In this document: one piece after another, positions 1 to 64,000 of the stretch
Position numbering within the stretch: position 1 is the stretch's first letter
How the letters are laid out: the number at the start of each line of letters is the position of its first letter
Assembly (NCBI RefSeq): GCF_031951985.1
Contig: NZ_JAVLVU010000001.1
Span: 4,526,001-4,590,000 of the forward strand
DNA: 64,000 nt
DNA from: Mucilaginibacter terrae
GTDB lineage: Bacteria > Bacteroidota > Bacteroidia > Sphingobacteriales > Sphingobacteriaceae
Direction of reading: 5' to 3'
Notes under the pieces: generated by a model
The model's database searches: none
Seen by the model: the letters and a program-made list of their open reading frames with translations, nothing else
What the model was told of the DNA's origin: nothing
Program-made: the position numbers and the translations under genes

Positions 1-169
1 CGATGTAACCCAGCGGATGCCCTACGTGCAAACCCGCCCCCGATGGGTAGGGGAACATATCGAGCACATAGTATTTGGGTTTGGCCGATTCGTTGCTGGC
101 CTTAAAGGTTTGGTTGGCAGCCCAAAATTGCTGCCATTTTTTTTCAATGTCTTTAAACTGATAATCCAT
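1..169 (-). CDS. leuS: Leucyl-tRNA synthetase, N-terminal part (runs off the window)
   Basis: Class I aminoacyl-tRNA synthetase that charges tRNA-Leu in the cytoplasm. Only the first 56 residues are inside the window; the gene continues beyond base 1. They read [16 protein letters not shown] followed by [18 protein letters not shown], the usual LeuRS amino end with the ATP-binding HIGH motif present as HVGH at residues 48-51. The ATG at 167-169 is the natural start because the peptide begins just where LeuRS proteins begin. No promoter was recognised in the short gap to the lipoprotein gene. The identity is firm even though most of the gene is missing. Confidence 0.95.
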
Positions 170-225
170 TTATTTCGCAGTTTCGCAAGTATAAGCGCGA
201 AACTACGAAAAAAGATTAAAAGCCG

Positions 226-699
226 TTAGCGATGAAGGGTATGTTCTATAACAGTGTATGGCTTGCCGGTAACACGTACTGCAACATCTTTGTTAAAAAT
301 AAGCTCCCGCGGGGTCAGGCTTTTTATATTACAATTTAAAGGAGTTGTAGTGCCGGCATTGGTCATAGTGAACCTGGTTAACGAAGTAACTTTAAATGTA
401 CCGTTGGTAGTAACATTTTCATAAGTATCAGGTGTTACATCGGGCATTAGGGTTCTCACAACTGAAGTGAAACTGTCATCTGCTTTAAAGTTAATATTGT
501 CCACATTAACCCTAACTGCCAGTTGTGTTGTTTTAGTTAATTTGCCGTCTTTGTCATAGTCTTTCTGGAAAATGGAATCATAATACCATTTATTAACCAA
601 TTGCTCTTTTAAACCTGCGGTAGACCGTTCGCCCTTTTTGCATGAAAAAGCCGAAACGGAAAGTAAAATGATGAGTAGGTAGCGTAAACTTTTTAGCAT
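226..699 (-). CDS. Small hypothetical lipoprotein
   Basis: Predicted 157-residue secreted lipoprotein of unknown function. The start chosen (MLKSLRYLL) gives a classic signal peptide: a short basic end, a hydrophobic core and a lipobox ending SAFSC, followed by KKGE as in many Bacteroidota lipoproteins. A longer reading with 22 extra residues exists but would bury the signal peptide. The mature part has a Lys/Asp-rich stretch (QKDYDKDGKLTK) and alternating beta-like segments similar in style to lipocalin-like or DUF5004-type lipoproteins, but no family could be assigned. It lies 5' to leuS on the same strand and could be cotranscribed with it. Confidence 0.8.
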   Translation of the reverse strand: MLKSLRYLLIILLSVSAFSCKKGERSTAGLKEQLVNKWYYDSIFQKDYDKDGKLTKTTQLAVRVNVDNINFKADDSFTSVVRTLMPDVTPDTYENVTTNGTFKVTSLTRFTMTNAGTTTPLNCNIKSLTPRELIFNKDVAVRVTGKPYTVIEHTLHR

Positions 700-844
700 A
701 ATATTTTGTGGCTTAAGTACGTGTAAATGTAATAAAATAATTGCATTTGTTAAATTTATTGGCATTTTTGCCGTAGCAGAAAACCATTTGGTGCACAGCG
801 CCCTATCTGCTGTTTGCTACGCCAACCAATATTACCTGTTGTTA

Positions 845-1090
845 ATGAGCCGGAACAGTGAGAAGAAGCCTTCGCAAGGAGCTTCTGTAAAAAGAGTTTA
901 TCCTATATGCCCGGTTTGCCGGCACCGTTTTAAGTATAGGTTAAAACGTGGCTGGTTCATGAAACTGGTATTATTTTGGAAACCTACCAAGCGCTATTTT
1001 TGCCCCAAATGCAACACCAGCCGGTACATATCTAATCCTAACTACATTATAAACGGTGTGTTTATTACACTTTTACTCAATTTTATTTAA
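845..1090 (+). CDS. Small zinc-ribbon protein, possibly membrane-anchored
   Basis: Hypothetical 81-residue protein. Starting at MSRNSEKK, it holds two CxxC pairs, CPVC and CPKC, about 29 residues apart, the spacing of a four-cysteine zinc ribbon. Between them lies a basic, aromatic segment, and the tail (YIINGVFITLLLNFI) is hydrophobic enough to contact the membrane. The reading frame opens further upstream (788) but the extra 19 residues look like random translation of the intergenic gap. Family not recognised; it could be a nucleic-acid-binding or chaperone-like zinc protein. Existence is moderately supported by the well-placed cysteines. Confidence 0.6.
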   Translation: MSRNSEKKPSQGASVKRVYPICPVCRHRFKYRLKRGWFMKLVLFWKPTKRYFCPKCNTSRYISNPNYIINGVFITLLLNFI

Positions 1091-1129
1091 GCAACATAAA
1101 TTTATACTATACTTGTTGTTTAAGCTCGC

Positions 1130-2401
1130 ATGAAACGTATACTGAGTAACCTTTCTGTACAAGTACTAATTGCAATTGCCCTGGGTGTTGCGGTAGGTTT
1201 GTATTTTCCGGTGTTTGGGCCGGTGGCGCAGCGCATAAGCAAAATGTTTATCAGTTTAATAAGCATGCTTATTGCGCCTATCATATTTTTTACCATAGTG
1301 CTGGGCATTGCCGGCATGAATGATATGAAAAAGGTAGGCCGGGTAGGGGGCAAGGCTTTACTGTATTTTGAAATTGTTACCACGTTTGCCTTAATAATAG
1401 GTGTTACGGTAGCCAATTTGATTAAACCCGGTTCGGGCTTGCATATGCAGCAAAATGCCGATGTGAGTAAAGTTAGCCAATACCAGCAACAGGCTGCCGA
1501 AATGAACCTGGGCGATTTCTTCAGTCACATTATACCCGGTAATTTTATTGAAGCTTTTGCCAAAGGCGATATTTTGCAGGTGTTGGTAATTGCTGTACTT
1601 TTTGGTTTTGGTTTAAGCCGTATGGGCAATACGGGCGAATCTATTATTCATAGCTTCGAAAAGCTATCAAAAGTTTTTTTCAATATCCTTTTAATGGTAA
1701 TGAAACTGGCCCCCGTAGGTGCCTTTGGCGGTATTGCCTACACGGTAAGTACCCAGGGCATTAAAACGCTTAAGCCCTTGGCCATGCTCATGGGATCGGT
1801 ATATGTTACTATGGCGCTGTTTATTTTTGTGGTGCTTAATTTAATATGCTACCTGTGCAAGGTTAGCTTGTGGAAGTATTTAAAATTCATCCGCCAGGAA
1901 TTGCTGATCGTTTTTGGTACCTCCTCATCCGAATCGGCCTTGCCGGGCATGATGGCTAAGCTCGAAAACCTGGGTTGTGATAAATCAGTAGTTGGTTTGG
2001 TAATTCCAACCGGTTACTCTTTTAACCTCGATGGCACTACCATATATTTATCTATGGCTACCATATTTTTGGCGCAGGTATTTAACATTAATCTTTCGCT
2101 CAGCCAGGAGCTCACCATTATTGGTATATTGATGCTCACCTCCAAAGGTGCAGCCGGAGTAACCGGAAGCGGTTTTATCGTATTAACTTCTACGCTGGCT
2201 GCTATCAAGATCATTCCGGTTGAGGGTGTTGCTTTATTACTGGGGGTAGACCGCTTTATGTCGGAAGCGCGCGCCATTACCAACGTAATAGGCAACGGCG
2301 TGGCCACCATGGTCATTGCCATTACCGAAAAAGCCTTCGACCGTAACCAGTACGAGGCGGCGGTTGCCACACCCAACCCTCCCCGGGAGGGCGGACTTTA
2401 A
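1130..2401 (+). CDS. dctA: Dicarboxylate/cation symporter (DctA/GltP family)
   Basis: Inner-membrane secondary transporter of the dicarboxylate/amino acid:cation symporter family, expected to import C4-dicarboxylates or glutamate/aspartate with protons or sodium. The 423 residues match the family length. The serine-rich reentrant loop is seen in GTSSSESALPGM and the conserved NLDGT motif in GYSFNLDGTTIYLS, followed by the second reentrant-loop segment SKGAAGVTGSGFIVL. The multiple hydrophobic segments fit the eight-helix, two-hairpin fold. The last eleven codons (ATPNPPREGGL) are encoded by a dispersed repeat that also supplies the stop codon, so the C-terminal tail is probably not ancestral. 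Substrate specificity cannot be read from sequence alone. Confidence 0.9.
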   Translation: MKRILSNLSVQVLIAIALGVAVGLYFPVFGPVAQRISKMFISLISMLIAPIIFFTIVLGIAGMNDMKKVGRVGGKALLYFEIVTTFALIIGVTVANLIKPGSGLHMQQNADVSKVSQYQQQAAEMNLGDFFSHIIPGNFIEAFAKGDILQVLVIAVLFGFGLSRMGNTGESIIHSFEKLSKVFFNILLMVMKLAPVGAFGGIAYTVSTQGIKTLKPLAMLMGSVYVTMALFIFVVLNLICYLCKVSLWKYLKFIRQELLIVFGTSSSESALPGMMAKLENLGCDKSVVGLVIPTGYSFNLDGTTIYLSMATIFLAQVFNINLSLSQELTIIGILMLTSKGAAGVTGSGFIVLTSTLAAIKIIPVEGVALLLGVDRFMSEARAITNVIGNGVATMVIAITEKAFDRNQYEAAVATPNPPREGGL

Positions 2402-2402
2402 G
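2370..2402 (+). repeat. Dispersed repeat family B, half copy inside the dctA 3' end
   Basis: GC-rich word ACCCTCCCCGGGAGGG followed by GGACTTTA. It recurs in altered form at 35699-35734 and as an inverted pair at 55441-55604. Here it forms the final codons and stop of dctA. Confidence 0.7.
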
Positions 2403-2512
2403 AAATAAGTGCGTTATTGCGAGATGCGAAGTATTCCTTGCGGATGCAAAGCATTCATGCTTAGTTCAAAGATGGCTTCGTACCTCGCAATGAAGTAATG
2501 GTGAAGTTTGCG

Positions 2513-2595
2513 TTAGGGATAGTAGCGGAAAGCCCGTAGTGCAGCGTAGCGCAACGAGGACTTGCAGCGGATAGCCCGGGCCGGAGGCAACGCCC
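2513..2595 (+). repeat. Dispersed repeat family G, copy 1
   Basis: Core GTGCAGCGTAGCGCAACGAG followed by GACTTGCAGCGG. A clear reverse-complement copy, matching over roughly 65 bp with a few mismatches by eye, lies at 38634-38716. Non-coding in both places. Confidence 0.75.
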
Positions 2596-2684
2596 AAGGT
2601 TTAATGATGGAATGAATGAAGTTTGAATGATAGAATACAATGTTTTGCATAGTTGCTATAACTCACATCTGTATAATGGAACTA

Positions 2685-2753
2685 CAGAGAGAAATCTTTT
2701 CGAATGTACAAGCTAATCGCTTCGAAAAGATTTCTCGTACCTCGAAATGACAG
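2685..2753. repeat. REP-like palindrome family A, copy 1
   Basis: Arms GAGAAATCTTTTCGAA and TTCGAAAAGATTTCTC form a perfect 16-bp stem, followed by CTCGAAATGACAGGG. Relatives at 36636-36720 and 62048-62133 share AGAGAAATCTTA, the central AAGCTCATC-like word and a closing GGAATGACA-like word. Confidence 0.8.
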
Positions 2754-2860
2754 GGTGGAGACTGACTGCAAAGTTTACCTGTGTATGAGGGGGGCAAAAC
2801 AAGTTTAACATAACTTTAAGCGAACGAAACTCTAATTCTTTCCTAACAAAATCATCACAT

Positions 2861-2891
2861 CTGTACTCTTGATTCTGTACTCTTGAATCTT
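2861..2891 (+). repeat. Dispersed repeat family D, copy 1
   Basis: Words CTGTACTCTTGATT and CTGTACTCTTGAATCT in tandem. The same vocabulary (GAGTACAG, AGTCAAGAATACAG) recurs at 3871-3910, 36737-36780 and 60803-60887. Confidence 0.65.
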
Positions 2892-2936
2892 ATTTTTCAT
2901 CTCACGTCAAAAAAATCATTTCTTAACACTCGTTTC

Positions 2937-2966
2937 TTGGCTCTTATTTCTTTTTTTATAGCTTTG
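2937..2966 (+). promoter_or_regulatory. Probable sucD promoter (-33/-7 type)
   Basis: TTG at 2937-2939, a 19-bp spacer, then TAGCTTTG at 2959-2966, a perfect Bacteroidota -7 box (TAnnTTTG). The start codon follows 19 nt after the box. Spacing fits the known -33/-7 architecture. Confidence 0.65.
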
Positions 2967-2985
2967 CCGTACAAAAACTAAAACC

Positions 2986-3864
2986 ATGAGTGTTCTCGTA
3001 AATAAAGATTCCAAAGTAATTGTTCAGGGTTTTACCGGCAATGAAGGTACTTATCATGCTTCGCAAATGATTGAGTACGGAACGCAGGTAGTAGGTGGTG
3101 TAACCCCAGGTAAAGGTGGTCAGCAGCACTTAGAGCGTCCGGTATTTAACACCGTTAAAGACGCCGTTGAAAAAACAGGTGCTGATGTATCTATCATTTT
3201 CGTACCTCCTGCATTTGCAGCTGATGCCATTATGGAAGCTGCCGAGGGTGGTATTAAAGTAATTGTTTGTATTACCGAAGGTATACCAACCAAAGATATG
3301 ATACAGGTAAAAGAGTACCTTACTGATAAGGATGCTCGTTTAATTGGCCCTAACTGCCCTGGTATTATTACTGCCGACGAGGCTAAAATTGGTATTATGC
3401 CTGGCTTTATCTTCAAAAAGGGTAACGTTGGTGTGGTATCAAAATCAGGAACTTTAACTTACGAGGCCGTTGACCAGGTGGTTAAGGCCGGTTTAGGTAT
3501 TACTACCGCTATTGGTATTGGTGGCGACCCAATTATTGGTACCCCAACTAAAGAAGCGGTTGAATTACTGATGAACGACCCCGACACACACGGTATCATC
3601 ATGATTGGTGAAATTGGTGGTGGTATGGAAGCTGATGCTGCCCGCTGGATAAAAGAACATGGTACTAAACCTGTAGTAGGTTTCATCGCTGGTCAAACTG
3701 CGCCTCCGGGCCGCCGTATGGGTCACGCTGGTGCTATTGTTGGTGGTGCTGATGATACTGCTGCTGCCAAAATGAAAATTATGGCTGAGTGCGGTATCCG
3801 TGTAGTAGAATCACCTGCCGAAATTGGTGCTGCTATGGCAGAAGAGCTGGCTAAATTAGCGTAA
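2986..3864 (+). CDS. sucD: Succinyl-CoA synthetase, alpha subunit
   Basis: TCA-cycle enzyme that couples succinyl-CoA hydrolysis to ATP or GTP formation, acting with the beta subunit SucC in the cytoplasm. The 292 residues match the usual length. The N-terminal CoA-binding fold begins [14 protein letters not shown], and the phosphorylated histidine is His247 in [10 protein letters not shown]. The middle segment [20 protein letters not shown] is typical. sucC is not adjacent, so the two subunits are encoded at separate loci, as in several Bacteroidota. It has its own promoter and a strong terminator, which makes it a single-gene unit. Confidence 0.97.
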
Positions 3865-3870
3865 GCTTTT

Positions 3871-3910
3871 AAGAGTACAGAATACAGAGTCAGGAGTACA
3901 TACTTTTGAC
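3871..3910 (+). repeat. Dispersed repeat family D, copy 2
   Basis: AAGAGTACAGAATACAGAGT and the following TCAGGAGTACA repeat the family D words, starting 7 nt after the sucD stop codon. Confidence 0.65.
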
Positions 3911-3921
3911 TTTTATGATAT

Positions 3922-3953
3922 AAAATCCCGGTCAGGTTGGCCGGGATTTTTTG
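3922..3953 (+). terminator. sucD intrinsic terminator
   Basis: AAATCCCGG and CCGGGATTT form a 9-bp stem around a short loop and run into a T tract. Confidence 0.85.
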
Positions 3954-4255
3954 TTTTGAGGGGGAGGTTGCAATGGAGGGTACCCGCACGATCGTGTCAG
4001 TGTTCAACACGTTTTCATGAAACACTAAATTTAACACCATGGAAAAATGGGGTAATTTCGCGGTTTTCAGAAGAGAAAATCAGAGATGAACGGGGTGAGG
4101 AATCTACCTGGGGTTAATATTATTAGCCTGGTACGAAAAGTTGGAACGACAGTTTAAAAAATCTATCAAACCAGTAGGTTTATTTGCAACAAATGGCGGG
4201 TATACTACGTTGTAAGTACTATAAACCAATTCTTTAACCTTAAATTTTCACTCTT
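3954..4255. other. Gene-free gap before exbD
   Basis: About 300 bp with no convincing gene. It contains the short palindrome CACGATCGTG near 3987 and an AT-rich stretch before the exbD start. No clear promoter box was found. Confidence 0.4.
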
Positions 4256-4774
4256 ATGGCCGAACTGAATTCATCCCCCGAAAAAAATGATGGCAAAAAA
4301 CCGCTGCGCAAAAAAATGAGCCTACGTGTTGATTTGACCGCCATGGTTGATCTGGCTTTTTTACTGGTCACGTTTTTTATGCTAACCACCACATTATCAA
4401 AAAGCAAGGCTATGGATTTAGCCATGCCGGTAGGTGATGAAGGTGCTCCCGTAGCACAAAGCCGTACAGTAACCTTATGTCTTGGTGCCGATAATAAGGT
4501 ATTGCTGTATAGGGGAATGCCCGAAAGTGCCACTCCACAAGTGGTGGATTATAGTAAAGAAGGTTTGCGCAAACTGCTGGTAGCCAACCAGGATGCTATT
4601 AAAACGCAAACCGGCAAAAGCATGCTGGTCATTGTAAAACCCAGCGATCACTCTAAATACGGCGACTTGGTTAATGCTTTGGATGAGTTGAATATTACCC
4701 AAAACAGGCAATATGCCATTGCTGATGTAACCAATCAGGATGTGGATATGCTCAAAAAGCAGTCGATCTACTAA
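4256..4774 (+). CDS. ExbD/TolR-type biopolymer transport protein
   Basis: Inner-membrane component of a proton-driven ExbB-ExbD-TonB or TolQ-TolR type motor. A basic cytoplasmic end (residues 1-25) is followed by one transmembrane helix (about 28-45) carrying the conserved aspartate Asp32 in AMVDLAFLL, which carries the proton pathway. A periplasmic domain of about 125 residues follows, ending in IADVTNQDVDML. Length 172 is slightly above the classic 140-150. No exbB or tonB lies next to it, which is unusual; in Bacteroidota several ExbD paralogues normally sit together after exbB. The gene stands alone with its own terminator. Which partner it serves cannot be told from here. Confidence 0.9.
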   Translation: MAELNSSPEKNDGKKPLRKKMSLRVDLTAMVDLAFLLVTFFMLTTTLSKSKAMDLAMPVGDEGAPVAQSRTVTLCLGADNKVLLYRGMPESATPQVVDYSKEGLRKLLVANQDAIKTQTGKSMLVIVKPSDHSKYGDLVNALDELNITQNRQYAIADVTNQDVDMLKKQSIY

Positions 4775-4801
4775 ATATATTCTGCAAATATTATATAGCA
4801 T

Positions 4802-4836
4802 AAACAGCCCTGCCAGTCGCAAGGCTGTTTTTTTTA
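4802..4836 (+). terminator. exbD intrinsic terminator
   Basis: AAACAGCC and GGCTGTTT pair around a 13-nt loop, followed by an uninterrupted T run. Confidence 0.85.
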
Positions 4837-4913
4837 TGTTTAAGGGGCTGCAAGTCAATCTAAATACATTTTCTTTTTGCCATATTCATTATAAAAAAAT
4901 CAAACTATAATTT

Positions 4914-5067
4914 TACCTTTGTACCCTGAAATTTTTGAGATTTGGCATGGTATGCACCTGCCAAAGAGCCTGGCAGATTACATAGTACAGCAAGTGCAAA
5001 ACAAGGGTAAACGCCCCGAAGCAACGCATTGCATTAACCGTAACCGCAGGTGGTAAGCAATAATATT
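4914..5067 (+). promoter_or_regulatory. uppS promoter box and long untranslated leader
   Basis: TACCTTTG at 4914-4921 is a perfect -7 box. If it is used, the uppS transcript has a leader of about 140 nt. That leader contains a hairpin with stem CTGCCA (4958-4963) and TGGCAG (4971-4976) and a smaller GCAA/TTGC hairpin near 5022. No riboswitch class was recognised. Confidence 0.45.
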
Positions 5068-5808
5068 ATGGGGTATAAAGAGCAAATTGATTTATCGCGG
5101 CTTCCGGAGCATGTAGCCATTATTATGGATGGCAATGGCCGTTGGGCTAAAGGCAAAGGCAAGTTGCGCATATTTGGCCACCATAATGGGGTTTTATCGG
5201 TACGTGATGTGGTTGAAGGCGCCGGCGAATTGGGCGTTAAGTATTTAACCCTCTATACCTTCTCTGCCGAGAACTGGAACCGCCCCAGCATTGAAGTTAC
5301 TGCCATAATGGAACTGTTGGTAAGCACCATTAATAAGGAAATTAAAAAGCTGATGCAAAATAACGTAAGGTTAAATGCCATTGGCGATTTAAATATGCTG
5401 CCCGGCAAATGTCACCGCGAATTGCTGGGGGCTATCGAAAAAACATCGGGTAATACCGGTTTGGTGCTTACACTGGCCCTGAGTTACAGCTCGCGCCGCG
5501 AATTGGCACAGGCTGCTAAAAACATTGCCTTAAAAGTGCAGCAAGGCGAATTAAACCCCGAGGATGTAACCGAAGAGGTATTTGCCCAAAACCTGTACAC
5601 TCATAACCTGCCCGATCCTGAATTGTTGATCAGAACGAGCGGGGAGTTCCGCATAAGTAATTACCTGTTATGGCAAATAGCTTATGCCGAATTGTACTTT
5701 ACCCATAAACTTTGGCCCGATTTTAGGCGCGAGGACCTGTACGAGGCTATTTTAGATTATCAGAAACGCGAACGCCGCTTTGGAATGACCAGCGAACAGG
5801 TTAACTAA
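5068..5808 (+). CDS. uppS: Undecaprenyl pyrophosphate synthase
   Basis: Cis-prenyltransferase that extends farnesyl pyrophosphate with isopentenyl units to the C55 carrier lipid for peptidoglycan and O-antigen. The signature HVAIIMDGNGRWAKG holds the catalytic Asp21 and the diphosphate-binding segment, and LIRTSGEFRISNYLLWQ is the conserved C-terminal substrate-binding motif. Starting at ATG 5068 gives 246 residues, the family norm; a GTG six codons upstream is less likely. It is followed by bamA 61 bp later, a gene order common in Bacteroidota that groups envelope biogenesis functions. Confidence 0.96.
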   Translation: MGYKEQIDLSRLPEHVAIIMDGNGRWAKGKGKLRIFGHHNGVLSVRDVVEGAGELGVKYLTLYTFSAENWNRPSIEVTAIMELLVSTINKEIKKLMQNNVRLNAIGDLNMLPGKCHRELLGAIEKTSGNTGLVLTLALSYSSRRELAQAAKNIALKVQQGELNPEDVTEEVFAQNLYTHNLPDPELLIRTSGEFRISNYLLWQIAYAELYFTHKLWPDFRREDLYEAILDYQKRERRFGMTSEQVN

Positions 5809-5869
5809 TTTTTTCTTTTAACAAATTTTAACAAACGTTTAAATTACTTTAGCGGCACAAAATATTCGG

Positions 5870-8425
5870 ATGAATAAACTTTTTTTTGCAATTCTCTTTT
5901 CCCTGATTAGTACGGTAGCTCTGGCGCAGATTACTGGTGGCGGTAATAACCGTTTAAACCGTTCGGCCATACCTGCCGATAGTTTGAGCTATCTTAACCC
6001 TAAGGATTATATCATAGGCGATATTAAGATATCGGGTGCTAAAGCGCTTGATAAAGACGTATTATTACAAATTGCCAAAATTAACAAAGGCGACCGTATT
6101 AACCTGCCGGGCGAAGCATCGGCCAGCGTGTTAAAGAACATGTGGTCGCAGGGTTTGTTTGATGATGTGCAGCTTTACATCACTAAAATAAATCTTGATA
6201 CTGTTTATCTGGAATTGAGTGTAACCGAGCGCCCGCGTTTGTCACGCATGCGTATGACCGGTATACGCAAAGGCGAAATTGAAGACGTACAAAAGAAACT
6301 CAGCGATAAAACAGGTAAAATTGTAAACGAAAACCTGTTGAGCACCACAACTGCCATCATCAAAAAACACTTTAATGAAAAGGGTTATCTGAATACAACG
6401 GTTGATATTAAACAACTGCGCGACCCTGCCGACTCTAATAGTGTTATACTTAACGTGGCAATTGATAAAAAGCAGAAGGTGAAAATTAACGAGGTAATTA
6501 TTGAAGGTAACGAAGCCTTTAGTAAAGCCAAGCTGAAAAAGTTTTTACCTAAAACCCGTCAGCGTAAGTTTTATAATGTTTTTGGTTCTAAGAAATTTAA
6601 ACAAGACCAATACGAAGAAGATAAACAAGCTTTAGTTGAAAAAATGCAGGCCAAAGGCTATCGTGATGCTGCTATTGTAAGCGATTCGGTTTGGAAGCAT
6701 GACGATAACACGGTTAACGTTAAAATTAAAGTATACGAAGGCCATAAATACTATTTTGGTAATATTAACTGGGTAGGTAACGCACGTTATCCATCAAACG
6801 GCCTTGACAAAATACTGCGCATTAAAAAAGGCGACGTATTTAGCGAAGAAGAGTTAAGCAAACGCCTTAACGGTGGTACCCCTGATGGTAACGATATTAA
6901 CTCGCTTTATCTCGACGACGGATACCTGACCTTTAACTCCGAAGCAGTACAAACCCGTATTTACAACGATACCATTGACCTTACCATTCGTATTTACGAA
7001 GGTGCCCAGTATACCATTAACCGTGTAATGGTACACGGTAATGATGTAACGAACGACCGTGTTATTTTACGCGAGTTGGCTACTAAACCAGGTCAAAAGT
7101 TTTCAAAAGCACTTATTGTACGCAGTACCCGCCAAATAACCCAGTTAGGTAACTTCGACGAAACTAAAATTGAGCCTAAGCCAACCAACATTAATCCGCA
7201 GGATGGTACGGTGGATATTTTATACAACGTGGTTGAAAAGCCATCGGATCAAATTGAGCTTTCGGGTGGTTTTGGTGGCGGCCAGTTAGTAGGTACCTTA
7301 GGTTTAACGTTTAACAACTTCTCGTTGCGTAACCTGTTTAACGGTAAGGCTTACAAACCGCTGCCTAAAGGCGATGGACAAAAGCTAAGCTTACGTGGCC
7401 AGGCCAACGGTCGTAACTATCAAAATTTCTCGTTTACCTTCTCTGAGCCATGGTTGGGTGGTAAAAAACCTATTTACTTCAGTTTGTCGGCCTATACGCA
7501 GTTAAGTTCAACCGGGCAGTTTTATGCCAAAACCGATTACCGCTACAACTTTTTACGTATTAACGGTTTGGGCGTAACCTTAGGTAAGCGCTTAAACTGG
7601 CCCGATAACTACTTCCAGTTAAACTACTCGTTAAACTTTGACCACTACACGCTTGATAACTTTACCGGTTACCTGTTCTCTAACGGTACTTCGTACAACA
7701 TCAAGTTAACCCAGGAGCTTAGCCGTAACTCCATTGATGCGCCTATTTATCCAACCAGTGGTTCAAACATTAAGTTTACTGTGCAGGTAACGCCTCCGTA
7801 CTCGTTGTTTAACAATACCAACTACCGTATTGCTACGCCAGAGGAGCGCTACCGTTTTGTAGAGTACCACAAATGGAAATTTGATGCGCAATGGTTTACC
7901 AGGATTAGTGGTAAGCTGGTTTTAATGACCCAAACCCGTTTTGGTTTCCTGGGTTCGTACAATAAGTTAGTTGGTCAATCGCCGTTTGAGCGCTTTAAGC
8001 TGGGTGGTGATGGTATGGCAACTTACCAGTTTTTGCAAGGTAGCGAGATCATTGGCTTACGTGGTTACCAAAATTTTTCATTGGTACCGGTGGGTAGTAA
8101 CTACTCGGCCGATACAAACCCCGGTAGCCCTATTTATAACAAATTTACGATGGAAATGCGTTACCCTGTTATTGCGAGTCAATCGGCCACCATATTTTTG
8201 TTAACATTTGCCGAAGGTGGTAATACCTGGAACAATTTCCGCGATTATAATCCGTTTAATATCCGTCGTTCGGTAGGTGTGGGTGCGAGGATATTTCTTC
8301 CTATCTTTGGTTTACTTGGTTTGGATTACGGTTATGGTTTCGACAAGATACCGGGCATACGTGATGCCAACAAAGGCCAGTTCCACTTCTCTATCGCACA
8401 AAGCTTAAACGGTGGATTTAATTAA
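5870..8425 (+). CDS. bamA: Outer membrane protein assembly factor BamA
   Basis: Central subunit of the beta-barrel assembly machine in the outer membrane. A signal peptide ending about ALAQ (residue 20) is followed by POTRA repeats to about residue 450; each carries the G-N-x-x-F/T-K pattern, for example VIIEGNEAFSKAKLKKF and VMVHGNDVTNDRVILREL. The rest is a C-terminal barrel starting near GGFGGGQLVGTLGL, with the conserved lid-loop motif present as GLRGY. Length 851 is in range for Bacteroidota BamA. It is immediately followed by two Skp chaperone genes, consistent with a barrel-assembly operon. The extreme C-terminus (SLNGGFN) lacks the classic terminal aromatic residue only in the sense that Phe is penultimate. 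Confidence 0.96.
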   Translation: MNKLFFAILFSLISTVALAQITGGGNNRLNRSAIPADSLSYLNPKDYIIGDIKISGAKALDKDVLLQIAKINKGDRINLPGEASASVLKNMWSQGLFDDVQLYITKINLDTVYLELSVTERPRLSRMRMTGIRKGEIEDVQKKLSDKTGKIVNENLLSTTTAIIKKHFNEKGYLNTTVDIKQLRDPADSNSVILNVAIDKKQKVKINEVIIEGNEAFSKAKLKKFLPKTRQRKFYNVFGSKKFKQDQYEEDKQALVEKMQAKGYRDAAIVSDSVWKHDDNTVNVKIKVYEGHKYYFGNINWVGNARYPSNGLDKILRIKKGDVFSEEELSKRLNGGTPDGNDINSLYLDDGYLTFNSEAVQTRIYNDTIDLTIRIYEGAQYTINRVMVHGNDVTNDRVILRELATKPGQKFSKALIVRSTRQITQLGNFDETKIEPKPTNINPQDGTVDILYNVVEKPSDQIELSGGFGGGQLVGTLGLTFNNFSLRNLFNGKAYKPLPKGDGQKLSLRGQANGRNYQNFSFTFSEPWLGGKKPIYFSLSAYTQLSSTGQFYAKTDYRYNFLRINGLGVTLGKRLNWPDNYFQLNYSLNFDHYTLDNFTGYLFSNGTSYNIKLTQELSRNSIDAPIYPTSGSNIKFTVQVTPPYSLFNNTNYRIATPEERYRFVEYHKWKFDAQWFTRISGKLVLMTQTRFGFLGSYNKLVGQSPFERFKLGGDGMATYQFLQGSEIIGLRGYQNFSLVPVGSNYSADTNPGSPIYNKFTMEMRYPVIASQSATIFLLTFAEGGNTWNNFRDYNPFNIRRSVGVGARIFLPIFGLLGLDYGYGFDKIPGIRDANKGQFHFSIAQSLNGGFN

Positions 8426-8438
8426 TAGAGACAGATAA

Positions 8439-8969
8439 ATGAAAAAGTTATTATTAACCTTAATAATTGCAATAGCAGCGGTATCAGGAGCATGGGCGCA
8501 ACGTTTCGCCTATGTAGACTCTGATTACATACTGAAACATATTCCTGAATATGCATCGAGCCAAAAGCAACTGGCAGCCATATCAGATCAGTTTCAGAAA
8601 GAGGTTGACGGCCGTTTCCAGGAAATTGACCGGCTGTACAAAGCCTACCAGGCCGACCAGGTATTAATGACCCCTGATATGAAAAAGCGTCGCGAAGCCG
8701 AAATTGTTGACAAGGAGAAAGCCGCTAAAGATTTTCAGCGTTCAAAATTTGGACCTGATGGAGAATTATCGCAACGTAGCAGCTCATTGGTTAAACCAAT
8801 TCAGGATAGAGTGTCTAAAGCTATACAAGCAGTGGCCGAAAACGAAAACCTGGATATGATATTTGATAAAAATAGCGAGGTAATGATGCTTTATGCTAAT
8901 CCACGTTACAATAAAAGCGATGCGGTTATCACTCGTTTAGGTTTAAAACCCGGCGCATTTGCGAGGTAA
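8439..8969 (+). CDS. Periplasmic chaperone of the OmpH/Skp family, paralogue 1
   Basis: Periplasmic holdase that keeps unfolded outer membrane proteins soluble before BamA inserts them. A signal peptide (MKKLLLTLIIAIAAVSGAWA) precedes RFAYVDSDYILKHIPEY, the Skp N-terminal strand, then a charged alpha-helical hairpin rich in Lys, Glu and Gln (about residues 40-130) forming the tentacle. The C-terminal strand region (NLDMIFDKNSEVMMLYANP) closes the body. It starts 13 nt after bamA and is probably cotranslated. A second paralogue follows directly. At 176 residues it is close to family length. Confidence 0.92.
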   Translation: MKKLLLTLIIAIAAVSGAWAQRFAYVDSDYILKHIPEYASSQKQLAAISDQFQKEVDGRFQEIDRLYKAYQADQVLMTPDMKKRREAEIVDKEKAAKDFQRSKFGPDGELSQRSSSLVKPIQDRVSKAIQAVAENENLDMIFDKNSEVMMLYANPRYNKSDAVITRLGLKPGAFAR

Positions 8970-9020
8970 AAAAAAATTGATTAAAATAGCACACGATTAA
9001 ACACAGAACACAAAGAAGAA

Positions 9021-9533
9021 ATGAAAAAGTTATTTAAAGTTGCTTTAGTTGCGGTTTTTATGTTAGCAACGGCGGGTTTTGCTAAAGCACAAACTAAAAT
9101 TGGTTATATTGATTTTAACGGCGTTATTGAAGCAATGCCCGATTTAAAACCAATACAAGCACAAATTCAGGCTTACCAAAAAACCTTTATCGATCAGTCG
9201 CAAAGCATGCAAACTGAACTGCAAAGTAAAGGTGCTGCTTATGAAAAAAACAGCAAAACTATGACCGATGCTGCACGTACTGCTGCCGAAAACGAATTGC
9301 AGGACTTGCAAAAACGTATTCAGGATTTTAACAACAATGCTCAGCAACAAGTACAAGCTAAAAGCTCTGAGTTGTTTAAACCTGTTAGCGATAAAGCTAA
9401 AGCTGCTATTACTGCAGTAGCTAAAGAAAAAGGTTATACTTATGTATTAGATACTCAATCAACCGGTTTAATCGTATCGCCTCCGGGAGACGACCTGATG
9501 CCGGCCGTTAAATTGAAATTGGGTTTAAAATAA
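9021..9533 (+). CDS. Periplasmic chaperone of the OmpH/Skp family, paralogue 2
   Basis: Second Skp-like chaperone, 170 residues. A signal peptide ends near FAKAQ, followed by TKIGYIDFNGVIEAMPDL, a long coiled-coil hairpin from about residue 45 to 120 rich in Gln, Lys and Ala, and the C-terminal YTYVLDTQSTGLIVSPPG segment, which in OmpH proteins contains the conserved small-residue strand. Paralogue 1 has MLYANP at the corresponding place. The two differ enough to suggest distinct clients or a hetero-oligomer. A strong terminator follows, so the bamA-skp-skp unit ends here. Confidence 0.92.
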   Translation: MKKLFKVALVAVFMLATAGFAKAQTKIGYIDFNGVIEAMPDLKPIQAQIQAYQKTFIDQSQSMQTELQSKGAAYEKNSKTMTDAARTAAENELQDLQKRIQDFNNNAQQQVQAKSSELFKPVSDKAKAAITAVAKEKGYTYVLDTQSTGLIVSPPGDDLMPAVKLKLGLK

Positions 9534-9558
9534 TATCACTGTAAACTTAAAGTATAAG

Positions 9559-9590
9559 GCGAGGGCATACCCCTCGCTTTTTTTATTTTT
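9559..9590 (+). terminator. Terminator of the bamA-skp-skp unit
   Basis: GCGAGGG and CCCTCGC form a 7-bp GC-rich stem with loop CATAC, followed by TTTTTTTATTTTT. The T-rich tail overlaps the murI -7 box. Confidence 0.88.
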
Positions 9591-9591
9591 G
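9584..9591 (+). promoter_or_regulatory. murI -7 box, 4 nt from the ATG
   Basis: TATTTTTG is a perfect TAnnTTTG box. Only TACT separates it from the ATG at 9596, so transcription should begin at or next to the start codon and the message would be leaderless. Confidence 0.5.
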
Positions 9592-9595
9592 TACT

Positions 9596-10426
9596 ATGCA
9601 ATCTACCATGCCTATAGGTGTATTTGATTCGGGGATTGGCGGGCTAACCGTGTTCCGATCCATAGTTGAAAAGTTACCCGCTTACGATTATGTATACCTG
9701 GGCGATAACAGCCGCGCACCATATGGCAACCGGTCCTTCAATACCATACATCAGTACACCTGGGAATGCGTACAATGGTTGTTTAAGCAGGGCTGCCCGC
9801 TGGTAATACTGGCCTGCAACACAGCATCGGCTAAAGCGCTGCGCACTATTCAGCAAAAAGATATGATTGCCAATTATGCCGATAAACGCGTACTTGGAGT
9901 AATACGGCCAACTGCCGAAGTGATTGGCAATTACAGCCAAACCAAACAAATAGGGGTGCTGGGCACCACCGGAACAGTTCAATCCGAATCGTATTTGATC
10001 GAGATCAATAAGTTTTTCCCCGATGTAAAAGTTCACCAGCAGGCCTGCCCGCTTTGGGTACCTTTGATTGAGAACGGAGAATATAACAAACCCGGTGCCG
10101 ATTATTACGTACAAATGTACCTGGCCCAAATACTGGCGCAAGCGCCCGATATTGATACCCTATTGCTGGCCTGTACACATTACCCTTTATTGCAGGATAA
10201 AATTCAGCAACATTTGCCCACAGGCATTAAAGTAGTAACTCAGGGCGATATTGTGGCCGAAAGCCTGTCCGGGTATCTTACCCGCCACACCGAAATTGAG
10301 CAGAACATAACCCGCACCGGTACCCGGCACTTTTACACCACCAGTGATGATACCCAGGATTTCGACAAACACGCCTCCATGTTTTTCGCATCAGAGGTGA
10401 AGTCGGAGTACACTTCGTTGAGGTGA
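9596..10426 (+). CDS. murI: Glutamate racemase
   Basis: Cytoplasmic cofactor-independent racemase that makes D-glutamate for peptidoglycan. The N-terminal GVFDSGIGGLTV gives Asp11, and the two catalytic cysteines are Cys74 in ACNTASAKAL and Cys193 in LACTHYPLL, the standard two-base pair. YLGDNSRAPYG is the substrate-binding loop. Length 276 is normal. The first Met is 4 nt after a perfect -7 box; an internal Met5 (MPIGVFDSG) is an alternative start that would leave a 15-nt leader. The TGA stop lies inside a dispersed repeat word (GGTGAAAG). Confidence 0.96.
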   Translation: MQSTMPIGVFDSGIGGLTVFRSIVEKLPAYDYVYLGDNSRAPYGNRSFNTIHQYTWECVQWLFKQGCPLVILACNTASAKALRTIQQKDMIANYADKRVLGVIRPTAEVIGNYSQTKQIGVLGTTGTVQSESYLIEINKFFPDVKVHQQACPLWVPLIENGEYNKPGADYYVQMYLAQILAQAPDIDTLLLACTHYPLLQDKIQQHLPTGIKVVTQGDIVAESLSGYLTRHTEIEQNITRTGTRHFYTTSDDTQDFDKHASMFFASEVKSEYTSLR

Positions 10427-10528
10427 AAGAATAAAGGCTAAGGGTGAAAGGTGGTGCTTGAAAACTTAAATGGGGAAAGACGAAAGGTAAAGGGTAATAG
10501 TTTAACCTTTCGCCCTTCACCTTTCCCC
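10424..10528. repeat. Dispersed repeat family C with inverted arms
   Basis: Built from words like GGTGAAAG, GGTAAAGGG and CCTTTCGCCCTTCACC. GGGGAAAG (10472-10479) and CTTTCCCC (10521-10528) close a hairpin that contains AAAGGT/ACCTTT pairs. Related words recur at about 49843-49872. The unit begins at the murI stop codon. Confidence 0.7.
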
Positions 10529-10590
10529 AATAATCTACCTCAACCATAGAATAATTCCAAATAGAGCCTTATCATCTGCGCAGAAATAGC

Positions 10591-10598
10591 TAAGTTTG
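10591..10598 (+). promoter_or_regulatory. Probable promoter of the nuoH-N operon
   Basis: TAAGTTTG is a perfect -7 box 25 nt before the nuoH TTG start. A second perfect box, TAAATTTG at 10614-10621, lies only 2 nt before it. No convincing -33 element was found for either. Confidence 0.5.
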
Positions 10599-10623
10599 CA
10601 TCCTGATTGCAAATAAATTTGCT

Positions 10624-11694
10624 TTGAATTCATTTCTCCTTAATATTATAGTGGCCGTGGGGCTTTTTGCGTTTGCTGCCCTGTTTGCGCTGTTTGGTGT
10701 GTATGCCGAGCGTAAAGTATCTGCTTTTATTCAGGATAGGTTAGGCCCAACCGAAACTGGTAAGTTTGGCTTGATGCAAACCCTGGCCGATGCCCTAAAA
10801 CTTCTTCAAAAAGAGTCTATTATTCCGGCAGCGGCCGATAAGGTGTTGTTTGTACTGGCACCCATCATCATCTTTGTATCGGTGTATATGGGCTTTGCCT
10901 GTTTGCCCTGGGGGCCAAATTTGGTGCCGTCGAAAGCAAATCTTGGTTTATACTATGTTTTTGCCATTGTTTCTATTGAACTGTTAGGCATATTAATGGC
11001 GGGTTGGGGTTCCAATAATAAGTACTCCATACTCGGGGCCATGCGTTCGGCCGCACAAATTATTTCCTACGAAATACCGGCTGGCTTTGCCATTATTGCC
11101 GTTGTAATGGTAACCCAAACCCTCGATATGCAAGTTATTTCGGCACAGCAGGGTGTATTATCTCCCGAAAAGGTTAAGTTTTTGGGTTTTTGGGATGTAA
11201 CCCATATAGGTGGAATATTAAGCTGGAACATATTTAAAGCGCCACACCTCATCATTGCTTTTGTTATATACTTTATATCATCACTGGCCGAAAGTAACCG
11301 TGCACCGTTTGACATACCGGAGGCCGAATCGGAGCTGGTTGAAGGCTTCCATACCGAGTTTACAGGTATGAAATTTGCCTTTGTTTTCCTGGCCGAATAC
11401 TCGATGATGTTCGTGGTATCGATGATTGCCGTTATCCTGTTTTTAGGTGCCTGGAATACACCGCTACCTAATATTGGTCCTGTTAAACTGGCCGATTGGA
11501 CAACAGGCATTGTATGGGGTATAGCCTGGACGTTCATTAAATCACTGCTGCTGGTTTTTGTGCAGATATGGATACGCTGGACTTTACCTCGTTTGCGGGT
11601 TGATCAACTAATGAACCTTTCGTGGAAAGTATTAACCCCTTTGGCATTTTTGTGTATGCTTATATCGGGCATATGGCGGTTGTGGGTAATGTAA
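10624..11694 (+). CDS. nuoH: NADH-quinone oxidoreductase subunit H
   Basis: Membrane-arm subunit of respiratory complex I that joins the hydrophilic arm and helps form the quinone cavity. The 356 residues contain about eight hydrophobic helices. The family signatures are [37 protein letters not shown] and the acidic cytoplasmic loop [20 protein letters not shown]. The start is a TTG codon ([10 protein letters not shown]); no ATG fits. It opens an operon whose later members are nuoI to nuoN. Subunits A-G, expected upstream in the standard order, are absent; murI precedes instead. Confidence 0.96.
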
Positions 11695-11696
11695 GC

Positions 11697-11820
11697 CAAT
11701 GGGTGAATGGTTGAATGAGGGAGTGAATAATTGTATTTCGGATTTCGAATGTTCAATTTCGAATTTTGAAAAATGAAGAGAGTTAATTCTGTAAATTTTA
11801 GAATCTGTAAATTCTGAATA
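11697..11820. repeat. Short-word repeats between nuoH and nuoI
   Basis: First a family E string (GGGTGAATGGTTGAATGAGG), then an AT-rich string with ATTTCGAAT and TAAATTCTGAATAA words resembling family F. It separates nuoH from nuoI by 133 bp, which is long for this otherwise tight operon. Confidence 0.5.
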
Positions 11821-11827
11821 AGATAAA

Positions 11828-12421
11828 GTGTTACTAAAAAATACATATAACGCATTTACCACTGCCTGGCAAGGCCTTATGCTAACCCTGCGCCATTTTG
11901 TGGCGGGTAAGGGTAAGCGTACTATGAACACGGTAAAGGCTCCAAACTATTTTACCGAATTAGAAAATAAAACCAATACCATACAATACCCCAAACAACA
12001 ATTACCTGTACCTGAGGTAGGCCGCTACCAGTTGGATGTGGTGATTGACGATTGTATTGTGTGCGACCTGTGCGCCAAAATTTGTCCGGTTGATTGTATT
12101 AGCATCGAATCCATCAAAGCAACCTCGGCTTACGGACAAACATCCGACGGCTCTAAGAAAATGCTTTACGCCGAGAAGTTTGATATTGACATGGCAAAGT
12201 GCCTGTATTGCGGCCTGTGTACCGTGGTATGCCCAACCGAGTGCATTACCATGACCAATCAGTACGACCGCAGTGTGTACAAGCTGGGCGATTTAACTTA
12301 TACATTTTCAGACATGAGTCCGGAATTGGTGGCCGAAAAAAAACAGGAGTACGAGCAGCAGCAAGCCGCCAAACTGGCCGCCAAGCAAGCCGCCATGAAA
12401 GCAAAGGAGGGTGGCGTATGA
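11828..12421 (+). CDS. nuoI: NADH-quinone oxidoreductase subunit I (two 4Fe-4S clusters)
   Basis: Ferredoxin-like complex I subunit that carries clusters N6a and N6b and passes electrons towards the quinone site. Two CxxCxxCxxxC motifs are visible: Cys76, 79, 82, 86 and Cys125, 128, 131, 135, each followed by the cysteine-containing CI segment that serves the other cluster. The GTG start at 11828 gives the expected amphipathic amino end (LMLTLRHFVAGKG). The tail is unusually charged and Ala/Lys/Gln-rich (QQQAAKLAAKQAAMKAKEGG), beyond the conserved core. It overlaps nuoJ by 4 nt (ATGA). Confidence 0.96.
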   Translation: MLLKNTYNAFTTAWQGLMLTLRHFVAGKGKRTMNTVKAPNYFTELENKTNTIQYPKQQLPVPEVGRYQLDVVIDDCIVCDLCAKICPVDCISIESIKATSAYGQTSDGSKKMLYAEKFDIDMAKCLYCGLCTVVCPTECITMTNQYDRSVYKLGDLTYTFSDMSPELVAEKKQEYEQQQAAKLAAKQAAMKAKEGGV

Positions 12422-12969
12422 ACCTTGTAATCATAATGTTTTACCTCATGGCTACCATTGCCTTAGGTTCGGCGTTGTATGTGGCAGCCAGTAAAAACCT
12501 GGTGCGCTCGGTGTTTATGTTCTTTATTACGCTGTTTGCCCTGGCCGGGCTATACGTTCTTTCACTTGCCGATTTTGTGGCCATAACACAGGTGGTAGTT
12601 TACGTAGGGGGGATATTGGTGCTAATACTTTTCGCCTTCATGCTTTCGGGGCGCGAATCATTGGCAGGCTTACAACAGCAGCCCAACCGTTTAATTTCAA
12701 TAAATAAATTGCCTGCCTTATTGCTGGCGGGCTTGTTTTTTATAGTGCTGGTAAATGTGTTTTTAAAAGCTAATGTTGATGCTTTAGGATGGATACAGCA
12801 GGCTGTTGTGCAGCACAATGTAATTACCCCAACCGATGTTACCATCAATAATCTGGGCGTTAATCTCATGACCAATTACCTGCTGCCGTTCGAAGCAGTT
12901 TCTATTTTATTGCTGATGGCATTGGCAGGAGCAGCCCATTTGTCGCGGAAAGAGGAGGCAGCACCATGA
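12418..12969 (+). CDS. nuoJ: NADH-quinone oxidoreductase subunit J
   Basis: Membrane subunit of complex I with about five helices; the third carries the pi-bulge region seen here in VVYVGGILVLILFAFML. The ATG at 12418 overlaps the nuoI stop (ATGA), and an unusually clear Shine-Dalgarno-like AAAGGAGG lies just upstream within nuoI at about 12402, a rare feature in this genome. The 183-residue protein has a periplasmic-side insertion (about residues 110-150) before the last helix NYLLPFEAVSILLLMALAGA. A longer in-frame reading to 12199 is only an overlap artefact within nuoI. Confidence 0.94.
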   Translation: MNLVIIMFYLMATIALGSALYVAASKNLVRSVFMFFITLFALAGLYVLSLADFVAITQVVVYVGGILVLILFAFMLSGRESLAGLQQQPNRLISINKLPALLLAGLFFIVLVNVFLKANVDALGWIQQAVVQHNVITPTDVTINNLGVNLMTNYLLPFEAVSILLLMALAGAAHLSRKEEAAP

Positions 12970-13271
12970 TTACCCTAACCCATTACCTGGTAGTAAGCGC
13001 CGGGCTGTTTTGCATTGGTTTGTACGTTATTCTGTCTAAACAAAATGCTATTCAAATACTCATTGGTGTAGAGTTAATGCTCAACGCCGCTATACTGAAC
13101 CTGGTAGCTTTTGGCAAGTATGATAAGCTTAACAACGCCGGGCAAAGCTTTGCCTTGTTTGCCATTGTATTGGCCGCCGCTGCAACCGCCGTGGCACTGG
13201 CCATTGTGCTCAACGTTTACCGTCGGTACCGTACCATTGATCCGGGTAAAATAAACCAATTAAAAGACTAA
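12966..13271 (+). CDS. nuoK: NADH-quinone oxidoreductase subunit K
   Basis: Small 101-residue complex I membrane subunit with three helices, homologous to MrpC. The conserved membrane glutamates are in [17 protein letters not shown] (Glu in the GVELM motif) and the third helix is [20 protein letters not shown]. It overlaps nuoJ by 4 nt (ATGA) and ends with a basic tail. It should be followed by nuoL, but a small plug-domain gene starts 2 nt after its stop codon. Confidence 0.96.
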
Positions 13272-13273
13272 CC

Positions 13274-13768
13274 ATGAAAAAAGCATTGCTCCTGTTTTTG
13301 TTATTTTCCTGCTTTGTAGTATTGGTAAAGGCACAGGTCAATACCGGCAATCAGCCTTTAGTAGTGGTTGATGGCGTTGCTATGGATGTACAGTCTGACA
13401 TATTAGCAAAAATTAACCCTAATGATATTGAATCGATAGAGGTTTTAAAGGATGCCTCGGCTACTGCAATATATGGAAGCAGGGGAGCTAATGGCGTAAT
13501 ACTCATAAATACTAAGACGGTCGTTATAAAAAATACTCAAAGGAAGCTAAGCACTTTTTCCAAAAAATACAGCCGCTATCTTAAGAGCAATACTAATGTA
13601 AGTAACATTACATACGCAATTAATGGTAGTGTATTAGTTGATACTACTATGAGTATACCGCGTGAGGTTATTAAATTGCCCGAGAAATCGATACAAAAAG
13701 TAGAATTTAGTAAACCCAATAAAGACCAAAAAGGTGCTTTATTGATTACAACAGCTCCTCAAAATTGA
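13274..13768 (+). CDS. Small secreted protein with SusC-type plug half-domain, inserted in the nuo operon
   Basis: 164-residue protein with a signal peptide (ends near VLVKAQ). Residues 22-82 match the second half of the plug of SusC/RagA TonB-dependent transporters: [12 protein letters not shown], then [20 protein letters not shown] and [14 protein letters not shown]. No barrel follows. The C-terminal half repeats the layout in degenerate form: [25 protein letters not shown] and KGALLITT, so it appears to be an internal duplication. It sits 2 nt after nuoK and overlaps nuoL by 4 nt (TTGA), so it must be cotranscribed with complex I. It looks more AT-rich than its nuo neighbours. A role in complex I is not known; it could be a structural mini-domain used for protein binding in the periplasm. 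Confidence 0.85.
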
Positions 13769-15825
13769 ATAACGCGCTTTCACATATCGATGCCCAAACT
13801 ATAACCTATGCGCTTGCTGCGGTGGGATTGCCTTTGCTTGCATCTTTCATCAACCTGCTACTCCCGGCAAAAACGGGTAAGGTATCGGGGTGGATTTCGG
13901 CCGTTGCTATACTAATTAGCCTGGTGCTGGCCGCAACCGTGTTTGGCAGGGTGTGGAATGCTGTGCAAATACACGAACAGTATTTATGGTTTACCATTGG
14001 CAGTACGCCGGTGTATGTGGGTATGTTGTTAAATAACCTGTCGGTGTTTATGCTGTTGCTGGTTACGGTGATCGCCTTGCCGGTGCATGTGTATTCCACA
14101 GCTTATATTAAGCCCGAGGAACAGAACCGCTATTTCACCTACCTCAGTTTCTTCTGTTTCAGTATGCTGGCACTGGTGATGGTAGATAGCATGATTATGC
14201 TCTATGCCTTTTGGGAACTGGTGGGTTTTTCATCATACCTGTTAATTGGCTTTTGGTTTACTAAAGACAGCGCCGTGCAGGCCAACAAAAAGGCTTTCAT
14301 TATGAACAGGATAGGGGATATTGGTCTGCTAAGTGCTATCATCATCCTGTTTACGCAATACCATACTTTCGATCTGGTTCAGCTTTTTGGCGAGAACGGG
14401 CTGGTGTTTAAATCTACCCTGCAAAACGGCCTGTGGCTGGCTCCAACCGGTCAGTTACCCGAGGTGTGGCAGTATGTAGCCTTTGTAGGCATGTTGCTTG
14501 CAGTGGCCGCTAAATCGGCCCAGTTTCCACTGCATACCTGGCTGCCTGATGCCATGGAGGGGCCAACATCGGTATCGGCACTTATTCACGCGGCTACCAT
14601 GGTGGCGGCAGGTGTATTTTTGCTGGGTAGGGTATACCCTATGTTTAATAATGTTGAGTTAGATGTGTTGGCCATAGTAGGTTGCTTTACCGCATTCTTA
14701 GCCGCAACCATAGCCCTCACTCAAAACGATTTAAAACGCATACTCGCTTACTCCACCATATCGCAGTTGGGGTATATGATCATGGCTATGGGCATTAATG
14801 CTTATGCTTCGTCGCTGTTCCATTTGGCTACGCATGCGTTTTTTAAATGTTTGCTGTTCCTGTGCGCCGGTGTGATCATCCACGAAGTGCAGCATGTTAA
14901 AGACGAGCACAAACTCGACATCGACCCGCAAAATATCCTGTACATGGGTGGACTGCGTAAAAAGATGCCGCTTACCTTTATAGCTACGCTCATTGGCTGT
15001 CTGGCCTTGGTGGGTGCACCGCTTACATCGGGCTATTTGTCTAAAGACGGCATACTCATCCAGGCTTTTGAATGGGCCGAAAACCGGAGTGCGCTGCATC
15101 AAATCATCCCTATAAGTATTTTGCTGACCAGTTGCATTACGGCATTTTATGTAGCAAGACTCATATTCAAAGTATTCTTCGGCGAGTTTAAAATTAAGGA
15201 AATATTGCCTGGCATCCATCTGCATATTAATGATGGCAGCTGGAGTTTCAGGATTCCTTTGGTGTTTTTATCGCTGTGCAGCCTGTTTCCGCTGTTCTCG
15301 CTGCACCCGTTGCTGTACGAGCATTCTTGGTTGTTCGAAGGGTTTTCGCCTTCACAGCAAATGGCGCGCGAAAATATTTATCACACCATTATCCCAATAG
15401 GTATAAACATACTGAGTGTGATGGTGGTTTACTGGGCATTTGCTGTGTATATTCAGCAGCGTAAACTGGTGTTTCCGCAGCATAACTTCTGGTTTAGGCT
15501 GAGCTATAATCAATGGTATATTGATGCGTTTTACCGGAATGTTTTGGTTAAGGCCGTACTGCTATTTAGCAATTTCCTGTTTTGGATTGACCGCAATATT
15601 ATCGACGGACTCATAGATAAGCTACAACAATTAACCGCCATACTATCATCCCTAAGTGCTTGGACCGACAAATACATTGTGGACGGTTTCCTGCATTTTG
15701 TAGCCGCCTTAGTAAAGGCTATCGGCAACTTTTTCCGTGGTTTTCAAAGCGGGCGTGTGCAGTATTACCTGTTTAGCATGCTGGCGGTATTACTGGCAGT
15801 TTTTATAATTAAATTATTGATCTGA
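13765..15825 (+). CDS. nuoL: NADH-quinone oxidoreductase subunit L
   Basis: Largest antiporter-like proton-pumping subunit of complex I, 686 residues. Family signatures include the key helix [20 protein letters not shown] with its conserved Glu, [20 protein letters not shown] with the lysine/histidine pathway, and [20 protein letters not shown]. The C-terminal lateral helix and last transmembrane segment are present. The start is TTG at 13765 overlapping the plug gene's TGA stop, implying translational coupling to that gene. The nuoM start follows 5 nt after its stop. Confidence 0.96.
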
Positions 15826-15830
15826 ACCTG

Positions 15831-17423
15831 ATGAACATTCTTACCCTATTCATATTCATCCCGGCACTTTTTGGTTTGCTTATATTGGCTTTGCCGGCTT
15901 CGCTGAAGCAAAGTTTTAAGTACATAACCCTGCTGGCAACTATTATTCAGCTGGCGTTGAGTGTGTACATGTATACCAAGTTTCAAACAGGAGCGGCTCA
16001 TGCAGGAATCGCTAACGAAAGCCAGTTTCAGTACGTGCAGAAAACCGAATGGATAGGCATTGACTTAGGCAGCGCAGGCCGCATGCAAATCGATTACTTT
16101 GTCGGGGTAGATGGTATATCGATAATGCTGCTCGTGATGAGTGCCGTGGTGATGGTAATTGCCGTGCTGGCCTCCTGGGAAATTAAGCAGAACCTCAAAG
16201 GCTTCTTCGTGCTGTTCCTGATGCTGGATATGGCGGTGGCCGGTGTTTTTTGTGCGCTTGATTTCTTCCTGTTTTACGTGTTTTACGAGTTGATGCTGTT
16301 ACCGCTATACTTCCTGATAGGCATGTGGGGCGGTGTACGGCGCGAATATGCGGCTATCAAATTCTTCCTGTATACGTTGTTTGGTTCGGTATTTATGTTG
16401 CTCATTATGGTGGGCTTGTACCTGTCCGTAACCGACCCTCAAACGGGTAATCATACCTTCAATATCATCCACATGATGAATCCGGCTAACTATCAGCCGG
16501 GTTCCATTTTCGCATTGGCAAGTAACGCTACTTTGCTGGGCATACCAGCAAGGACATTAGGTTTTATAGTGATATTTATTGCTTTCGCTATTAAGGTACC
16601 TGTAGTGCCCCTACATACCTGGCTGCCCGATGCCCACGTGGAAGCACCCACCCCGGTATCTATCATACTGGCCGGTGTGTTACTTAAAATTGGTGGCTAC
16701 GGCATTATTCGTATCTGTATGGGTATCTTCCCCGAGGTGGCTACGCAGGGGGCGTTCTGGATAGGTTTGTTAGGTGTGGTGTCGATACTTTACGGTGCAC
16801 TGAATGCTTTGGCTCAGCGCGATTTAAAAAGATTGATCGCCTACTCATCCGTATCGCACATGGGCTTTGTACTGCTTGGTTTGGCCTCGCAAACGGCCGA
16901 GGGTGTAAGCGGAGCCATGATGCAGATGATTAGTCACGGCTTTTTATCGTCGATGCTGTTCTTTTTGGTAGGCGTGGTTTACGACCGCGTGCACGACCGC
17001 GATATTTACAACTTCCGCGGACTGGCAACGGTTAACCCGCAATACACTACGTATGTAATGATCGCCTTTTTTGCATCCTTAGGCTTACCGGGCTTTTCGG
17101 CCTTTATTGCCGAGGCGTTTACGCTGGCCGGTTCGTTTAAATCAACGCTTATTCCTCATTGGATGGCCGTTTGCGGCTCAATAGGTATATTGTTAAGTGC
17201 CGCCTACTTTTTGTGGACACTGCAACGCATGTTCTTTGGCAAGGAATTACTTAAAGGCGGCGATGCATGGAAAACTGCCCTGACCGGTTTAAAGATCCGC
17301 GAAAAATTGGCCTTGTTCCCGCTGGCTGTTTTGGCGCTGGCACTGGGTGTAATGCCTTCGCTGGTGTTCAGTAAAATCAATGATTCGGTTATTGCTTTAG
17401 TACAGTTTTTACAGCTTAAATAA
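15831..17423 (+). CDS. nuoM: NADH-quinone oxidoreductase subunit M
   Basis: Second antiporter-like proton-pumping subunit of complex I, 530 residues. Recognised by FYVFYELMLLPLYFLIGMWG with its conserved Glu, [20 protein letters not shown] and NALAQRDLKRLIAYSSVSHM. About fourteen hydrophobic helices are visible. It follows nuoL by 5 nt. The next reading frame that belongs to the Nuo complex is nuoN, but a DUF4139 gene lies between. Confidence 0.96.
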   Translation: MNILTLFIFIPALFGLLILALPASLKQSFKYITLLATIIQLALSVYMYTKFQTGAAHAGIANESQFQYVQKTEWIGIDLGSAGRMQIDYFVGVDGISIMLLVMSAVVMVIAVLASWEIKQNLKGFFVLFLMLDMAVAGVFCALDFFLFYVFYELMLLPLYFLIGMWGGVRREYAAIKFFLYTLFGSVFMLLIMVGLYLSVTDPQTGNHTFNIIHMMNPANYQPGSIFALASNATLLGIPARTLGFIVIFIAFAIKVPVVPLHTWLPDAHVEAPTPVSIILAGVLLKIGGYGIIRICMGIFPEVATQGAFWIGLLGVVSILYGALNALAQRDLKRLIAYSSVSHMGFVLLGLASQTAEGVSGAMMQMISHGFLSSMLFFLVGVVYDRVHDRDIYNFRGLATVNPQYTTYVMIAFFASLGLPGFSAFIAEAFTLAGSFKSTLIPHWMAVCGSIGILLSAAYFLWTLQRMFFGKELLKGGDAWKTALTGLKIREKLALFPLAVLALALGVMPSLVFSKINDSVIALVQFLQLK

Positions 17424-17545
17424 AAATGTTGCCTGCATTCAAATTCTTTTATGGAATAATGCACGCCGCTGCATCCTATGGTTGTCTGCTTGCCCAAAAG
17501 GCATCGGCACAACTAACAGAATGTATGTATTTAAGCAACAAAACC

Positions 17546-19426
17546 ATGTCTAAACAATTCCTAACTACTATTTGCCTGTTATTATTAACCTTTACGGTTA
17601 AGGCCAACCAAAAGGTGCCCACCAAGGTGCAAAAGGTAACCGTGTTTTTAAACGGTGCCCAGGTAACCCGCACGGCAAGTGTAAACTTAGCCGCCGGTAC
17701 ATCAACCTTAACCTTCGAAGGTATATCGCCCGATATTGATGTGCAGAGTATTCAGGTGCGTTCGGCCGGAGATTTTACCATCCTATCGGTAAAGCACGAG
17801 CTTGATTTTTTAAACCAGCAAACCCAACTCAAAAGGGTGGAGGAGCTACTGGCCCAGCAAGTACTTATCCGCCAAAAAATTGAGACTCAAAATAACACCC
17901 TCGCCATTTATAAGGAAGAGGAAAATATGCTCATCAAAAACCAGGTAGTGAGCGGCCAAAATACCAGCCTGGATGTTGTGAAACTTAAACAGGCGCTCGA
18001 TTTTCAAACTGCGCGTTTAACCGAAATCCGTAAAAAAGCACAAGGCGTAAATGCATCAATAGCCCAATTGGAGGCGGAGATACAAAAGTACAATAAGCAA
18101 ATAGCCGAAGCCAGCAAAGGCAATATCAAAGCTACCAGCAATATATTGGTAACGGTATCGGCAAAAGCTGCACTACAATCAACCTTCACGCTTACTTATG
18201 TTACAAGGAACGCAGGTTGGTTCCCTACCTATGATATTAGGGCTAAGGATGTAAACAGCCCTATAACCATTGCTTATAAAGCCAACGTAAACCAGCAGTG
18301 TGGCGAGGAGTGGAACAATATTAAACTAACGCTATCAACCGGCAACCCATCGGTAAGCGGCAGCAAGCCCGAACTTAACCCGTATTATTTGAATTTGGGA
18401 ATGGTTTATGCCGGGCAGGCGGCCAGTATTACGCGTGTGAGTGGCAGAGTTAGCGGGTCAGATGATGGTAAGCCTTTAGTGGGAGTAAGCGTTAAAGTAA
18501 AAGGAACCTCGATAGGTGCAGTAACCGATGCAAACGGTAATTATAGTATTCAAATTCCACAGGGTAGCCAATTTTTAGAGTTTAGTTACATTGGCTTCGA
18601 ATCGGTAGAACGACAAGCGTCTGTAGCGATTGTAAATGTGGCAATGGCACCATCAGCAAACCAATTAAATGAGATGGTAGTTGTTAATGGGTACTTAGCC
18701 GGAAGTGCGCCTGGATTAGCCGTAAGCGGACGAGCAGGAGCATCTAACCAAATACGTATCAGGGGCATGTCATCTATAGCAACTAATCCTGTGATCGTTC
18801 AACAAAACGAAAATCAAACCAATGTTGAGTTTAATATTGCAAACCCTTACACCATACCAAGTGATGGCAAGCAATATTTGGTAGAGATAAACCAATTGGA
18901 AATACCAGCCGAGTACGAATACTACACCGCGCCTAAGTTGAGTACCGATGTGTTCCTTACCGCCAAGCTCACCAACTGGAACCAGTATAACTTTTTATCA
19001 GGCGAGGCCAACCTGTTTTTTGAGGGAACGTTTATTGGTAAATCGCTGATTGATACACGTTCAACGGTTGATACGCTTAACTTATCATTAGGAACCGATA
19101 AAAATATTATTGTAACACGTACCTTGCAAAAAGATTTGAAAGAGAAGCAAGGCCTGCTTGGCAGCAACCGTAAAGAAACCCGCGACTGGTTGATCAGTGT
19201 TAAAAACCGCAAATCGCAACCGGTTAATTTATTGGTGGAAGACCAACTGCCTGTATCGCAAAACACGGCAATAGAGGTAGAAACCCAGGAAACATCGGGT
19301 GCCAAGGTTGACATGCTCACCGGCAAAACCGCCTGGGTGTTTGCGTTAAAACCGCAGGACGAGAAAAAATTAAAGCTTAAATACCAGGTTAGGTATCCTA
19401 AAAATCAATCTGTAATAGTTCAGTAA
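17546..19426 (+). CDS. MuiA-family DUF4139 protein with an inserted SusC-type N-terminal module
   Basis: Predicted exported 626-residue protein. Signal peptide MSKQFLTTICLLLLTFTVKA; N-terminal DUF4140-like strand region (KVTVFLNGAQVTRTA); a coiled coil at about 88-190; then DUF4139 starting at TFTLTYVTRNAGWFPTYDIR. Between residues about 297 and 420 the domain is interrupted by a carboxypeptidase-regulatory-like domain (VSGRVSGSDDGKPLVGVSVK, then GAVTDANGNYSIQIP), a linker NEMVVVNGY and the first plug strand NQIRIRGMSS. The DUF4139 part resumes at NVEFNIANPYTIPSDGK and ends normally. Function unknown; E. coli MuiA-type naming gives no reaction. It lies between nuoM and nuoN, 5 nt before nuoN. 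The start was chosen for the signal peptide; a reading from 17426 is unlikely. Confidence 0.88.
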   Translation: MSKQFLTTICLLLLTFTVKANQKVPTKVQKVTVFLNGAQVTRTASVNLAAGTSTLTFEGISPDIDVQSIQVRSAGDFTILSVKHELDFLNQQTQLKRVEELLAQQVLIRQKIETQNNTLAIYKEEENMLIKNQVVSGQNTSLDVVKLKQALDFQTARLTEIRKKAQGVNASIAQLEAEIQKYNKQIAEASKGNIKATSNILVTVSAKAALQSTFTLTYVTRNAGWFPTYDIRAKDVNSPITIAYKANVNQQCGEEWNNIKLTLSTGNPSVSGSKPELNPYYLNLGMVYAGQAASITRVSGRVSGSDDGKPLVGVSVKVKGTSIGAVTDANGNYSIQIPQGSQFLEFSYIGFESVERQASVAIVNVAMAPSANQLNEMVVVNGYLAGSAPGLAVSGRAGASNQIRIRGMSSIATNPVIVQQNENQTNVEFNIANPYTIPSDGKQYLVEINQLEIPAEYEYYTAPKLSTDVFLTAKLTNWNQYNFLSGEANLFFEGTFIGKSLIDTRSTVDTLNLSLGTDKNIIVTRTLQKDLKEKQGLLGSNRKETRDWLISVKNRKSQPVNLLVEDQLPVSQNTAIEVETQETSGAKVDMLTGKTAWVFALKPQDEKKLKLKYQVRYPKNQSVIVQ

Positions 19427-19431
19427 TATAA

Positions 19432-20934
19432 ATGCAGCAGTTTTTGCCCCATATAAACAACCAGTTAAATGATATACTCAGCAGCCTGCCTCTGTTTAAC
19501 CCCGAGATGTGCCTGGCTATCCTGTTTTTATTGGTATTAACTGCCGATCTGGTGTACCGCAAAACGTACGGCGGAGTAAGCCGCATGCTGGCCTGTGCCG
19601 GCATGCTGCTTGTTATGGCTGCCGATTTGGGCCAGGATTTACTAATCAATGATGAAGCACGGCTGCTGTTTAACAGCAACCTTATCCTGCATCACAGCAA
19701 TATCGTCCTCAAGCTCATTATAGACTCGGTAGCATTTCTTTTGTTGCTGTATTTTGCCTGGGACGATGAGTTAAAAGTTCACAAGAAAGGTTTGGGCGAT
19801 GCTTATACCATCATAGTGGCATCAGTATTAGGGCTGCATTTAATGGTGATGTCGGCCACTATGCTTACTATTTTTGTTTCGGTTGAAATGGTATCCTTAG
19901 CATCGTATTTGTTGGTAGCCTACCGCTCAGGCAATGCATTGAGTGCCGAAGCCGGTTTAAAATATGTATTGTTTGGTTTGGCCTCGTCGGCGGTAATGCT
20001 GTATGGCATGTCGTTATTTTATGGCTTTGCTGGTACTATTAATTTGTTTGATGCCAACATGGTTATTCGCCTGCAACAGGCCGATGGTATGAGTGTATCA
20101 CTGACCATATTTTTTATATTGGCGGGCATTGGTTTCAAGCTATCATTTGTACCCCTGCACTTTTGGGTGCCCGATGTTTACCAGGGTGCCAGTACGCCGG
20201 TTACCGCCTACCTGTCAACCTTACCTAAAATTGCTGGTTTTGGTTTACTGGTTACCCTAATAACCCCGTTTTTTGCCAACCCGGCATGGACACAGGTAGA
20301 TTTCAGGCTTATACTTTCCATAACAGGCATCATCACCATGGTAGCCGGAAACTTTGCCGCTGTGTGGCAGCAAAACATTAAACGTATGCTGGCTTATTCG
20401 AGCATTGGGCATACAGGTTTTGCCTTCATGGCCATAGTAACCTTTACGGCTCAGGGTATTGAGGCGTTAAATTTCTATATGGCTGTGTACGCACTGGCTA
20501 ATTTAGGCATATTGGTACTGGTAAGCTACTTTGCCAACACCATGAATGCCCACACGCTCGATGATTTGAAAGGCTTAGGTTCTAAATATCCCATTGCATC
20601 GGTGTGTTTTGTGATATTGCTCATATCATTAACGGGTATTCCGGTTTCGGCTGGCTTTAGTGGTAAGCTACTTGTATTTTCGGCGGTTTATGAGGTTTAT
20701 CAAAACGGGCGTAATGTAATTTTATTGGCTTTGCTAATAACCGGCGCGGCTACCACCGTAGTTTCACTGTTCTATTATATCAAAATCCCGCTTTATCTTT
20801 TCCTCAAAAAAGCAGATGCCGATACGGGAAATTACCCGGCAACATCCAAAAATTTGCTTATTATGATCGTAATTATTGCCATAGCCGTAGTGCTGCTGGG
20901 TATATTCCCACAGGCATTAACCGATTTGATGTAA
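19432..20934 (+). CDS. nuoN: NADH-quinone oxidoreductase subunit N
   Basis: Third antiporter-like proton-pumping subunit of complex I, 500 residues. Signatures are the helix MLTIFVSVEMVSLASYLLVA with its conserved Glu, FKLSFVPLHFWVPDVYQGAS and VWQQNIKRMLAYSSIGHTGF. It begins 5 nt after the MuiA-family gene and ends the operon. No hairpin terminator is visible after it; the next gene starts about 140 bp downstream behind its own promoter box. Confidence 0.96.
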   Translation: MQQFLPHINNQLNDILSSLPLFNPEMCLAILFLLVLTADLVYRKTYGGVSRMLACAGMLLVMAADLGQDLLINDEARLLFNSNLILHHSNIVLKLIIDSVAFLLLLYFAWDDELKVHKKGLGDAYTIIVASVLGLHLMVMSATMLTIFVSVEMVSLASYLLVAYRSGNALSAEAGLKYVLFGLASSAVMLYGMSLFYGFAGTINLFDANMVIRLQQADGMSVSLTIFFILAGIGFKLSFVPLHFWVPDVYQGASTPVTAYLSTLPKIAGFGLLVTLITPFFANPAWTQVDFRLILSITGIITMVAGNFAAVWQQNIKRMLAYSSIGHTGFAFMAIVTFTAQGIEALNFYMAVYALANLGILVLVSYFANTMNAHTLDDLKGLGSKYPIASVCFVILLISLTGIPVSAGFSGKLLVFSAVYEVYQNGRNVILLALLITGAATTVVSLFYYIKIPLYLFLKKADADTGNYPATSKNLLIMIVIIAIAVVLLGIFPQALTDLM

Positions 20935-20971
20935 ACGTTGTGTAAATGTTATGTTCTGATTATGGGAGTGT

Positions 20972-20979
20972 TAACTTTG
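20972..20979 (+). promoter_or_regulatory. Candidate promoter of the amidophosphoribosyltransferase gene
   Basis: TAACTTTG matches the -7 box perfectly, 93 nt before the ATG at 21073. A weaker box, TACCTTCG at 21048-21055, is closer to the start. Confidence 0.4.
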
Positions 20980-21072
20980 TAATAATAAGCTGACCGTTTT
21001 AATGCTTTTTAATGACATTTCGGGGATTAACAACCCGGAAAAAGTCTTACCTTCGTGGCTTCATTTCAAATC

Positions 21073-22980
21073 ATGAGCGATCAGATTAAGCATGAATGCG
21101 GCGTAGCTTTTATTCGCCTGCGCAAACCCCTCTCATACTATCAGCAAAAATATGGTACGGCACTTTATGGCTTAAACAAGCTATACCTGCTAATGGAAAA
21201 ACAACATAACCGTGGCCAGGATGGTGCGGGTGTTGCAACCATTAAGTTAGATATAGAACCTGGAAAGCGATACATTAGTCGTCACCGTTCTATGGCAAGT
21301 AATGCCGTAGCCGATATTTTTGAGTACATCCAAAAGAAATTTGCCGATGTAGAAAAAGAGTATCCCGAAAAAATGAAGGATGCCGAGTGGCTGAAAGAAA
21401 ACATCAGCTTTACCGGTGAGGTGCTGTTAGGTCACCTTCGTTACGGAACTCACGGTAAAAACAGTATCGAAAACTGTCACCCATTCTTACGTCAAAACAA
21501 CTGGATGACCCGTAACCTGGTAATTGCCGGTAACTTTAACATGACCAATGTTGATGAGTTATTACAGCAATTGTACGAGTTGGGTCAGCATCCTAAAGAA
21601 AAGGCAGATACCGTTACGGTGCTGGAAAAAATAGGCCACTTCCTCGATAGCGAAGTGCAGGGCCTGTTTGATCAGTTTAAACGCGAGGGCAACGACGATA
21701 ATATCCAGATCAGTAAAATGATAGGTGATAATATGGATGTTGCTAAAATACTCCGTAAATCGGCCAAGAACTGGGATGGTGGTTATACCATTGCCGGTAT
21801 TTTAGGTCATGGTGATGCCTTCATTATGCGCGACCCATCGGGTATTCGTCCGGCGTTTTACTACATTGATGATGAGATCGTGGTGGCTACCTCTGAGCGT
21901 CCTGCTATTCAAACTGCGTTCAATATTCCGTTAGATAAAATTAAAGAGGTGCTGCCTGGCCACGCCCTTATCATCAAAAAAGATGGTAGCGTAAGTGAGG
22001 AGCAGTTTAGCGAGCCTAAAGAAAAAAAATCGTGCTCGTTCGAGCGTATCTATTTCTCTCGCGGCAGCGATGCCTCTATTTACCGTGAGCGCAAGCAATT
22101 AGGCCGTTTATTATGCCCGCAAATATTGGATGCGGTTGGTAACGACATCAAAAATACCGTATTTTCATACATTCCTAATACTGCCGAGATTGCTTTTTAC
22201 GGCATGGTTGAAGGCGTAAACAAATACGTTAAACAATACCAGCGCGACCGCCTGCTTAACCGTGACGATAAGATTACCGACGAGGAGTTGAGCGAAGTGT
22301 TGAGCCTTGCCCCGCGCGTTGAAAAAATAGCCATTAAAGACGTTAAACTGCGCACTTTTATTACCCAGGATGCCGACCGCAGCGAGATGGTTGCCCACGT
22401 TTACGATACCACTTATGGTTTAATAAACAAAGGTGCCGATACTTTGGTGGTGCTTGATGATTCTATTGTACGTGGCACAACCTTAAAGCAAAGTATCCTT
22501 AAAATTTTAGACCGCTTAGGTCCTAAAAAGATCGTGGTGGTATCATCGGCCCCGCAAATACGTTACCCTGATTGTTACGGCATTGATATGTCGCGCATGG
22601 GTGAGTTTGTAGCCTTTGAGGCAGCCGTTAGTTTGTTAAAAGAAACCGGACAGGAAGATATTTTATTGGATGCTTACCAAAAAGCAAAAGCATCGGCCGA
22701 ATTACCTAAGGAAGATGTAGAGAACTATGTAAAAGCCATCTACTCTCCGTTTACCGATCAGCAGATCTCAGACCGTATAGCTAAGATCATAACCCCTAAA
22801 GAGATCAATGCCGAAGTACACGTTATATACCAAACGTTAGATAACCTGCACAAAGCTTGCCCTGATCATTTGGGCGACTGGTATTTCTCGGGCGACTACC
22901 CAACTCCGGGCGGCAACAAAGTAGTAAACCGTGCCTTTGCCAACTGGATGGAAGGTAAAAACCAACGTGCTTATATGTAA
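21073..22980 (+). CDS. Amidophosphoribosyltransferase, long Bacteroidota type
   Basis: Class II glutamine amidotransferase plus phosphoribosyltransferase that would make phosphoribosylamine from PRPP and glutamine, the first step of purine synthesis. Starting at ATG 21073 the nucleophile is Cys9 in HECGVAFIRL, so an 8-residue leader would be removed. KQHNRGQDGAG and LGHLRYGTHG are the glutaminase motifs; the PRPP motif is VVLDDSIVRGTTLKQS near residue 458-473. At 635 residues it is longer than the 460-510 of typical PurF and has additional segments in the glutaminase half and the tail. It may be a paralogue beside a standard purF elsewhere; the symbol is therefore withheld. A GTG at 21055 is a less likely start. 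Confidence 0.88.
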   Translation: MSDQIKHECGVAFIRLRKPLSYYQQKYGTALYGLNKLYLLMEKQHNRGQDGAGVATIKLDIEPGKRYISRHRSMASNAVADIFEYIQKKFADVEKEYPEKMKDAEWLKENISFTGEVLLGHLRYGTHGKNSIENCHPFLRQNNWMTRNLVIAGNFNMTNVDELLQQLYELGQHPKEKADTVTVLEKIGHFLDSEVQGLFDQFKREGNDDNIQISKMIGDNMDVAKILRKSAKNWDGGYTIAGILGHGDAFIMRDPSGIRPAFYYIDDEIVVATSERPAIQTAFNIPLDKIKEVLPGHALIIKKDGSVSEEQFSEPKEKKSCSFERIYFSRGSDASIYRERKQLGRLLCPQILDAVGNDIKNTVFSYIPNTAEIAFYGMVEGVNKYVKQYQRDRLLNRDDKITDEELSEVLSLAPRVEKIAIKDVKLRTFITQDADRSEMVAHVYDTTYGLINKGADTLVVLDDSIVRGTTLKQSILKILDRLGPKKIVVVSSAPQIRYPDCYGIDMSRMGEFVAFEAAVSLLKETGQEDILLDAYQKAKASAELPKEDVENYVKAIYSPFTDQQISDRIAKIITPKEINAEVHVIYQTLDNLHKACPDHLGDWYFSGDYPTPGGNKVVNRAFANWMEGKNQRAYM

Positions 22981-23015
22981 TTTGGTGAATAGAGATTGAT
23001 TCACTTCCAATATTT

Positions 23016-23045
23016 AGCCCCGGTTTTGCCGGGGCTTTTTGTTGG
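23016..23045 (+). terminator. Terminator after the amidophosphoribosyltransferase gene
   Basis: AGCCCCGG and CCGGGGCT pair around TTTTG, followed by a T run. A strong intrinsic terminator. Confidence 0.88.
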
Positions 23046-23123
23046 GTTCGACTTTCCGGCGTATGTTCTACCATTATTTTAAATAGAAAACAGCTTTAGG
23101 TCTGCTCGTATTCAGAGGATGGT

Positions 23124-24257
23124 TTAAATGCCCAGCAATTGTCGGAAGCTAAATTTGGGGTCACGCATCTCCATTTCATTTTTGTGGCTTTCTGCTTGTG
23201 CTGCAAAAGCATAACTAAACATCTGTTGCTCGTATGCGCCTATTGCATCTTCTATTGATTGATACTTAGTATCAGTGAGATTTTCTGATAGCCTCAACGC
23301 ATCCAGCAACCCTGTATTTACACCCATACCGGCAAAAGGCGGCATCAGGTGAGCGGCATCACCGATCAGCGTAATCGGCAACGGGCGATCGGTTTTCCAG
23401 TGGGTATCAAGCGGAGCCACTTTTGTGGTAATCCCTGCAAAAAATGCTGTAGCATCAAATAATTCATGATAACGCTCATTCCAACCGGCAAAACGTTGTG
23501 TGAGGTACTTAACTATGTTGTCATTGTCGTTAAAGTCAGGCGCACCTCCATCAGCCCATTCCTCAGGCGTTTTCATGATAATTCCATAACTCAATAAATT
23601 ACCATTACGCGGATTCACTACCAGCATATTACCATCATGTGCGGCCATCAGGCGATGATCATTACATAGCTTGTAAAATTCAGGTAAGCATTGTTCGGGT
23701 TGTGGTACATCGCCTTGTATAATGAATGATCCCGTTGCTTTTATCTCTGCAACGGTTACATAATCCCGCACTTTCGACATGCCGCCATTGGCACCTATCA
23801 CTACATCGGCCATGGCATCAGGCTTATCTTCAAAATGGATGAGCCATTTACCGTCGTGCTCTTCCATGCCGGTAAATTTGCTATCCCAAACTACGGTAGC
23901 GGCAACTAAACTATTCAGCAGCATTTTGCGCAGTTCGCTACGGTTTATCTCCGGATTATCATGTGCGTTTTGGGCAGTAATTGGTTTGGTAAATAATATA
24001 CGGGCATGTTCATCGGCTATTTTAATGCCCATAGGCAAAGCCAGGTCGTAGTACTTTTGCAACAGCCCGGCTTTGGCCATAGCCAACTGCCCCGAGTTTT
24101 TATGCAGATCCAAAGTGCCGCCCCACACACGAGCTTGCGGGTTTTTATCGCGCTCGTAAACGTTTACGGCTACGCCTTGCTGCTGTAATAGTTTTGCCAT
24201 GGTAAGGCCTACCGGACCTGCACCTATAATGGCCACCTGTTTATTTTGTAATAACAT
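23124..24257 (-). CDS. FAD-dependent monooxygenase closely resembling Tet(X)
   Basis: Class A flavoprotein monooxygenase, 377 residues (Tet(X) is about 388). VAIIGAGPVGLTMAKLLQQQ at residues 8-27 is the Rossmann GxGxxG, VYERD follows, GGTLDLHKNSGQLAMAKAGL matches the Tet(X) substrate and FAD region, and LIGDAAHLMPPFAGMGVNTG is the second FAD motif. Resemblance to Tet(X) as I remember it extends to the C-terminal helix (EQQMF ... NEMEMRDPKFSFRQLLGI). The glutamine and arginine that contact tetracycline in Tet(X) appear conserved, but the histidine corresponding to His234 appears to be serine (NLLSYGI). It may oxidise tetracycline-like or other aromatic compounds. It is divergent from an AraC regulator. 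Start chosen by alignment to Tet(X); an 8-residue longer start exists. Confidence 0.85.
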   Translation of the reverse strand: MLLQNKQVAIIGAGPVGLTMAKLLQQQGVAVNVYERDKNPQARVWGGTLDLHKNSGQLAMAKAGLLQKYYDLALPMGIKIADEHARILFTKPITAQNAHDNPEINRSELRKMLLNSLVAATVVWDSKFTGMEEHDGKWLIHFEDKPDAMADVVIGANGGMSKVRDYVTVAEIKATGSFIIQGDVPQPEQCLPEFYKLCNDHRLMAAHDGNMLVVNPRNGNLLSYGIIMKTPEEWADGGAPDFNDNDNIVKYLTQRFAGWNERYHELFDATAFFAGITTKVAPLDTHWKTDRPLPITLIGDAAHLMPPFAGMGVNTGLLDALRLSENLTDTKYQSIEDAIGAYEQQMFSYAFAAQAESHKNEMEMRDPKFSFRQLLGI

Positions 24258-24317
24258 ATGATGCTTAATTGCTGAAAGCAAAAATGTTCATGTTTTTAGA
24301 GATAAAATACCCAATTT

Positions 24318-24334
24318 TGACTAAATATTAGTCA
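24318..24334. promoter_or_regulatory. 17-bp palindrome, candidate operator for the monooxygenase/AraC pair
   Basis: TGACTAAATATTAGTCA is a perfect inverted repeat with 7-bp arms around ATA. It lies 11 bp before the AraC ATG in the only gap shared with the divergent monooxygenase gene, a fitting place for autoregulation. Confidence 0.5.
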
Positions 24335-24345
24335 TAAAAGACCAA

Positions 24346-25302
24346 ATGGAAGTTGAACAAAACGGTGTACCCAACGTGCTTATCAGGTTTGCCGGTTTAT
24401 TAAATACAACAGTGAGCGGACACAGGCTGGATATTCCGCAGGAGTTTGGCAGTGGTTATTGTGCCGGATTTGTATTTAATGATCACCTGCGTATGCTCAT
24501 CAGCGATTACGAACTTAACCATGATTTGCTGATAGAGAACACCGAAAAGCGGCCGGGTAAGATCCTGTTCTTCAAGTTTCAAAAGATTTTTCCTAAAAAT
24601 GCTGCCGGTTTAAACAGGACACGTGCATCACAAACTCCATCGGTACTCATAGCCACCAGCAGGTTAAATACCGAAGATGCTTTTACCATTCATTCCAACA
24701 CCGAAACTATAAATATTGAGGTAGATACAGCTTACCTGGCCGGGCTGTTTAAATACACAACACCATCACCTGTTTTACAAAAGTTATTGGGCGATGCTCC
24801 ACCCTTACTTTTTGAGCAATTGCTGCATCCGGCTATACAAAATATTGTAGACGAGATAGTGACCGAAAAGGTTCAGAATAGCTTCCGGCTCTTCTTTTTA
24901 AGAATTAAGGCCGAGGAGTTGATATGTCGTTTATTAATTGAGCTGGATAAGCGGAGCGAGAAGCAGTTTTATCCTTTAAATAACCGCGACATTCAGGCTA
25001 TTTATAAAATAAGAGATGCGATGATTATGAAATTAAGTGAGCCGCCTTTAATCGCAATACTTTCGGCTGAGGCAGGCATGAGCCCAACCAAACTCAAGCG
25101 TTTGTTTAAGCAAATTTTTGGGTACAGTGTATTCAGTTATTATCAGCACTTCAGGATGAAAGAAGCAGCCCGTTTGCTTAGGCAAGAGCAGCTATCGGTA
25201 TCAGAAACCGGTTACAGGCTTGGCTTTACCAATTTGAGCCATTTTACAAGGATTTTTGAGGAACATGTAGGGATGAAGCCAAAGGCTTATAGTCGTGCCT
25301 GA
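24346..25302 (+). CDS. AraC-family transcriptional regulator
   Basis: 318-residue DNA-binding regulator. The C-terminal part (about 220-318) carries the double helix-turn-helix: LIAILSAEAGMSPTKLKRLF, then GYSVFSYYQHFRMKEAARLL and the second helix with GYRLGFTNLSHFTRIFEEH and GMKPKAY, the standard AraC end. The N-terminal 200 residues are likely a ligand-binding or dimerisation domain with no clear signature. It is divergent from the Tet(X)-like gene, 88 bp apart, with a perfect palindrome between, so it probably controls that gene and itself. Confidence 0.92.
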   Translation: MEVEQNGVPNVLIRFAGLLNTTVSGHRLDIPQEFGSGYCAGFVFNDHLRMLISDYELNHDLLIENTEKRPGKILFFKFQKIFPKNAAGLNRTRASQTPSVLIATSRLNTEDAFTIHSNTETINIEVDTAYLAGLFKYTTPSPVLQKLLGDAPPLLFEQLLHPAIQNIVDEIVTEKVQNSFRLFFLRIKAEELICRLLIELDKRSEKQFYPLNNRDIQAIYKIRDAMIMKLSEPPLIAILSAEAGMSPTKLKRLFKQIFGYSVFSYYQHFRMKEAARLLRQEQLSVSETGYRLGFTNLSHFTRIFEEHVGMKPKAYSRA

Positions 25303-25308
25303 GTATTT

Positions 25309-25962
25309 TTACTCGGCAATGGTGCCAAACAGGTAGTGGGTAACCAGCTTATCAAATATTACAAAGGCTGCAATGATGAGTGCTGCACCAGCTACATAAT
25401 TAAGGCGATGTACAAATGCGGTTGAAATCCTATCACGCAGTTTGTTGGCATAAAATGCTTTAAGGGTATCCATGCCAAATTGGATAATAAGGATGGTGAT
25501 GAACATGACCGCAATTTTTAGCTGCCTGTTATGTACACCTTCGTGAAACATTGTGCTGGCCGTGCCAATAACGGTTATCCAATGAAATAGCAGGGTAGGG
25601 TTGAATATACACATCAAAAAACCCTTTAAAAAGTAACCTGCCCGGTTGATCTTGGCCGGTTCGTGGGTATTATAATCAACCTCGGGCTTTTTGGTGAGAT
25701 AGTGTGTGCCAATAATGATGAGGATGATGCTGCCAATAACCCCGAGCCATATTTTTGCGGATGCAGGTACTTCAAAAAATTGTGAGCCGAAAATAATGGC
25801 TCCCACAAATACAACATCGCTGCTAACTACGCCCAAAGCCAGTGCGGCACCGGCGTGAAAGCCTTTTTCGATGCTGGTTTTTATAAGGGAAAAAAATACC
25901 GGACCTGTTAAAAAAGTGAGTACCAGTCCAATACCTATTCCCGAAACAATAGCTTCAATCAT
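25309..25962 (-). CDS. LysE/RhtB-family amino acid exporter
   Basis: Inner-membrane exporter of the LysE superfamily, 217 residues with about six helices. The N-terminal signature GIGIGLVLTFLTGPVFFSLI and GFHAGAALALGVVSSDVV are typical, and the central NPTLLFHWI matches the family GNPKAxLFW loop in modified form. The substrate could be an amino acid or another small metabolite. It is convergent with the AraC gene (6 bp between stop codons), so a connection with the monooxygenase is positional only. Confidence 0.88.
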   Translation of the reverse strand: MIEAIVSGIGIGLVLTFLTGPVFFSLIKTSIEKGFHAGAALALGVVSSDVVFVGAIIFGSQFFEVPASAKIWLGVIGSIILIIIGTHYLTKKPEVDYNTHEPAKINRAGYFLKGFLMCIFNPTLLFHWITVIGTASTMFHEGVHNRQLKIAVMFITILIIQFGMDTLKAFYANKLRDRISTAFVHRLNYVAGAALIIAAFVIFDKLVTHYLFGTIAE

Positions 25963-26116
25963 TATACAGGATTAATTTTAGCCCCGGCGAATATGCAACT
26001 AATCTATTAAACAAAAAAAGGTAATAATGTTGTTGCCGAGTTGTAAATGTTGTGGCTTAAATTTTCAAAAAATTGTATTATGTTAGCAACTTAATACCAA
26101 CTAACTCTCCCCTGAT

Positions 26117-27724
26117 ATGGAATATAAAACCAGCAAAAGCTATGGATCAGCCCTTTACACGCTAATAACTGTTTTCTTTTTTTGGGGCTTTCTGGCCGCA
26201 TCAAATGGTATTTTTATTCCGTTTTGTAAAACTCACTTTCATTTAACACAATTTGAGTCGCAGCTTATTGATTTTACTTTTTATGGTGGATATTTTATTG
26301 GTTCACTAATTTTATACTTCGCATCGCAGGCAAGCAAGGTTGATATTCTGAACAAATTAGGCTATAAAAATGGTATCATTTTAGGCCTTATTATATCTGC
26401 AATTGGTGCCCTGGGTATGGTTCCGGCCATTGGCTCAGGGGCGTTTGGCTTTATACTGGCTGCGTTTTTTGTAATTGCGGTAGGTTTTTCGTTACAGCAA
26501 ACAGCCGCAAATCCATTTGTAATAGCCTTAGGCGAACCCGAAACAGGTGCTCACCGCCTCAACTTTGCAGGTGCGGTAAATAACTTTGGGGGCTTAATGG
26601 GCCCCATTATAGTAGGGGTAATGTTGTTTGGTACCACCAAAGGCGCAGAGAATGCAACGGTTGAAATATCGGCAGTTAATAACCTTTATTACATTTTGGC
26701 CGGTTTGTTTATTGCCGTTGCGTTATTCTTTTGGAAATCAGACTTACCTAAAGTGACCAGCGATGAAGAGATGGAGCAAAGCAGTAAGGCTAACACTCCT
26801 TTACTTGTAATTTTTGTTGCCTTTTGTTTGATTTTAGCCGCAGGGCCTTTAAGTAATGCAACCGGGCTATCGCAAGCTTATTTTGTATATGCATCGTTGA
26901 TCATCATTCTTTCGGCTTTGATCAGGTCTTTGTTATCGGCGCGTAAAAATAGCCAGGGTTGGGGAGCAATGCAGTATCCGCAATTGATATATGGTATGCT
27001 GGCCATTTTTACGTATGTAGGTACCGAGGTTACCATACAAAGTAACATGGGCGCTTTACTAATGTTGCCTGAGTTTGGCGGCTATAACGAATCGGCAATT
27101 TCGCCGTTCATATCTCTTTACTGGGGTAGTTTAATGATTGGCCGTTGGGCTGGTGCGGTTGGCGCATTCAAACTTACTACAGTAACCAACCGTGTTTTAA
27201 CCATACTTATGCCGTTTGTGGCTTTCGGAATTATATTGTTGGTTAACCATTTAACCGGAGCCAATATCAGTCATCTGTATCCATATGCTATATGTGTAGG
27301 TGTTATGATTGCTGCATTTTTTATTGGTAACCAAAAACCGGCGCGTACCCTTACCGTATTTGGTTTACTGGGGGTAGCTTTTATGCTCATAGGCTTATTT
27401 ACCACCGGAATTGTGGCTACCTTTGCCTTTATAAGCGGCGGCTTATGCTGCTCAATTATGTGGCCTTCAATATTTGCATTATCGGTAACTGGCTTGGGTA
27501 AATATACCAGCCAGGGCTCGGCGTTCTTAATTATGATGATCTTAGGCGGGTCAATTATTCCACCGGTACAAGGCATTCTTGCCGATACCAGCGGCATACA
27601 TTTATCATATATAGTGCCTGTATTAGGTTTTGCTTACCTGGCATTTTTTGCCTGGAAAGTAAGCGGCGAATTGAGGAAACAAGGCATCGACCTTGACCAT
27701 GTTGAGGCAGCAGGCGGCCATTAA
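26117..27724 (+). CDS. FHS-family sugar permease (fucose/glucose/galactose type)
   Basis: Major facilitator of the fucose:proton symporter (FHS) family, 535 residues, about twelve to fourteen helices. [20 protein letters not shown] in helix 1, [16 protein letters not shown] in helix 2 and [19 protein letters not shown] are the classic family motifs; [19 protein letters not shown] follows. It has an elongated middle and C-terminal part compared with E. coli FucP (about 440), with several additional helices. Likely imports a hexose or deoxyhexose with protons. It precedes the dCMP deaminase by 6 nt, so they may share a transcript although the functions are unrelated. Confidence 0.9.
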
Positions 27725-27730
27725 TTAATA

Positions 27731-28207
27731 ATGAGTAAACTTTCTTTCGACCAGATATTTATGAACCTGGCTGGTGACCTGGCCAAGCGTTCGCATTGTG
27801 TAAAGGCGCAGGTAGGTGCGGTGTTAACTAAAGATACCCGCATTATATCGGTGGGCTATAACGGCCCACCTGCCGGCACTCATAACTGTGACGAGGAGTG
27901 GCCCGAAACCGGCTGTCCGCGTGATGCCCGTGGAAGCTGCTCCCTGGCCCTGCATGCCGAAGAAAATACGATACTTTACGCCGTAAAAAACGGTGCTAAA
28001 TTAGAAGGGGCGACAATGTACACCACATTATCGCCATGCTTGCCATGCGCACGATTAATATATTCGGCAGGTATAACCAAGGTGTATTACGAGCACTCGT
28101 ATGCCCAATACAAAGGCCTCCCCAGTGATGAAGGCGTGGATTTTTTAAACCGTTTTGGTGTGGAGGCAGTCAGGTTTGAGCCTGATGGCGATGTGGTTAC
28201 TTCTTAA
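27731..28207 (+). CDS. Deoxycytidylate (dCMP) deaminase
   Basis: Zinc-dependent cytidine-deaminase-fold enzyme converting dCMP to dUMP for dTTP synthesis. The zinc site is His75-Ala-Glu77 (LHAEENT) and Cys103/Cys106 (SPCLPCARLIYSAG), with Glu77 as proton shuttle. NCDEEW and GCPR are the additional cysteine motif of dCMP deaminases, probably a second structural zinc. Length 158 is normal. Its 3' end overlaps the convergent cmk gene by 11 bp, so two enzymes of (d)CMP metabolism meet tail to tail. Confidence 0.92.
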   Translation: MSKLSFDQIFMNLAGDLAKRSHCVKAQVGAVLTKDTRIISVGYNGPPAGTHNCDEEWPETGCPRDARGSCSLALHAEENTILYAVKNGAKLEGATMYTTLSPCLPCARLIYSAGITKVYYEHSYAQYKGLPSDEGVDFLNRFGVEAVRFEPDGDVVTS

Positions 28208-28874
28208 GAAAAGGTTCTACTTTAGCTAATGCAAAGGCCAGTTGTTGATCGGGCGTAATATTGGTATTATCCAATATGATGGCATCCTCAGCACGCACCA
28301 GCGGACTTTCCTTCCGGGTTGTATCCGAGTAATCGCGGTGAGCAATGTTCTCAAATATCTCTTCCAGGGTAATATCAGGGTTGGTGGCCTGTAGTTCTTT
28401 GTAACGGCGCTCGGCACGTACTTTAGGGTCGGCGGTCATAAACAGTTTTACCTGGGCATTGGGGAACACCGTGGTGCCAATATCGCGCCCATCCATTACA
28501 ATGTTTTTTGATTTACCCATGCGCTGCTGCTGGGCTACCATCTCCTTACGCACCTCGCGTATGGCCGAAACAGGACTTACCATTGCAGATACCGGCATCA
28601 AGCGTATTTCGTCCGATACTTCCTCATCATTTAGGGTAATGTGGGTTTGATAATCGCGCGAGTGAAAATTGAGGTGTATGTTCTTCAAGGCTTCGGTAAC
28701 TTGCTCCGCATCATTAATATCCACGTTATTGCGTAAAAAATACAGGGTTACGGCACGGTACATAGCGCCGCTATCTACATAAATAAAGTGAAGTTTTTTG
28801 GCTAATGCCTTGGCCAATGTACTTTTTCCGCACGACGAATAACCGTCGATAGCCACCACAATGTTCTTGCTCAT
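28197..28874 (-). CDS. cmk: Cytidylate kinase
   Basis: Phosphorylates CMP and dCMP with ATP in the cytoplasm. The P-loop is GYSSCGKST at the amino end, YVDSGAMYRAVT binds the nucleotide, and VMDGRDIGTTVFPNA is the characteristic CMP-kinase signature. Lid-region arginines are in VRAERRYKEL. At 225 residues the length is normal. It overlaps the dCMP deaminase gene at the 3' ends. A repeat element lies just upstream, beyond its start. Confidence 0.96.
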   Translation of the reverse strand: MSKNIVVAIDGYSSCGKSTLAKALAKKLHFIYVDSGAMYRAVTLYFLRNNVDINDAEQVTEALKNIHLNFHSRDYQTHITLNDEEVSDEIRLMPVSAMVSPVSAIREVRKEMVAQQQRMGKSKNIVMDGRDIGTTVFPNAQVKLFMTADPKVRAERRYKELQATNPDITLEEIFENIAHRDYSDTTRKESPLVRAEDAIILDNTNITPDQQLAFALAKVEPFLKK

Positions 28875-28962
28875 TACAGCGGTAAATGTACGAAAATGCT
28901 GTGGAAGTTGCCGTGAAAATGTAAGGTCAGGGGATGAACTTGGTCATTTGCGAGAGGGAGTT

Positions 28963-29073
28963 TTCCCCTCTTGAGAGGGGCAGGGGTGTGTCATTACGTT
29001 GGACAGGGCTTGCAAGCGTAGAGACACACCCCTGCCATCACACTGCCTTTCCCGCCCCCTCTCAAGAGGGGAA
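28963..29073. repeat. Inverted-repeat element (family I), non-coding copy 1
   Basis: 111 bp bounded by TTCCCCTCTTGAGAGGGG at the left and CCCCTCTCAAGAGGGGAA at the right, with inner arms AGGGGTGTGTC and GACACACCCCTGCC. The whole is one long imperfect palindrome. It lies between divergent cmk and arfB. Other copies are at 41393, 43906 and 45437. No target duplication was seen. Confidence 0.85.
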
Positions 29074-29098
29074 TGTTTGTGCTATAAATAATTAAACT

Positions 29099-29106
29099 TA
29101 GTTTTG
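29099..29106 (+). promoter_or_regulatory. arfB -7 box, 4 nt from the ATG
   Basis: TAGTTTTG is a perfect TAnnTTTG box, separated from the ATG at 29111 by AACA only. It implies a leaderless transcript. Confidence 0.5.
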
Positions 29107-29110
29107 AACA

Positions 29111-29524
29111 ATGAATATTCCTAAATCCGAATTACAAAAAGAAATAACTTACAAAGCATCACGTAGCGGGGGCAAAGGCGGCCAAAACGTAAACAAGGTG
29201 TCAACCAAAGTTGAATTGCTGTTTGATATACAAGCCTCCCTGTTATTTACCCCCGAACAAAAAGAACTCATGCTTGGCAAACTGCAAAACCGCCTTAATA
29301 AAGACGGCCTGCTGCAGGTATTTAGCGAGGAAGAACGCAGCCAGCTCATGAACAAAGAACGGGCCTTAGATAAGATGCTGGTTATATTAGAAAGATCGCT
29401 TTATGTACAAAAGCCGCGCAAGGCCTTGAAGGTAAGCAAACAAGCCAAGGCTAAAAGATTAGAAGCAAAGCGTATGCAATCAGTGAAGAAGCAGTTACGT
29501 AAGGGCGGTATAGGCCATGAGTAA
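29111..29524 (+). CDS. arfB: Peptidyl-tRNA hydrolase ArfB (ribosome rescue factor)
   Basis: Rescues stalled ribosomes by entering the empty A site and hydrolysing peptidyl-tRNA. The catalytic GGQ is residues 23-25 in SRSGGKGGQNVNKVSTKVE, the release-factor signature. The C-terminal half lacks codon-recognition domains and ends in a basic tail (KQAKAKRLEAKRMQSVKKQL) that would sit in the mRNA channel, which distinguishes it from RF1/RF2. Length 137 fits ArfB. It is followed by a bidirectional hairpin terminator. Confidence 0.93.
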   Translation: MNIPKSELQKEITYKASRSGGKGGQNVNKVSTKVELLFDIQASLLFTPEQKELMLGKLQNRLNKDGLLQVFSEEERSQLMNKERALDKMLVILERSLYVQKPRKALKVSKQAKAKRLEAKRMQSVKKQLRKGGIGHE

Positions 29525-29528
29525 ACAA

Positions 29529-29558
29529 AAAGGCTTACTTTAAGAGTAAGCCTTTCTA
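29529..29558. terminator. Bidirectional terminator between arfB and a lipoprotein gene
   Basis: AAAGGCTTACT (29529-29539) and AGTAAGCCTTT (29545-29555) form a perfect 11-bp stem with T/A tails on both sides, between convergent genes. Confidence 0.88.
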
Positions 29559-29579
29559 TAAAATCAATAAATACTGAAA

Positions 29580-30323
29580 TTAAATTTTTTCGGTAATGCT
29601 CCAGTCGGCAGGGTATAGCCAGTACACTTGTCCGTTAACTGAAACTGCAAATTTTATATCGAAGTAAAACTGAATATAACCTTCAAAGTTAAATTCGGTA
29701 CCGTTGTAGGTACCATTAGCTTTGTAAGGTATTTGTGCCGATTGAATGCCCGTAGGTGTATAATAAAGGTCTTTCAGAGTAAAGTCGTTATACTGATCTA
29801 TCACCTTTTGATCTCCGGTTTTACTGTTGTATTGAACGTGCGAAGTTTGCTTACCGTTAATAGTTACCACGCCAAAGCTACCCATGGCCACATAATCTTC
29901 TTTAACGGTCATTTCTTCGCGGGCTGCTGCGGTTTCTTTAACGGTGTGTATGCTATCTTTTAAAGCATAGCCGTTAAACACGTTGTTGCCGCCGCATAAA
30001 TAGGTAAGTTTTAAAAAGCCCTTAACAGTTTGGGTAAGTCCATTTGCCGATATATAGCTGTTAATTATCGAGTCGGTAGTGGCGCCGCAAGCCGGGGGGA
30101 CAGTACGTTCGGCATATGATAGGTTACCTTTAGTTGCAGTTACGGTTTTAGCACTGCCTTGTTTAAAGTTTTGGTATAAGCTTTTGCCTAATTGTAAAGC
30201 AAATTCTTTTTGGCTGAGCGTTGTTTTTTCGTTAGCCTGGTCGCCCTTTTTGCACGAAAAGTTAAATGAGATTATACCAGCAAGTACTGCTGTAAAGAGA
30301 AGTTTTTTTGTAATGTTGTACAT
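29580..30323 (-). CDS. Hypothetical lipoprotein
   Basis: 247-residue predicted lipoprotein. The start MYNITKKLL gives a signal peptide ending with lipobox FNFSC followed by KKGDQ, the same Cys-Lys-Lys-Gly layout as the lipoprotein at 226-699. Two cysteines (PPACGATTDS and LTYLCGGNN) may form a disulphide. The rest looks like alternating beta strands (MGSFGVVTINGKQTSH, FNFEGYIQFYFDIKF). Family unknown. The 296 bp upstream contain no gene; CAAAATTA at 30404-30411 read on the minus strand (TAATTTTG) is a possible -7 box. Confidence 0.82.
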   Translation of the reverse strand: MYNITKKLLFTAVLAGIISFNFSCKKGDQANEKTTLSQKEFALQLGKSLYQNFKQGSAKTVTATKGNLSYAERTVPPACGATTDSIINSYISANGLTQTVKGFLKLTYLCGGNNVFNGYALKDSIHTVKETAAAREEMTVKEDYVAMGSFGVVTINGKQTSHVQYNSKTGDQKVIDQYNDFTLKDLYYTPTGIQSAQIPYKANGTYNGTEFNFEGYIQFYFDIKFAVSVNGQVYWLYPADWSITEKI

Positions 30324-30619
30324 GTTTGTGATAAGCAACAATTTGTGGTATAAAAATATAAAATAATATTCGGATGGTAAATGGTTATGTTCATTTTGCT
30401 TAACAAAATTACCTTCACTTTAAATTAATTAATATAGATTTCATCTTGTGCTAATTGTGTTTTTGATACGGCCTTATTTTACATGTTGTGATTTCATGGT
30501 TCGTGATGTAAACCAAATTGTCCTTATTATAATTCCGAAGACTTCAAGTAATCGGGTTTAGAAGATTTTTCGACACTCCACACACTTTCCACTTTTGCCG
30601 CGTAACGAAATGAGCGGGT

Positions 30620-31597
30620 TTACTTTCCAAACCTATACGCCACATTAATTGATCCCCACTGGTGGGTGTTGTAACGCTGCGTTTTAACGTCTTTGCTATG
30701 CACGGCCACTTCAAAACCCAGATTAACGCGCTTGCCCGAAAAGCCTACACCTATCTGGTGACTGATCATAATGGGTTCGGGTTTGCCGGTAACTTCCATG
30801 CCGGTCGGGTCGTCTTTTTTGTTGACCAGGGCACCTTGTACCGTTGCATCATATGCTATGTAGTTAAACATAGGTTTATAGTAAAAAAATAATTCCTTTT
30901 TGTGCAGCGGGGCAATGGCGTTGCGGGTGGCTGTGCTTTGGGTACTGTATGAGTTAAACAGCTGGTTAAAGTTACCCAGTCGTACCATAGGGCCAACGGC
31001 AATGTTATTAAAGGCAGTGCCCGCATTTAACATGCCCGATGCTGTTAAATCAATCCACTCATTGCGCGCCAGCAGGCGGTTATAATCGAGCGATAAGTTG
31101 ATAACCGGAGTATTGCGTATCTGGTATTCCCAGCCGCTTAGCTCATAAAAGCCAAAGGTATCGTGTATCACCTGCTGGGCTTGCTCACCCTTTGCCGAGG
31201 GCCCAATTACGCCCACTTGTACGCCTATCTTAAAATTGCTCTCGTTACGGTAAAGCAGGTTGAGTGATCCGCCTGCATACAAATACCCGGCAAAAGGACG
31301 ATCGATATAAGCCGGGTTGGGTTGACCATTAACAGTGATACTGCCCGATTGAGGATTAAATATCTTTTGCCCTACCTCAATGGTTAATACTTTATTTACC
31401 AGCTTATCTATACGTTTAATATCCATACCCCGGCGGTAAAAAACAAATAATCCGTTGGTGTAATACCGGTCTGAGCCTTGAGCGAGAAAAGAATCATTAT
31501 CAGACTGAAAACCAAACTCCTGGGTACGTACCTGTGCCAGCGATTGGAGTGCTGCAATACCCAGTAAAACACTGAAAGCAAATTGTTTAAAGTTCAT
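30620..31597 (-). CDS. LpxR-like outer membrane protein (DUF2219, lipid A deacylase family)
   Basis: Outer membrane beta-barrel related to LpxR, which removes the 3'-acyloxyacyl group from lipid A in a calcium-dependent way. A signal peptide ends near SLAQ. The family motifs are visible: FQSDNDSFLAQGSDRYYTNG near the mature start, DRPFAGYLYAGG, and GVIGPSAKGEQAQQVIHDTF with the histidine expected to be catalytic. The C-terminal strand INVAYRFGK ends the barrel. Length 325 is in range. Whether it modifies this organism's own lipid A is unproven. MAP before the chosen Met is read-through of the gap. Confidence 0.85.
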   Translation of the reverse strand: MNFKQFAFSVLLGIAALQSLAQVRTQEFGFQSDNDSFLAQGSDRYYTNGLFVFYRRGMDIKRIDKLVNKVLTIEVGQKIFNPQSGSITVNGQPNPAYIDRPFAGYLYAGGSLNLLYRNESNFKIGVQVGVIGPSAKGEQAQQVIHDTFGFYELSGWEYQIRNTPVINLSLDYNRLLARNEWIDLTASGMLNAGTAFNNIAVGPMVRLGNFNQLFNSYSTQSTATRNAIAPLHKKELFFYYKPMFNYIAYDATVQGALVNKKDDPTGMEVTGKPEPIMISHQIGVGFSGKRVNLGFEVAVHSKDVKTQRYNTHQWGSINVAYRFGK

Positions 31598-31623
31598 TGG
31601 GGCCAATTAAGGCTCTAAAAATA

Positions 31624-31656
31624 ACAAAAGCCGGATAAACTACCCGGCTTTTGTTG
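31624..31656. terminator. Terminator between two outer-membrane protein genes
   Basis: ACAAAAGCCGG (31624-31634) and CCGGCTTTTGT (31644-31654) form an 11-bp stem. On the minus strand it ends the gene at 31671-32180. Confidence 0.8.
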
Positions 31657-31670
31657 TTTAATATTATTTA

Positions 31671-32180
31671 TTAAAAAGTATAACCAAAACTCAACCCGAA
31701 ATAGTAGGGGATAAAGTTGTTTTTGTTAAACACAGGGTTCAAGCTGGCTCTGAAGTTAAAGCCGCCATCAACGGGTTGGTAACGGTAGCCAAAGGTCATA
31801 GTGCCAATGGTGGTATTTACATCGTCAAAAACAAAAAAATCGTCTTCTTTATTGCTGCCATTGGTACTTATAAATGTTGCGCCCAAACCAACTTCAAAGT
31901 ATTTGCCTTTTTTACCTAATAAGTAATTCACCTGAACCGGTAATGTTAATATTGAATTATCATCGGCCGATACATACCCGGCACCCGCGCGACCACCCCA
32001 GCCATTGCGGGCCTTGCCAAAGCGGGTGTCGTAATTTAAAGAGAATAGCAAACCAGGGCCTAACAGTTCGGCATAAACGTTTTGTGCCCTTGGGCCTTCT
32101 TCAATTTGAGCATGTGTACGGTTGCAAAAAAAGCACAGCGTTAGCAGAGTTGCCAGAGAAATTTTGGATAAGGTTTTCAT
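31671..32180 (-). CDS. Outer membrane beta-barrel protein, hypothetical
   Basis: 169-residue protein with a signal peptide (MKTLSKISLATLLTLCFFC, cleavage near THAQ). The mature part has alternating strands, for example NVYAELLGPGLLFSLNYDTR and a final YYFGLSFGYTF ending in Phe, the usual C-terminal signal for outer membrane insertion. Similar small barrels with the VYAELLGPG start are frequent in Bacteroidota and have no assigned role. It has its own terminator and stands alone between lon and the LpxR-like gene. Confidence 0.82.
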   Translation of the reverse strand: MKTLSKISLATLLTLCFFCNRTHAQIEEGPRAQNVYAELLGPGLLFSLNYDTRFGKARNGWGGRAGAGYVSADDNSILTLPVQVNYLLGKKGKYFEVGLGATFISTNGSNKEDDFFVFDDVNTTIGTMTFGYRYQPVDGGFNFRASLNPVFNKNNFIPYYFGLSFGYTF

Positions 32181-32235
32181 TGAGTATTATTTATGCACTA
32201 AATATACTCAATGAAACCTAATACCCAATACCTAA

Positions 32236-34713
32236 TTAAAATTGCAGGGCCGGCTTTTCGTCGGCTTTAACGGTTAAATCAAGCGGCTCGGCTACCAGTT
32301 CGTTCAGCAGGGCGAGGTTTATTACATCCCGCATTTCTTTTACGTAATGGAAACGCAGGTCTTTAATATAGTCTTCTTTAATCTCCAGTATGTCTTTCTG
32401 GTTGCTCTGGCAAAGTATGATGTCTTTTATATTGGCGCGTTTGGCGGCCAGTATTTTCTCCTTAATACCACCCACAGGCAGTACACGGCCGCGCAGGGTA
32501 ATTTCGCCCGTCATGGCCAGATTAGGTTTTACCTTACGCTGTGTAAAGGCCGAGGTGAGGGCAGTTAACATGGTTATACCAGCCGATGGGCCATCTTTAG
32601 GGGTAGCTCCGGCAGGTACATGCACGTGTATATCCCACTGTTCAAACAGCTTTTGATCGATGTTAAAGTAAGCAGCATGAGCACGCAGGTAAGCCAGCGC
32701 AATAGTGGCCGATTCTTTCATTACATCGCCCAAACTACCGGTTAAGGTTAAACGCCCTTTACCCGGACTTAAACTGGCCTCGATAAATAAAATGTCGCCG
32801 CCTACCTGTGTCCAGGCCAGGCCGGTTACCACGCCGGCAACGTTGTTATCTTCGTACAAATCTTTATCAAATATTGGAGCGCCTAAAAAGCGTTCTACAT
32901 CTTTTTTGCTGATCACAGCACTAAATTCTTCTTCCATGGCAATGCTTTTGGCAACACCACGTACAATAGAGCCTACCTGTTTTTCTAAACCACGCACGCC
33001 CGATTCGCGGGTGTAATCCTCGATCACCTTTTCCATTACATCATTTTTTATGGTAACGTCTTTGGTTTTTACGCCGTGGGCTTCGCGCTGTTTAGGTAGC
33101 AGGTGTTGTTTGGCTATCTCAATTTTTTCTTCGATGGTGTAACCGTTTACCTCGATGATCTCCATACGGTCTAACAAGGCCGGTTGTATGCTGCTTAACG
33201 AGTTGGCGGTGGCTATGAACATTACGTTACTCAGGTCAAAATCCAGCTCCACATAATGGTCGTAAAAGCTGCTGTTTTGTTCAGGGTCTAACACCTCCAG
33301 TAAAGCCGATGATGGGTCGCCACGGTGATCGTTACCTACCTTATCGATCTCATCCAGTATAAACACGGGGTTGGCTGCACCGGCTTTTTTAACCGACTGG
33401 ATAATGCGGCCCGGCATGGCGCCAATGTACGTTTTACGATGACCGCGTATTTCGGCCTCATCGCGCACACCACCTAAAGCCATGCGCATATATTTACGGC
33501 CCAAAGCTTTGGCTATTGATTTACCCAGCGATGTTTTACCCACACCCGGAGGGCCAACTAAACAAAGGATAGGGGCCTTCATGTTATGTTTCAGCTTTAA
33601 CACGGCCAAATATTCTATAATACGGCGCTTAACCTTATCTAAACCAAAGTGGTCTTTATCCAGCACCTTTTGGGCGCGTTTAAGGTCAAAGTTGTCTTTG
33701 GTAAACTCGTTCCACGGTAAACCTAACAGTAGCTCCAGGTAATTTATCTGTACAGAATAATCGGCCGCGGCAGGATTAATGCGTTGCAGTTTTTCCAGCT
33801 CTTTGTTAAAATGGGTGCTAACCTCTTTGCCCCATTTCTTTTTAAGCGAACGTGCACGCAGGTTTTCCAGTTCTAAATCGGGCGTATTACCACCCAGTTC
33901 TTCCTGTATGGTTTTAAGTTGCTGGTTTAAAAAGTAATCGCGTTGTTGCTTATCTAAATCAGTACGTACCTTGGTTTGTATCTGGTTTTTAAGTTCCAGC
34001 ATCTGCAAATCGGTGGTCAAATGCTCTAACACAATATTGGCACGGTCGCGCAGGCTCGGGGTTTCGAGCAGGCGTTGTTTGGCCTCAATATCAGCATTCA
34101 TGTTAGAGGCCACAAAGTTGATGAGGAACGAGGTGCTCTCGATATTGCGAATGGCTATACCTGCCTCGCTCGGTATATTGGGCGATAGTTGTATGATGCT
34201 CATGGCCATGTCTTTAACCGAAGATACCATGGCCTTAAACTCTTTGTCCTCTTTAATAACGGTATCCTTAAAAGGTTCAATGTTAGCCTTTAAATAAGGA
34301 TCGCTTTGTACTTCATCTTTTAAAATGAAACGCCTTTTACCCTGTAAAATAACCGTGGTATTTCCATCAGGCATTTGCAGCATTTTAACAATTATGGCGG
34401 TGGTACCTACGCTGTGCAGCTGGTCAAACTCAGGGTCTTCAATATTTACATCGCGCTGGGCAACCACACCAATCAGGCGGTCGCCTTTATTGGCATCACG
34501 TATAAGTTTGATAGATTTATCGCGCCCAACAGTAATAGGTATAACCACACCCGGAAACAAAACAGTATTGCGTAAAGGAAGAATAGATAAAACTTCAGGT
34601 ACTTGCTCATTATTCATCTCTTCTTCATCCTCTGATGACATCAGCGGGAAGAACTCTGAATCTTCGTTTATAATTGGTAATGCATTTTTAAAATCAAACG
34701 GATCGAAACTCAT
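32236..34713 (-). CDS. lon: ATP-dependent protease Lon
   Basis: Cytoplasmic AAA+ serine protease for abnormal and regulatory proteins. The N-terminal substrate domain starts [19 protein letters not shown] near residue 42; Walker A is GPPGVGKT at 387-394, Walker B is in [11 protein letters not shown], and the catalytic dyad is Ser710 ([11 protein letters not shown]) with Lys751 (GGIKEK). Length 825 fits LonA. ATG 34713 was taken as start; an adjacent TTG upstream is unnecessary. A minus-strand box TACTTTTG (34799-34792) lies 79 nt before it. No sigma-32-like or heat-shock element was recognised. Confidence 0.97.
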
Positions 34714-35075
34714 CAAATACCCTTTCTATATAATGGTAGTAAAAAACGTCAAGTTGTCAGCCTGAATATGAACAGGCTGGTAGAGGCATTGCAAAAGTAC
34801 GCTTTTGAGCCTTAACGAGCTAATGTGGCAATACATATGCCAATAAAGTTGAGTATGCCAATTTATAGTAGATACGTGCATAAACAACAATTTGTATTGA
34901 TAATTGTAGTTGAATTACTATACTTGCCAACGGTAGTCGTGAAAAAACGTCATGCCTGTTTTAATATAAGCATTCTGCCTGTTAGAAAAAAGTTTTACAC
35001 ATAAGAAAAAAGCACGCAATAAATAGCTTGCTTACAAGTTATTATATTGTTAAATTGATTTAGCAGCGTAATTAA
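34714..35075. other. Gap between divergent lon and TPR genes
   Basis: About 360 AT-rich bases without a gene. CAAAAGTA at 34792-34799 is, on the minus strand, TACTTTTG, a perfect -7 box for lon. No equally good box was found for the TPR gene on the plus strand. Confidence 0.45.
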
Positions 35076-35687
35076 ATGATGAGACTGTCCGTCATATTGT
35101 CTTTCATGATTGTTTCTATGGAAACGTCGGCCCAAAACGCCTATCTTAAATTAGGATACCAGGCATTGATGGATAAAGACTTTAAAACCGCTATTAAGCA
35201 GCTGGAAAAGGCCTGTATTGTTGACTCGAACAGCACTAATGCCTTGTGGATGCTGGGCTACTCCTACTTCCACAGCGAAAATTATAAAAAATCGATTACT
35301 GCCTACTCTAAGGTAATTGCCATTGATAAAACTAATAAAGACGCATACTATTTCCGCTCAAAGGCTAAAAGCAATTTAGCTAAAGATGTACAGCTGCCTA
35401 TCCCCGAGCGCGAAAAAATGTATTTAGGCGCTATATCTGATTTGGGGAAGGCCATCATCATCAAATCCGACGATGTGTATTTCCAAAGCCGGGGCTTGGC
35501 CTATCGGGATTACGCTGTGTACAAAATGCAGACGGCCGGGTATGATAAAAACCAGGTGGTAAATGGCCTCAAAGCCGCCATAGCCGATTTTGAACACGTA
35601 TTGGCTAACAACGGCAGCCGCGGTGATATTGCCTCGCTGTTAGATGTTTGCAAAGAAAAAATGGCTACGGTTACAGGGCATCGCTAA
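35076..35687 (+). CDS. Exported TPR-repeat protein
   Basis: 203-residue protein with a short signal-like start (MMRLSVILSFMIVSMETSAQ). At least two to three tetratricopeptide repeats follow: YLKLGYQALMDKDFKTAIKQ, then NALWMLGYSYFHSENYKKSI and DAYYFRSKAKSNLAKD. Such repeats bind protein partners. The role is unknown. Isolated gene; a half copy of repeat family B follows its stop codon. Confidence 0.82.
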   Translation: MMRLSVILSFMIVSMETSAQNAYLKLGYQALMDKDFKTAIKQLEKACIVDSNSTNALWMLGYSYFHSENYKKSITAYSKVIAIDKTNKDAYYFRSKAKSNLAKDVQLPIPEREKMYLGAISDLGKAIIIKSDDVYFQSRGLAYRDYAVYKMQTAGYDKNQVVNGLKAAIADFEHVLANNGSRGDIASLLDVCKEKMATVTGHR

Positions 35688-35698
35688 TAGCTCCAATC

Positions 35699-35734
35699 TC
35701 AACCTAAATTCTCTCGGGAGGGAGGACTTTTAAA
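35699..35734 (+). repeat. Dispersed repeat family B, degenerate copy
   Basis: TCTCGGGAGGGAGGACTTTT resembles the dctA 3'-end repeat (GGGAGGG then GGACTTTA). Only one arm is clear. Confidence 0.5.
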
Positions 35735-35796
35735 AAACATCCCATCAAATTCAGGTCAAAAAATTTGTTACCCTAATTTTATTCGTTGGGGTAATT

Positions 35797-35804
35797 TAAC
35801 TTTG
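35797..35804 (+). promoter_or_regulatory. Candidate promoter of the DUF3050 gene
   Basis: TAACTTTG is a perfect -7 box 21 nt before the ATG at 35826. No -33 element at standard spacing. Confidence 0.5.
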
Positions 35805-35825
35805 GCCAATTTTTACAGATACATT

Positions 35826-36614
35826 ATGGCATTTTTAAATCCGCGGATAGCACAGTTAAAGCAACAAATAGAGCCTTTAAGGGCACAACTTATCGGTCAT
35901 CAACTGTATCAGCACATACAAACCCTTGATGATTTGAATGCCTTTATGGAGCACCATGCTTTTGCCGTGTGGGATTTTATGTCGTTGCTGAAAGCCTTGC
36001 AGCAAAAGCTAACCTGCACCAACGTGCCTTGGATGCCCGTAGGCAATGCCAATACCCGTTACTTGATCAATGAAATTGTAACCGGCGAAGAAAGCGATGT
36101 GGATGAGCAAGGCAACCGCACCAGCCATTTCGAGCTTTACCTGCGGGCCATGCAGCAGGCCGGGGGAGAGGCGCATGCTATAAAAGCGTTGTTTAATGAG
36201 CTGCAAAATGGTAAAAACATTGATGAAGCCTTAATTATTGCCGATATACCTCAGGCTGCCCGCAGCTTTGTACAGCATACTTTCGAGGTAATTGATACTA
36301 ATGAGCCCCATATACAGGCAGCCGTGTTTACTTTTGGCCGCGAGGATCTGATACCGGATATGTTTATCAGCATGGTAAAAGAAATTAGCAGCCAGTTCCC
36401 CGGTAAAGTTGATTTACTGCTTTACTACCTTGAGCGCCACATTGAAGTAGATGGAGACCATCACTCACAACTGGCCTACCAAATGACGGCCGAACTTTGC
36501 GGTGAAGATGAAACTAAATGGACCGAAGCCACCCAGGCCGTTAAGTCAGCCCTGCAAGCACGTATTGCTTTGTGGGATGGTATTTTAGAGAGCATTAAAG
36601 TAGGGGTGGAGTAA
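35826..36614 (+). CDS. DUF3050 protein, heme-oxygenase-like fold
   Basis: 262-residue protein recognisable as DUF3050 by [37 protein letters not shown] and the C-terminal [20 protein letters not shown]. The family is expected to be all-alpha with a heme-oxygenase or iminodiacetate-oxidase-like fold, and its His/Glu-rich pattern ([14 protein letters not shown]) would suit a di-iron site. No substrate is known. The start at 35826 fits the family amino end and the promoter box; an earlier start at 35802 would overlap that box. Followed by a REP-like palindrome. Confidence 0.88.
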
Positions 36615-36635
36615 ATAGGGGAGCTTTTTACTCGT

Positions 36636-36720
36636 TGTCATTTCGAACGATATAGAGAAATCTTATACGTGTGTAAACTTATCGCACGTATAGGATTCCT
36701 CCTTAGGTCGGAATGACAGG
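36636..36720. repeat. REP-like palindrome family A, copy 2
   Basis: Starts TGTCATTTCGAACGATATAG and ends GTCGGAATGACAGG; inner arms TCTTATACGTG and CACGTATAGGA. Closest to the copy at 62048-62133. Confidence 0.82.
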
Positions 36721-36736
36721 TGGTGAATATATTATT

Positions 36737-36780
36737 AAAGAGTACAGCGTCTTGATTCCTGACTCTGTACTCTTTAATCT
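36737..36780. terminator. Family D hairpin between convergent genes
   Basis: AAAGAGTACAG (36737-36747) and CTGTACTCTTT (36765-36775) form a perfect 11-bp stem with A and T tails. It lies just before the pepF stop codon and may terminate on either strand. Confidence 0.6.
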
Positions 36781-36784
36781 AAAA

Positions 36785-38485
36785 TTAGATTTTCTCCAGT
36801 TCGCTTTTCACAAATTCAGCCAGATCTTTTACATACCCGGCACTGAAATCAAATTTCACACCTGCCGTTTCGTAAATCTCTTTAATGGTTTTGGTGTAGC
36901 CTAATTTCAGTGCATCAAGGTATTGCTGCAAGCCTTTCTCCGGGTTTTCTTTATAGTTTTTCCATACCGCAATAGCGCCTAACTGGGCCATGCCATACTC
37001 AATGTAATAAAACGGCACCTCAAATATGTGCAACTGCTTTTGCCAAAGGTTTTCTTCTGCCTCGGGGTGTTCGCTCCAATCAATAAAACCTGCGCCAAAG
37101 CGTTCATAAATTTGTGTCCAGGCTTCGGTGCGCTGGGCATCGGTATGATCGGGATTTGTGTATAGCCAGTGCTGAAACTGGTCTACCACGGCTACCCAAG
37201 GCAGGGTTTTCAGTACGTCGATAAGCTGGTCGCGTTTGGCGCGTTTCAGTTCTTCTTCGTTGCTGAAGTACACATCCCAGTTATCCATCGAGATCAGCTC
37301 CATCGACATAGAAGCCAATTCGGCTACCTCGCTTGGGCAATGCTTAAAATCGTTCAATTCCAATCCGGCGGTAAGGAAAGTATGCACAGCATGGCCGCCC
37401 TCGTGCACCATGGTGGTTAGATCGCGGAAGGTATTCGCCGAGTTCATGAAGATAAACGGTGCACCGGTTTCGGCCAGTGGGTAATTGTAACCACCCGGAG
37501 CCTTGCCTTTGCGGCTTTCTACATCAAACAAGCCATTGGCTTTCATGATCTCCAAACGTTCGCCCAAATATGGGTCGATATTATTAAAGCATTGAATTGA
37601 TTTGTTCACCAGATCCTCGCCATTGGCAAATGGTTTTAAAGCTGGTTTACCGGTAATATCTACATCCATATCCCACGGTTTCAGTGCATCCAAATCTAAA
37701 GCTTCTTTACGCTTGTGGGCTTGCTCGCGCAAAATGGGCACCATCTCGGTTTCAATAGCGGCATGAAAATCGTAGCAATCCTGCGGGGTGTAATCAAATC
37801 TGCCCAGTGCCTGAAACATGTAATCTCTAAAATTTTCGAAACCTGCGTTTAAAGAAACCTTGTGACGAAGCACCATCAATAAATCAAAAAGCTCATTTAA
37901 TGGCTTTTTATCCTGTAACCTGCGGGTAGTTATCTTTTCCCAGGCTTCCTGGCGTTTGGCGCGGTCGGTATCTTTTAAAATGGCGGCGGCTTGCTCCAAG
38001 GTAAATTCCTTACCCCCAATTTCAACCGACATGGCACCGGTTATTGATTGGTATTTCTGCTGCTCAAGCTGTATCTCGGTTTGCACCGGAATATTTTCCT
38101 CACGGAACAACTCCAATGATTTTTTAATGCTGCGCAAGTATACAAAATATTTGTCGTGGTCAAGCTGATCTATGAATTCACTATCAACCAGTTTTTTGTT
38201 CAACTCATTATTGTAAGGCGCAATTTTAGGTTCAATCTCCGTGGCAAAATACTGGAATTTTTGCAGAAGGTCTTCGTCGGCCGTGTTGCAGGTCATGCGT
38301 ATGTAGCGCCATGCAAAATCCTCTTCCAGGGCAGCTTCCAGCTCGCTGCGGTCGCGCAACCATTGTTCCAATTCTTCAACCGAATTAATGTTGCGTGAGC
38401 TTAATTCTTTGTAAAGCGGTTCGAGGTTTTCCCATTTTATTTCTAATTGTGCGGGAATGTATGTTCTTTCTTTAGCGTTTATCAT
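36785..38485 (-). CDS. M3-family oligoendopeptidase (PepF type)
   Basis: Cytoplasmic zinc metallopeptidase degrading short peptides. The zinc motif is HEGGH at residues 361-365 in LTTMVHEGGHAVHTFLT, with a distal ligand Glu in CPSEVAELASMSMELIS. The 566-residue length and the C-terminal YIEYGMAQLGAIAVWKNY are standard for M3B oligoendopeptidases. The start MINAKERTYIPAQLEIKW was chosen over an upstream Met because the added ten residues are translated gap. The substrate range is unknown. Confidence 0.93.
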   Translation of the reverse strand: MINAKERTYIPAQLEIKWENLEPLYKELSSRNINSVEELEQWLRDRSELEAALEEDFAWRYIRMTCNTADEDLLQKFQYFATEIEPKIAPYNNELNKKLVDSEFIDQLDHDKYFVYLRSIKKSLELFREENIPVQTEIQLEQQKYQSITGAMSVEIGGKEFTLEQAAAILKDTDRAKRQEAWEKITTRRLQDKKPLNELFDLLMVLRHKVSLNAGFENFRDYMFQALGRFDYTPQDCYDFHAAIETEMVPILREQAHKRKEALDLDALKPWDMDVDITGKPALKPFANGEDLVNKSIQCFNNIDPYLGERLEIMKANGLFDVESRKGKAPGGYNYPLAETGAPFIFMNSANTFRDLTTMVHEGGHAVHTFLTAGLELNDFKHCPSEVAELASMSMELISMDNWDVYFSNEEELKRAKRDQLIDVLKTLPWVAVVDQFQHWLYTNPDHTDAQRTEAWTQIYERFGAGFIDWSEHPEAEENLWQKQLHIFEVPFYYIEYGMAQLGAIAVWKNYKENPEKGLQQYLDALKLGYTKTIKEIYETAGVKFDFSAGYVKDLAEFVKSELEKI

Positions 38486-38633
38486 TTTCAAATATGCGTA
38501 TGTGCAAATGTGCATATGTGCCGATGATAAAGCAAGTGTTGAGGTAAGAATTTACATAAAGCCGTATGTTGAACAAATTCAAGTCCGCTCACTAAACTTT
38601 TATTCAGTTAAACGATCTTCGAACTATATTTGG

Positions 38634-38716
38634 GAGTTCCCCTTTGGGTCGGGCTTTCCGTTGCAAGTCCTCGTTTCGCTACGCTGCACTCCGGGCTTTC
38701 CACTGCAATTCCTAAC
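38634..38716 (-). repeat. Dispersed repeat family G, copy 2
   Basis: Reverse complement of the repeat at 2513-2595; the shared core reads GCAAGTCCTCGTTTCGCTAC followed by GCTGCACTCCGGGCTTTCC. It ends just before the stop codon of the epimerase gene. Confidence 0.75.
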
Positions 38717-38719
38717 TCA

Positions 38720-39646
38720 TTATTGCTTAAACAAAGTTTGCGACAGATGTTTTATGCCATCCTCGTAGCTTGTAGGCTTCACATTAAACGCCCGCTCAAA
38801 CTTATCCGAATTAAAAATATAGTCATGGTCATACTGGTAATACATTTCAACCGTGCCCTGTATGGTTTTTTTGAAAAGGCCCAGGAGTTGCAGCATGAAC
38901 TTATTCACCGCCGTGTAACCGGGTTTGGTATTAAACACCCGGGCCGCCAGCTCAATAAACTGTTTGCCTTGTAGTGGTGCAGCGGTAGGCAAATGCCATA
39001 TTTGATTATCATGTTCGGGGTGCTGGCCTAACAAATACATGGCTTCGCCAGCATCGGGCACATAGGTAAAACTGTGTAAGGTTTGAGCGTTGCCCATCCA
39101 CATGGCTTTTTCCTTTTTGGCATATTTGTCAAGCACCATCATGTCAAAAAAGCTGTTCATGCTTTCGGCACCATAAAAATCGGCAGCACGGGCAATAGAA
39201 GCCTGCAGATTACCGGTACTGACCTCGCTCATCAATTGTTCGGCTACCTTAGCCCTCACTTCTCCTTTTACGCTAATGGGGTTATAAGGCGTGGTTTCAA
39301 GCATAGGGCCGTTAACCAACCCGTACATGTATACATTATCAAAAAATATGAGTCGGGCATTGGCATTGTTTGCAGCATTAATGATGTTTTGCATAATTAT
39401 GGGCCACTGCTGTTTCCAAACGTCTTTATCGTACACCAAACCGGCACACATGTAAATTACGGTTGCGCCTTTGGTTGCTTCTATAACTTCGGCTTGCCGG
39501 GTAAGGTCGGCCTTTTGCCAGGTAACGTTAGGGTTATTAAAATTCACCTCACTGCGGCTCACCAGCTTTACCGGCAAATTAGCTTGTATGAATTGTTTGG
39601 TAAGCGCGTTAGCCACCGGGCCGCCTGCTCCTAATATAATATGCAT
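38720..39646 (-). CDS. NAD(P)-dependent epimerase/dehydratase-like protein
   Basis: 308-residue Rossmann-fold protein of the extended SDR superfamily. It opens with HIILGAGGPVANALTKQF, an atypical GxGxxG (GAGGPVA), followed by KLVSRSE, WQKADLTR and VIYMCAGLVYD. The active-site YxxxK is not obvious: the segment where it is expected reads YNPISVKGEVRAKVAE, so it may be a non-catalytic atypical SDR. The nucleotide cofactor and substrate are unknown. A minus-strand -7 box (TACCTTTG, 39675-39668) lies 21 nt upstream, which supports the chosen ATG over a 55-codon extension that translates repeat DNA. Confidence 0.85.
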   Translation of the reverse strand: MHIILGAGGPVANALTKQFIQANLPVKLVSRSEVNFNNPNVTWQKADLTRQAEVIEATKGATVIYMCAGLVYDKDVWKQQWPIIMQNIINAANNANARLIFFDNVYMYGLVNGPMLETTPYNPISVKGEVRAKVAEQLMSEVSTGNLQASIARAADFYGAESMNSFFDMMVLDKYAKKEKAMWMGNAQTLHSFTYVPDAGEAMYLLGQHPEHDNQIWHLPTAAPLQGKQFIELAARVFNTKPGYTAVNKFMLQLLGLFKKTIQGTVEMYYQYDHDYIFNSDKFERAFNVKPTSYEDGIKHLSQTLFKQ

Positions 39647-39667
39647 AGTTTTGAGTATTTGATAAGC

Positions 39668-39675
39668 CAAAGGTA
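39668..39675 (-). promoter_or_regulatory. Promoter box of the epimerase-like gene
   Basis: TACCTTTG on the minus strand, 21 nt before the ATG at 39646. A TTTTG about 16 bp further upstream could be the -33 element. Confidence 0.5.
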
Positions 39676-39718
39676 GACCTGCGCTGATGCTCAAAACGTT
39701 AACAAAAGATAAGAATTT

Positions 39719-39865
39719 GGTTGAGTGGTGAGTAGTTGAATGGTGAGTGGGCAATTGTGAGTGGTGAGAGAGTGGTGTAGATTGGTGTTTTTTTAGAATT
39801 GAATTACTCATTAATCCAGGAGTGATAAATTCTGCAGTTCAATAAAATTCTTATAATTCCGGTTC
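39719..39865. repeat. Tandem short-word repeats, families E and F
   Basis: 39719-39779 is a string of GAGTGGTGAGTAGTTGAATG-like words (family E, also at 11697, 61983 and 63738). 39823-39865 is a family F copy whose reverse complement begins GAACCGGAATTATAAGAATT. The last bases include the Crp gene stop codon. Confidence 0.65.
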
Positions 39866-40475
39866 AAAGAGATTTTTCGCCAACCAATATACGCTTGCGT
39901 ATGCGCGATAACGACACATGGGTTACACCCAAAAAATGTGCAATATAATGTTGAGGAATGCGCTGTATAATATCCTTACCAGTACTGAGGAGCTTTAAAT
40001 AACGCTCCTCTGGCGTTTGGGTAACAAAGGAGGCAATACGGTCTTCATAGCAGCAAAGGTAATGCTCGGCCAGCAGGCGGCCAAAGCGTTCCATTTTGTA
40101 AGCCAGTTGCGGGTTAGCCAAAAGTGTTTCCCACTGCTTGCGGGTAACTACAATCAGATCGGTATCTTCCAGAGCTTGAATGTAATTAATGCCAGGTTCG
40201 TGCTTCAAAAAACTTTTATAAGAACTTATAAATTCATGGTCGAAACAAAAATAGCCTGTAAACTCAGTGCCATCCTTAATGTAAAAAAACCTTACAGAGC
40301 CATTTATAATAAATCCCAAACGGTCTTCGATCTTTTCGGCAACGGTAAAATATTCTTTCTTTTTGAGAGTGAGATAACCAACATGTTGAGAGCATATCTG
40401 CCATTCTTCGTCGGTAAAATCAACAAAGCGCGCCATACCGGCCCTGAACTTTTGATTGGCTATCTGTGTATCCAC
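39864..40475 (-). CDS. Crp/Fnr-family transcriptional regulator
   Basis: 203-residue regulator with an N-terminal cyclic-nucleotide-binding-like jelly roll (about 20-130; RLGFIINGSVRFFYIKDGTE, then ALEDTDLIVVTR) and a C-terminal helix-turn-helix IPQHYIAHFLGVTHVSLSRI. The Arg/Ser residues that bind cAMP in E. coli Crp are not apparent and there is no Fnr cysteine cluster, so the effector is unknown. The gene overlaps the end of the upstream UbiA-family gene by 16 nt, so the two form an operon. Its stop codon falls inside a family F repeat. Confidence 0.9.
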   Translation of the reverse strand: MDTQIANQKFRAGMARFVDFTDEEWQICSQHVGYLTLKKKEYFTVAEKIEDRLGFIINGSVRFFYIKDGTEFTGYFCFDHEFISSYKSFLKHEPGINYIQALEDTDLIVVTRKQWETLLANPQLAYKMERFGRLLAEHYLCCYEDRIASFVTQTPEERYLKLLSTGKDIIQRIPQHYIAHFLGVTHVSLSRIRKRILVGEKSL

Positions 40476-41317
40476 AACCTGTCAATTAAAAAGAATACAG
40501 CAAATACTACACTGGCAATGCCGTTAGTAGTCATGAAGGCGAAGTTTACGCGGCTTAAATCATTTGGTTTAACCAAACGGTGCTGATATACCAGCATGCT
40601 GCAATAGACCGCAATGCCAATATAATAGGCAAAGCTAAACTCGTAAAAAACAGCCGGCAAAATGATAAATATGGCCGAGAGTACATGCAAAAAAGTAGAC
40701 AAGTTTAAGGCCCTTACCGTACCTAAGGCACTCGGTATTGAGTGCAGGTTATTGCTGCGGTCAAAGTCTTCATCTTGCAGGGCGTAAATAATATCAAACC
40801 CGCTTACCCAGCACACCACCGCTAACGAAAAGAATACCGGCAGCATAGCAAACTCTCCGGTTACTACCAGGTAGGCACCAATGGGTGCCAATGATAACCC
40901 TAAGCCCAACACCAAATGGCAAAGCGCCGTAAACCGTTTAGTTGCGCTGTAACCCAGCACCACCAGCAATGCCACCGGCGACAGGTAAAAGCACAGTTTG
41001 TTAATAAATAAAGTAGTGATGATGAACAAACTGCAATTAACCAGCGTGAATATCAACGCGCTTGAAGGAGTGATTCGCCCCGCAGGAATATCACGCACTT
41101 TGGTGCGGGGATTCATCGCATCAATATCGCGGTCGAGGTAGCGGTTAAAGGCCATGGCCGAGTTACGGGCAAATACCATACACAATAGCATCAACAGTAG
41201 TTTTACCCAGTTAAAAGTATGCTCAGTTGTAGATACCGCCAAAAAAAAGCCAATAAAGGCAAACGGCATAGCAAATATGGTATGCGAAAACGTAACTAAG
41301 GAAAAGTATTTTTTCAT
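40460..41317 (-). CDS. UbiA-family prenyltransferase (quinone biosynthesis)
   Basis: Integral membrane prenyltransferase of the UbiA superfamily, 285 residues with eight to nine helices. The first Asp-rich motif is Asn58-Asp62-Asp66 in AFNRYLDRDIDAMNPRTKVR, the second is YALQDEDFDR. The opening FSHTIFAMPFAFIGFFLA resembles the UbiA-like enzymes of menaquinone synthesis, including MqnP of the futalosine route, more than MenA. In a menaquinone-using Bacteroidota it probably prenylates a menaquinone precursor. The partner pathway genes are not in the window. It overlaps a Crp-family gene downstream. Confidence 0.88.
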   Translation of the reverse strand: MKKYFSLVTFSHTIFAMPFAFIGFFLAVSTTEHTFNWVKLLLMLLCMVFARNSAMAFNRYLDRDIDAMNPRTKVRDIPAGRITPSSALIFTLVNCSLFIITTLFINKLCFYLSPVALLVVLGYSATKRFTALCHLVLGLGLSLAPIGAYLVVTGEFAMLPVFFSLAVVCWVSGFDIIYALQDEDFDRSNNLHSIPSALGTVRALNLSTFLHVLSAIFIILPAVFYEFSFAYYIGIAVYCSMLVYQHRLVKPNDLSRVNFAFMTTNGIASVVFAVFFLIDRLWIHR

Positions 41318-41335
41318 TTTTATCAATCAATCTTT

Positions 41336-41367
41336 TTCCCCTCTTGAGAGGGGTAGGGGTGTGTCAT
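41336..41367 (+). repeat. Family I end sequence, solitary copy
   Basis: TTCCCCTCTTGAGAGGGG followed by TAGGGGTGTGTCATG, in direct orientation to the left end of the 41393-41914 element 26 bp further on. It may be the remnant of an earlier insertion. Confidence 0.8.
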
Positions 41368-41392
41368 GTACACATGCAAATCTCCCAACATG

Positions 41393-41914
41393 TTTCCCCT
41401 CTTGAGAGGGGTTAGGGGTGTGTCATTACATATACAAATCAAACCCTGCTTTTAAACTCTTCTAAATATGCTTCCAGCGTTTTCAAAACATTGAACATGT
41501 CATTTATTACTTCAAACTCACTAAATCTAATTACAGTCAAATTGTAAATACCTAACTCTGCATCACGTTGAGCATCTGCTTCGCTAATGCCCTCATGATA
41601 ACGTCCGTCTATTTCAATCACCAAATCTAACTCAGCGCAGTAAAAATCGACAATATAATTCAGCAAGGGCTTTTGTCGTTGGAAATCATAGTTGTGAAAC
41701 TGTTTGTTCCGCAACTCTTGCCAAAGTTTTATTTCTGCGGGAGTACTATTGTTTCTTAACTGCCTTGCAAGTTCCTTTAGGTGTGCTTTGTAGGGGATTA
41801 TTTTGCGTGGCATTTTATATGCTAAATTAATTAATCACTTCGAGAAGACGCACTCTTAGTTTGTTAGCTGCTCGCTTTGAAGGACACACCCCTGCCCCTC
41901 TCAAGAGGGGAAAA
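41393..41914. mobile_element. Candidate mobile element: family I inverted repeats enclosing a DUF559 gene
   Basis: The left end (41393-41425) reads TTTCCCCTCTTGAGAGGGG then TTAGGGGTGTGTCAT; the right end (41883-41914) is its inverse, GACACACCCCTGCCCCTCTC then AAGAGGGGAAAA. The 522 bp between and including them hold one gene, DUF559, and little else. The same ends border the 106-117 bp elements at 28963, 43906 and 45437. The layout is that of an autonomous element with non-autonomous derivatives. Mobility is an inference; no target duplication was seen. Confidence 0.6.
41439..41813 (-). CDS. DUF559 endonuclease-like protein
   Basis: 124-residue protein of the DUF559 family (COG2852), with the restriction-endonuclease/Vsr-like fold. 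Conserved features: ARQLRNNSTPAEIKLWQELR, then FQRQKPLLNYIVDFYC and LVIEIDGRYHEG, where Asp of VDFYC and Glu-x-Asp of VIEIDG form the expected metal site, and the C-terminal LTVIRFSEFEV strand. Family members are predicted nucleases; no substrate is proven. Both ends of this gene are bordered by inverted family I repeats, and the gene fills the element, so it is the obvious candidate for the protein that processes or moves these repeats. Confidence 0.88.
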   Translation of the reverse strand: MPRKIIPYKAHLKELARQLRNNSTPAEIKLWQELRNKQFHNYDFQRQKPLLNYIVDFYCAELDLVIEIDGRYHEGISEADAQRDAELGIYNLTVIRFSEFEVINDMFNVLKTLEAYLEEFKSRV

Positions 41915-41944
41915 CTTCAGGCATACTGAAAAAATTAAAACTCA

Positions 41945-42568
41945 CTAATCAAACCTCTTATAATCAGGCTTAACAAACGTTTTATTTATCTCATCAATAA
42001 AGCCCAGCACTTCATCTTTACCTAATTTATTTTCAGATGATGTGATGAAAAACGGAGGTGCTTCTTCAAAAGTTTCCAGTAACGCTTTACGGAAAAGTGC
42101 AACATTCTGGTCGGTTTTTAGTCCAGACTGTTTATCGGCCTTGGTAAATACCACCACAAACGACAAGCCCTTTTCGCCAAGCCAATTGCAAAACTCCACG
42201 TCTATTTTTTGCGGTTCCAGGCGGCTATCAATCAGTACCAGCACGCATTGCAAACTCTCCCGTTTATCAAGGTAGGTGCGGATAAATTTGTTCCAATCCT
42301 CTTTTTTGGTTTTTGATATACGGGCATAGCCGTAGCCGGGTAAATCAACCAGGTACCAATGCTCATTAATGTAAAAATGATTTATGAGCTGGGTTTTACC
42401 AGGCGTTTGCGACGTTTTGGCCAACCCTTTTTTATTGGTCAGCATATTAATCAACGAAGATTTACCTACATTGGAGCGACCAATGAAAGCGTACTCCGGT
42501 TTTTCGGGAGGGGGTAGTTTTGATATTTGCGTGTTACTGCAAATAAATTCAGCAGATTTGACAATCAT
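41945..42568 (-). CDS. engB: Ribosome-biogenesis GTPase EngB (YsxC)
   Basis: Essential small GTPase needed for large ribosomal subunit assembly. G1 is GRSNVGKSS at residues 30-38, the switch region is TSQTPGKTQLINHF, G3 is DLPGYGYA and G4 is TKADK. Length 207 is normal. The start at 42568 is exactly 4 nt after a perfect minus-strand -7 box and matches the family amino end (IVKSAEFICSNT); a longer reading overlaps the divergent VOC gene and is unlikely. Confidence 0.96.
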   Translation of the reverse strand: MIVKSAEFICSNTQISKLPPPEKPEYAFIGRSNVGKSSLINMLTNKKGLAKTSQTPGKTQLINHFYINEHWYLVDLPGYGYARISKTKKEDWNKFIRTYLDKRESLQCVLVLIDSRLEPQKIDVEFCNWLGEKGLSFVVVFTKADKQSGLKTDQNVALFRKALLETFEEAPPFFITSSENKLGKDEVLGFIDEINKTFVKPDYKRFD

Positions 42569-42572
42569 GGTA

Positions 42573-42602
42573 CAAAGGTAACAGTTGTATATCTTAAATT
42601 TG
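42573..42602. promoter_or_regulatory. Divergent promoter boxes for engB and the VOC gene
   Basis: Minus strand TACCTTTG at 42580-42573 lies 4 nt before the engB ATG. Plus strand TAAATTTG at 42595-42602 lies 20 nt before the VOC ATG at 42623. Only 14 bp separate the two boxes, so the polymerases would compete. Confidence 0.5.
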
Positions 42603-42622
42603 ATGTTTAAACATATAATTAC

Positions 42623-43111
42623 ATGAGCTACACAATTCCTGCACAAACCCGTATTGGTCATGTGCATTTAAAAGTAAGTGATCTGCAACGCTCCATTGCT
42701 TTTTACTGCGGCCTGTTAGGTTTTGAACTGGTAATGAAATATGGCGAGCAGGCCGCTTTTATTTCGGCAGGGGGCTATCATCATCATATTGGGTTGAACA
42801 CCTGGCACAGCTTAGGCTCCGAACCTGCACCTGATCGCTATCCCGGCCTGTATCATACCGCAATTTTATATCCCGAGCGCAAAGACCTTGCTGCTATAAT
42901 GCAACGTTTAATTGATGTTAAGTACCAGCATATTACCGGCGCGTCAGACCATGGCGTATCAGAAGCTATTTACCTGAACGACCCCGATCTTAACGGTGTA
43001 GAACTTTACTGGGACCGCCCCAAAGAGCTATGGCCGCAAGATGAAGCCGGTAACTTAACCATGTTTACCCGCCGTTTAGACATTGATAACCTGCTGGCCG
43101 AACTGAAGTAA
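42623..43111 (+). CDS. VOC-family ring-cleavage dioxygenase/glyoxalase-like protein
   Basis: 162-residue vicinal-oxygen-chelate protein. RIGHVHLKVSDLQRSIAFYC is the first beta-alpha-beta module with His16 as a metal ligand; YHTAILYPERKDLAAIMQRL starts the second module with another His; Glu in NGVELYWDRP completes the His-His-Glu site. This resembles catechol-2,3-dioxygenase-type CatE proteins more than glyoxalase I, but the substrate is uncertain. It is divergent from engB. Confidence 0.88.
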   Translation: MSYTIPAQTRIGHVHLKVSDLQRSIAFYCGLLGFELVMKYGEQAAFISAGGYHHHIGLNTWHSLGSEPAPDRYPGLYHTAILYPERKDLAAIMQRLIDVKYQHITGASDHGVSEAIYLNDPDLNGVELYWDRPKELWPQDEAGNLTMFTRRLDIDNLLAELK

Positions 43112-43114
43112 TAC

Positions 43115-43849
43115 CTAAAAAAACTTTTCGAGCTTAAGGCCGTAGGTAAGCAGCGTATTCTCGGCCTTGGTACGGGTAATTCTGTTGTAGGTTAACGAAC
43201 TGTTTAGCGCCAGCCAGTTGGTGATCTTAAAACCTAAGGCAAAATTTGTGCGTATGATGTGATCATTTTTGCGGGTTAATGATGGTTGCCAAAAGTTGCC
43301 GCTATCAATGGTAATTAAATTATTAAATACAAAATGCATTTGCAGCCTTAATGAGTTTCGGTAGGTGTAATATAACTCGCGCGTGGTATCGCTGGTATTA
43401 ATATCACTAAGGTCATAAAGTATACCATCGCTTAAATTAAGGTAAGCGTTGGGTTTATCTAAAATACTGTAAGCAATACCACCACCGGCCAGCAATTGGT
43501 TGTTTATTTTAAGCGAGTAGCTGGTATTATAATTAGCCAGCCCCCAATAATAAGCATGAGGTATGGCTTTGTACAAGTTAAAGTCTACCGATGAAGAATA
43601 ATCATTATTGGTTAGCGCGCCGTTTGATTTGCCATACACCCAGGTGTTGGTAGCGTTAAGGGCGATGCTCTCCTTTTTCATTTCAAACCTTAGTCCGTTA
43701 TTGAGCAAATAAGTATTGCCCTCGGGCGCCCGGTTGGCGGTTCCGGTGCCGTTAAAAACAACATGGTAGTTTGTAGTGTCGTTAAACTGAGCTCGGGCCG
43801 TAAACCCCGCCAGCAGTAAGAGTGGTATAATTATAAAAGTTTTTTGCAT
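43115..43849 (-). CDS. DUF481-like outer membrane protein
   Basis: 244-residue protein with a signal peptide (MQKTFIIIPLLLLAGFTARA) and an amphipathic beta-strand pattern throughout (YHVVFNGTGTANRA, WGLANYNTSYSLKINNQLLA, SLRLQMHFVFNN), ending in YGLKLEKFF with terminal Phe. It resembles DUF481 barrels. Function unknown. The gap upstream carries a family I element nested in an outer inverted repeat, beginning 20 bp before the ATG. Confidence 0.75.
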   Translation of the reverse strand: MQKTFIIIPLLLLAGFTARAQFNDTTNYHVVFNGTGTANRAPEGNTYLLNNGLRFEMKKESIALNATNTWVYGKSNGALTNNDYSSSVDFNLYKAIPHAYYWGLANYNTSYSLKINNQLLAGGGIAYSILDKPNAYLNLSDGILYDLSDINTSDTTRELYYTYRNSLRLQMHFVFNNLITIDSGNFWQPSLTRKNDHIIRTNFALGFKITNWLALNSSLTYNRITRTKAENTLLTYGLKLEKFF

Positions 43850-43868
43850 TCAAAAGCAGTTTTCAAAC

Positions 43869-44027
43869 AACCGCTTTTAAAAGAATGGTGCTGTGGGTTG
43901 TGCGCTTCCCCTCTTGAGAGGGTGGAGGGGTGTGTCATTTTTAACCTGAAAAGTTTAAATGACACACCCCTGCCAATACTCAACCTTGCCCACCCCCTCT
44001 CAAGAGGGGAATACTTTAAAAGCGGTT
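43869..44027. repeat. Family I element (43906-44011) nested in an outer inverted repeat
   Basis: The inner 106 bp run from TTCCCCTCTTGAGAGGGT to CTCTCAAGAGGGGAA with GGGGTGTGTCATTT/AAATGACACACCCC arms. Outside it, AACCGCTTTTAAAAG (43869-43883) and CTTTAAAAGCGGTT (44014-44027) form a second inverted repeat around the element, which suggests insertion into the loop of an existing hairpin. Confidence 0.8.
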
Positions 44028-44087
44028 TGGTAATCATTTAACCGACAACCAAACCGCCCTATTGTTTGCCTAACAAAAACCTTATGC

Positions 44088-45338
44088 TTATCCCAACATC
44101 AATGTATCATCGTCATCGGTAAGGCTCAATTGTATGTTCTCGCTACCGGCAATACCCTCAATGGAGCCCTGTATGTGTACCGCGCTTAATAATACTTTTT
44201 CCAGTTGCTTTTCGCGCACCTTCCATAGTTTTTCCATGGCTTCGCGCTCACGCTGAATAGACAGGCGCATACTGCCAAAACCCTCGCGCAGGGCTTTCCA
44301 TTGCTCGTTAAATTCGCTGCTGGTGAGGTAATCGTACAGCAGGTGCATTTTATCGCCTTTACCCTCCTGTGCCTTTATAATGGCCGAAGTTTTCATTACG
44401 CCCTGGCGTAACACGTACGATACCGCCTTTACCTCGCTGAACGAACATATCCAAACGCCGTCTTTCTCGCCAAAGCATTCCATATCCTTAGGGTAGCATT
44501 GGGTAACAATAACGGCAATATCGGCACCCATGGCGCGCATATCTTTTTTTAGCTTCTCTATCCAGTCGCCGCCAAACTCTTTGGTGCGTTTGCTTTCATA
44601 GATGATTTTGCCGCATTCCTGCCCAAACTGGTTGCGCACGGTTTGTATACAATCGGCCCCGCGTATACCTTTGCCCACCTCGCTCACCATATCAAACGGA
44701 AAGTAACTGCGTAGCTGTTCTTCCAGCATCAGCTCCTGCACTTCGCCCTGCAACTGCATCGAGCCTTGCTCGGCTTTGCGCTTCATTTCTTCGGCCAGCT
44801 TTTTTTGGTCGTCCAGTTGCTTTTCCAATTCTTTTACCTTAAACTGGTATTCGTTATCGCGCAGGGAGAATTTTTCGGCTTCCTGCTTGCGTATCTGCTC
44901 GGCCAGGGCTTCTCGCTGTTCCTGTAATTTACGCTCGGTCACCAGTTCCAGTTCTTCTTCGCGCTGTTTTAAGCCTTGCTCTTTTTGTAAAAATTCCAGC
45001 TCTTTTTGGCGCGATGCACGCAGCTTTTCGTCCTGCTCCTTCAGGGAGTTTTCGAGCATGTGCATTTGGTTTTCCATATCGGCCTGAATGGTACGGCGAA
45101 GCGTTTGCTCCATATCCTGTTGCAATTCGCGCTTTTCTTCTACCAAACGTTGCTCAAACTGCTGTTGCTGCTGGCGCTGCTTAATGGCGTACTCCTCATC
45201 CTTTTTCTTATACTCATCTTCCTTTTGCTGGGTATACTGCTGCATTTTGTTACGAAGCTGCTTTTTATACTCCTCGGTCATTACCTCCTCAATTGGAAAG
45301 CTGTGACTGCAATTAGGACATTTTACTTCTGTGGCCAT
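44088..45338 (-). CDS. DUF2130 protein with zinc ribbon and long coiled coil
   Basis: 416-residue protein. VKCPNCSHSFPIEEV is an N-terminal zinc-ribbon half with one CxxC pair; residues about 20-205 form a continuous charged coiled coil very rich in Gln, Glu, Lys and Arg; DUF2130 follows from about 210 (YFPFDMVSEVGKGIRGADCI, IIYESKRTKEFGGDWIEKLK, IAVIVTQCYPKDM). The Asp/Glu-x-Lys pattern (ADC ... YESKR) resembles a PD-(D/E)xK nuclease core, as has been proposed for the family. Biological role unknown. Flanked on both sides by family I elements. Confidence 0.88.
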   Translation of the reverse strand: MATEVKCPNCSHSFPIEEVMTEEYKKQLRNKMQQYTQQKEDEYKKKDEEYAIKQRQQQQQFEQRLVEEKRELQQDMEQTLRRTIQADMENQMHMLENSLKEQDEKLRASRQKELEFLQKEQGLKQREEELELVTERKLQEQREALAEQIRKQEAEKFSLRDNEYQFKVKELEKQLDDQKKLAEEMKRKAEQGSMQLQGEVQELMLEEQLRSYFPFDMVSEVGKGIRGADCIQTVRNQFGQECGKIIYESKRTKEFGGDWIEKLKKDMRAMGADIAVIVTQCYPKDMECFGEKDGVWICSFSEVKAVSYVLRQGVMKTSAIIKAQEGKGDKMHLLYDYLTSSEFNEQWKALREGFGSMRLSIQREREAMEKLWKVREKQLEKVLLSAVHIQGSIEGIAGSENIQLSLTDDDDTLMLG

Positions 45339-45436
45339 ACCTTTTAATTACAGCATAAAGGTAACGGTAATTTTGCTAATTTTTTAAGCAAAGGTTTAAA
45401 GAGTGGAGGTGCTGGCTTTTAGGGGGGATGGTGCGA

Positions 45437-45553
45437 TTCCCCTCTTGAGAGGGGTGGAGGGGTGTGTCATGTTATAGGATAGGTTTTTTCATGCAAGCGT
45501 ACTGACACACCCCTGCCTCGCGCAATCCAACCCGCCCCCTCTCAAGAGGGGAA
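45437..45553. repeat. Inverted-repeat element (family I), non-coding copy 4
   Basis: 117 bp from TTCCCCTCTTGAGAGGGG to CCCCTCTCAAGAGGGGAA with GGAGGGGTGTGTCATG and TGACACACCCCTGCC inner arms. The central word CATGCAAGCGTA resembles CTTGCAAGCGTA of the copy at 28963. Confidence 0.85.
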
Positions 45554-45634
45554 TTTTGAAACTTCAATCCTTTTTTCAAATTATTTGTAATTTCATCATC
45601 AACAAAGCATCTAACTAACAAACACTAAAACACC

Positions 45635-46420
45635 ATGCAAAACCACGAAATTGACTACCGCATTTTTGGCGAAGAAATGCAATACGTAGAAGTTGAGCTC
45701 GACCCGAGCGAAACCGCCATTGCCGAATCGGGCGCGTTTATGATGATGGACGAAGGCATACAAATGCAAACCATTTTTGGCGATGGCAGCCAGCAGCAAG
45801 GTGGCGGCTTAATGGGCAAACTGTTTAGTGCCGGTAAACGCTTACTGGTTGGCGAAAGTTTGTTCATGACCGCGTTTACCAACATCGGGCATGGTAAAAA
45901 ACGCGTGAGCTTTGCATCTCCTTATCCGGGTAAAATTATCCCTTTAAATTTATCGCAATTAGGCGGATCGGTTATTTGCCAAAAGGATGCCTTTTTATGC
46001 GCGGCCAAGGGAGTAGCTATCAATATCGAGTTTCAGCGTAAACTGGGCACCGGCTTGTTTGGCGGCGAGGGTTTTATTATGGAACGTTTGCAAGGCGATG
46101 GTATGGCCTTTATGCATGCAGGCGGCCACGTGTTTGAACGCACTTTGCAACCCGGCGAACTCATTAAAATTGATACCGGTTGTTTGGTAGGCTACACCAG
46201 CGGCGTAAATTTTGATATTGAATTTATTGGCGGTATACGCAACAAAATATTTGGTGGTGAGGGTATATTTTTTGCAACCCTGCGTGGCCCGGGTAAAGTG
46301 TGGATACAAACCCTGCCGGTTAGCCGTTTGGCCAGCCGTATACTCAGTTATGGCGTTGGTGCACGTAAAGAGGAGGGCAGTATTTTAGGAGGATTGGGTA
46401 ATTTGCTTGATGGGGATTAA
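45635..46420 (+). CDS. AIM24/TIGR00266-family protein
   Basis: 261-residue cytoplasmic protein of the AIM24 family, built from three similar beta-helix-like repeats. Recognised by YVEVELDPSETAIAESGAFM, MTAFTNIGHGKKRVSFASPY, PGKIIPLNLSQLGGSVICQK and the GGEGFIMERLQGDGMAFMHA core. Bacterial members have no established function; the yeast namesake is mitochondrial. It stands alone, with a family I element upstream and a family H inverted repeat downstream. Confidence 0.9.
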   Translation: MQNHEIDYRIFGEEMQYVEVELDPSETAIAESGAFMMMDEGIQMQTIFGDGSQQQGGGLMGKLFSAGKRLLVGESLFMTAFTNIGHGKKRVSFASPYPGKIIPLNLSQLGGSVICQKDAFLCAAKGVAINIEFQRKLGTGLFGGEGFIMERLQGDGMAFMHAGGHVFERTLQPGELIKIDTGCLVGYTSGVNFDIEFIGGIRNKIFGGEGIFFATLRGPGKVWIQTLPVSRLASRILSYGVGARKEEGSILGGLGNLLDGD

Positions 46421-46428
46421 TGTTTTAA

Positions 46429-46504
46429 GTTCATAGTTGATGGTTCATAGTTCATAGCCGGAATTTGGCAGCTACCATGAACCATCATCTATGAACCATG
46501 AACT
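46429..46504. repeat. Family H inverted repeat (GTTCATAG words) between convergent genes
   Basis: Left arm GTTCATAGTTGATGGTTCAT; right arm ACCATCATCTATGAACCATG then AAC. The words are also found near 52300-52345. It separates the AIM24 gene from the anti-sigma gene and could act as a bidirectional terminator. Confidence 0.65.
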
Positions 46505-46506
46505 AA

Positions 46507-47010
46507 CTATCTTCCCTTCAATTGTCGTATCTCTAACCGCAGTTCTTCTATGCTCTGTTTTATCTGGCGGTTTTCGAGGTAATAGTATATGGCAAAACCC
46601 AAAAATATTTTCCCTAACAAAAATACAGCGCCAAATATCCAACGCCATATTTTGTGTATGCGCATGTGGCTGGATGCACCTTCAACCTCAATATAGTCAG
46701 AGCCTTTTTTTGCTCTGCCATTTCCACTATAATTTTCATCCTGGCCGGGTGTATCGGGCAAATGCCGCGCGGTAACGGTCAAACCGTTTATTTCACTTTC
46801 AATCCGATCCCATATTTGTGGTGGCGGCGGTACGGCCATACGTTGTGCCAACTGCTCCAAATCACTTTCAATCTCACTTAAAGCTTCTTTTACAGCCGGA
46901 AACTGCTGTTTCATTTCCAGTACTTTACGCTCCTCAGCATCAGAGGTGGCACCGGTAATAAACGCTTCGAGGATGCCGCTTTCAATAAAATCGTGTACCC
47001 TCTTATCCAT
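46507..47010 (-). CDS. Membrane anti-sigma factor-like protein
   Basis: 167-residue single-pass protein. A cytoplasmic N-terminal part (IESGILEAFITGATSDAEER, then AVKEALSEIESDLEQLAQ) resembles the anti-sigma domain of RskA-like proteins, followed by a low-complexity linker, a transmembrane helix at about 121-145 (WIFGAVFLLGKIFLGFAIYY) and a short coiled coil outside. It overlaps the sigma-factor gene upstream by 8 nt, the usual layout of an ECF sigma and its regulator. Shorter than typical RskA-type proteins (about 250) and lacking a periplasmic domain. Confidence 0.8.
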   Translation of the reverse strand: MDKRVHDFIESGILEAFITGATSDAEERKVLEMKQQFPAVKEALSEIESDLEQLAQRMAVPPPPQIWDRIESEINGLTVTARHLPDTPGQDENYSGNGRAKKGSDYIEVEGASSHMRIHKIWRWIFGAVFLLGKIFLGFAIYYYLENRQIKQSIEELRLEIRQLKGR

Positions 47011-47467
47011 TTTTAATCATTGTAAAAGCTTCTTTTAATAGTCTTTTCACGTCGGTATCGGCTATATTCAATTCCTGCGCAAGGGTTGAAGTTGATTTTT
47101 GATAATAATAAACACCGCAAAACACAATTTGTTGCTCAATAGTTAAATTGCTCACAAAGCCGTCAAACTTTATGCGTTCGCTCGACATTATATCTTTGTT
47201 AGTATTGCGCACACGCACTCCACGTAGTTTGCTTTGGGCCAGTTTTCGTAAATTTTTCCATCTCAGGGTATCTGGCCCGTCAAAATCTTCCAGGTGTTTG
47301 GGTACTTCTTTAAAAATATCAACCAAATATTGCTCGGCAATATCCTTGTCCTTCACCAATTCAATTAAATATCCCAATAACCAGCTACTGTAACGGTAAT
47401 ACAGCGCCCTTGTTATTAAAACCTCATTGTTACTCAGGTTCCGGGTTTGTTCAATATTTAAACTCAC
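47003..47467 (-). CDS. Divergent ECF-type RNA polymerase sigma factor
   Basis: 154-residue protein with sigma region 2-like helices (LITRALYYRYSSWLLGYLIE, then KDIAEQYLVDIFKEVPKHL) and a region 4-like C-terminus (LTIEQQIVFCGVYYYQKSTS, then LAQELNIADTDVKRLLKEA). The linker is short and the match to the consensus weak, so recognition rests largely on its gene partner and the helix-turn-helix. It probably responds to envelope signals through the membrane anti-sigma factor encoded next to it. Divergent from the SPFH gene. Confidence 0.75.
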   Translation of the reverse strand: MSLNIEQTRNLSNNEVLITRALYYRYSSWLLGYLIELVKDKDIAEQYLVDIFKEVPKHLEDFDGPDTLRWKNLRKLAQSKLRGVRVRNTNKDIMSSERIKFDGFVSNLTIEQQIVFCGVYYYQKSTSTLAQELNIADTDVKRLLKEAFTMIKNG

Positions 47468-47702
47468 ACTAATTAGGGGGTAATTAATTTATAAAATTAA
47501 TATAAAAAAGATACTTACATCGTATGTTATTGTATTTTTTTCAAATCTTTTAACAAAGTCAAATTTGTGTAACATTGGGTGTAAATCTCAATCTTATATA
47601 TGCTTACACGCCGAGGTTTTTCATGATGCCTGTAAGCTTCGTCCCCGAGCCCGCACCTTAAGGGCCCCTTCAAAAACAATCAAAAATTTATTTATTACGA
47701 AA
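47468..47702. other. Gap with a potentially structured leader before the SPFH gene
   Basis: 235 bp between the divergent sigma and SPFH genes. GCTTACA (about 47600) and TGTAAGC (about 47631) can pair around a 24-nt loop, and CCTTAAGG with GGGCCCC follow near 47656. No known riboswitch was recognised, and no clear -7 box in either direction. Confidence 0.35.
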
Positions 47703-49568
47703 ATGGAAAATTTATTCCTTTCTATGTGGTGGGTGCTGCCCGTTATTGCAGCCCTTGTTATGTACAAATTTGTACTTCAGGTATTTTTTGGGATGATCAT
47801 AGTACCCGATAACCGGATTGGGTTGGTGGTTAAAAAATTTGCCCTCTTTGGTGCTGATCAGCGCCTGCCCGATGGCCGCATTATTGCCACCCGCGGCGAA
47901 GCTGGTATGCAAGCCAAGCCACTTGCCCCCGGTTTGTACTGGCGCTTATGGCCGTGGCAGTACAGCATTACCATGGAGCCCTTTACCATTATTGAGCAGG
48001 ATAAGCTGGGACTGGTAAAGGCCAAAGACGGCGCACCGCTTGATACCGGCCGTGTGCTTGGCCGCCCGGTGGAGTGCGACAAGTTTCAGGATGCGCAAAC
48101 GTTTTTAGATACCGGTGGACAAAAAGGTCCGCAGGCTGCATTTTTAACGCCGGGCAGTTACCGTATTAACACCTTTTTGTTTGAGATAGAAAAAGTGCCT
48201 ATTACCCAGGTACACGAAAACAAGGTGGGCATTATTACCACTTTAGACGGAGAGCCTTTGGAAAAAGGCGAAATAGCAGGCGGTTCGGTTAATGGTCACC
48301 GCAACTTTCAGGACCCCATGGCCTTTATACATGCCGGCGGCAAAAAAGGCTTGCAGGAAGATGTAATACTGGCCGGTACTTACTACCTCAACCCCTGGTT
48401 TGCTATTTTAGAACAGGTGGAGATGATGCATATTCCCATTGGCTACGTGGGCGTGGTAAACTCCTTTGTTGGCCCCGAAGGTAAAGACACCAGCGGCGAT
48501 AACTTTAAACATGGCAACATAGTGCACAAGGGCCAAAAAGGTGTGTGGGAAGATCCACTCGACCCTGGTAAGCACCCGGTAAATATTTATACCCACAGTG
48601 TGGAAGTAGTGCCAACTACCAATACCGTACTCAACTGGGCTAACAGCCGCAGTGAGGCGCATGAACTGGATAAGAACCTAAGCACCATTAACGTGCGCTC
48701 TTTCGATGGCTTTACGTTTAACCTGGATGTATCGCAGATCATCCATATACCGCGCAACGAAGCCCCAAAGGTGATAGCCCGTTTTGGTAAAATGAAAAAC
48801 CTCATATCGCAGGTACTGGAGCCTACCATTGCCAACTATTTCCGCAACGCGGCGCAAAAGAGTGATGTGATAGGCTTTTTAACCAACCGTTCGCAACGTC
48901 AGGACGATGCCAAGGGCCACATTAGCCAGGTGCTGGCTGATTACAACGTGGTGGGTGTGGACACCCTTATAGGCGACATAAAGCCGCCCGAAGCCCTCAT
49001 GAAAACCATGACCGACCGTAAACTGGCCGAAGAGGAACGCCATACCTACGAGGTGCAGCGCAGCGCCCAATTGGAACGTAAGGAGTTTGAAAGCGCCAAA
49101 GCCGGTGCCGACATGCAGCCCGAGGTGGTAAAATCAACCCGCCAGGTGGAAATCAACACCCAGATGGCCGCCGCCAAGGTTGCAGGCGCCAAAGGTGATG
49201 CCGAATCGCGCGTGATAAATGCCAAGGCCGATGCCGAGAACCGCACCATTAACGCCCGCGCCGATGCTGAAGCTAAAACCATCATAGCCAAAGCCGATGC
49301 CAGCGCCACCGAATTGAACGGTGCTGCCGATGCCGGCAAAATTAAAGCAATAGGTTTGGCCGAAGCCGAGGTAACCAAGCAAAAAACCGAAGCCATGGGT
49401 ACCGAGCAGTACGCCATAGTGCGCGTAGCCGAGGCATTAGCCAGCAACGGTGTTAAACTTGTTCCTGAAATATTGGTGAACGGCAAAGACGGTGGTAATG
49501 GCGGTATGATTGATGCTTTAATAGGTAGCGAAATGCTGAAGAAGTTGCAGAAAGAGAATGAAGGATAG
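47703..49568 (+). CDS. SPFH/band-7 (flotillin-like) membrane protein
   Basis: 621-residue protein with one N-terminal membrane segment (MWWVLPVIAALVMYKFVLQV), several prohibitin-like modules with the recurring text NKVGIITTLDGEPLEKGEIA and RIGLVVKKFA, and an SPFH core (NVRSFDGFTFNLDVSQIIHI). From about residue 455 a long Ala/Glu/Lys helix contains near-repeats (INAKADAENRT, INARADAEAKT, IAKADASATE), the flotillin-style coiled coil that drives oligomerisation. Likely forms membrane scaffolds. The ATG at 47703 was chosen because the 46 codons upstream translate leader sequence. Much longer than E. coli QmcA, closer to YqiK-type proteins. Confidence 0.88.
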   Translation: MENLFLSMWWVLPVIAALVMYKFVLQVFFGMIIVPDNRIGLVVKKFALFGADQRLPDGRIIATRGEAGMQAKPLAPGLYWRLWPWQYSITMEPFTIIEQDKLGLVKAKDGAPLDTGRVLGRPVECDKFQDAQTFLDTGGQKGPQAAFLTPGSYRINTFLFEIEKVPITQVHENKVGIITTLDGEPLEKGEIAGGSVNGHRNFQDPMAFIHAGGKKGLQEDVILAGTYYLNPWFAILEQVEMMHIPIGYVGVVNSFVGPEGKDTSGDNFKHGNIVHKGQKGVWEDPLDPGKHPVNIYTHSVEVVPTTNTVLNWANSRSEAHELDKNLSTINVRSFDGFTFNLDVSQIIHIPRNEAPKVIARFGKMKNLISQVLEPTIANYFRNAAQKSDVIGFLTNRSQRQDDAKGHISQVLADYNVVGVDTLIGDIKPPEALMKTMTDRKLAEEERHTYEVQRSAQLERKEFESAKAGADMQPEVVKSTRQVEINTQMAAAKVAGAKGDAESRVINAKADAENRTINARADAEAKTIIAKADASATELNGAADAGKIKAIGLAEAEVTKQKTEAMGTEQYAIVRVAEALASNGVKLVPEILVNGKDGGNGGMIDALIGSEMLKKLQKENEG

Positions 49569-50214
49569 TTAGGCGTTTTAAAGGTTAGCGGTTGGTGACG
49601 AGGCCAGCCGCTATTAAAGGAAAAGCCTTCTAACTTGTCGCTTCGGTAGCGCTCATTGCCGCGCAGGCTATTTCTTTTGTCATAGCCACAAAAGAAACAA
49701 AAAGGCCTATCCACAACAATCCCTTCCACCCCACAGGCCAGCTCCCGGCCGGGTGTTGTGGCGGGCCACCGCTCTTTTAAACAGTACAGATGCCTGAAGT
49801 TGCAAAGCAAGTTCAGGCATTTGTGTTTAGCTTTTTACCGTTAGCCCTTCGCCCTTAACCTTTCACCTTTGGCCTCACAGTTCCCTTTTTTCCGTCGCCT
49901 CCCAGCTTCGGGGCGAAAGCGGGGCAGCACATGGTGGCTTGTGCGGTAGAAAAGGGCTTTTTGGATTTTGCTGAAGCGCGGGGTAAGCGGGAACGAAGTT
50001 GGGCAAAAGCTAAGCAGCCCGTGGTGCTGCCCGGCTTTGCAGGGATGGCCTTGTGCGGCAAACGAAGCATAGGGAGGTGACTTGATTTTGGTTCTTTCAT
50101 CAAGGAAAGAACAAAGAGCCTCCGCGGCTCAGAAGCGGTAGAAAGGCGATTTGTTAACGAATCTGTTAGAGATTGCCACGCTATCGCTCGCAATGACACA
50201 TTTATTATTATTAC
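49569..50214. repeat. Gene-free block of stacked palindromes
   Basis: 646 bp without a gene. Clear stems: TTTCTTTTGT/ACAAAAGAAA (49671-49697), CCACAACA/TGTTGTGG (49711-49761), ATGCCTGAA/TTCAGGCAT (49790-49820, terminator-like with T-rich end) and GTTCTTTC/GAAAGAAC (50091-50112). Family C words occur near 49843-49872. The stretch 49900-50080 is GC-rich and unlike the surroundings, possibly the decayed body of a larger repeat. A CTCGCAATGACA word ends the block. Confidence 0.65.
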
Positions 50215-50775
50215 CTACTTCATCACCCCTTTAACCACATACCTATTACTACCCAACAACTTCACCTCCTGTAATTTATCGATCAGATAAACCGAATCGG
50301 GGTAGTAAACCAAGTGTTCGGTAGTTTGGTAAAGCAGGTTTTTAGTAAAGTTTTCGATGTGGATTTTTTTGACCGCTTTGTCGTTTTGTTGTATTACCAT
50401 ACGGCGGGTTACCAGGTCGGGCATCAACGCGGTGTACACTACCGAATCGGCTTCCTGTTTAACGGAATAGCCATCGCGCCAGGCGGGTTTGTTAATGTCG
50501 GATGCGGAGAAGGCGCTTAGCTCTTGTCCCCAGTTGGTTATGGTAACCGGTTTGGTTTGGGCAACGTCGTTGTTGTGCGCAACAGTTTTAGTAACCGTAA
50601 TATGTGCGCGGTTTAAGCGTGCCGAATCGGCATTAATAAAACCTTTAAGGTCGAAGAATCGCTTATCGCCTGCGCTTTCATGCACATCCGGTCGGCACGA
50701 GGCCAGCGCAGATATGCATAATAAAGCACTGCAAAGCAGTTTATAATTTCTAATCAATTGTTTACACCAATACAT
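50215..50775 (-). CDS. Hypothetical lipoprotein downstream of gpmI
   Basis: 186-residue predicted lipoprotein. The signal region runs to a lipobox ending ALASC (Cys27) followed by RPDVHES. The body (FFDLKGFINADSARLNRAHI, WGQELSAFSASDINKPAWRD, MVIQQNDKAVKKIHIENFTK) shows no family that could be named. The start overlaps the gpmI stop by 14 nt, so the two are translated from one message; the functional link is unclear. Confidence 0.8.
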   Translation of the reverse strand: MYWCKQLIRNYKLLCSALLCISALASCRPDVHESAGDKRFFDLKGFINADSARLNRAHITVTKTVAHNNDVAQTKPVTITNWGQELSAFSASDINKPAWRDGYSVKQEADSVVYTALMPDLVTRRMVIQQNDKAVKKIHIENFTKNLLYQTTEHLVYYPDSVYLIDKLQEVKLLGSNRYVVKGVMK

Positions 50776-52282
50776 TGCCGGTCATGGCCTCGGGTATAGC
50801 AACACCCAGCATCTTTAAAACGGTTGGGGCAATATCGCCCAGTTTACCGTCGGCTATTTGTTTATAGTCGTTATCTATTAAAATACAAGGCACCAGGTTA
50901 GTGGTGTGAGCAGTATTTGGCGAGCCGTCGTCGTTTATCATGTAATCGGCGTTACCGTGGTCGGCAATGATGATGAACGAATAGCCGTTTCGGGTGCCGG
51001 TTTCAACCAGTGTTTTTACGCAGCTGTCAACGGTTTCGGCGGCTTTAACTACGGCTTCAAAAACGCCGGTGTGGCCAACCATATCGGTATTAGCAAAGTT
51101 AAGGCATATAAAATCGGCCCAGCCACTTTGCAGTTCAGGTAAAATAGCATCGCGTATACCCTCGGCGCTCATTTCGGGTTGCAAATCATAAGTAGCCACC
51201 TTAGGCGATGGGATCATAATGCGCTTCTCATTTTCAAACTCGCGCTCACGACCTCCCGAAAAGAAGAAAGTAACGTGTGGATATTTCTCGGTTTCGGCAA
51301 TACGGATCTGGTTTTTACCGGCATCCTGCAATACCTCACCCAGGGTTTGGGTTAAATCATCCTTGGTGAAAATTACGTTCACGTTTTTAAACGTTTCGTC
51401 GTAAGTGGTCATGGTAACATAGTGCAGGTTGAGTGCATGCATGTTTTGCTCCGGGAAATCCTTTTGGCTCAAAGCCTGTGTAATTTCGCGGCCACGATCG
51501 GTACGGAAGTTAAAGCAGATCACCACGTCGCCGTCTTTTATCTGGGCAACAGGTTTACCTTCGCCGTCAACCATCACGATGGGTTTCACAAACTCATCGG
51601 TAACACCATCTCTGTACGATTCTTTAATAGCGTCTACCAGGTTAGTGGCAGGCGTGCCAGTAGCATTTACCATCAGGTCGTAAGCCAGTTTAACGCGTTC
51701 CCAACGGTTATCGCGGTCCATAGCATAATAACGACCAATGGCTGATGCCAGTTTAACCGGTTGCTCGGCTATCGACAGTTCGAAATCAGTTATATACCCA
51801 ATGCCCGAATTAGGGTCGGTATCACGGCCATCTAAAAAGGCGTGTACATATACTTTTTGCAAGCCAAATTTAGTTGCTGCATCGCAAAGGCCTTTTACGT
51901 GGCGGGTATGTGCGTGTACGCCTCCATCAGACAGTAAGCCTATAAAGTGTACATCTTTATTGTTTTGTTTGGCATACTCAAAAGCATTAACTACTACGCT
52001 GTTAACTGAAAACTCCTGGTCTTCGCAAGCTTTGTGTATGCGGCCCAGCTCCTGGTAAACCACGCGGCCTGCGCCCAGGTTCATGTGACCCACTTCCGAG
52101 TTGCCCATCTGCCCATCGGGCAAACCCACATCCATACCCGAAGTAACGAGTTTGGCGTTAGGATACTTTTGCAGCATCTCATCAAAAAACGGCGTATTGG
52201 CCATATAAATGGCGTTCGATTGATCGTGACGGCCGTAACCCCAGCCATCAAGAATTAGTAAGGCTACTTTTTTGTTTTCCAC
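50762..52282 (-). CDS. gpmI: 2,3-bisphosphoglycerate-independent phosphoglycerate mutase
   Basis: Glycolytic enzyme interconverting 3- and 2-phosphoglycerate using two manganese ions and a phosphoserine intermediate. LLILDGWGYG supplies a metal-binding Asp, the catalytic serine is Ser62 in GQMGNSEVGHMNLGAGRV, and FIIIADHGNADYMI near the end carries the remaining metal ligands. Length 506 is normal. The start is GTG at 52282, exactly 4 nt after a perfect minus-strand -7 box (TATATTTG, 52294-52287). Confidence 0.96.
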   Translation of the reverse strand: MENKKVALLILDGWGYGRHDQSNAIYMANTPFFDEMLQKYPNAKLVTSGMDVGLPDGQMGNSEVGHMNLGAGRVVYQELGRIHKACEDQEFSVNSVVVNAFEYAKQNNKDVHFIGLLSDGGVHAHTRHVKGLCDAATKFGLQKVYVHAFLDGRDTDPNSGIGYITDFELSIAEQPVKLASAIGRYYAMDRDNRWERVKLAYDLMVNATGTPATNLVDAIKESYRDGVTDEFVKPIVMVDGEGKPVAQIKDGDVVICFNFRTDRGREITQALSQKDFPEQNMHALNLHYVTMTTYDETFKNVNVIFTKDDLTQTLGEVLQDAGKNQIRIAETEKYPHVTFFFSGGREREFENEKRIMIPSPKVATYDLQPEMSAEGIRDAILPELQSGWADFICLNFANTDMVGHTGVFEAVVKAAETVDSCVKTLVETGTRNGYSFIIIADHGNADYMINDDGSPNTAHTTNLVPCILIDNDYKQIADGKLGDIAPTVLKMLGVAIPEAMTGNVLV

Positions 52283-52286
52283 GTTG

Positions 52287-52294
52287 CAAATATA
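52287..52294 (-). promoter_or_regulatory. gpmI -7 box, 4 nt from the GTG start
   Basis: TATATTTG on the minus strand, then CAAC, then the GTG start codon. Suggests a leaderless message. Confidence 0.5.
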
Positions 52295-52299
52295 GGTTT

Positions 52300-52442
52300 T
52301 GTGTTCATTAGTTCATCAGTTCAGTGGTTCATTGGTGTAAAGTTTACAATAACTTAAATGTTGTCTTGAACCGCAATTTGAAGAATTTATTGAATTGACA
52401 GAAATCTTTGCTTTAACAAACAGTTGTAGAATTTGCTGAATA
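52300..52442. repeat. Family H words and family F copy upstream of a small membrane-protein gene
   Basis: 52300-52345 holds TTCATTAGTTCATCAGTTCA words. 52365-52442 is a family F copy beginning GAACCGCAATTTGAAGAATT, whose inverse lies at 52963-53010 on the other side of the gene. Confidence 0.65.
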
Positions 52443-52482
52443 CTATAATTGTTTGCAAATTGTAGATAGTTTACAACTCACC

Positions 52483-52914
52483 ATGAAGCGCATTACCTGG
52501 CCAGCCTTACTGCAATACATATTGCCGCTAACCTTAACGCTGTTTATGCAGGTAACTGTTAGATGGGTTGTTACTGAAACCGATGGAGGCTACGACAGGT
52601 TATGGGGATTTCCCTTTGGATTCATCTCTGGTAATTTAGGTTGTACCGGGTGTTATGAGATTTATATTACAGCTATGTTCTGCGACTTGCTACTTAAATT
52701 TACAGTGGCGCTAATCCTATTCAACCTCATTGAAAGATCAGGATTAAAACTTAAAACGCATTGGCTTGGAATTATAATAGGATGCCTGGTGATGTCTTTT
52801 TGGGTATTTATGTTTTGCTTATTAACTTTTGATAGCCATTTTAAATGGGTGAATGAAATAAACTACAAGGTGGTTAGCTGGAATTTTTGTTGGGGGTTAC
52901 ATAGTGGATGGTAA
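52483..52914 (+). CDS. Hypothetical membrane protein
   Basis: 143-residue protein with probably three to four membrane helices (ALLQYILPLTLTLFMQVTV, AMFCDLLLKFTVALILFNLI, WLGIIIGCLVMSFWVFMFCL) and a Gly/Cys-rich loop FGFISGNLGCTGCYE. No family recognised. The ATG at 52483 begins a basic amino end (MKRITW). The gene is bracketed by inverted family F repeats 40-120 bp away on either side and looks more AT-rich than its housekeeping neighbours, so it may be a recent arrival. Confidence 0.65.
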   Translation: MKRITWPALLQYILPLTLTLFMQVTVRWVVTETDGGYDRLWGFPFGFISGNLGCTGCYEIYITAMFCDLLLKFTVALILFNLIERSGLKLKTHWLGIIIGCLVMSFWVFMFCLLTFDSHFKWVNEINYKVVSWNFCWGLHSGW

Positions 52915-52962
52915 GTAAAACCTGATCAAGCAGTCCATCATACTCACAACCGTGTTAGGGAT

Positions 52963-53010
52963 ATGACAGAAATTCTGTTAATTCTACAAATTCTTGAAAT
53001 TCCGGTTCAG
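52963..53010. repeat. Family F copy, inverted relative to 52365
   Basis: Its reverse complement reads GAACCGGAATTTCAAGAATT, then TGTAGAATTAACAGAATT, matching the copy upstream of the small membrane-protein gene. Confidence 0.75.
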
Positions 53011-53062
53011 ACCCCCCAACGTAACAATCAAAATCAAAAAACTAAATCCCCGGTATTTGTTT

Positions 53063-53070
53063 TACTTTTG
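53063..53070 (+). promoter_or_regulatory. nadC promoter box
   Basis: TACTTTTG, a perfect -7 box, 21 nt before the TTG start codon at 53092. Confidence 0.5.
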
Positions 53071-53091
53071 AACCCATAAATACCTATTGTT

Positions 53092-53940
53092 TTGGACAAA
53101 CAACTTGTTGATGATTTTATAAATCGCGCGTTGGCCGAGGATGTTGGCGACGGCGACCACACTTCGATAGCCACCATACCAGATGGCACGCAGGGTAAAG
53201 CCCGTTTATTGGTGAAAGATACCGGCGTATTGGCCGGCGTTGAACTGGCCCAGGAGATATTTTATATTGTAAACCCAGATTTAAAGGTAACCGTGTTTAT
53301 AAACGATGGTGCCGAAATTAAACCCAAAGACGTAGTGCTGGAGGTGGAGGGCAGTGTACATTGTATTTTACGTGCCGAACGTTTGGTGCTTAACTGCATG
53401 CAACGCATGAGCGCTATTGCCACCAAAACCCGCCACATAACCGATTTGCTTAAAGGTACCGATACCAAAGTATTAGACACCCGCAAAACTACTCCGGGCT
53501 TCCGTTACCTCGAAAAATGGGCTGTGCAAATAGGCGGGGGCGTGAATCATCGTTTTGGTTTGTATGATATGATCTTGATCAAGGATAATCATGTAGACTA
53601 TTCGGGCGGCATACGCGAAGCCTTGTATAATACACATGAATACCTGAAAGCTGAAAACAAAAAACTCCCCATTGAAATTGAGGTGCGTAACCTCGACGAA
53701 CTGGAGCAAGTACTTGAAGTAGGTGGCATTGATCGTATCATGCTCGATAATTTCAGCATACCCGATTTGAGGGAAGCTGTAAATATTGTATCGGGGCGTT
53801 ACGCTACCGAGGCATCGGGTGGTATTACCGAAGATAACATACGCGATTATGCTGCTTGCGGGGTCGACTATATATCGGTAGGCGCTTTAACCCATTCAGT
53901 TAAGAGTTTGGACTTGAGTTTAAAGGCTGTAAAGCAGTAA
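53092..53940 (+). CDS. nadC: Nicotinate-nucleotide pyrophosphorylase (quinolinate phosphoribosyltransferase)
   Basis: Converts quinolinate and PRPP to nicotinate mononucleotide in de novo NAD synthesis. LAEDVGDGDHTS opens the family, ERLVLNCMQRMSAIATKTR and LDTRKTTPGFRYLEKWAVQI bind quinolinate and PRPP, GGGVNHRFGLYDMILIKDNH is diagnostic, and ASGGITEDNIRDYAACGVDY closes the barrel. Length 282 is normal. The start is TTG (MDKQLVDDFI); no ATG or GTG gives the full N-terminal domain. Confidence 0.96.
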   Translation: MDKQLVDDFINRALAEDVGDGDHTSIATIPDGTQGKARLLVKDTGVLAGVELAQEIFYIVNPDLKVTVFINDGAEIKPKDVVLEVEGSVHCILRAERLVLNCMQRMSAIATKTRHITDLLKGTDTKVLDTRKTTPGFRYLEKWAVQIGGGVNHRFGLYDMILIKDNHVDYSGGIREALYNTHEYLKAENKKLPIEIEVRNLDELEQVLEVGGIDRIMLDNFSIPDLREAVNIVSGRYATEASGGITEDNIRDYAACGVDYISVGALTHSVKSLDLSLKAVKQ

Positions 53941-53972
53941 ATATTGAGTCGATTTAGTATTATTGTGGCAAA

Positions 53973-54620
53973 ATGGTAACAGTTTACTCCGTTTTAGTGC
54001 TCATACTGGCCTATATGTTTGGCTCTATACCAACCGCGGTATGGATAGGCCAGGCTTTTTACGGAATAGATGTAAGAGAGTACGGTAGCGGCAACGCCGG
54101 TGCCACCAATACCTTCAGGGTGTTGGGCAAGCAGGCCGGTATACCGGTTATGCTTATTGATATTTTAAAAGGGTGGACGGCCACCAACCTTGCTTACCTG
54201 TTAGGTGTAACGGCCATAGGACATCATGATTCCATAGCATTTATTAACTACCAGTTGGCCTTAGGCATTGCTGCCGTAATGGGGCATTTGTTCCCGGTGT
54301 TTGCAGGTTTTAGGGGTGGAAAAGGTGTGGCCACATTGTTTGGAATGGTTTTGGCTATAAACCTGCACGCCGCCTTGCTTTGTGTGTTGGTTTTTATTGT
54401 GGTGTTGCTGGTAACCAAATATGTGTCGCTCAGTTCAATTATAGGAGGTTTTACCTATTTGGCAGGAGTAACGGTCATATTTCCGGTGTATATAAAATCG
54501 GTCGTTATATACAGTATGTGTATATGTATACTGATACTGGTAACCCATCAAAAAAATATTGAGCGGTTGTTGAAAGGCAAGGAGTCGAAGGTAAACCTTT
54601 TTAAAAGTAAAGTAGCTTAA
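53973..54620 (+). CDS. plsY: Glycerol-3-phosphate acyltransferase PlsY
   Basis: Integral membrane enzyme transferring acyl groups from acyl-phosphate to glycerol-3-phosphate, the first step of phospholipid synthesis. Conserved motifs: FGSIPTAVWIGQAFYGIDVR, YGSGNAGATNTFRVLGKQAG and FAGFRGGKGVATLFG, with five hydrophobic helices. Length 215 fits. It begins 32 nt after nadC and is followed by the M48 protease gene 13 nt later. Confidence 0.95.
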   Translation: MVTVYSVLVLILAYMFGSIPTAVWIGQAFYGIDVREYGSGNAGATNTFRVLGKQAGIPVMLIDILKGWTATNLAYLLGVTAIGHHDSIAFINYQLALGIAAVMGHLFPVFAGFRGGKGVATLFGMVLAINLHAALLCVLVFIVVLLVTKYVSLSSIIGGFTYLAGVTVIFPVYIKSVVIYSMCICILILVTHQKNIERLLKGKESKVNLFKSKVA

Positions 54621-54633
54621 AACAACAACACCT

Positions 54634-55437
54634 ATGAAAATTTCAAAACCTATTTTGGCCATTATTGCGGCCATTGTGTTCTTCTCGTGTTCTACTGTCC
54701 CGCTAACCGGGCGTAAACAATTTTTAGCCGTAAACGATTCCGAGATCAACCAGTCGGCCGCGGCCAGTTATCAGCAGTTACTGTCTGATCCTAAAACCAA
54801 GGTAATTACCGGTAGTGCCGATGCACAACGCGTAAAACGTGTAGGTAATCAATTAGCGGCTGCCATACAACAGTACCTCAGCCAAAATGGTTACGGCGAT
54901 CAGTACAAATTCAACTGGGAATTCAACCTCATTCAAAGCAACGAAATTAATGCTTGGTGTATGCCCGGCGGTAAAGTAGCTGTGTATAGCGGCATATTGC
55001 CTATTACCCAGGACGATGCCGGTTTGGCAACCGTTATGGGTCACGAAATTGGCCATGCCATTGCCAAGCATTCGGCCGAGCGTATTTCGCAGGAATATGT
55101 GGCACAGGGTTTAGGTGCTGCCGTAGGTGTGGCATCAAACACATCAAATTCAGCCGGTTTAAAAATTGTGAATGCCCTGTATGGTACAGGTAGCCAACTG
55201 GCGCTATTACATTACAGCCGTTCGCAAGAAACTGAGGCCGACCGCCTGGGCTTAACTTTTATGGCTATGGCAGGCTACAATCCTAACGCAGCTGTTGGTT
55301 TCTGGCAACGCATGTCGGCCAAAGCAGGTGGTAATGCTCCACCTGAGTTTTTAAGCACCCACCCTTCGGATGCGTCCCGTATACGCGAGATACAAAACCG
55401 CATCCCCGAAGCAATGAAATATTATAAAGGCAAGTAA
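54634..55437 (+). CDS. M48-family metalloprotease lipoprotein
   Basis: 267-residue zinc protease attached to a membrane by a lipid anchor: lipobox VFFSC with Cys19, followed by STVPLTGRKQFLAV. The zinc motif is HEIGH at residues 137-141 (TVMGHEIGHAIAKHSAER), and the third ligand is in SRSQETEADRLGLTFMA. It resembles LoiP/BepA-like M48B proteases of the envelope, without a TPR domain. Likely handles misfolded envelope proteins. Ends just before an inverted pair of family B repeats. Confidence 0.92.
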   Translation: MKISKPILAIIAAIVFFSCSTVPLTGRKQFLAVNDSEINQSAAASYQQLLSDPKTKVITGSADAQRVKRVGNQLAAAIQQYLSQNGYGDQYKFNWEFNLIQSNEINAWCMPGGKVAVYSGILPITQDDAGLATVMGHEIGHAIAKHSAERISQEYVAQGLGAAVGVASNTSNSAGLKIVNALYGTGSQLALLHYSRSQETEADRLGLTFMAMAGYNPNAAVGFWQRMSAKAGGNAPPEFLSTHPSDASRIREIQNRIPEAMKYYKGK

Positions 55438-55440
55438 TTG

Positions 55441-55604
55441 CCACACCCTAACCCTCCCCGTGAGGGAGGGGGCTTTATATTTATTATTGTAAAAGTCCTT
55501 CCTATTGGGTAGGACTTTTTTATTTTTTATGTTTTTAATACTCCCTCCTTTGGAAGAAGTGCTTTTTTAAGCCCTCCCTCCCGGGGAGGGTTGGGAGGGG
55601 CTAC
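55441..55604. repeat. Inverted pair of family B repeats enclosing a terminator
   Basis: Left end CACACCCTAACCCTCCCCGT then GAGGGAGGGGGCTTTA; right end TAAGCCCTCCCTCCCGGGG then AGGGTTGGGAGGGG. Between them AAAAGTCCT (55491-55499) and AGGACTTTT (55511-55519) form a terminator hairpin with a T run for the M48 gene. The pair resembles a small MITE-like unit of 164 bp. The right end reaches 4 nt from the next gene. Confidence 0.75.
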
Positions 55605-55607
55605 TTT

Positions 55608-56339
55608 ATGTCAATCAAATTCCTAAGTGCCGAATGGCGCAACCTGCTCATGCTTAATTACGAGGTTGACCCGAATGTGCTGAAACCTTACCTGCCCGCC
55701 TATACCGAGCTGGACTTATGGGAGGGCAAGGCATTGGTGAGTATGGTTGGGTTTATGTTTATGAATACCAGTGTTATGGGCGTAAAATGGCCGGGACATG
55801 TAAACTTTGAAGAGGTTAACCTGCGTTTTTATGTTCGATACTTTAATGGTACCGAATGGAAGCGCGGTGCGGTATTCATTAGCGAAATTGTGCCTAAACG
55901 CATTATTCCCATCGTAGCTAATAACCTGTATAACGAACATTACAAAGCCATGCCCATGCGGCATTCGGTTATACCAACGGCCGATGGACGAACTGAATAT
56001 AATTACGAATGGAAATTGAATGGCCGCTGGAATAAATTGGGCGCCATGGTAAACAATCCCTTTGTACCTATTGAACCCGGCAGCCCCGAAGAGTTTATAT
56101 TTGAACATTACTGGGGATATAACCTCATCAGTCCAACCACTACATTGGAGTACGCCGTAGAGCATATTCCGTGGGAGGTGGGGTTAGTAAGCAACCCTGT
56201 TTTCGATGCTGATATTGCCGCGCTGTACGGCAAGGAGTTTGAACCCTATTTAAGCAAGGAACCACTATCGGCCTTTTTTGCAAAAGGATCTGATGTTGCA
56301 GTGCGGGTAGCGCAGCGGATCAAGAAGGCGGCTTTGTGA
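55608..56339 (+). CDS. DUF2071 (YqjF-like) protein
   Basis: 243-residue protein of the DUF2071 family, related in fold to acetoacetate decarboxylase. FLSAEWRNLLMLNYEVDPNV, then LKPYLPAYTELDLWEGKALV, VSMVGFMFMNTSVMGVKWPG and FEEVNLRFYVRY are the standard opening. No function is established. The ATG lies only 4 nt after the right arm of the family B repeat pair, so its expression signals must sit in or before the repeat. Confidence 0.88.
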   Translation: MSIKFLSAEWRNLLMLNYEVDPNVLKPYLPAYTELDLWEGKALVSMVGFMFMNTSVMGVKWPGHVNFEEVNLRFYVRYFNGTEWKRGAVFISEIVPKRIIPIVANNLYNEHYKAMPMRHSVIPTADGRTEYNYEWKLNGRWNKLGAMVNNPFVPIEPGSPEEFIFEHYWGYNLISPTTTLEYAVEHIPWEVGLVSNPVFDADIAALYGKEFEPYLSKEPLSAFFAKGSDVAVRVAQRIKKAAL

Positions 56340-56418
56340 TGAATCAAATTTAGAGAGCACGGCAAACAATCGGCATAAATGATTTCTTATCATTGTGTCC
56401 GAATTACTTTTTCTTTTT

Positions 56419-57828
56419 ATGCAGAACCTCGTTAAAGCCTGTTTTATTGCTGCACTTACTTTATTAGTAGCTTGTAACAGTCCAAATAATAATCAACAGC
56501 AATCACCCCAATATCCCGGCGAGCAAAAGGTTAAAACTGTCGAAATAGCAGAAGATTTTGAAAGCGTTACCAAGCCCTCATATGCAGCGGCACAAGTTAA
56601 ACTCAAAAGTGGTTTGTGGTATTTTGAGGACGCATTGATTGCCGGTTCAAACAAAGATGCGAAGGAGGGAAGCCAATCGGTACGTATTAAAGGTAAAGGC
56701 TTATTGCGCATGGAGTTTGATTTGGATGGGGCTTCTAAAGTAACCATTAAACAAGCTGCTTATGCCGGTAATAAAACATCAGGCTGGCAGCTTAAAATGT
56801 CTGTTGATGGCGGTAAAACTTACACGCAGGTAGGGGCGGGTATGGTAGCCAATAAGGAGGAGTTACAAACGGTGACTTTCATTGTCAATCATAAAGGACC
56901 GGTTCGTTTTGAAATAAGTAAAACTTCAGGCGGCAATAACCGCATTAATATTGACGATTTTACGGTGTACAGCTTTAACCCCAGCGCTCCACCCGGCACC
57001 TCTACCCAAACAGATACAACTGCTATAACCGATAGTGCCGTTGCAGGCGATAATACCAACCTCCTTTTAGGCAACCCAAGCAATGCCACTACAAGCACAG
57101 ACAATGCCGATAATTATTTAATGGAGAAGCCTTACTACACCCTCAGCTACAACCACAGCCGGGGTACGCCTAACTGGGTAAGCTGGTATGTGGGCAAAGA
57201 GTGGCTTGGTCGTACACGCCGTAGTAATGATTTCAGGTCGGATGAAAGCCTGCCCAAAGATTGGTACCGCGTGCAAAGCTTCAGTTACCAGGGAAGTGGA
57301 TTTGAGCGCGGTCACAATTGCCCATCGGCCGATAGGGCAAGCTCAACCAAGGCCAACTCTGAAACTTTTTTAATGACCAATATGATACCGCAGGCTCCGG
57401 CCAATAATCAGCACACCTGGGGTAACCTCGAAGGCTATGAGCGTATGCTGGTTAACCAGGGCAATGAAGTGTATGTTGTTATGGGAAGTTATGGCATTGG
57501 CGGTTATGGTACCAGCGGTTTTCATAAAACTATTGATAAAGGACGGTTAACTGTACCTGCCTACATATGGAAGGTGATTGTAGTATTGCCCAACGGTAAC
57601 AATGATTTGGCAAGAGTTAATGCAGCTACACGTTTAATTGCCGTAATTACGCCCAACAATAATGGCATAGACCCAAATTGGACAAAATATATTTGCACGG
57701 TACGCGATATTGAGAAAGCCACAGGTTATGATCTGCTATCCAAATTACCAAAGCAAATACAGGATGTAATAGAGGCTCGTAAGGACAAAGGTGTATCGGC
57801 TGATGATGGCTATATCATGCGCATATAG
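56419..57828 (+). CDS. Secreted DNA/RNA non-specific endonuclease, lipoprotein
   Basis: 469-residue exported nuclease. A signal peptide with lipobox LLVAC (Cys19) is followed by a beta-sandwich domain (about 45-185) of the kind found in carbohydrate-binding or adhesion modules, ending FRINIDDF-like (NRINIDDFTVYSF), a Thr/Ser/Asn-rich linker (190-235), then the NUC domain. The active site reads FERGHNCPSADR with His299, a variant of the DRGH motif with Glu for Asp, and the metal-binding Asn lies in TNMIPQAPANNQHTWGNLE. Probably scavenges extracellular nucleic acids. The start chosen gives the signal peptide; eight extra codons upstream are not needed. Confidence 0.9.
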   Translation: MQNLVKACFIAALTLLVACNSPNNNQQQSPQYPGEQKVKTVEIAEDFESVTKPSYAAAQVKLKSGLWYFEDALIAGSNKDAKEGSQSVRIKGKGLLRMEFDLDGASKVTIKQAAYAGNKTSGWQLKMSVDGGKTYTQVGAGMVANKEELQTVTFIVNHKGPVRFEISKTSGGNNRINIDDFTVYSFNPSAPPGTSTQTDTTAITDSAVAGDNTNLLLGNPSNATTSTDNADNYLMEKPYYTLSYNHSRGTPNWVSWYVGKEWLGRTRRSNDFRSDESLPKDWYRVQSFSYQGSGFERGHNCPSADRASSTKANSETFLMTNMIPQAPANNQHTWGNLEGYERMLVNQGNEVYVVMGSYGIGGYGTSGFHKTIDKGRLTVPAYIWKVIVVLPNGNNDLARVNAATRLIAVITPNNNGIDPNWTKYICTVRDIEKATGYDLLSKLPKQIQDVIEARKDKGVSADDGYIMRI

Positions 57829-57903
57829 ATTTTAGTTGTACGTAATGTCAAACAAATGTAAACTCCATGCCGTTAATTACTTATATTGTGATAAGTTATT
57901 GCT

Positions 57904-58373
57904 ATGGTTAAAAAGTTTGCATCGGTTACTCTATTCTTTTGCCTGCTTTCGGTTACACTGAATGCACATAAAAATGCTGTGGAGCCATGTGATATGATCT
58001 GCGGCAAATGGCAATCTGAAAAAAAAAGAATTGTATTGTAGAAGTTAGCCATGAGGGCGATGATTACGTAGCCCGACTGGTTTGGTTTGATGATTCGGAT
58101 GATCCATCCAAGCCTATGGAAACACGTATTGATTATAATAATCCCGACAAAAAGCTGCGTAACCGCAAGCTGATAGGCATGAGTGTAATGGAAGACCTCG
58201 AGTACAAACCCAAAACCAACAGTTGGGAAAACGGCCGTATTTACGACGCGCAAACCGGCAAAAAATGGAATGCAGCAGCCTCGCTCGTTTCAGCTGGAAA
58301 ATTAAAAGTTACCGGATATTGGCACTTTAAATTTATTGGCCGCAGCATGATTTTTAACCGGGTATCATCATAA
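57904..58373 (+). pseudogene. DUF2147 protein gene with a poly-A frameshift
   Basis: Frame 1 starts at ATG 57904 with a signal peptide (MVKKFASVTLFFCLLSVTLN) and MICGKWQSEKK, then reaches TAG shortly after nine consecutive A bases (58019-58027). The family sequence continues at once in another frame: NCIVEVSHEGDDYVARLVWF, DDSDDPSKPMETRIDY, GRIYDAQTGKKWNAAASL and the C-terminal GYWHFKFIGRSMIFNRV. Ten or seven A bases would restore one open frame of about 155 residues. It may be a pseudogene, a base-call error, or a gene expressed through slippage on the A tract. DUF2147 proteins are exported lipocalin-like proteins of unknown role. Confidence 0.85.
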
Positions 58374-58387
58374 CACCTCCGCACTAT

Positions 58388-58684
58388 TTACACAAACTGC
58401 TCAATTATTTGCTTTAACTGCCCGGCCTGTACTACGCCGCTTTGACGCCATTTATTTTCTCCGTTTTTAAATAAGATTAGGGTAGGTACGCCCTGCACAT
58501 TGTACGCACTGGCTACCGATGGATTTTTATCCACGTCTATCTTTACAATTTTTACGTTATCGCCCAACTCATCTTTAACCTGTTTTAAAATAGGAGCCAT
58601 TGCCTTACAAGGCCCGCACCACTCGGCCGAAAAATCAACGAGTACGGGCTGTGGTGTGTTTATAATATCTGAAAACGTTGCCAT
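58388..58684 (-). CDS. trxA: Thioredoxin
   Basis: 98-residue cytoplasmic disulphide reductase. Active site WCGPC at residues 22-26, cis-proline in [10 protein letters not shown], and the buried Asp in VLVDFSAEW. Length is slightly short for thioredoxin (105-109) because the amino end is trimmed. Convergent with the DUF2147 gene, stop codons 14 bp apart. Confidence 0.93.
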
Positions 58685-58806
58685 AATTGTAGATGTTTAG
58701 TAATATTAACAGTTTTTGCAATAATACGTTTTGGTGATGATGCTTTTTAGGCAAGCCCGGTTTTAACGCAATGTTTATATTTACAGTTTAAAAAACAAAC
58801 ACCAGC

Positions 58807-59142
58807 ATGGATACATCAATCTTTAAAAAATTTAGCGACATCGAACCCAAACAAATGTCGCCCGGATATATGGCTCAATTAATACACACCGAGGTAAATA
58901 CCCTAAACTTTTTAGAGGTTGAAGCCGGAGCCGAATCGGCTATACATACGCATCCACACCACCAGTGCGCTTTTGTGCTCGAAGGACAGTTTGAGCTGAC
59001 CGTGAACGGCGTGCCGCAAATTTTAGATACCAATACCTTCGCCGTAATTCCGCCCAATGTACCTCATGGGGGCCGGGCCATTACCAAATGTAAACTGCTC
59101 GATATTTTTAACCCCATACGCGAGGATTTGAGAGCTTTATAA
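58807..59142 (+). CDS. Single-domain cupin protein
   Basis: 111-residue beta-barrel cupin. Motif 1 is [19 protein letters not shown] with the usual His-x-His and Glu, motif 2 is [15 protein letters not shown] with the final His. These residues can bind one metal ion. Substrate unknown; resembles small cupins thought to bind sugars or quercetin-like compounds. Isolated gene. Confidence 0.87.
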
Positions 59143-59210
59143 CAATTTAAAATAGCTGGTTAAACTTACCGGCTGTTTTGCATTCATACCTAAACACAAC
59201 CTTAGCACTT

Positions 59211-59903
59211 ATGAAAAAATTATTTCTCTTAGCATCATTCGTTCTCTTAACCCATTTTGTAAAAGCCCAGGGCAATATAGATGCCGAGGTATTTATCGAG
59301 TTTAGTGACGAAGGCCGGTATACCGTATCCATCGACGATCAGGCTTTAACCTCATCACGCAGCAGGTTCCGGTTTTTTGAAGTGAGGCCAGGTAATGCGG
59401 CTATAAGTGTCAGCAGTGGTAACAAGCAGCTTATAAACAGTACCGTTGCAATTGCACCAGCCAGGCGCAGCATATTTACTTTTTCAAAACGTTTAGGCTT
59501 AAAATTGCAGGCGCAAATTCCGCTTTACAATAACGGGCAGTACAGGCTCGATGATTGGGATAACTCAAGTGTGCGCTCAAATCAAGCGCCGTCGTTCCCG
59601 CGCAGGCGGATGCCGCAACCTATGGACGAGCAGGCGTTTTCGGCATTGTTAAAAAGTGTAAAAAGTCAGGGCTTTGATAGCGATAAAAAGAACGTTTTTA
59701 CCGCTGCTATCCGGAATAATGCCCTAACAGTCAGCCAACTTAAAGATGCGCTTAAAGCATTTTCTTTTGATGATGAAAAATTGAAGGCGGCTTTGTTTGC
59801 TTACGATTACGTGGTTGATCCCGGTAATTTTTTCCAAGTACGCGAGTTGTTCGTGTTTCAATCTAACAAGGATAAAATAGACCAGTTTTTGCAAAAGCAA
59901 TAG
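59211..59903 (+). CDS. DUF4476 exported protein
   Basis: 230-residue protein with signal peptide MKKLFLLASFVLLTHFVKAQ. A beta-rich region (about 25-115) is followed by a Pro/Arg-rich linker and the C-terminal DUF4476 domain (about 140-230: MDEQAFSALLKSVKSQGFDS, FTAAIRNNALTVSQLKDALK, ELFVFQSNKDKIDQFL), a helical module common in Bacteroidota secreted proteins. No function known. The start was chosen for the signal peptide; an 11-residue longer form is unlikely. Confidence 0.85.
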   Translation: MKKLFLLASFVLLTHFVKAQGNIDAEVFIEFSDEGRYTVSIDDQALTSSRSRFRFFEVRPGNAAISVSSGNKQLINSTVAIAPARRSIFTFSKRLGLKLQAQIPLYNNGQYRLDDWDNSSVRSNQAPSFPRRRMPQPMDEQAFSALLKSVKSQGFDSDKKNVFTAAIRNNALTVSQLKDALKAFSFDDEKLKAALFAYDYVVDPGNFFQVRELFVFQSNKDKIDQFLQKQ

Positions 59904-60012
59904 GCATGTCCATAAGTAATGCTCAGGGAATTGTAATTAATTGACGTTGATATTTGGAGGTAATACATCTTTTTGTCTAACTTAAGTTCACCTTAATAAT
60001 TTAACTGAAGAG

Positions 60013-60225
60013 ATGAAACAGAACCCAAACACTTCATTGGGCTTTTACAGTGCCGATGGATTTTTTCAACCCTTAAAAGGACTTACCACCAATAACCTCG
60101 AGTTTGTTAGCCGCTCGTTATACGAGTTAGAAATGATGCTTGATGAACATGTGCGCTCAGAGCAGTATGAAAAATGTGCTCAAATACGCGATGAAATCAT
60201 CAGGCGGGCAATAAGTCGTGCATAA
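60013..60225 (+). CDS. Small protein with a UVR-like motif
   Basis: 70-residue hypothetical protein. The C-terminal part EQYEKCAQIRDEIIRR matches the UvrB/UvrC interaction motif (YExAAxxRDxI) found also in ClpC and McsA. The N-terminal 35 residues have no recognisable motif. It could bind a UVR-containing partner. A leader of about 70 bp precedes it with no clear promoter box. Confidence 0.65.
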   Translation: MKQNPNTSLGFYSADGFFQPLKGLTTNNLEFVSRSLYELEMMLDEHVRSEQYEKCAQIRDEIIRRAISRA

Positions 60226-60263
60226 ATTTTATAAGTGAGGCTTACAGGCGGTATAAAAGTACT

Positions 60264-60271
60264 TAGTTTTG
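60264..60271 (+). promoter_or_regulatory. GNAT gene promoter box
   Basis: TAGTTTTG, a perfect -7 box, 15 nt before the ATG at 60287. Confidence 0.5.
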
Positions 60272-60286
60272 CAGGCCTCAAATTTT

Positions 60287-60805
60287 ATGATATACCTCAA
60301 TATTACAAAAGCTACTATAAGCGATGTGCCCGAGGCCGTTGCCCTGGTAAACAGTGCCTATCGTGGCGATTACTCTAAACAAGGCTGGACCAGCGAAAGC
60401 CACCTGCTGCAAGGCATACGCATTGACGAAGCTGAAATGGCAGGTTACTTTAACCGCCCCGAAATTACCCTGCTTAAATATGTTGATGATGAAGGCCGGA
60501 TGATTGGCTTAGTATACCTTGAGCAGGTTACCAACAACCGCCTGTACTTAGGCATGCTTACCGTTGATCCATTGGCTCAAGCCGCAGGTATTGGTCGTAA
60601 ACTATTGGAAGCAGCCGATGAATACGCCCATATTTTAGGTTGCGAAGCTATTAAAATATCGGTTATTACTACCCGTACCGAACTCATTGCCTGGTACCAA
60701 CGCCGCGGCTACACCGCCACCGGTGAAACGTATCCTTTAGTAACCGACAAAAGCGTATCTGCTGAACCGGTTACGTTGATGGTGATGGAGAAAGGAATAG
60801 AGTAA
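60287..60805 (+). CDS. GNAT-family N-acetyltransferase
   Basis: 172-residue acetyl-CoA-dependent acyltransferase. ITKATISDVPEAVALVNSAY is the N-terminal strand-helix, LGMLTVDPLAQAAGIGRKLL contains the pyrophosphate-binding QAAGIG loop (Q/RxxGxG/A), and WYQRRGYTATGETYPL is the C-terminal catalytic-tyrosine region. Substrate unknown. ATG 60287 is supported by the promoter box; a start six codons earlier would lie too close to it. Its 3' end runs into a family D hairpin. Confidence 0.9.
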   Translation: MIYLNITKATISDVPEAVALVNSAYRGDYSKQGWTSESHLLQGIRIDEAEMAGYFNRPEITLLKYVDDEGRMIGLVYLEQVTNNRLYLGMLTVDPLAQAAGIGRKLLEAADEYAHILGCEAIKISVITTRTELIAWYQRRGYTATGETYPLVTDKSVSAEPVTLMVMEKGIE

Positions 60806-60887
60806 AGAGTACAGAGTCAAGAATACAGATAGAAATTAACAATTTTTTCCTCTCTGTATTCTTGACTCTATATTCTTGATTCTCCAG
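60803..60887. repeat. Family D hairpin between convergent genes
   Basis: AGAGTCAAGAATACAG (60813-60828) and CTGTATTCTTGACTCT (60854-60869) make a perfect 16-bp stem around a 25-nt AT-rich loop. It starts at the GNAT stop codon and contains the stop codon of the convergent pseudo-receiver gene. May terminate both. Confidence 0.8.
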
Positions 60888-61185
60888 CCAGTGCTTGATA
60901 AATCTCCGCACTTAGCAAGCCGCTACCTCCGCCGTAGTGCTGTATAATTTTGGTATGGGGGCGATGGGCAGTAAAGTAGGCCCGCAGGTTTTCTTCCGAT
61001 TCGGGTTCGATGCCGCTGCATAGCATGATGAGGTCAAATACTTCATGGTCAAAAGCCTGTACGGCATCTTTGTCGGTTACGGCACCAGCACCCTCCCACT
61101 CAGCATTATTATTAATGAGGCGTACTACGGTTTGCAGTATGTCTTCATTGCGGCCTATGGCCAGTATTTTAACCTTATCGCTCAT
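60868..61185 (-). CDS. Pseudo-receiver (response-regulator-like) small protein
   Basis: 105-residue protein with a CheY-like layout: KILAIGRNEDILQTVVRLI (strand 1 and helix 1 with an acidic pair position), FDLIMLCSGIEPESEENL where the phosphoacceptor aspartate would be, and KIIQHYGGGSGLLSAEIYQ as the last strand and helix. The acceptor position reads Cys (LIMLC) rather than Asp, so it probably cannot be phosphorylated. It starts 6 nt after the pirin gene and is likely cotranscribed. The final residues and TAG stop come from a family D repeat. Confidence 0.75.
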   Translation of the reverse strand: MSDKVKILAIGRNEDILQTVVRLINNNAEWEGAGAVTDKDAVQAFDHEVFDLIMLCSGIEPESEENLRAYFTAHRPHTKIIQHYGGGSGLLSAEIYQALAGESRI

Positions 61186-61191
61186 GGTGTT

Positions 61192-61911
61192 TTAAAATAT
61201 CATGGGTACTTCCATCAGTAAAAATTCGGCATCGGTATCGGCTGTTATGCTTATACTGTCAACACCCCAAATGCCAAAGCCATCGCGGGTATTTAACTGC
61301 TGGCAGTTAATACTTACGTCTCCCTTTAATACAAAAGCGTATACACCATTGTTTTTGCCGCCTTTAATAGCATAATCGGTACTTACGCCTTTATCAAATT
61401 TACCCATGTGAAACCATGCATTTTGATAGATCCATATACCTGCATCATCTTTATTAGGTGATAATACTTGTTGCAAGCGGTTATGGCGGTCTTCCAAATT
61501 CAGCGTCAATTGGTCATACCTTGGTTCTACGTTTTTTTGATTAGGATAGATCCATATTTGCAAAAACTTAACCGCCTGGTTTTCGTGGGCGTTTTGCTCA
61601 CTATGGTATATACCGGTACCGGCACTCATAGCCTGTATATCCCCCTCACGAATAATGGCGGTATTGCCCATACTGTCCTTGTGCTCCAGATCGCCTTCCA
61701 GCGGAATAGAGATGATCTCCATATTATCGTGCGGGTGACGACCAAAGCCCATGCCGCCGCTTACCACATCATCATTTAAAACGCGCAATGCGCCAAAATT
61801 CATAGCATTAGGGTTATAATAACCGCCAAAGCTAAAAGTGTGATGACTATTTAACCAGCCATGATTAGCATGGCCACGTTCATTTGCTTTATGTAATACA
61901 GTGTTTGACAT
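61192..61911 (-). CDS. Pirin-family protein (YhhW-like)
   Basis: 239-residue bicupin. The metal-binding cupin reads GFGRHPHDNMEIISIPLEGD, then HKDSMGN and GTGIYHSEQNAHENQ, giving the expected His-His-His-Glu set; HHTFSFGGYYNP is the diagnostic pirin opening. Bacterial members have been reported with quercetinase activity; the real substrate is unknown. A minus-strand -7 box (TATCTTTG, 61939-61932) lies 20 nt upstream. First gene of a unit with the pseudo-receiver gene. Confidence 0.92.
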   Translation of the reverse strand: MSNTVLHKANERGHANHGWLNSHHTFSFGGYYNPNAMNFGALRVLNDDVVSGGMGFGRHPHDNMEIISIPLEGDLEHKDSMGNTAIIREGDIQAMSAGTGIYHSEQNAHENQAVKFLQIWIYPNQKNVEPRYDQLTLNLEDRHNRLQQVLSPNKDDAGIWIYQNAWFHMGKFDKGVSTDYAIKGGKNNGVYAFVLKGDVSINCQQLNTRDGFGIWGVDSISITADTDAEFLLMEVPMIF

Positions 61912-61931
61912 TGTTGTTGTGATTTGATAAA

Positions 61932-61939
61932 CAAAGATA
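61932..61939 (-). promoter_or_regulatory. Pirin gene promoter box
   Basis: TATCTTTG on the minus strand, a perfect -7 box, 20 nt before the ATG. Confidence 0.5.
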
Positions 61940-61982
61940 CCCCGTGGGTACTGTCGCGCACTTAATGTAGGTTAAGTTTTTT

Positions 61983-62133
61983 GGTGAGTGGTTGAATATG
62001 AGTGGTGAAGGGTTGGAAAGGAGGGATAGCGGCAGAATAAAACTCCTTGTCATTTCGAACGATAGAGAGAAATCTTATGCTCCTTATAAGCTCATCACGC
62101 GTATAAGATTCCTCCTTGAGTCGGAATGTCAGG
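61983..62133. repeat. Family E string and REP-like family A copy 3
   Basis: 61983-62013 is a GAGTGGTTGAATATGAGTGG string (family E). 62048-62133 is a family A palindrome: TGTCATTTCGAACGATAGAG at the left, GAGTCGGAATGTCAGG at the right, inner arms ATCTTATGC and GTATAAGATT. Confidence 0.78.
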
Positions 62134-62182
62134 GCGGGACAAAGTTATAACAACAACTTAATAACCTAATTACTAATCCCCA

Positions 62183-62392
62183 CTAATAAATACTTCCACC
62201 AACGGTCGAAATTTTACTTTTAACTTCAGTGTAGCTTTCCTTAACAGTTACGTACGATTCTTTATCGCCGATAACGTAAACGTGCACTTCTTCGTGTGGG
62301 GTGTTGTAAACCACTACCGAAGTAATGTTGCTAACGTTGATGAGTACAGGGCGGTCGTTTTTATCGGTTAATTCTACAAATGGAATAATCAT
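62183..62392 (-). CDS. Small conserved-looking hypothetical protein
   Basis: 69-residue protein, MIIPFVELTDKNDRPVLINV followed by NITSVVVYNT and SYTEVKSKIS. It reads like a small beta protein (FlbD-like opening with a residue-contact pattern F-V-E-x-T-D) rich in Val and Thr, with no signal peptide. Function unknown. Downstream of the YdeI-like gene on the same strand. Confidence 0.65.
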   Translation of the reverse strand: MIIPFVELTDKNDRPVLINVSNITSVVVYNTPHEEVHVYVIGDKESYVTVKESYTEVKSKISTVGGSIY

Positions 62393-62425
62393 AATTCAGC
62401 AAGTTTTAGATGGTTGCCAATATAA

Positions 62426-63085
62426 TTATTTATCTGATGGGTTTTTCTTGCCGTTCAGGAGTTTGTCAACCATTTTGGCCAGCCGTTCGGTACGGGTTTT
62501 TTCCTGTTTGGCTGTTACTATCCACAGCACGTATTCCTTACGGTTGCTGTACGATAGTTTATCGTAATTGGTGAGTGCCAGCGGGTGCTGTTGTAAGGCA
62601 GCTTCGGCATCAGGAGGGAGGGTAACGGTTTTGTTTACCACATCAACCCAGGCGGAGTATTGGTTATTTTCCAATTCGGCATTGCGGGTGTCGGATAGTT
62701 TGGTTCGCTCCTGCGGACGAAAACGCAACGCAGTCCACGTAGCATCAATGGCGGCAGCGGCTACAGCGTTCAAGCCATATTTAGTTGGTTCTTCCCAACT
62801 ACTCATCATTTCCAGGTCGGTTGCAATGCCCGAGCTTTTCTTTGGATAGATGATCCATAAAACGGTATCAGGCTTTAATACCGGCTGAATATGCTTGAGC
62901 GATGTTGCCAGTTCGGCACTGTTGAGCACAAATAATTGGATGCCAGAGAAGTCGCCTTTTGCCTCGTGACTTGTTTTTAGTCCATTCGGCAGCGGGTCGA
63001 GAACCGAAAGGTAAGCATTGGGCGCGTTGAACAGCAGCCAGTGCTGACCCGGTTTCATCAAAAGTTTTTTGGCTATGGCGTTCAT
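62426..63085 (-). CDS. YdeI/OmpD-associated family protein
   Basis: 219-residue cytoplasmic protein. The C-terminal third (PPDAEAALQQHPLALTNYDK, then LSYSNRKEYVLWIVTAKQEK and TRTERLAKMVDKLLNGK) is the OmdA/YdeI domain. The first part (LMKPGQHWLLFNAPNAYLSV, TVLWIIYPKKSSGI) resembles a DUF3052-like module. No biochemical function established. It lies 9 nt downstream of the SpoU methyltransferase gene on the same strand, so likely one operon. Confidence 0.87.
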   Translation of the reverse strand: MNAIAKKLLMKPGQHWLLFNAPNAYLSVLDPLPNGLKTSHEAKGDFSGIQLFVLNSAELATSLKHIQPVLKPDTVLWIIYPKKSSGIATDLEMMSSWEEPTKYGLNAVAAAAIDATWTALRFRPQERTKLSDTRNAELENNQYSAWVDVVNKTVTLPPDAEAALQQHPLALTNYDKLSYSNRKEYVLWIVTAKQEKTRTERLAKMVDKLLNGKKNPSDK

Positions 63086-63094
63086 TAGCCTAAG

Positions 63095-63631
63095 TTAGCT
63101 CGATAATTTCATCTTGGCAAAAAAATCCCACAACACAATACCGGCCGATACCACAATATTGAACGAGTGCTTGGTGCCAAATTGAGGGATCTCCAAACAG
63201 GTATCAATTTTAGCCATTACCTCATCACTAACGCCATTTACCTCATTGCCAAAAATGAGGGCATACTTTTGATGGGCCTGAGGCTTAAACTCATTCAGCA
63301 TAACGCTGTTTTCGGCCTGTTCAACCGCTACTATGATATAGCCTAAATTACGCAATTCATCAACGGCTTCCACCGCATCAGCATGGTAACTCCAGTCAAC
63401 CGACTGCGTGGCACCCAAGGCTGTTTTCTCGATCTCGCGGTGCGGTGGCTGCGCTGTTATACCGCACAAGCAAACATGCTCAACCGCAAACCCATCCCCT
63501 GTACGGAAAATCGACCCAACATTATGCATACTGCGCACACTATCCAGCACAATTACTACGGGCAATTTCTCCTGCTCCTTAAACTCTTCTACCGATACCC
63601 GGTTCAGTTCATCTAACTTTAGTTTGCGCAT
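63095..63631 (-). CDS. SpoU/TrmH-family RNA 2'-O-methyltransferase
   Basis: 178-residue SPOUT-fold methyltransferase. Motif 1 is VVIVLDSVRSMHNVGSIFRT with the conserved Asn-x-Gly-x-x-x-Arg, motif 2 is YALIFGNEVNGVSDEVM and motif 3 is EIPQFGTKHSFNIVVSAGIV, which together form the SAM-binding knot. It uses S-adenosylmethionine to methylate a ribose in tRNA or rRNA; the target is uncertain. A near-match box CAATTTTG lies 4 nt before the ATG on the minus strand. Confidence 0.92.
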   Translation of the reverse strand: MRKLKLDELNRVSVEEFKEQEKLPVVIVLDSVRSMHNVGSIFRTGDGFAVEHVCLCGITAQPPHREIEKTALGATQSVDWSYHADAVEAVDELRNLGYIIVAVEQAENSVMLNEFKPQAHQKYALIFGNEVNGVSDEVMAKIDTCLEIPQFGTKHSFNIVVSAGIVLWDFFAKMKLSS

Positions 63632-63647
63632 GTGGCAAAATTGCTAT

Positions 63648-63723
63648 AAAATAAAAAGAGACACAAGGCTATTCGTGTCTCTTTTTATTTTATTTGGATG
63701 GAGACACAAGTATTGTGTCTCTA
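63648..63723. terminator. Long bidirectional hairpin plus second GAGACAC hairpin
   Basis: AAAATAAAAAGAGACAC (63648-63664) and GTGTCTCTTTTTATTTT (63675-63691) form a perfect 17-bp stem with A/T-rich ends. Directly after, GGAGACACAA and TTGTGTCTCT (63700-63719) form a second hairpin of the same words. The first would terminate galK transcription on the minus strand; it also lies just beyond the methyltransferase start codon. Confidence 0.75.
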
Positions 63724-63737
63724 CGGTATGTAAGGGA

Positions 63738-63775
63738 ACTCAACTACTCACCATTCAACCACTCACTACTCACCA
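63738..63775. repeat. Family E string at the galK 3' end
   Basis: CAACTACTCACCATTCAACC and ACTCACTACTCACC are the reverse complement of the family E words. The galK stop codon (63766-63768) lies inside. Confidence 0.7.
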
Positions 63776-64000
63776 ACAAGCTCATGCACCCCATTGCTAA
63801 TGTTGGTAGCGTAAACAGAAGGTGCATAACCTATTTTGGCGGTGTAATATTCGATCAGGTTTTTGCGGTATTCTTCAAAGGCCTCTGCATTTACAATGGC
63901 AATGGCACAACCGCCAAAACCGGCACCGGTCATACGCGCGCCAATTACATTATTGTCGGTTTTGCTATATTCAACGGCAGTATCCAGTTCAACGCCACTT
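63766..64000 (-). CDS. galK: Galactokinase, C-terminal part (runs off the window)
   Basis: The last 77 or so codons of a GHMP kinase that phosphorylates galactose to galactose-1-phosphate. VIGARMTGAGFGGCAIAIVN is the C-terminal GHMP motif with the GARMTGAGFGG signature of GalK, and IGYAPSVYATNISNGVHEL is the typical galactokinase end. The amino half lies beyond base 64000. The protein ends VGE followed by TAG, both within a family E repeat. Confidence 0.93.
   Translation of the reverse strand, partial: SGVELDTAVEYSKTDNNVIGARMTGAGFGGCAIAIVNAEAFEEYRKNLIEYYTAKIGYAPSVYATNISNGVHELVGE

Follow-up and report, generated by a model that had tools for sequence, protein, structure and literature searches.

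The window analysed here, a 64,000-nucleotide stretch of the genome of Mucilaginibacter terrae, contains a small nuclease gene enclosed by inverted palindromic ends, together with three gene-free mini-elements that share the same type of end (type A). The features are as follows.

41439-41813, minus strand: nuclease gene of the DUF559 family (PF04480), whose 124-aa product has a Vsr/EDxHD-like fold and conserved D56, E67 and D69
41334-41365, plus strand: outer left end (palindrome and tag) of 32 nt, the best partner of 41883-41914, with 97% complementarity
41394-41424, plus strand: inner left end, with palindrome CCCCTCTTGAGAGGGG, spacer TT and tag AGGGGTGTGTC
41883-41914, minus strand: right end, inverted, of which the short form (41883-41912) pairs with the inner left end
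41945-42667, minus strand: neighbouring GTPase gene (PF01926), presumably engB/ysxC, near the 3' side of which a DUF559 gene lies in several genomes of the genus
40460-41326, minus strand: neighbouring UbiA-family prenyltransferase gene (PF01040), which at several element-free sites starts soon after engB
28961-29075, unstranded: gene-free mini-element with type A ends, single-strand folding z -8.1
43904-44013, unstranded: gene-free mini-element with type A ends, single-strand folding z -10.2
45435-45555, unstranded: gene-free mini-element with type A ends, single-strand folding z -7.9

The sole Pfam match of the gene product is PF04480 (E 6e-31), and no HUH tyrosine (Y1) transposase lies between the repeats. 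Of the protein's eight best named relatives, five come from Mucilaginibacter. An earlier note on this DNA had described a DUF559 gene between inverted ends that are shared with gene-free elements, and this layout is confirmed at 41334-41914; the mini-elements that it placed at 28963, 43906 and 45437 are present as well, and they fold strongly as single-stranded DNA. Two of its details need revision. The end at 41336, which was regarded as solitary, pairs better with the right end than the inner left end does, and because these two arms match over 32 nt with 97% complementarity, the element possibly spans 41334-41914 with the inner end nested in it. The ends, which were said to be identical, share a palindrome (CCCCTCTTGAGAGGGG) that is constant or one base off (at 43906), while the spacer ahead of the AGGGGTGTGTC tag may be TT, T, C or TGG; in the mini-elements, one tag is set apart from its palindrome by about 20 nt. 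The tag of the window element's ends is G-rich, and the coding element's two short ends, taken alone, fold as single strands little better than shuffles (z -2.0 and -1.0). A 23-nt inverted repeat at 46429-46496 belongs to a different family from the window ends.

Mini-copies of these ends are dispersed through the genome. The exact 16-mer end palindrome has 43 copies in the 5.49-Mb single-contig genome, as against none for the reversed control, and among the copies listed it often forms inverted pairs with starts about 80-100 bp apart, that is, mini-elements. Terminal inverted repeats common to coding and non-coding forms, a MITE-type feature, are present. The palindrome-plus-tag layout, the GTAG within the outer left end (GGGGTAGGGG) and one weak Y1_Tnp match in the genome might lead one to think of a plain REP system driven by a Y1 (RAYT) transposase, to which the DUF559 gene is an accidental neighbour. 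However, GTAG is not constant among the ends, the Y1_Tnp match at 3789351, rejected as a candidate RAYT, is far from the type A copies listed (the nearest being at 3825000), and the association described below is far above controls for a chance neighbour, which makes this explanation very improbable.

The genome has two further DUF559 genes, and each of the three is bounded by inverted palindromes, the families of which differ. The flanking inverted-repeat score is 29.5 for the gene at 41439-41813, and the other two genes, with families other than type A, have end scores of 14.5 and 26.5. DUF559 occurs in 87 of 100 genomes of the genus, and 115 genus loci were taken from the matches listed (3 from this genome, 29 others, 80 hand-picked and 3 from an extra search). 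With a score of at least 12 as the threshold for flanking inverted repeats, and a test set of 92 loci (the 3 own genes, the 29 best-scoring loci and 60 hand-picked ones, mostly short open frames), 78 of 92 DUF559 loci reached the threshold, compared with 2 of 92 control intervals from the same loci and 18 of 92 pairs of swapped left and right flanks. In the gene-centred control, the figures were 31 of 695 for ordinary genes and 14 of 188 for genes of 270-600 bp. The link that had been drawn from one locus thus holds beyond it, and the contrary expectation, that DUF559 genes would be no nearer to the repeats than other genes, is not borne out, as they are far more often repeat-flanked. Whether the gene is kept without the repeats has a mixed answer: most loci are repeat-flanked, but 14 of the 92 genus loci score below 12. 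When the ends of the 115 loci were labelled by family, using patterns written after inspecting the ends, 68 had the same family on both sides, but in 39 only one flank carried a motif and in 8 neither did. At the engB site of G001, the gene is likewise present with an end motif on one side only.

The same layout is found in Alphaproteobacteria, Cyanobacteria and Chloroflexi, and the named loci also include ones in Pseudanabaena, Calothrix, Thiothrix and Mesorhizobium. Among named loci beyond the genus (the best 80, minus 13 at contig edges, leaving 67 with full flanks), 49 of 67 score at least 12 and 38 of 67 at least 16; among 335 control intervals, these thresholds are reached by 13 and 1, respectively. 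In the class sample, 83 of 149 genomes carry DUF559, and 22 of 29 loci, taken from among the best-scoring, reach a score of at least 12, compared with 1 of 87 controls. The end palindrome is repeated in some of these genomes as well: 89 copies with up to one mismatch (control 0) are present in a Mesorhizobium genome, many as inverted pairs about 120 bp apart, and nine with up to three mismatches in Calothrix, two of them being the element's own ends. RIME are repeats of rhizobia. Of five plasmid DUF559 loci, only that of A. lipoferum 4B has a convincing end pair (25.5), the others being those of A. brasilense (14.0), Sinorhizobium C101 (9.0) and two cyanobacterial plasmids (10.0 and 14.5). For the loci examined, both the association and its specificity are firm. 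As separate observations, the cyanobacterial plasmid DUF559 genes at L344 and L345 adjoin a PglX-type methyltransferase gene and a DUF1156 gene, possibly a restriction or defence setting, and one genome (G160:C1) has eleven DUF559 matches, two of them about 560 bp apart. A search for defence genes with PADLOC gave weak matches only.

The AlphaFold model of the window protein (pLDDT 91.4) is nearest in fold to the DUF559-like protein 3hrl (Z 15.8), I-Bth0305I (Z 11.5) and Vsr (Z 9.2), the last in agreement with the Vsr-like fold that had been attributed to DUF559 proteins. The catalytic domain of I-Bth0305I (3r3p) is matched by sequence (E 3.6e-5) and by Foldseek (E 1.2e-4), and 3hrl is also matched by sequence. 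The catalytic residues D56, E67 and D69 are conserved in 113 of the 115 nucleases. A mitochondrial ribosome protein domain also appears in the fold search, between I-Bth0305I and Vsr (Z 9.6). EDxHD-type homing endonucleases are described in the available part of PMC3943268, and a DUF559 gene is assigned to the EDxHD family in that of PMC9403480. Residence in introns or inteins was not apparent: no Rfam family, introns included, reached the gathering threshold in 14 loci, and no intein family was among the Pfam matches of 16 host proteins (6 scanned at 1e-8 and 10 at 1e-10). In the region 40400-46000, two matches to miRNA families, below gathering, fell on the palindromes and were rejected as chance hairpins.

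A nuclease of this fold might instead have a role in its host, for example in Vsr-like repair, and the repeats, moved by another enzyme or by replication errors, might repeatedly have enclosed it as a passenger. A precedent for such a role comes from Caulobacter, in which, as far as the accessible text of PMC12907096 goes, the SOS response after loss of a methyltransferase needs VsrA, a DUF559 protein that works in the methylation-linked DNA damage response. What would be unexpected if the gene were merely enclosed is how tightly the end family tracks the nuclease. The end family follows the tree of the 115 nucleases, many forks of which are unresolved, and one clade, of 8 loci, is without any recognised end; exceptions to the match between tree and label are the helicase locus (L034) and the TruB locus (L002), both of which carry D-like motifs although they fall inside the B/G part. 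Grouping by neighbouring genes gave 45 sites, and on the 44 one-per-site representatives used in the label test, 24 of which are type C, the label changes 6 times (minimum 5), compared with 16-20 times in 200 shuffles, in genomes that are related and hence not independent. Co-variation of stem and tag (mean 4.52 versus 4.15 for shuffled ends, 0 of 500), in a sample of 44 of the 56 ends obtained from 125 sites and loci, was set aside as small and confounded by ancestry.

The number of repeats in a genome is also related to the type of nuclease. Type A palindromes have a median of 13 in the 25 genomes with a type A nuclease (11 minus the two own ends) and of 2 in the other 75 genomes (P 5e-5, or 7e-4 with four ends subtracted), for which the calls of nuclease absence are uncertain because they rest on the matches listed. 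Thus, G022 was counted as nuclease-absent though a DUF559 reading frame adjoins engB; frameshifted DUF559 copies lie near engB in G013 and G026, and G090 was counted as nuclease-present only through an extra targeted look. Type C repeats are not in excess in genomes with a type A nuclease (P 0.26). The 29 genomes with a type C nuclease have a median of 6 type C repeats, or 4 after subtraction, compared with 2 elsewhere (P 0.007), an excess that is gone once four ends are subtracted (P 0.16). At least 20 type A copies are present in 13 genomes outside the nuclease-carrying group, some of which have an overlooked intact or broken DUF559 gene. G073, G062, G085 and G074, which have 62, 36, 11 and 8 type A copies, respectively, gave no DUF559 match even at E 1, and repeats in such genomes are what would be expected if another agent moved them around a passenger gene.

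In several cases, DUF559 resides in frame within housekeeping enzymes, such as inside an Lhr-type helicase at L001 and at the C-terminus of TruB at L002. The Pfam-confirmed hosts, with one locus each, are the helicase, TruB, a MeaB/methylmalonyl-CoA mutase protein (called IcmF), LeuRS, a histidine-biosynthesis protein (HisF) and a glutamine amidotransferase (HisH). In the class sample, 16 of 29 DUF559 loci are within open frames of more than 700 codons, and the hosts at the 10 of these 16 that were scanned are LeuRS (6), methionine synthase (2), HsdR and acetyl-CoA synthetase; the six LeuRS inserts lie on either side of the editing domain. Palindromic elements in frame in unrelated conserved genes, a trait of the Rickettsia type, are present, several of the copies having no detectable end pair; at the in-frame loci L353, L358, L368 and L370, no flanking end pair of score 12 was found. 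Silent-site divergence of the insert is about that of the host in IcmF and LeuRS, and exceeds it in the helicase. The match at IcmF and LeuRS suggests vertical inheritance, although silent sites are near saturation and the comparison accordingly counts only against recent transfer. The dN/dS ratio, mostly saturated and computable for 28 of 91 IcmF, 21 of 45 HisF, 6 of 10 LeuRS and 4 of 28 engB pairs, is about 0.1, that is, strong purifying selection, which would also fit a host function. Host-like silent divergence under purifying selection, in-frame copies devoid of detectable ends, and repeat families free of DUF559 that occur in frame at the same helicase site all favour a passenger gene with a host role, an explanation that we nevertheless regard as unlikely, since such close tracking of the end family across 44 sites would not be expected of it.

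The helicase site itself deserves description. Between SRLK and IWGISAT, many of 30 loci (L256-L283) have in-frame repeat-like inserts of several unrelated families, for example QLAVGS...TANCQL, and not DUF559 ends alone. In the window, the N-terminus of the ORF at 38720-39811 (SHHSQLPTHHSTTHHST) is a repeat-like in-frame extension that resembles the helicase-site insert in L274.

Relic copies are found at several sites. The full insert is present at the helicase site in 4 genomes, whereas G047 has a short in-frame scar, in which a left end and an apparent partial right end survive, and G083 and G051 have a single right end. In Sinorhizobium sp. C101 (L343), the DUF559 gene has a repeat on one side only, and S. 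meliloti Ak57 (pSymB, L347) lacks half of this gene and half of the adjoining repeat, a deletion that fuses the remaining halves of a DUF559 gene and a rhizobial repeat. On the engB side, where 14 of the 115 loci share neighbours, the copy of G035 carries a stop, and G011 has a relic that matches the DUF559 gene of G022 (0 of 200 shuffles; two others tried gave 7 and 3 of 200). In G040, a gene-free type A element of 149 bp lies 3' of engB, and the sequence inside it is borderline DUF559-like (1, 1 and 29 of 200 shuffles).

The G040 element could also be read as an unfilled site, if the mini-elements predate the nuclease and the gene was copied, like a homing gene, into a repeat that it cuts. 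The homing-endonuclease fold and the resemblance of the ends to two halves of one mini-element are in line with such an order of events. However, the type A motif is absent from 420 bp at 24 of the 30 engB loci read, only two (G011 and G040) of the 6 loci with the motif are without an intact gene there, and the end family co-varies with the nuclease, so that prior existence of the target appears quite improbable. Comparison of G031 with G013 (about 93% identical where aligned) placed 16 repeat clusters, 8 of them at the same place; the remaining 8 were not clean, some with misplaced flanks and including an eroded copy of type C and a site where G013 has type A but G031 type D, and 8 further clusters had no flank match. 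Among the clusters placed, no clean empty/filled pair with target duplication was found. Another MITE-like family (GTCATTGCGAGGAACGAAGCAATC) varies in presence and absence between these two genomes.

Overall, the reading that we prefer, with a probability of roughly 0.58, is that the DUF559 nuclease acts on the ends of its own element and thereby spreads it by cut-and-repair, the mini-forms arising by internal deletion. Within a family of palindrome-ended elements, the DUF559 gene would represent the coding (autonomous) form, and its Vsr/EDxHD-type nuclease would recognise ends of that family (palindrome plus tag) and cut at these or at a matching target. Repair would then place new copies elsewhere, either of the whole element or of a mini-form with an internal deletion, in the manner of a homing endonuclease or a RAYT acting for its own DNA, and nuclease and ends would move and evolve as one unit. 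Internal deletion would let copies decay to mini-elements, single ends and in-frame scars, and some copies may settle in frame within housekeeping genes. Recognition of the ends, cutting, copying by repair and the origin of the mini-forms from the coding form are inferred, and nuclease-driven movement is the simplest reading, conservation being explicable by a host role too. If it is correct, palindromic repeat families gain a candidate moving enzyme, many DUF559 genes gain a role, and a route is provided for the in-frame entry of a nuclease domain into housekeeping enzymes; furthermore, the origin of the repeats becomes directly testable with one small protein and matched DNA ends. More tentatively, and at slightly less than even odds, these elements may form an unnamed class that extends over several phyla, in which a lone DUF559 nuclease of the Vsr/EDxHD type works on the palindromes that bound its element, gives rise to dispersed repeats (perhaps with rhizobial and Rickettsia-like ones among them) and colonises essential enzymes in frame, as inteins do but without splicing.

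These elements share features with known systems, but there are also differences. As in REPtrons (REP plus RAYT), as outlined in the available part of PMC3733652, dispersed short tagged palindromes flank the gene of a DNA-cutting enzyme; the enzyme here, however, has a Vsr/EDxHD nuclease fold rather than that of an HUH tyrosine transposase, and in place of a constant GTAG/CGTC tag, both spacer and tag vary among the ends. Rickettsia palindromic elements are likewise palindromic, about 150 bp long and in frame in unrelated genes, but the accessible portions of PMC10969869 and PMC3733652 name no coding partner for them, unlike the nuclease-coding long form found here. EDxHD homing endonucleases such as I-Bth0305I share the catalytic-domain fold (Z 11.5) and sequence (E 3.6e-5), whereas the present elements have palindromic ends and gene-free copies and gave no sign of residence in introns or inteins at the loci scanned, though free-standing forms need not have it. 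In MITEs that have an autonomous partner, the gene-free copies likewise share their ends with a coding element, but here there is no transposase between the ends, and no target duplication could be read among the clusters compared between G031 and G013. In addition, Vsr has a similar fold (Z 9.2) and Caulobacter VsrA carries DUF559, although the role proposed there, in the part of PMC12907096 at hand, is mismatch repair linked to cytosine methylation and not mobility. A literature search of limited scope turned up no study that links DUF559 to palindromic ends or to in-frame residence. The recurrence of the layout around related nuclease genes in other bacteria, with ends that differ by nuclease lineage, suggests that DUF559 genes with palindromic ends may be a little-noticed kind of mobile DNA.
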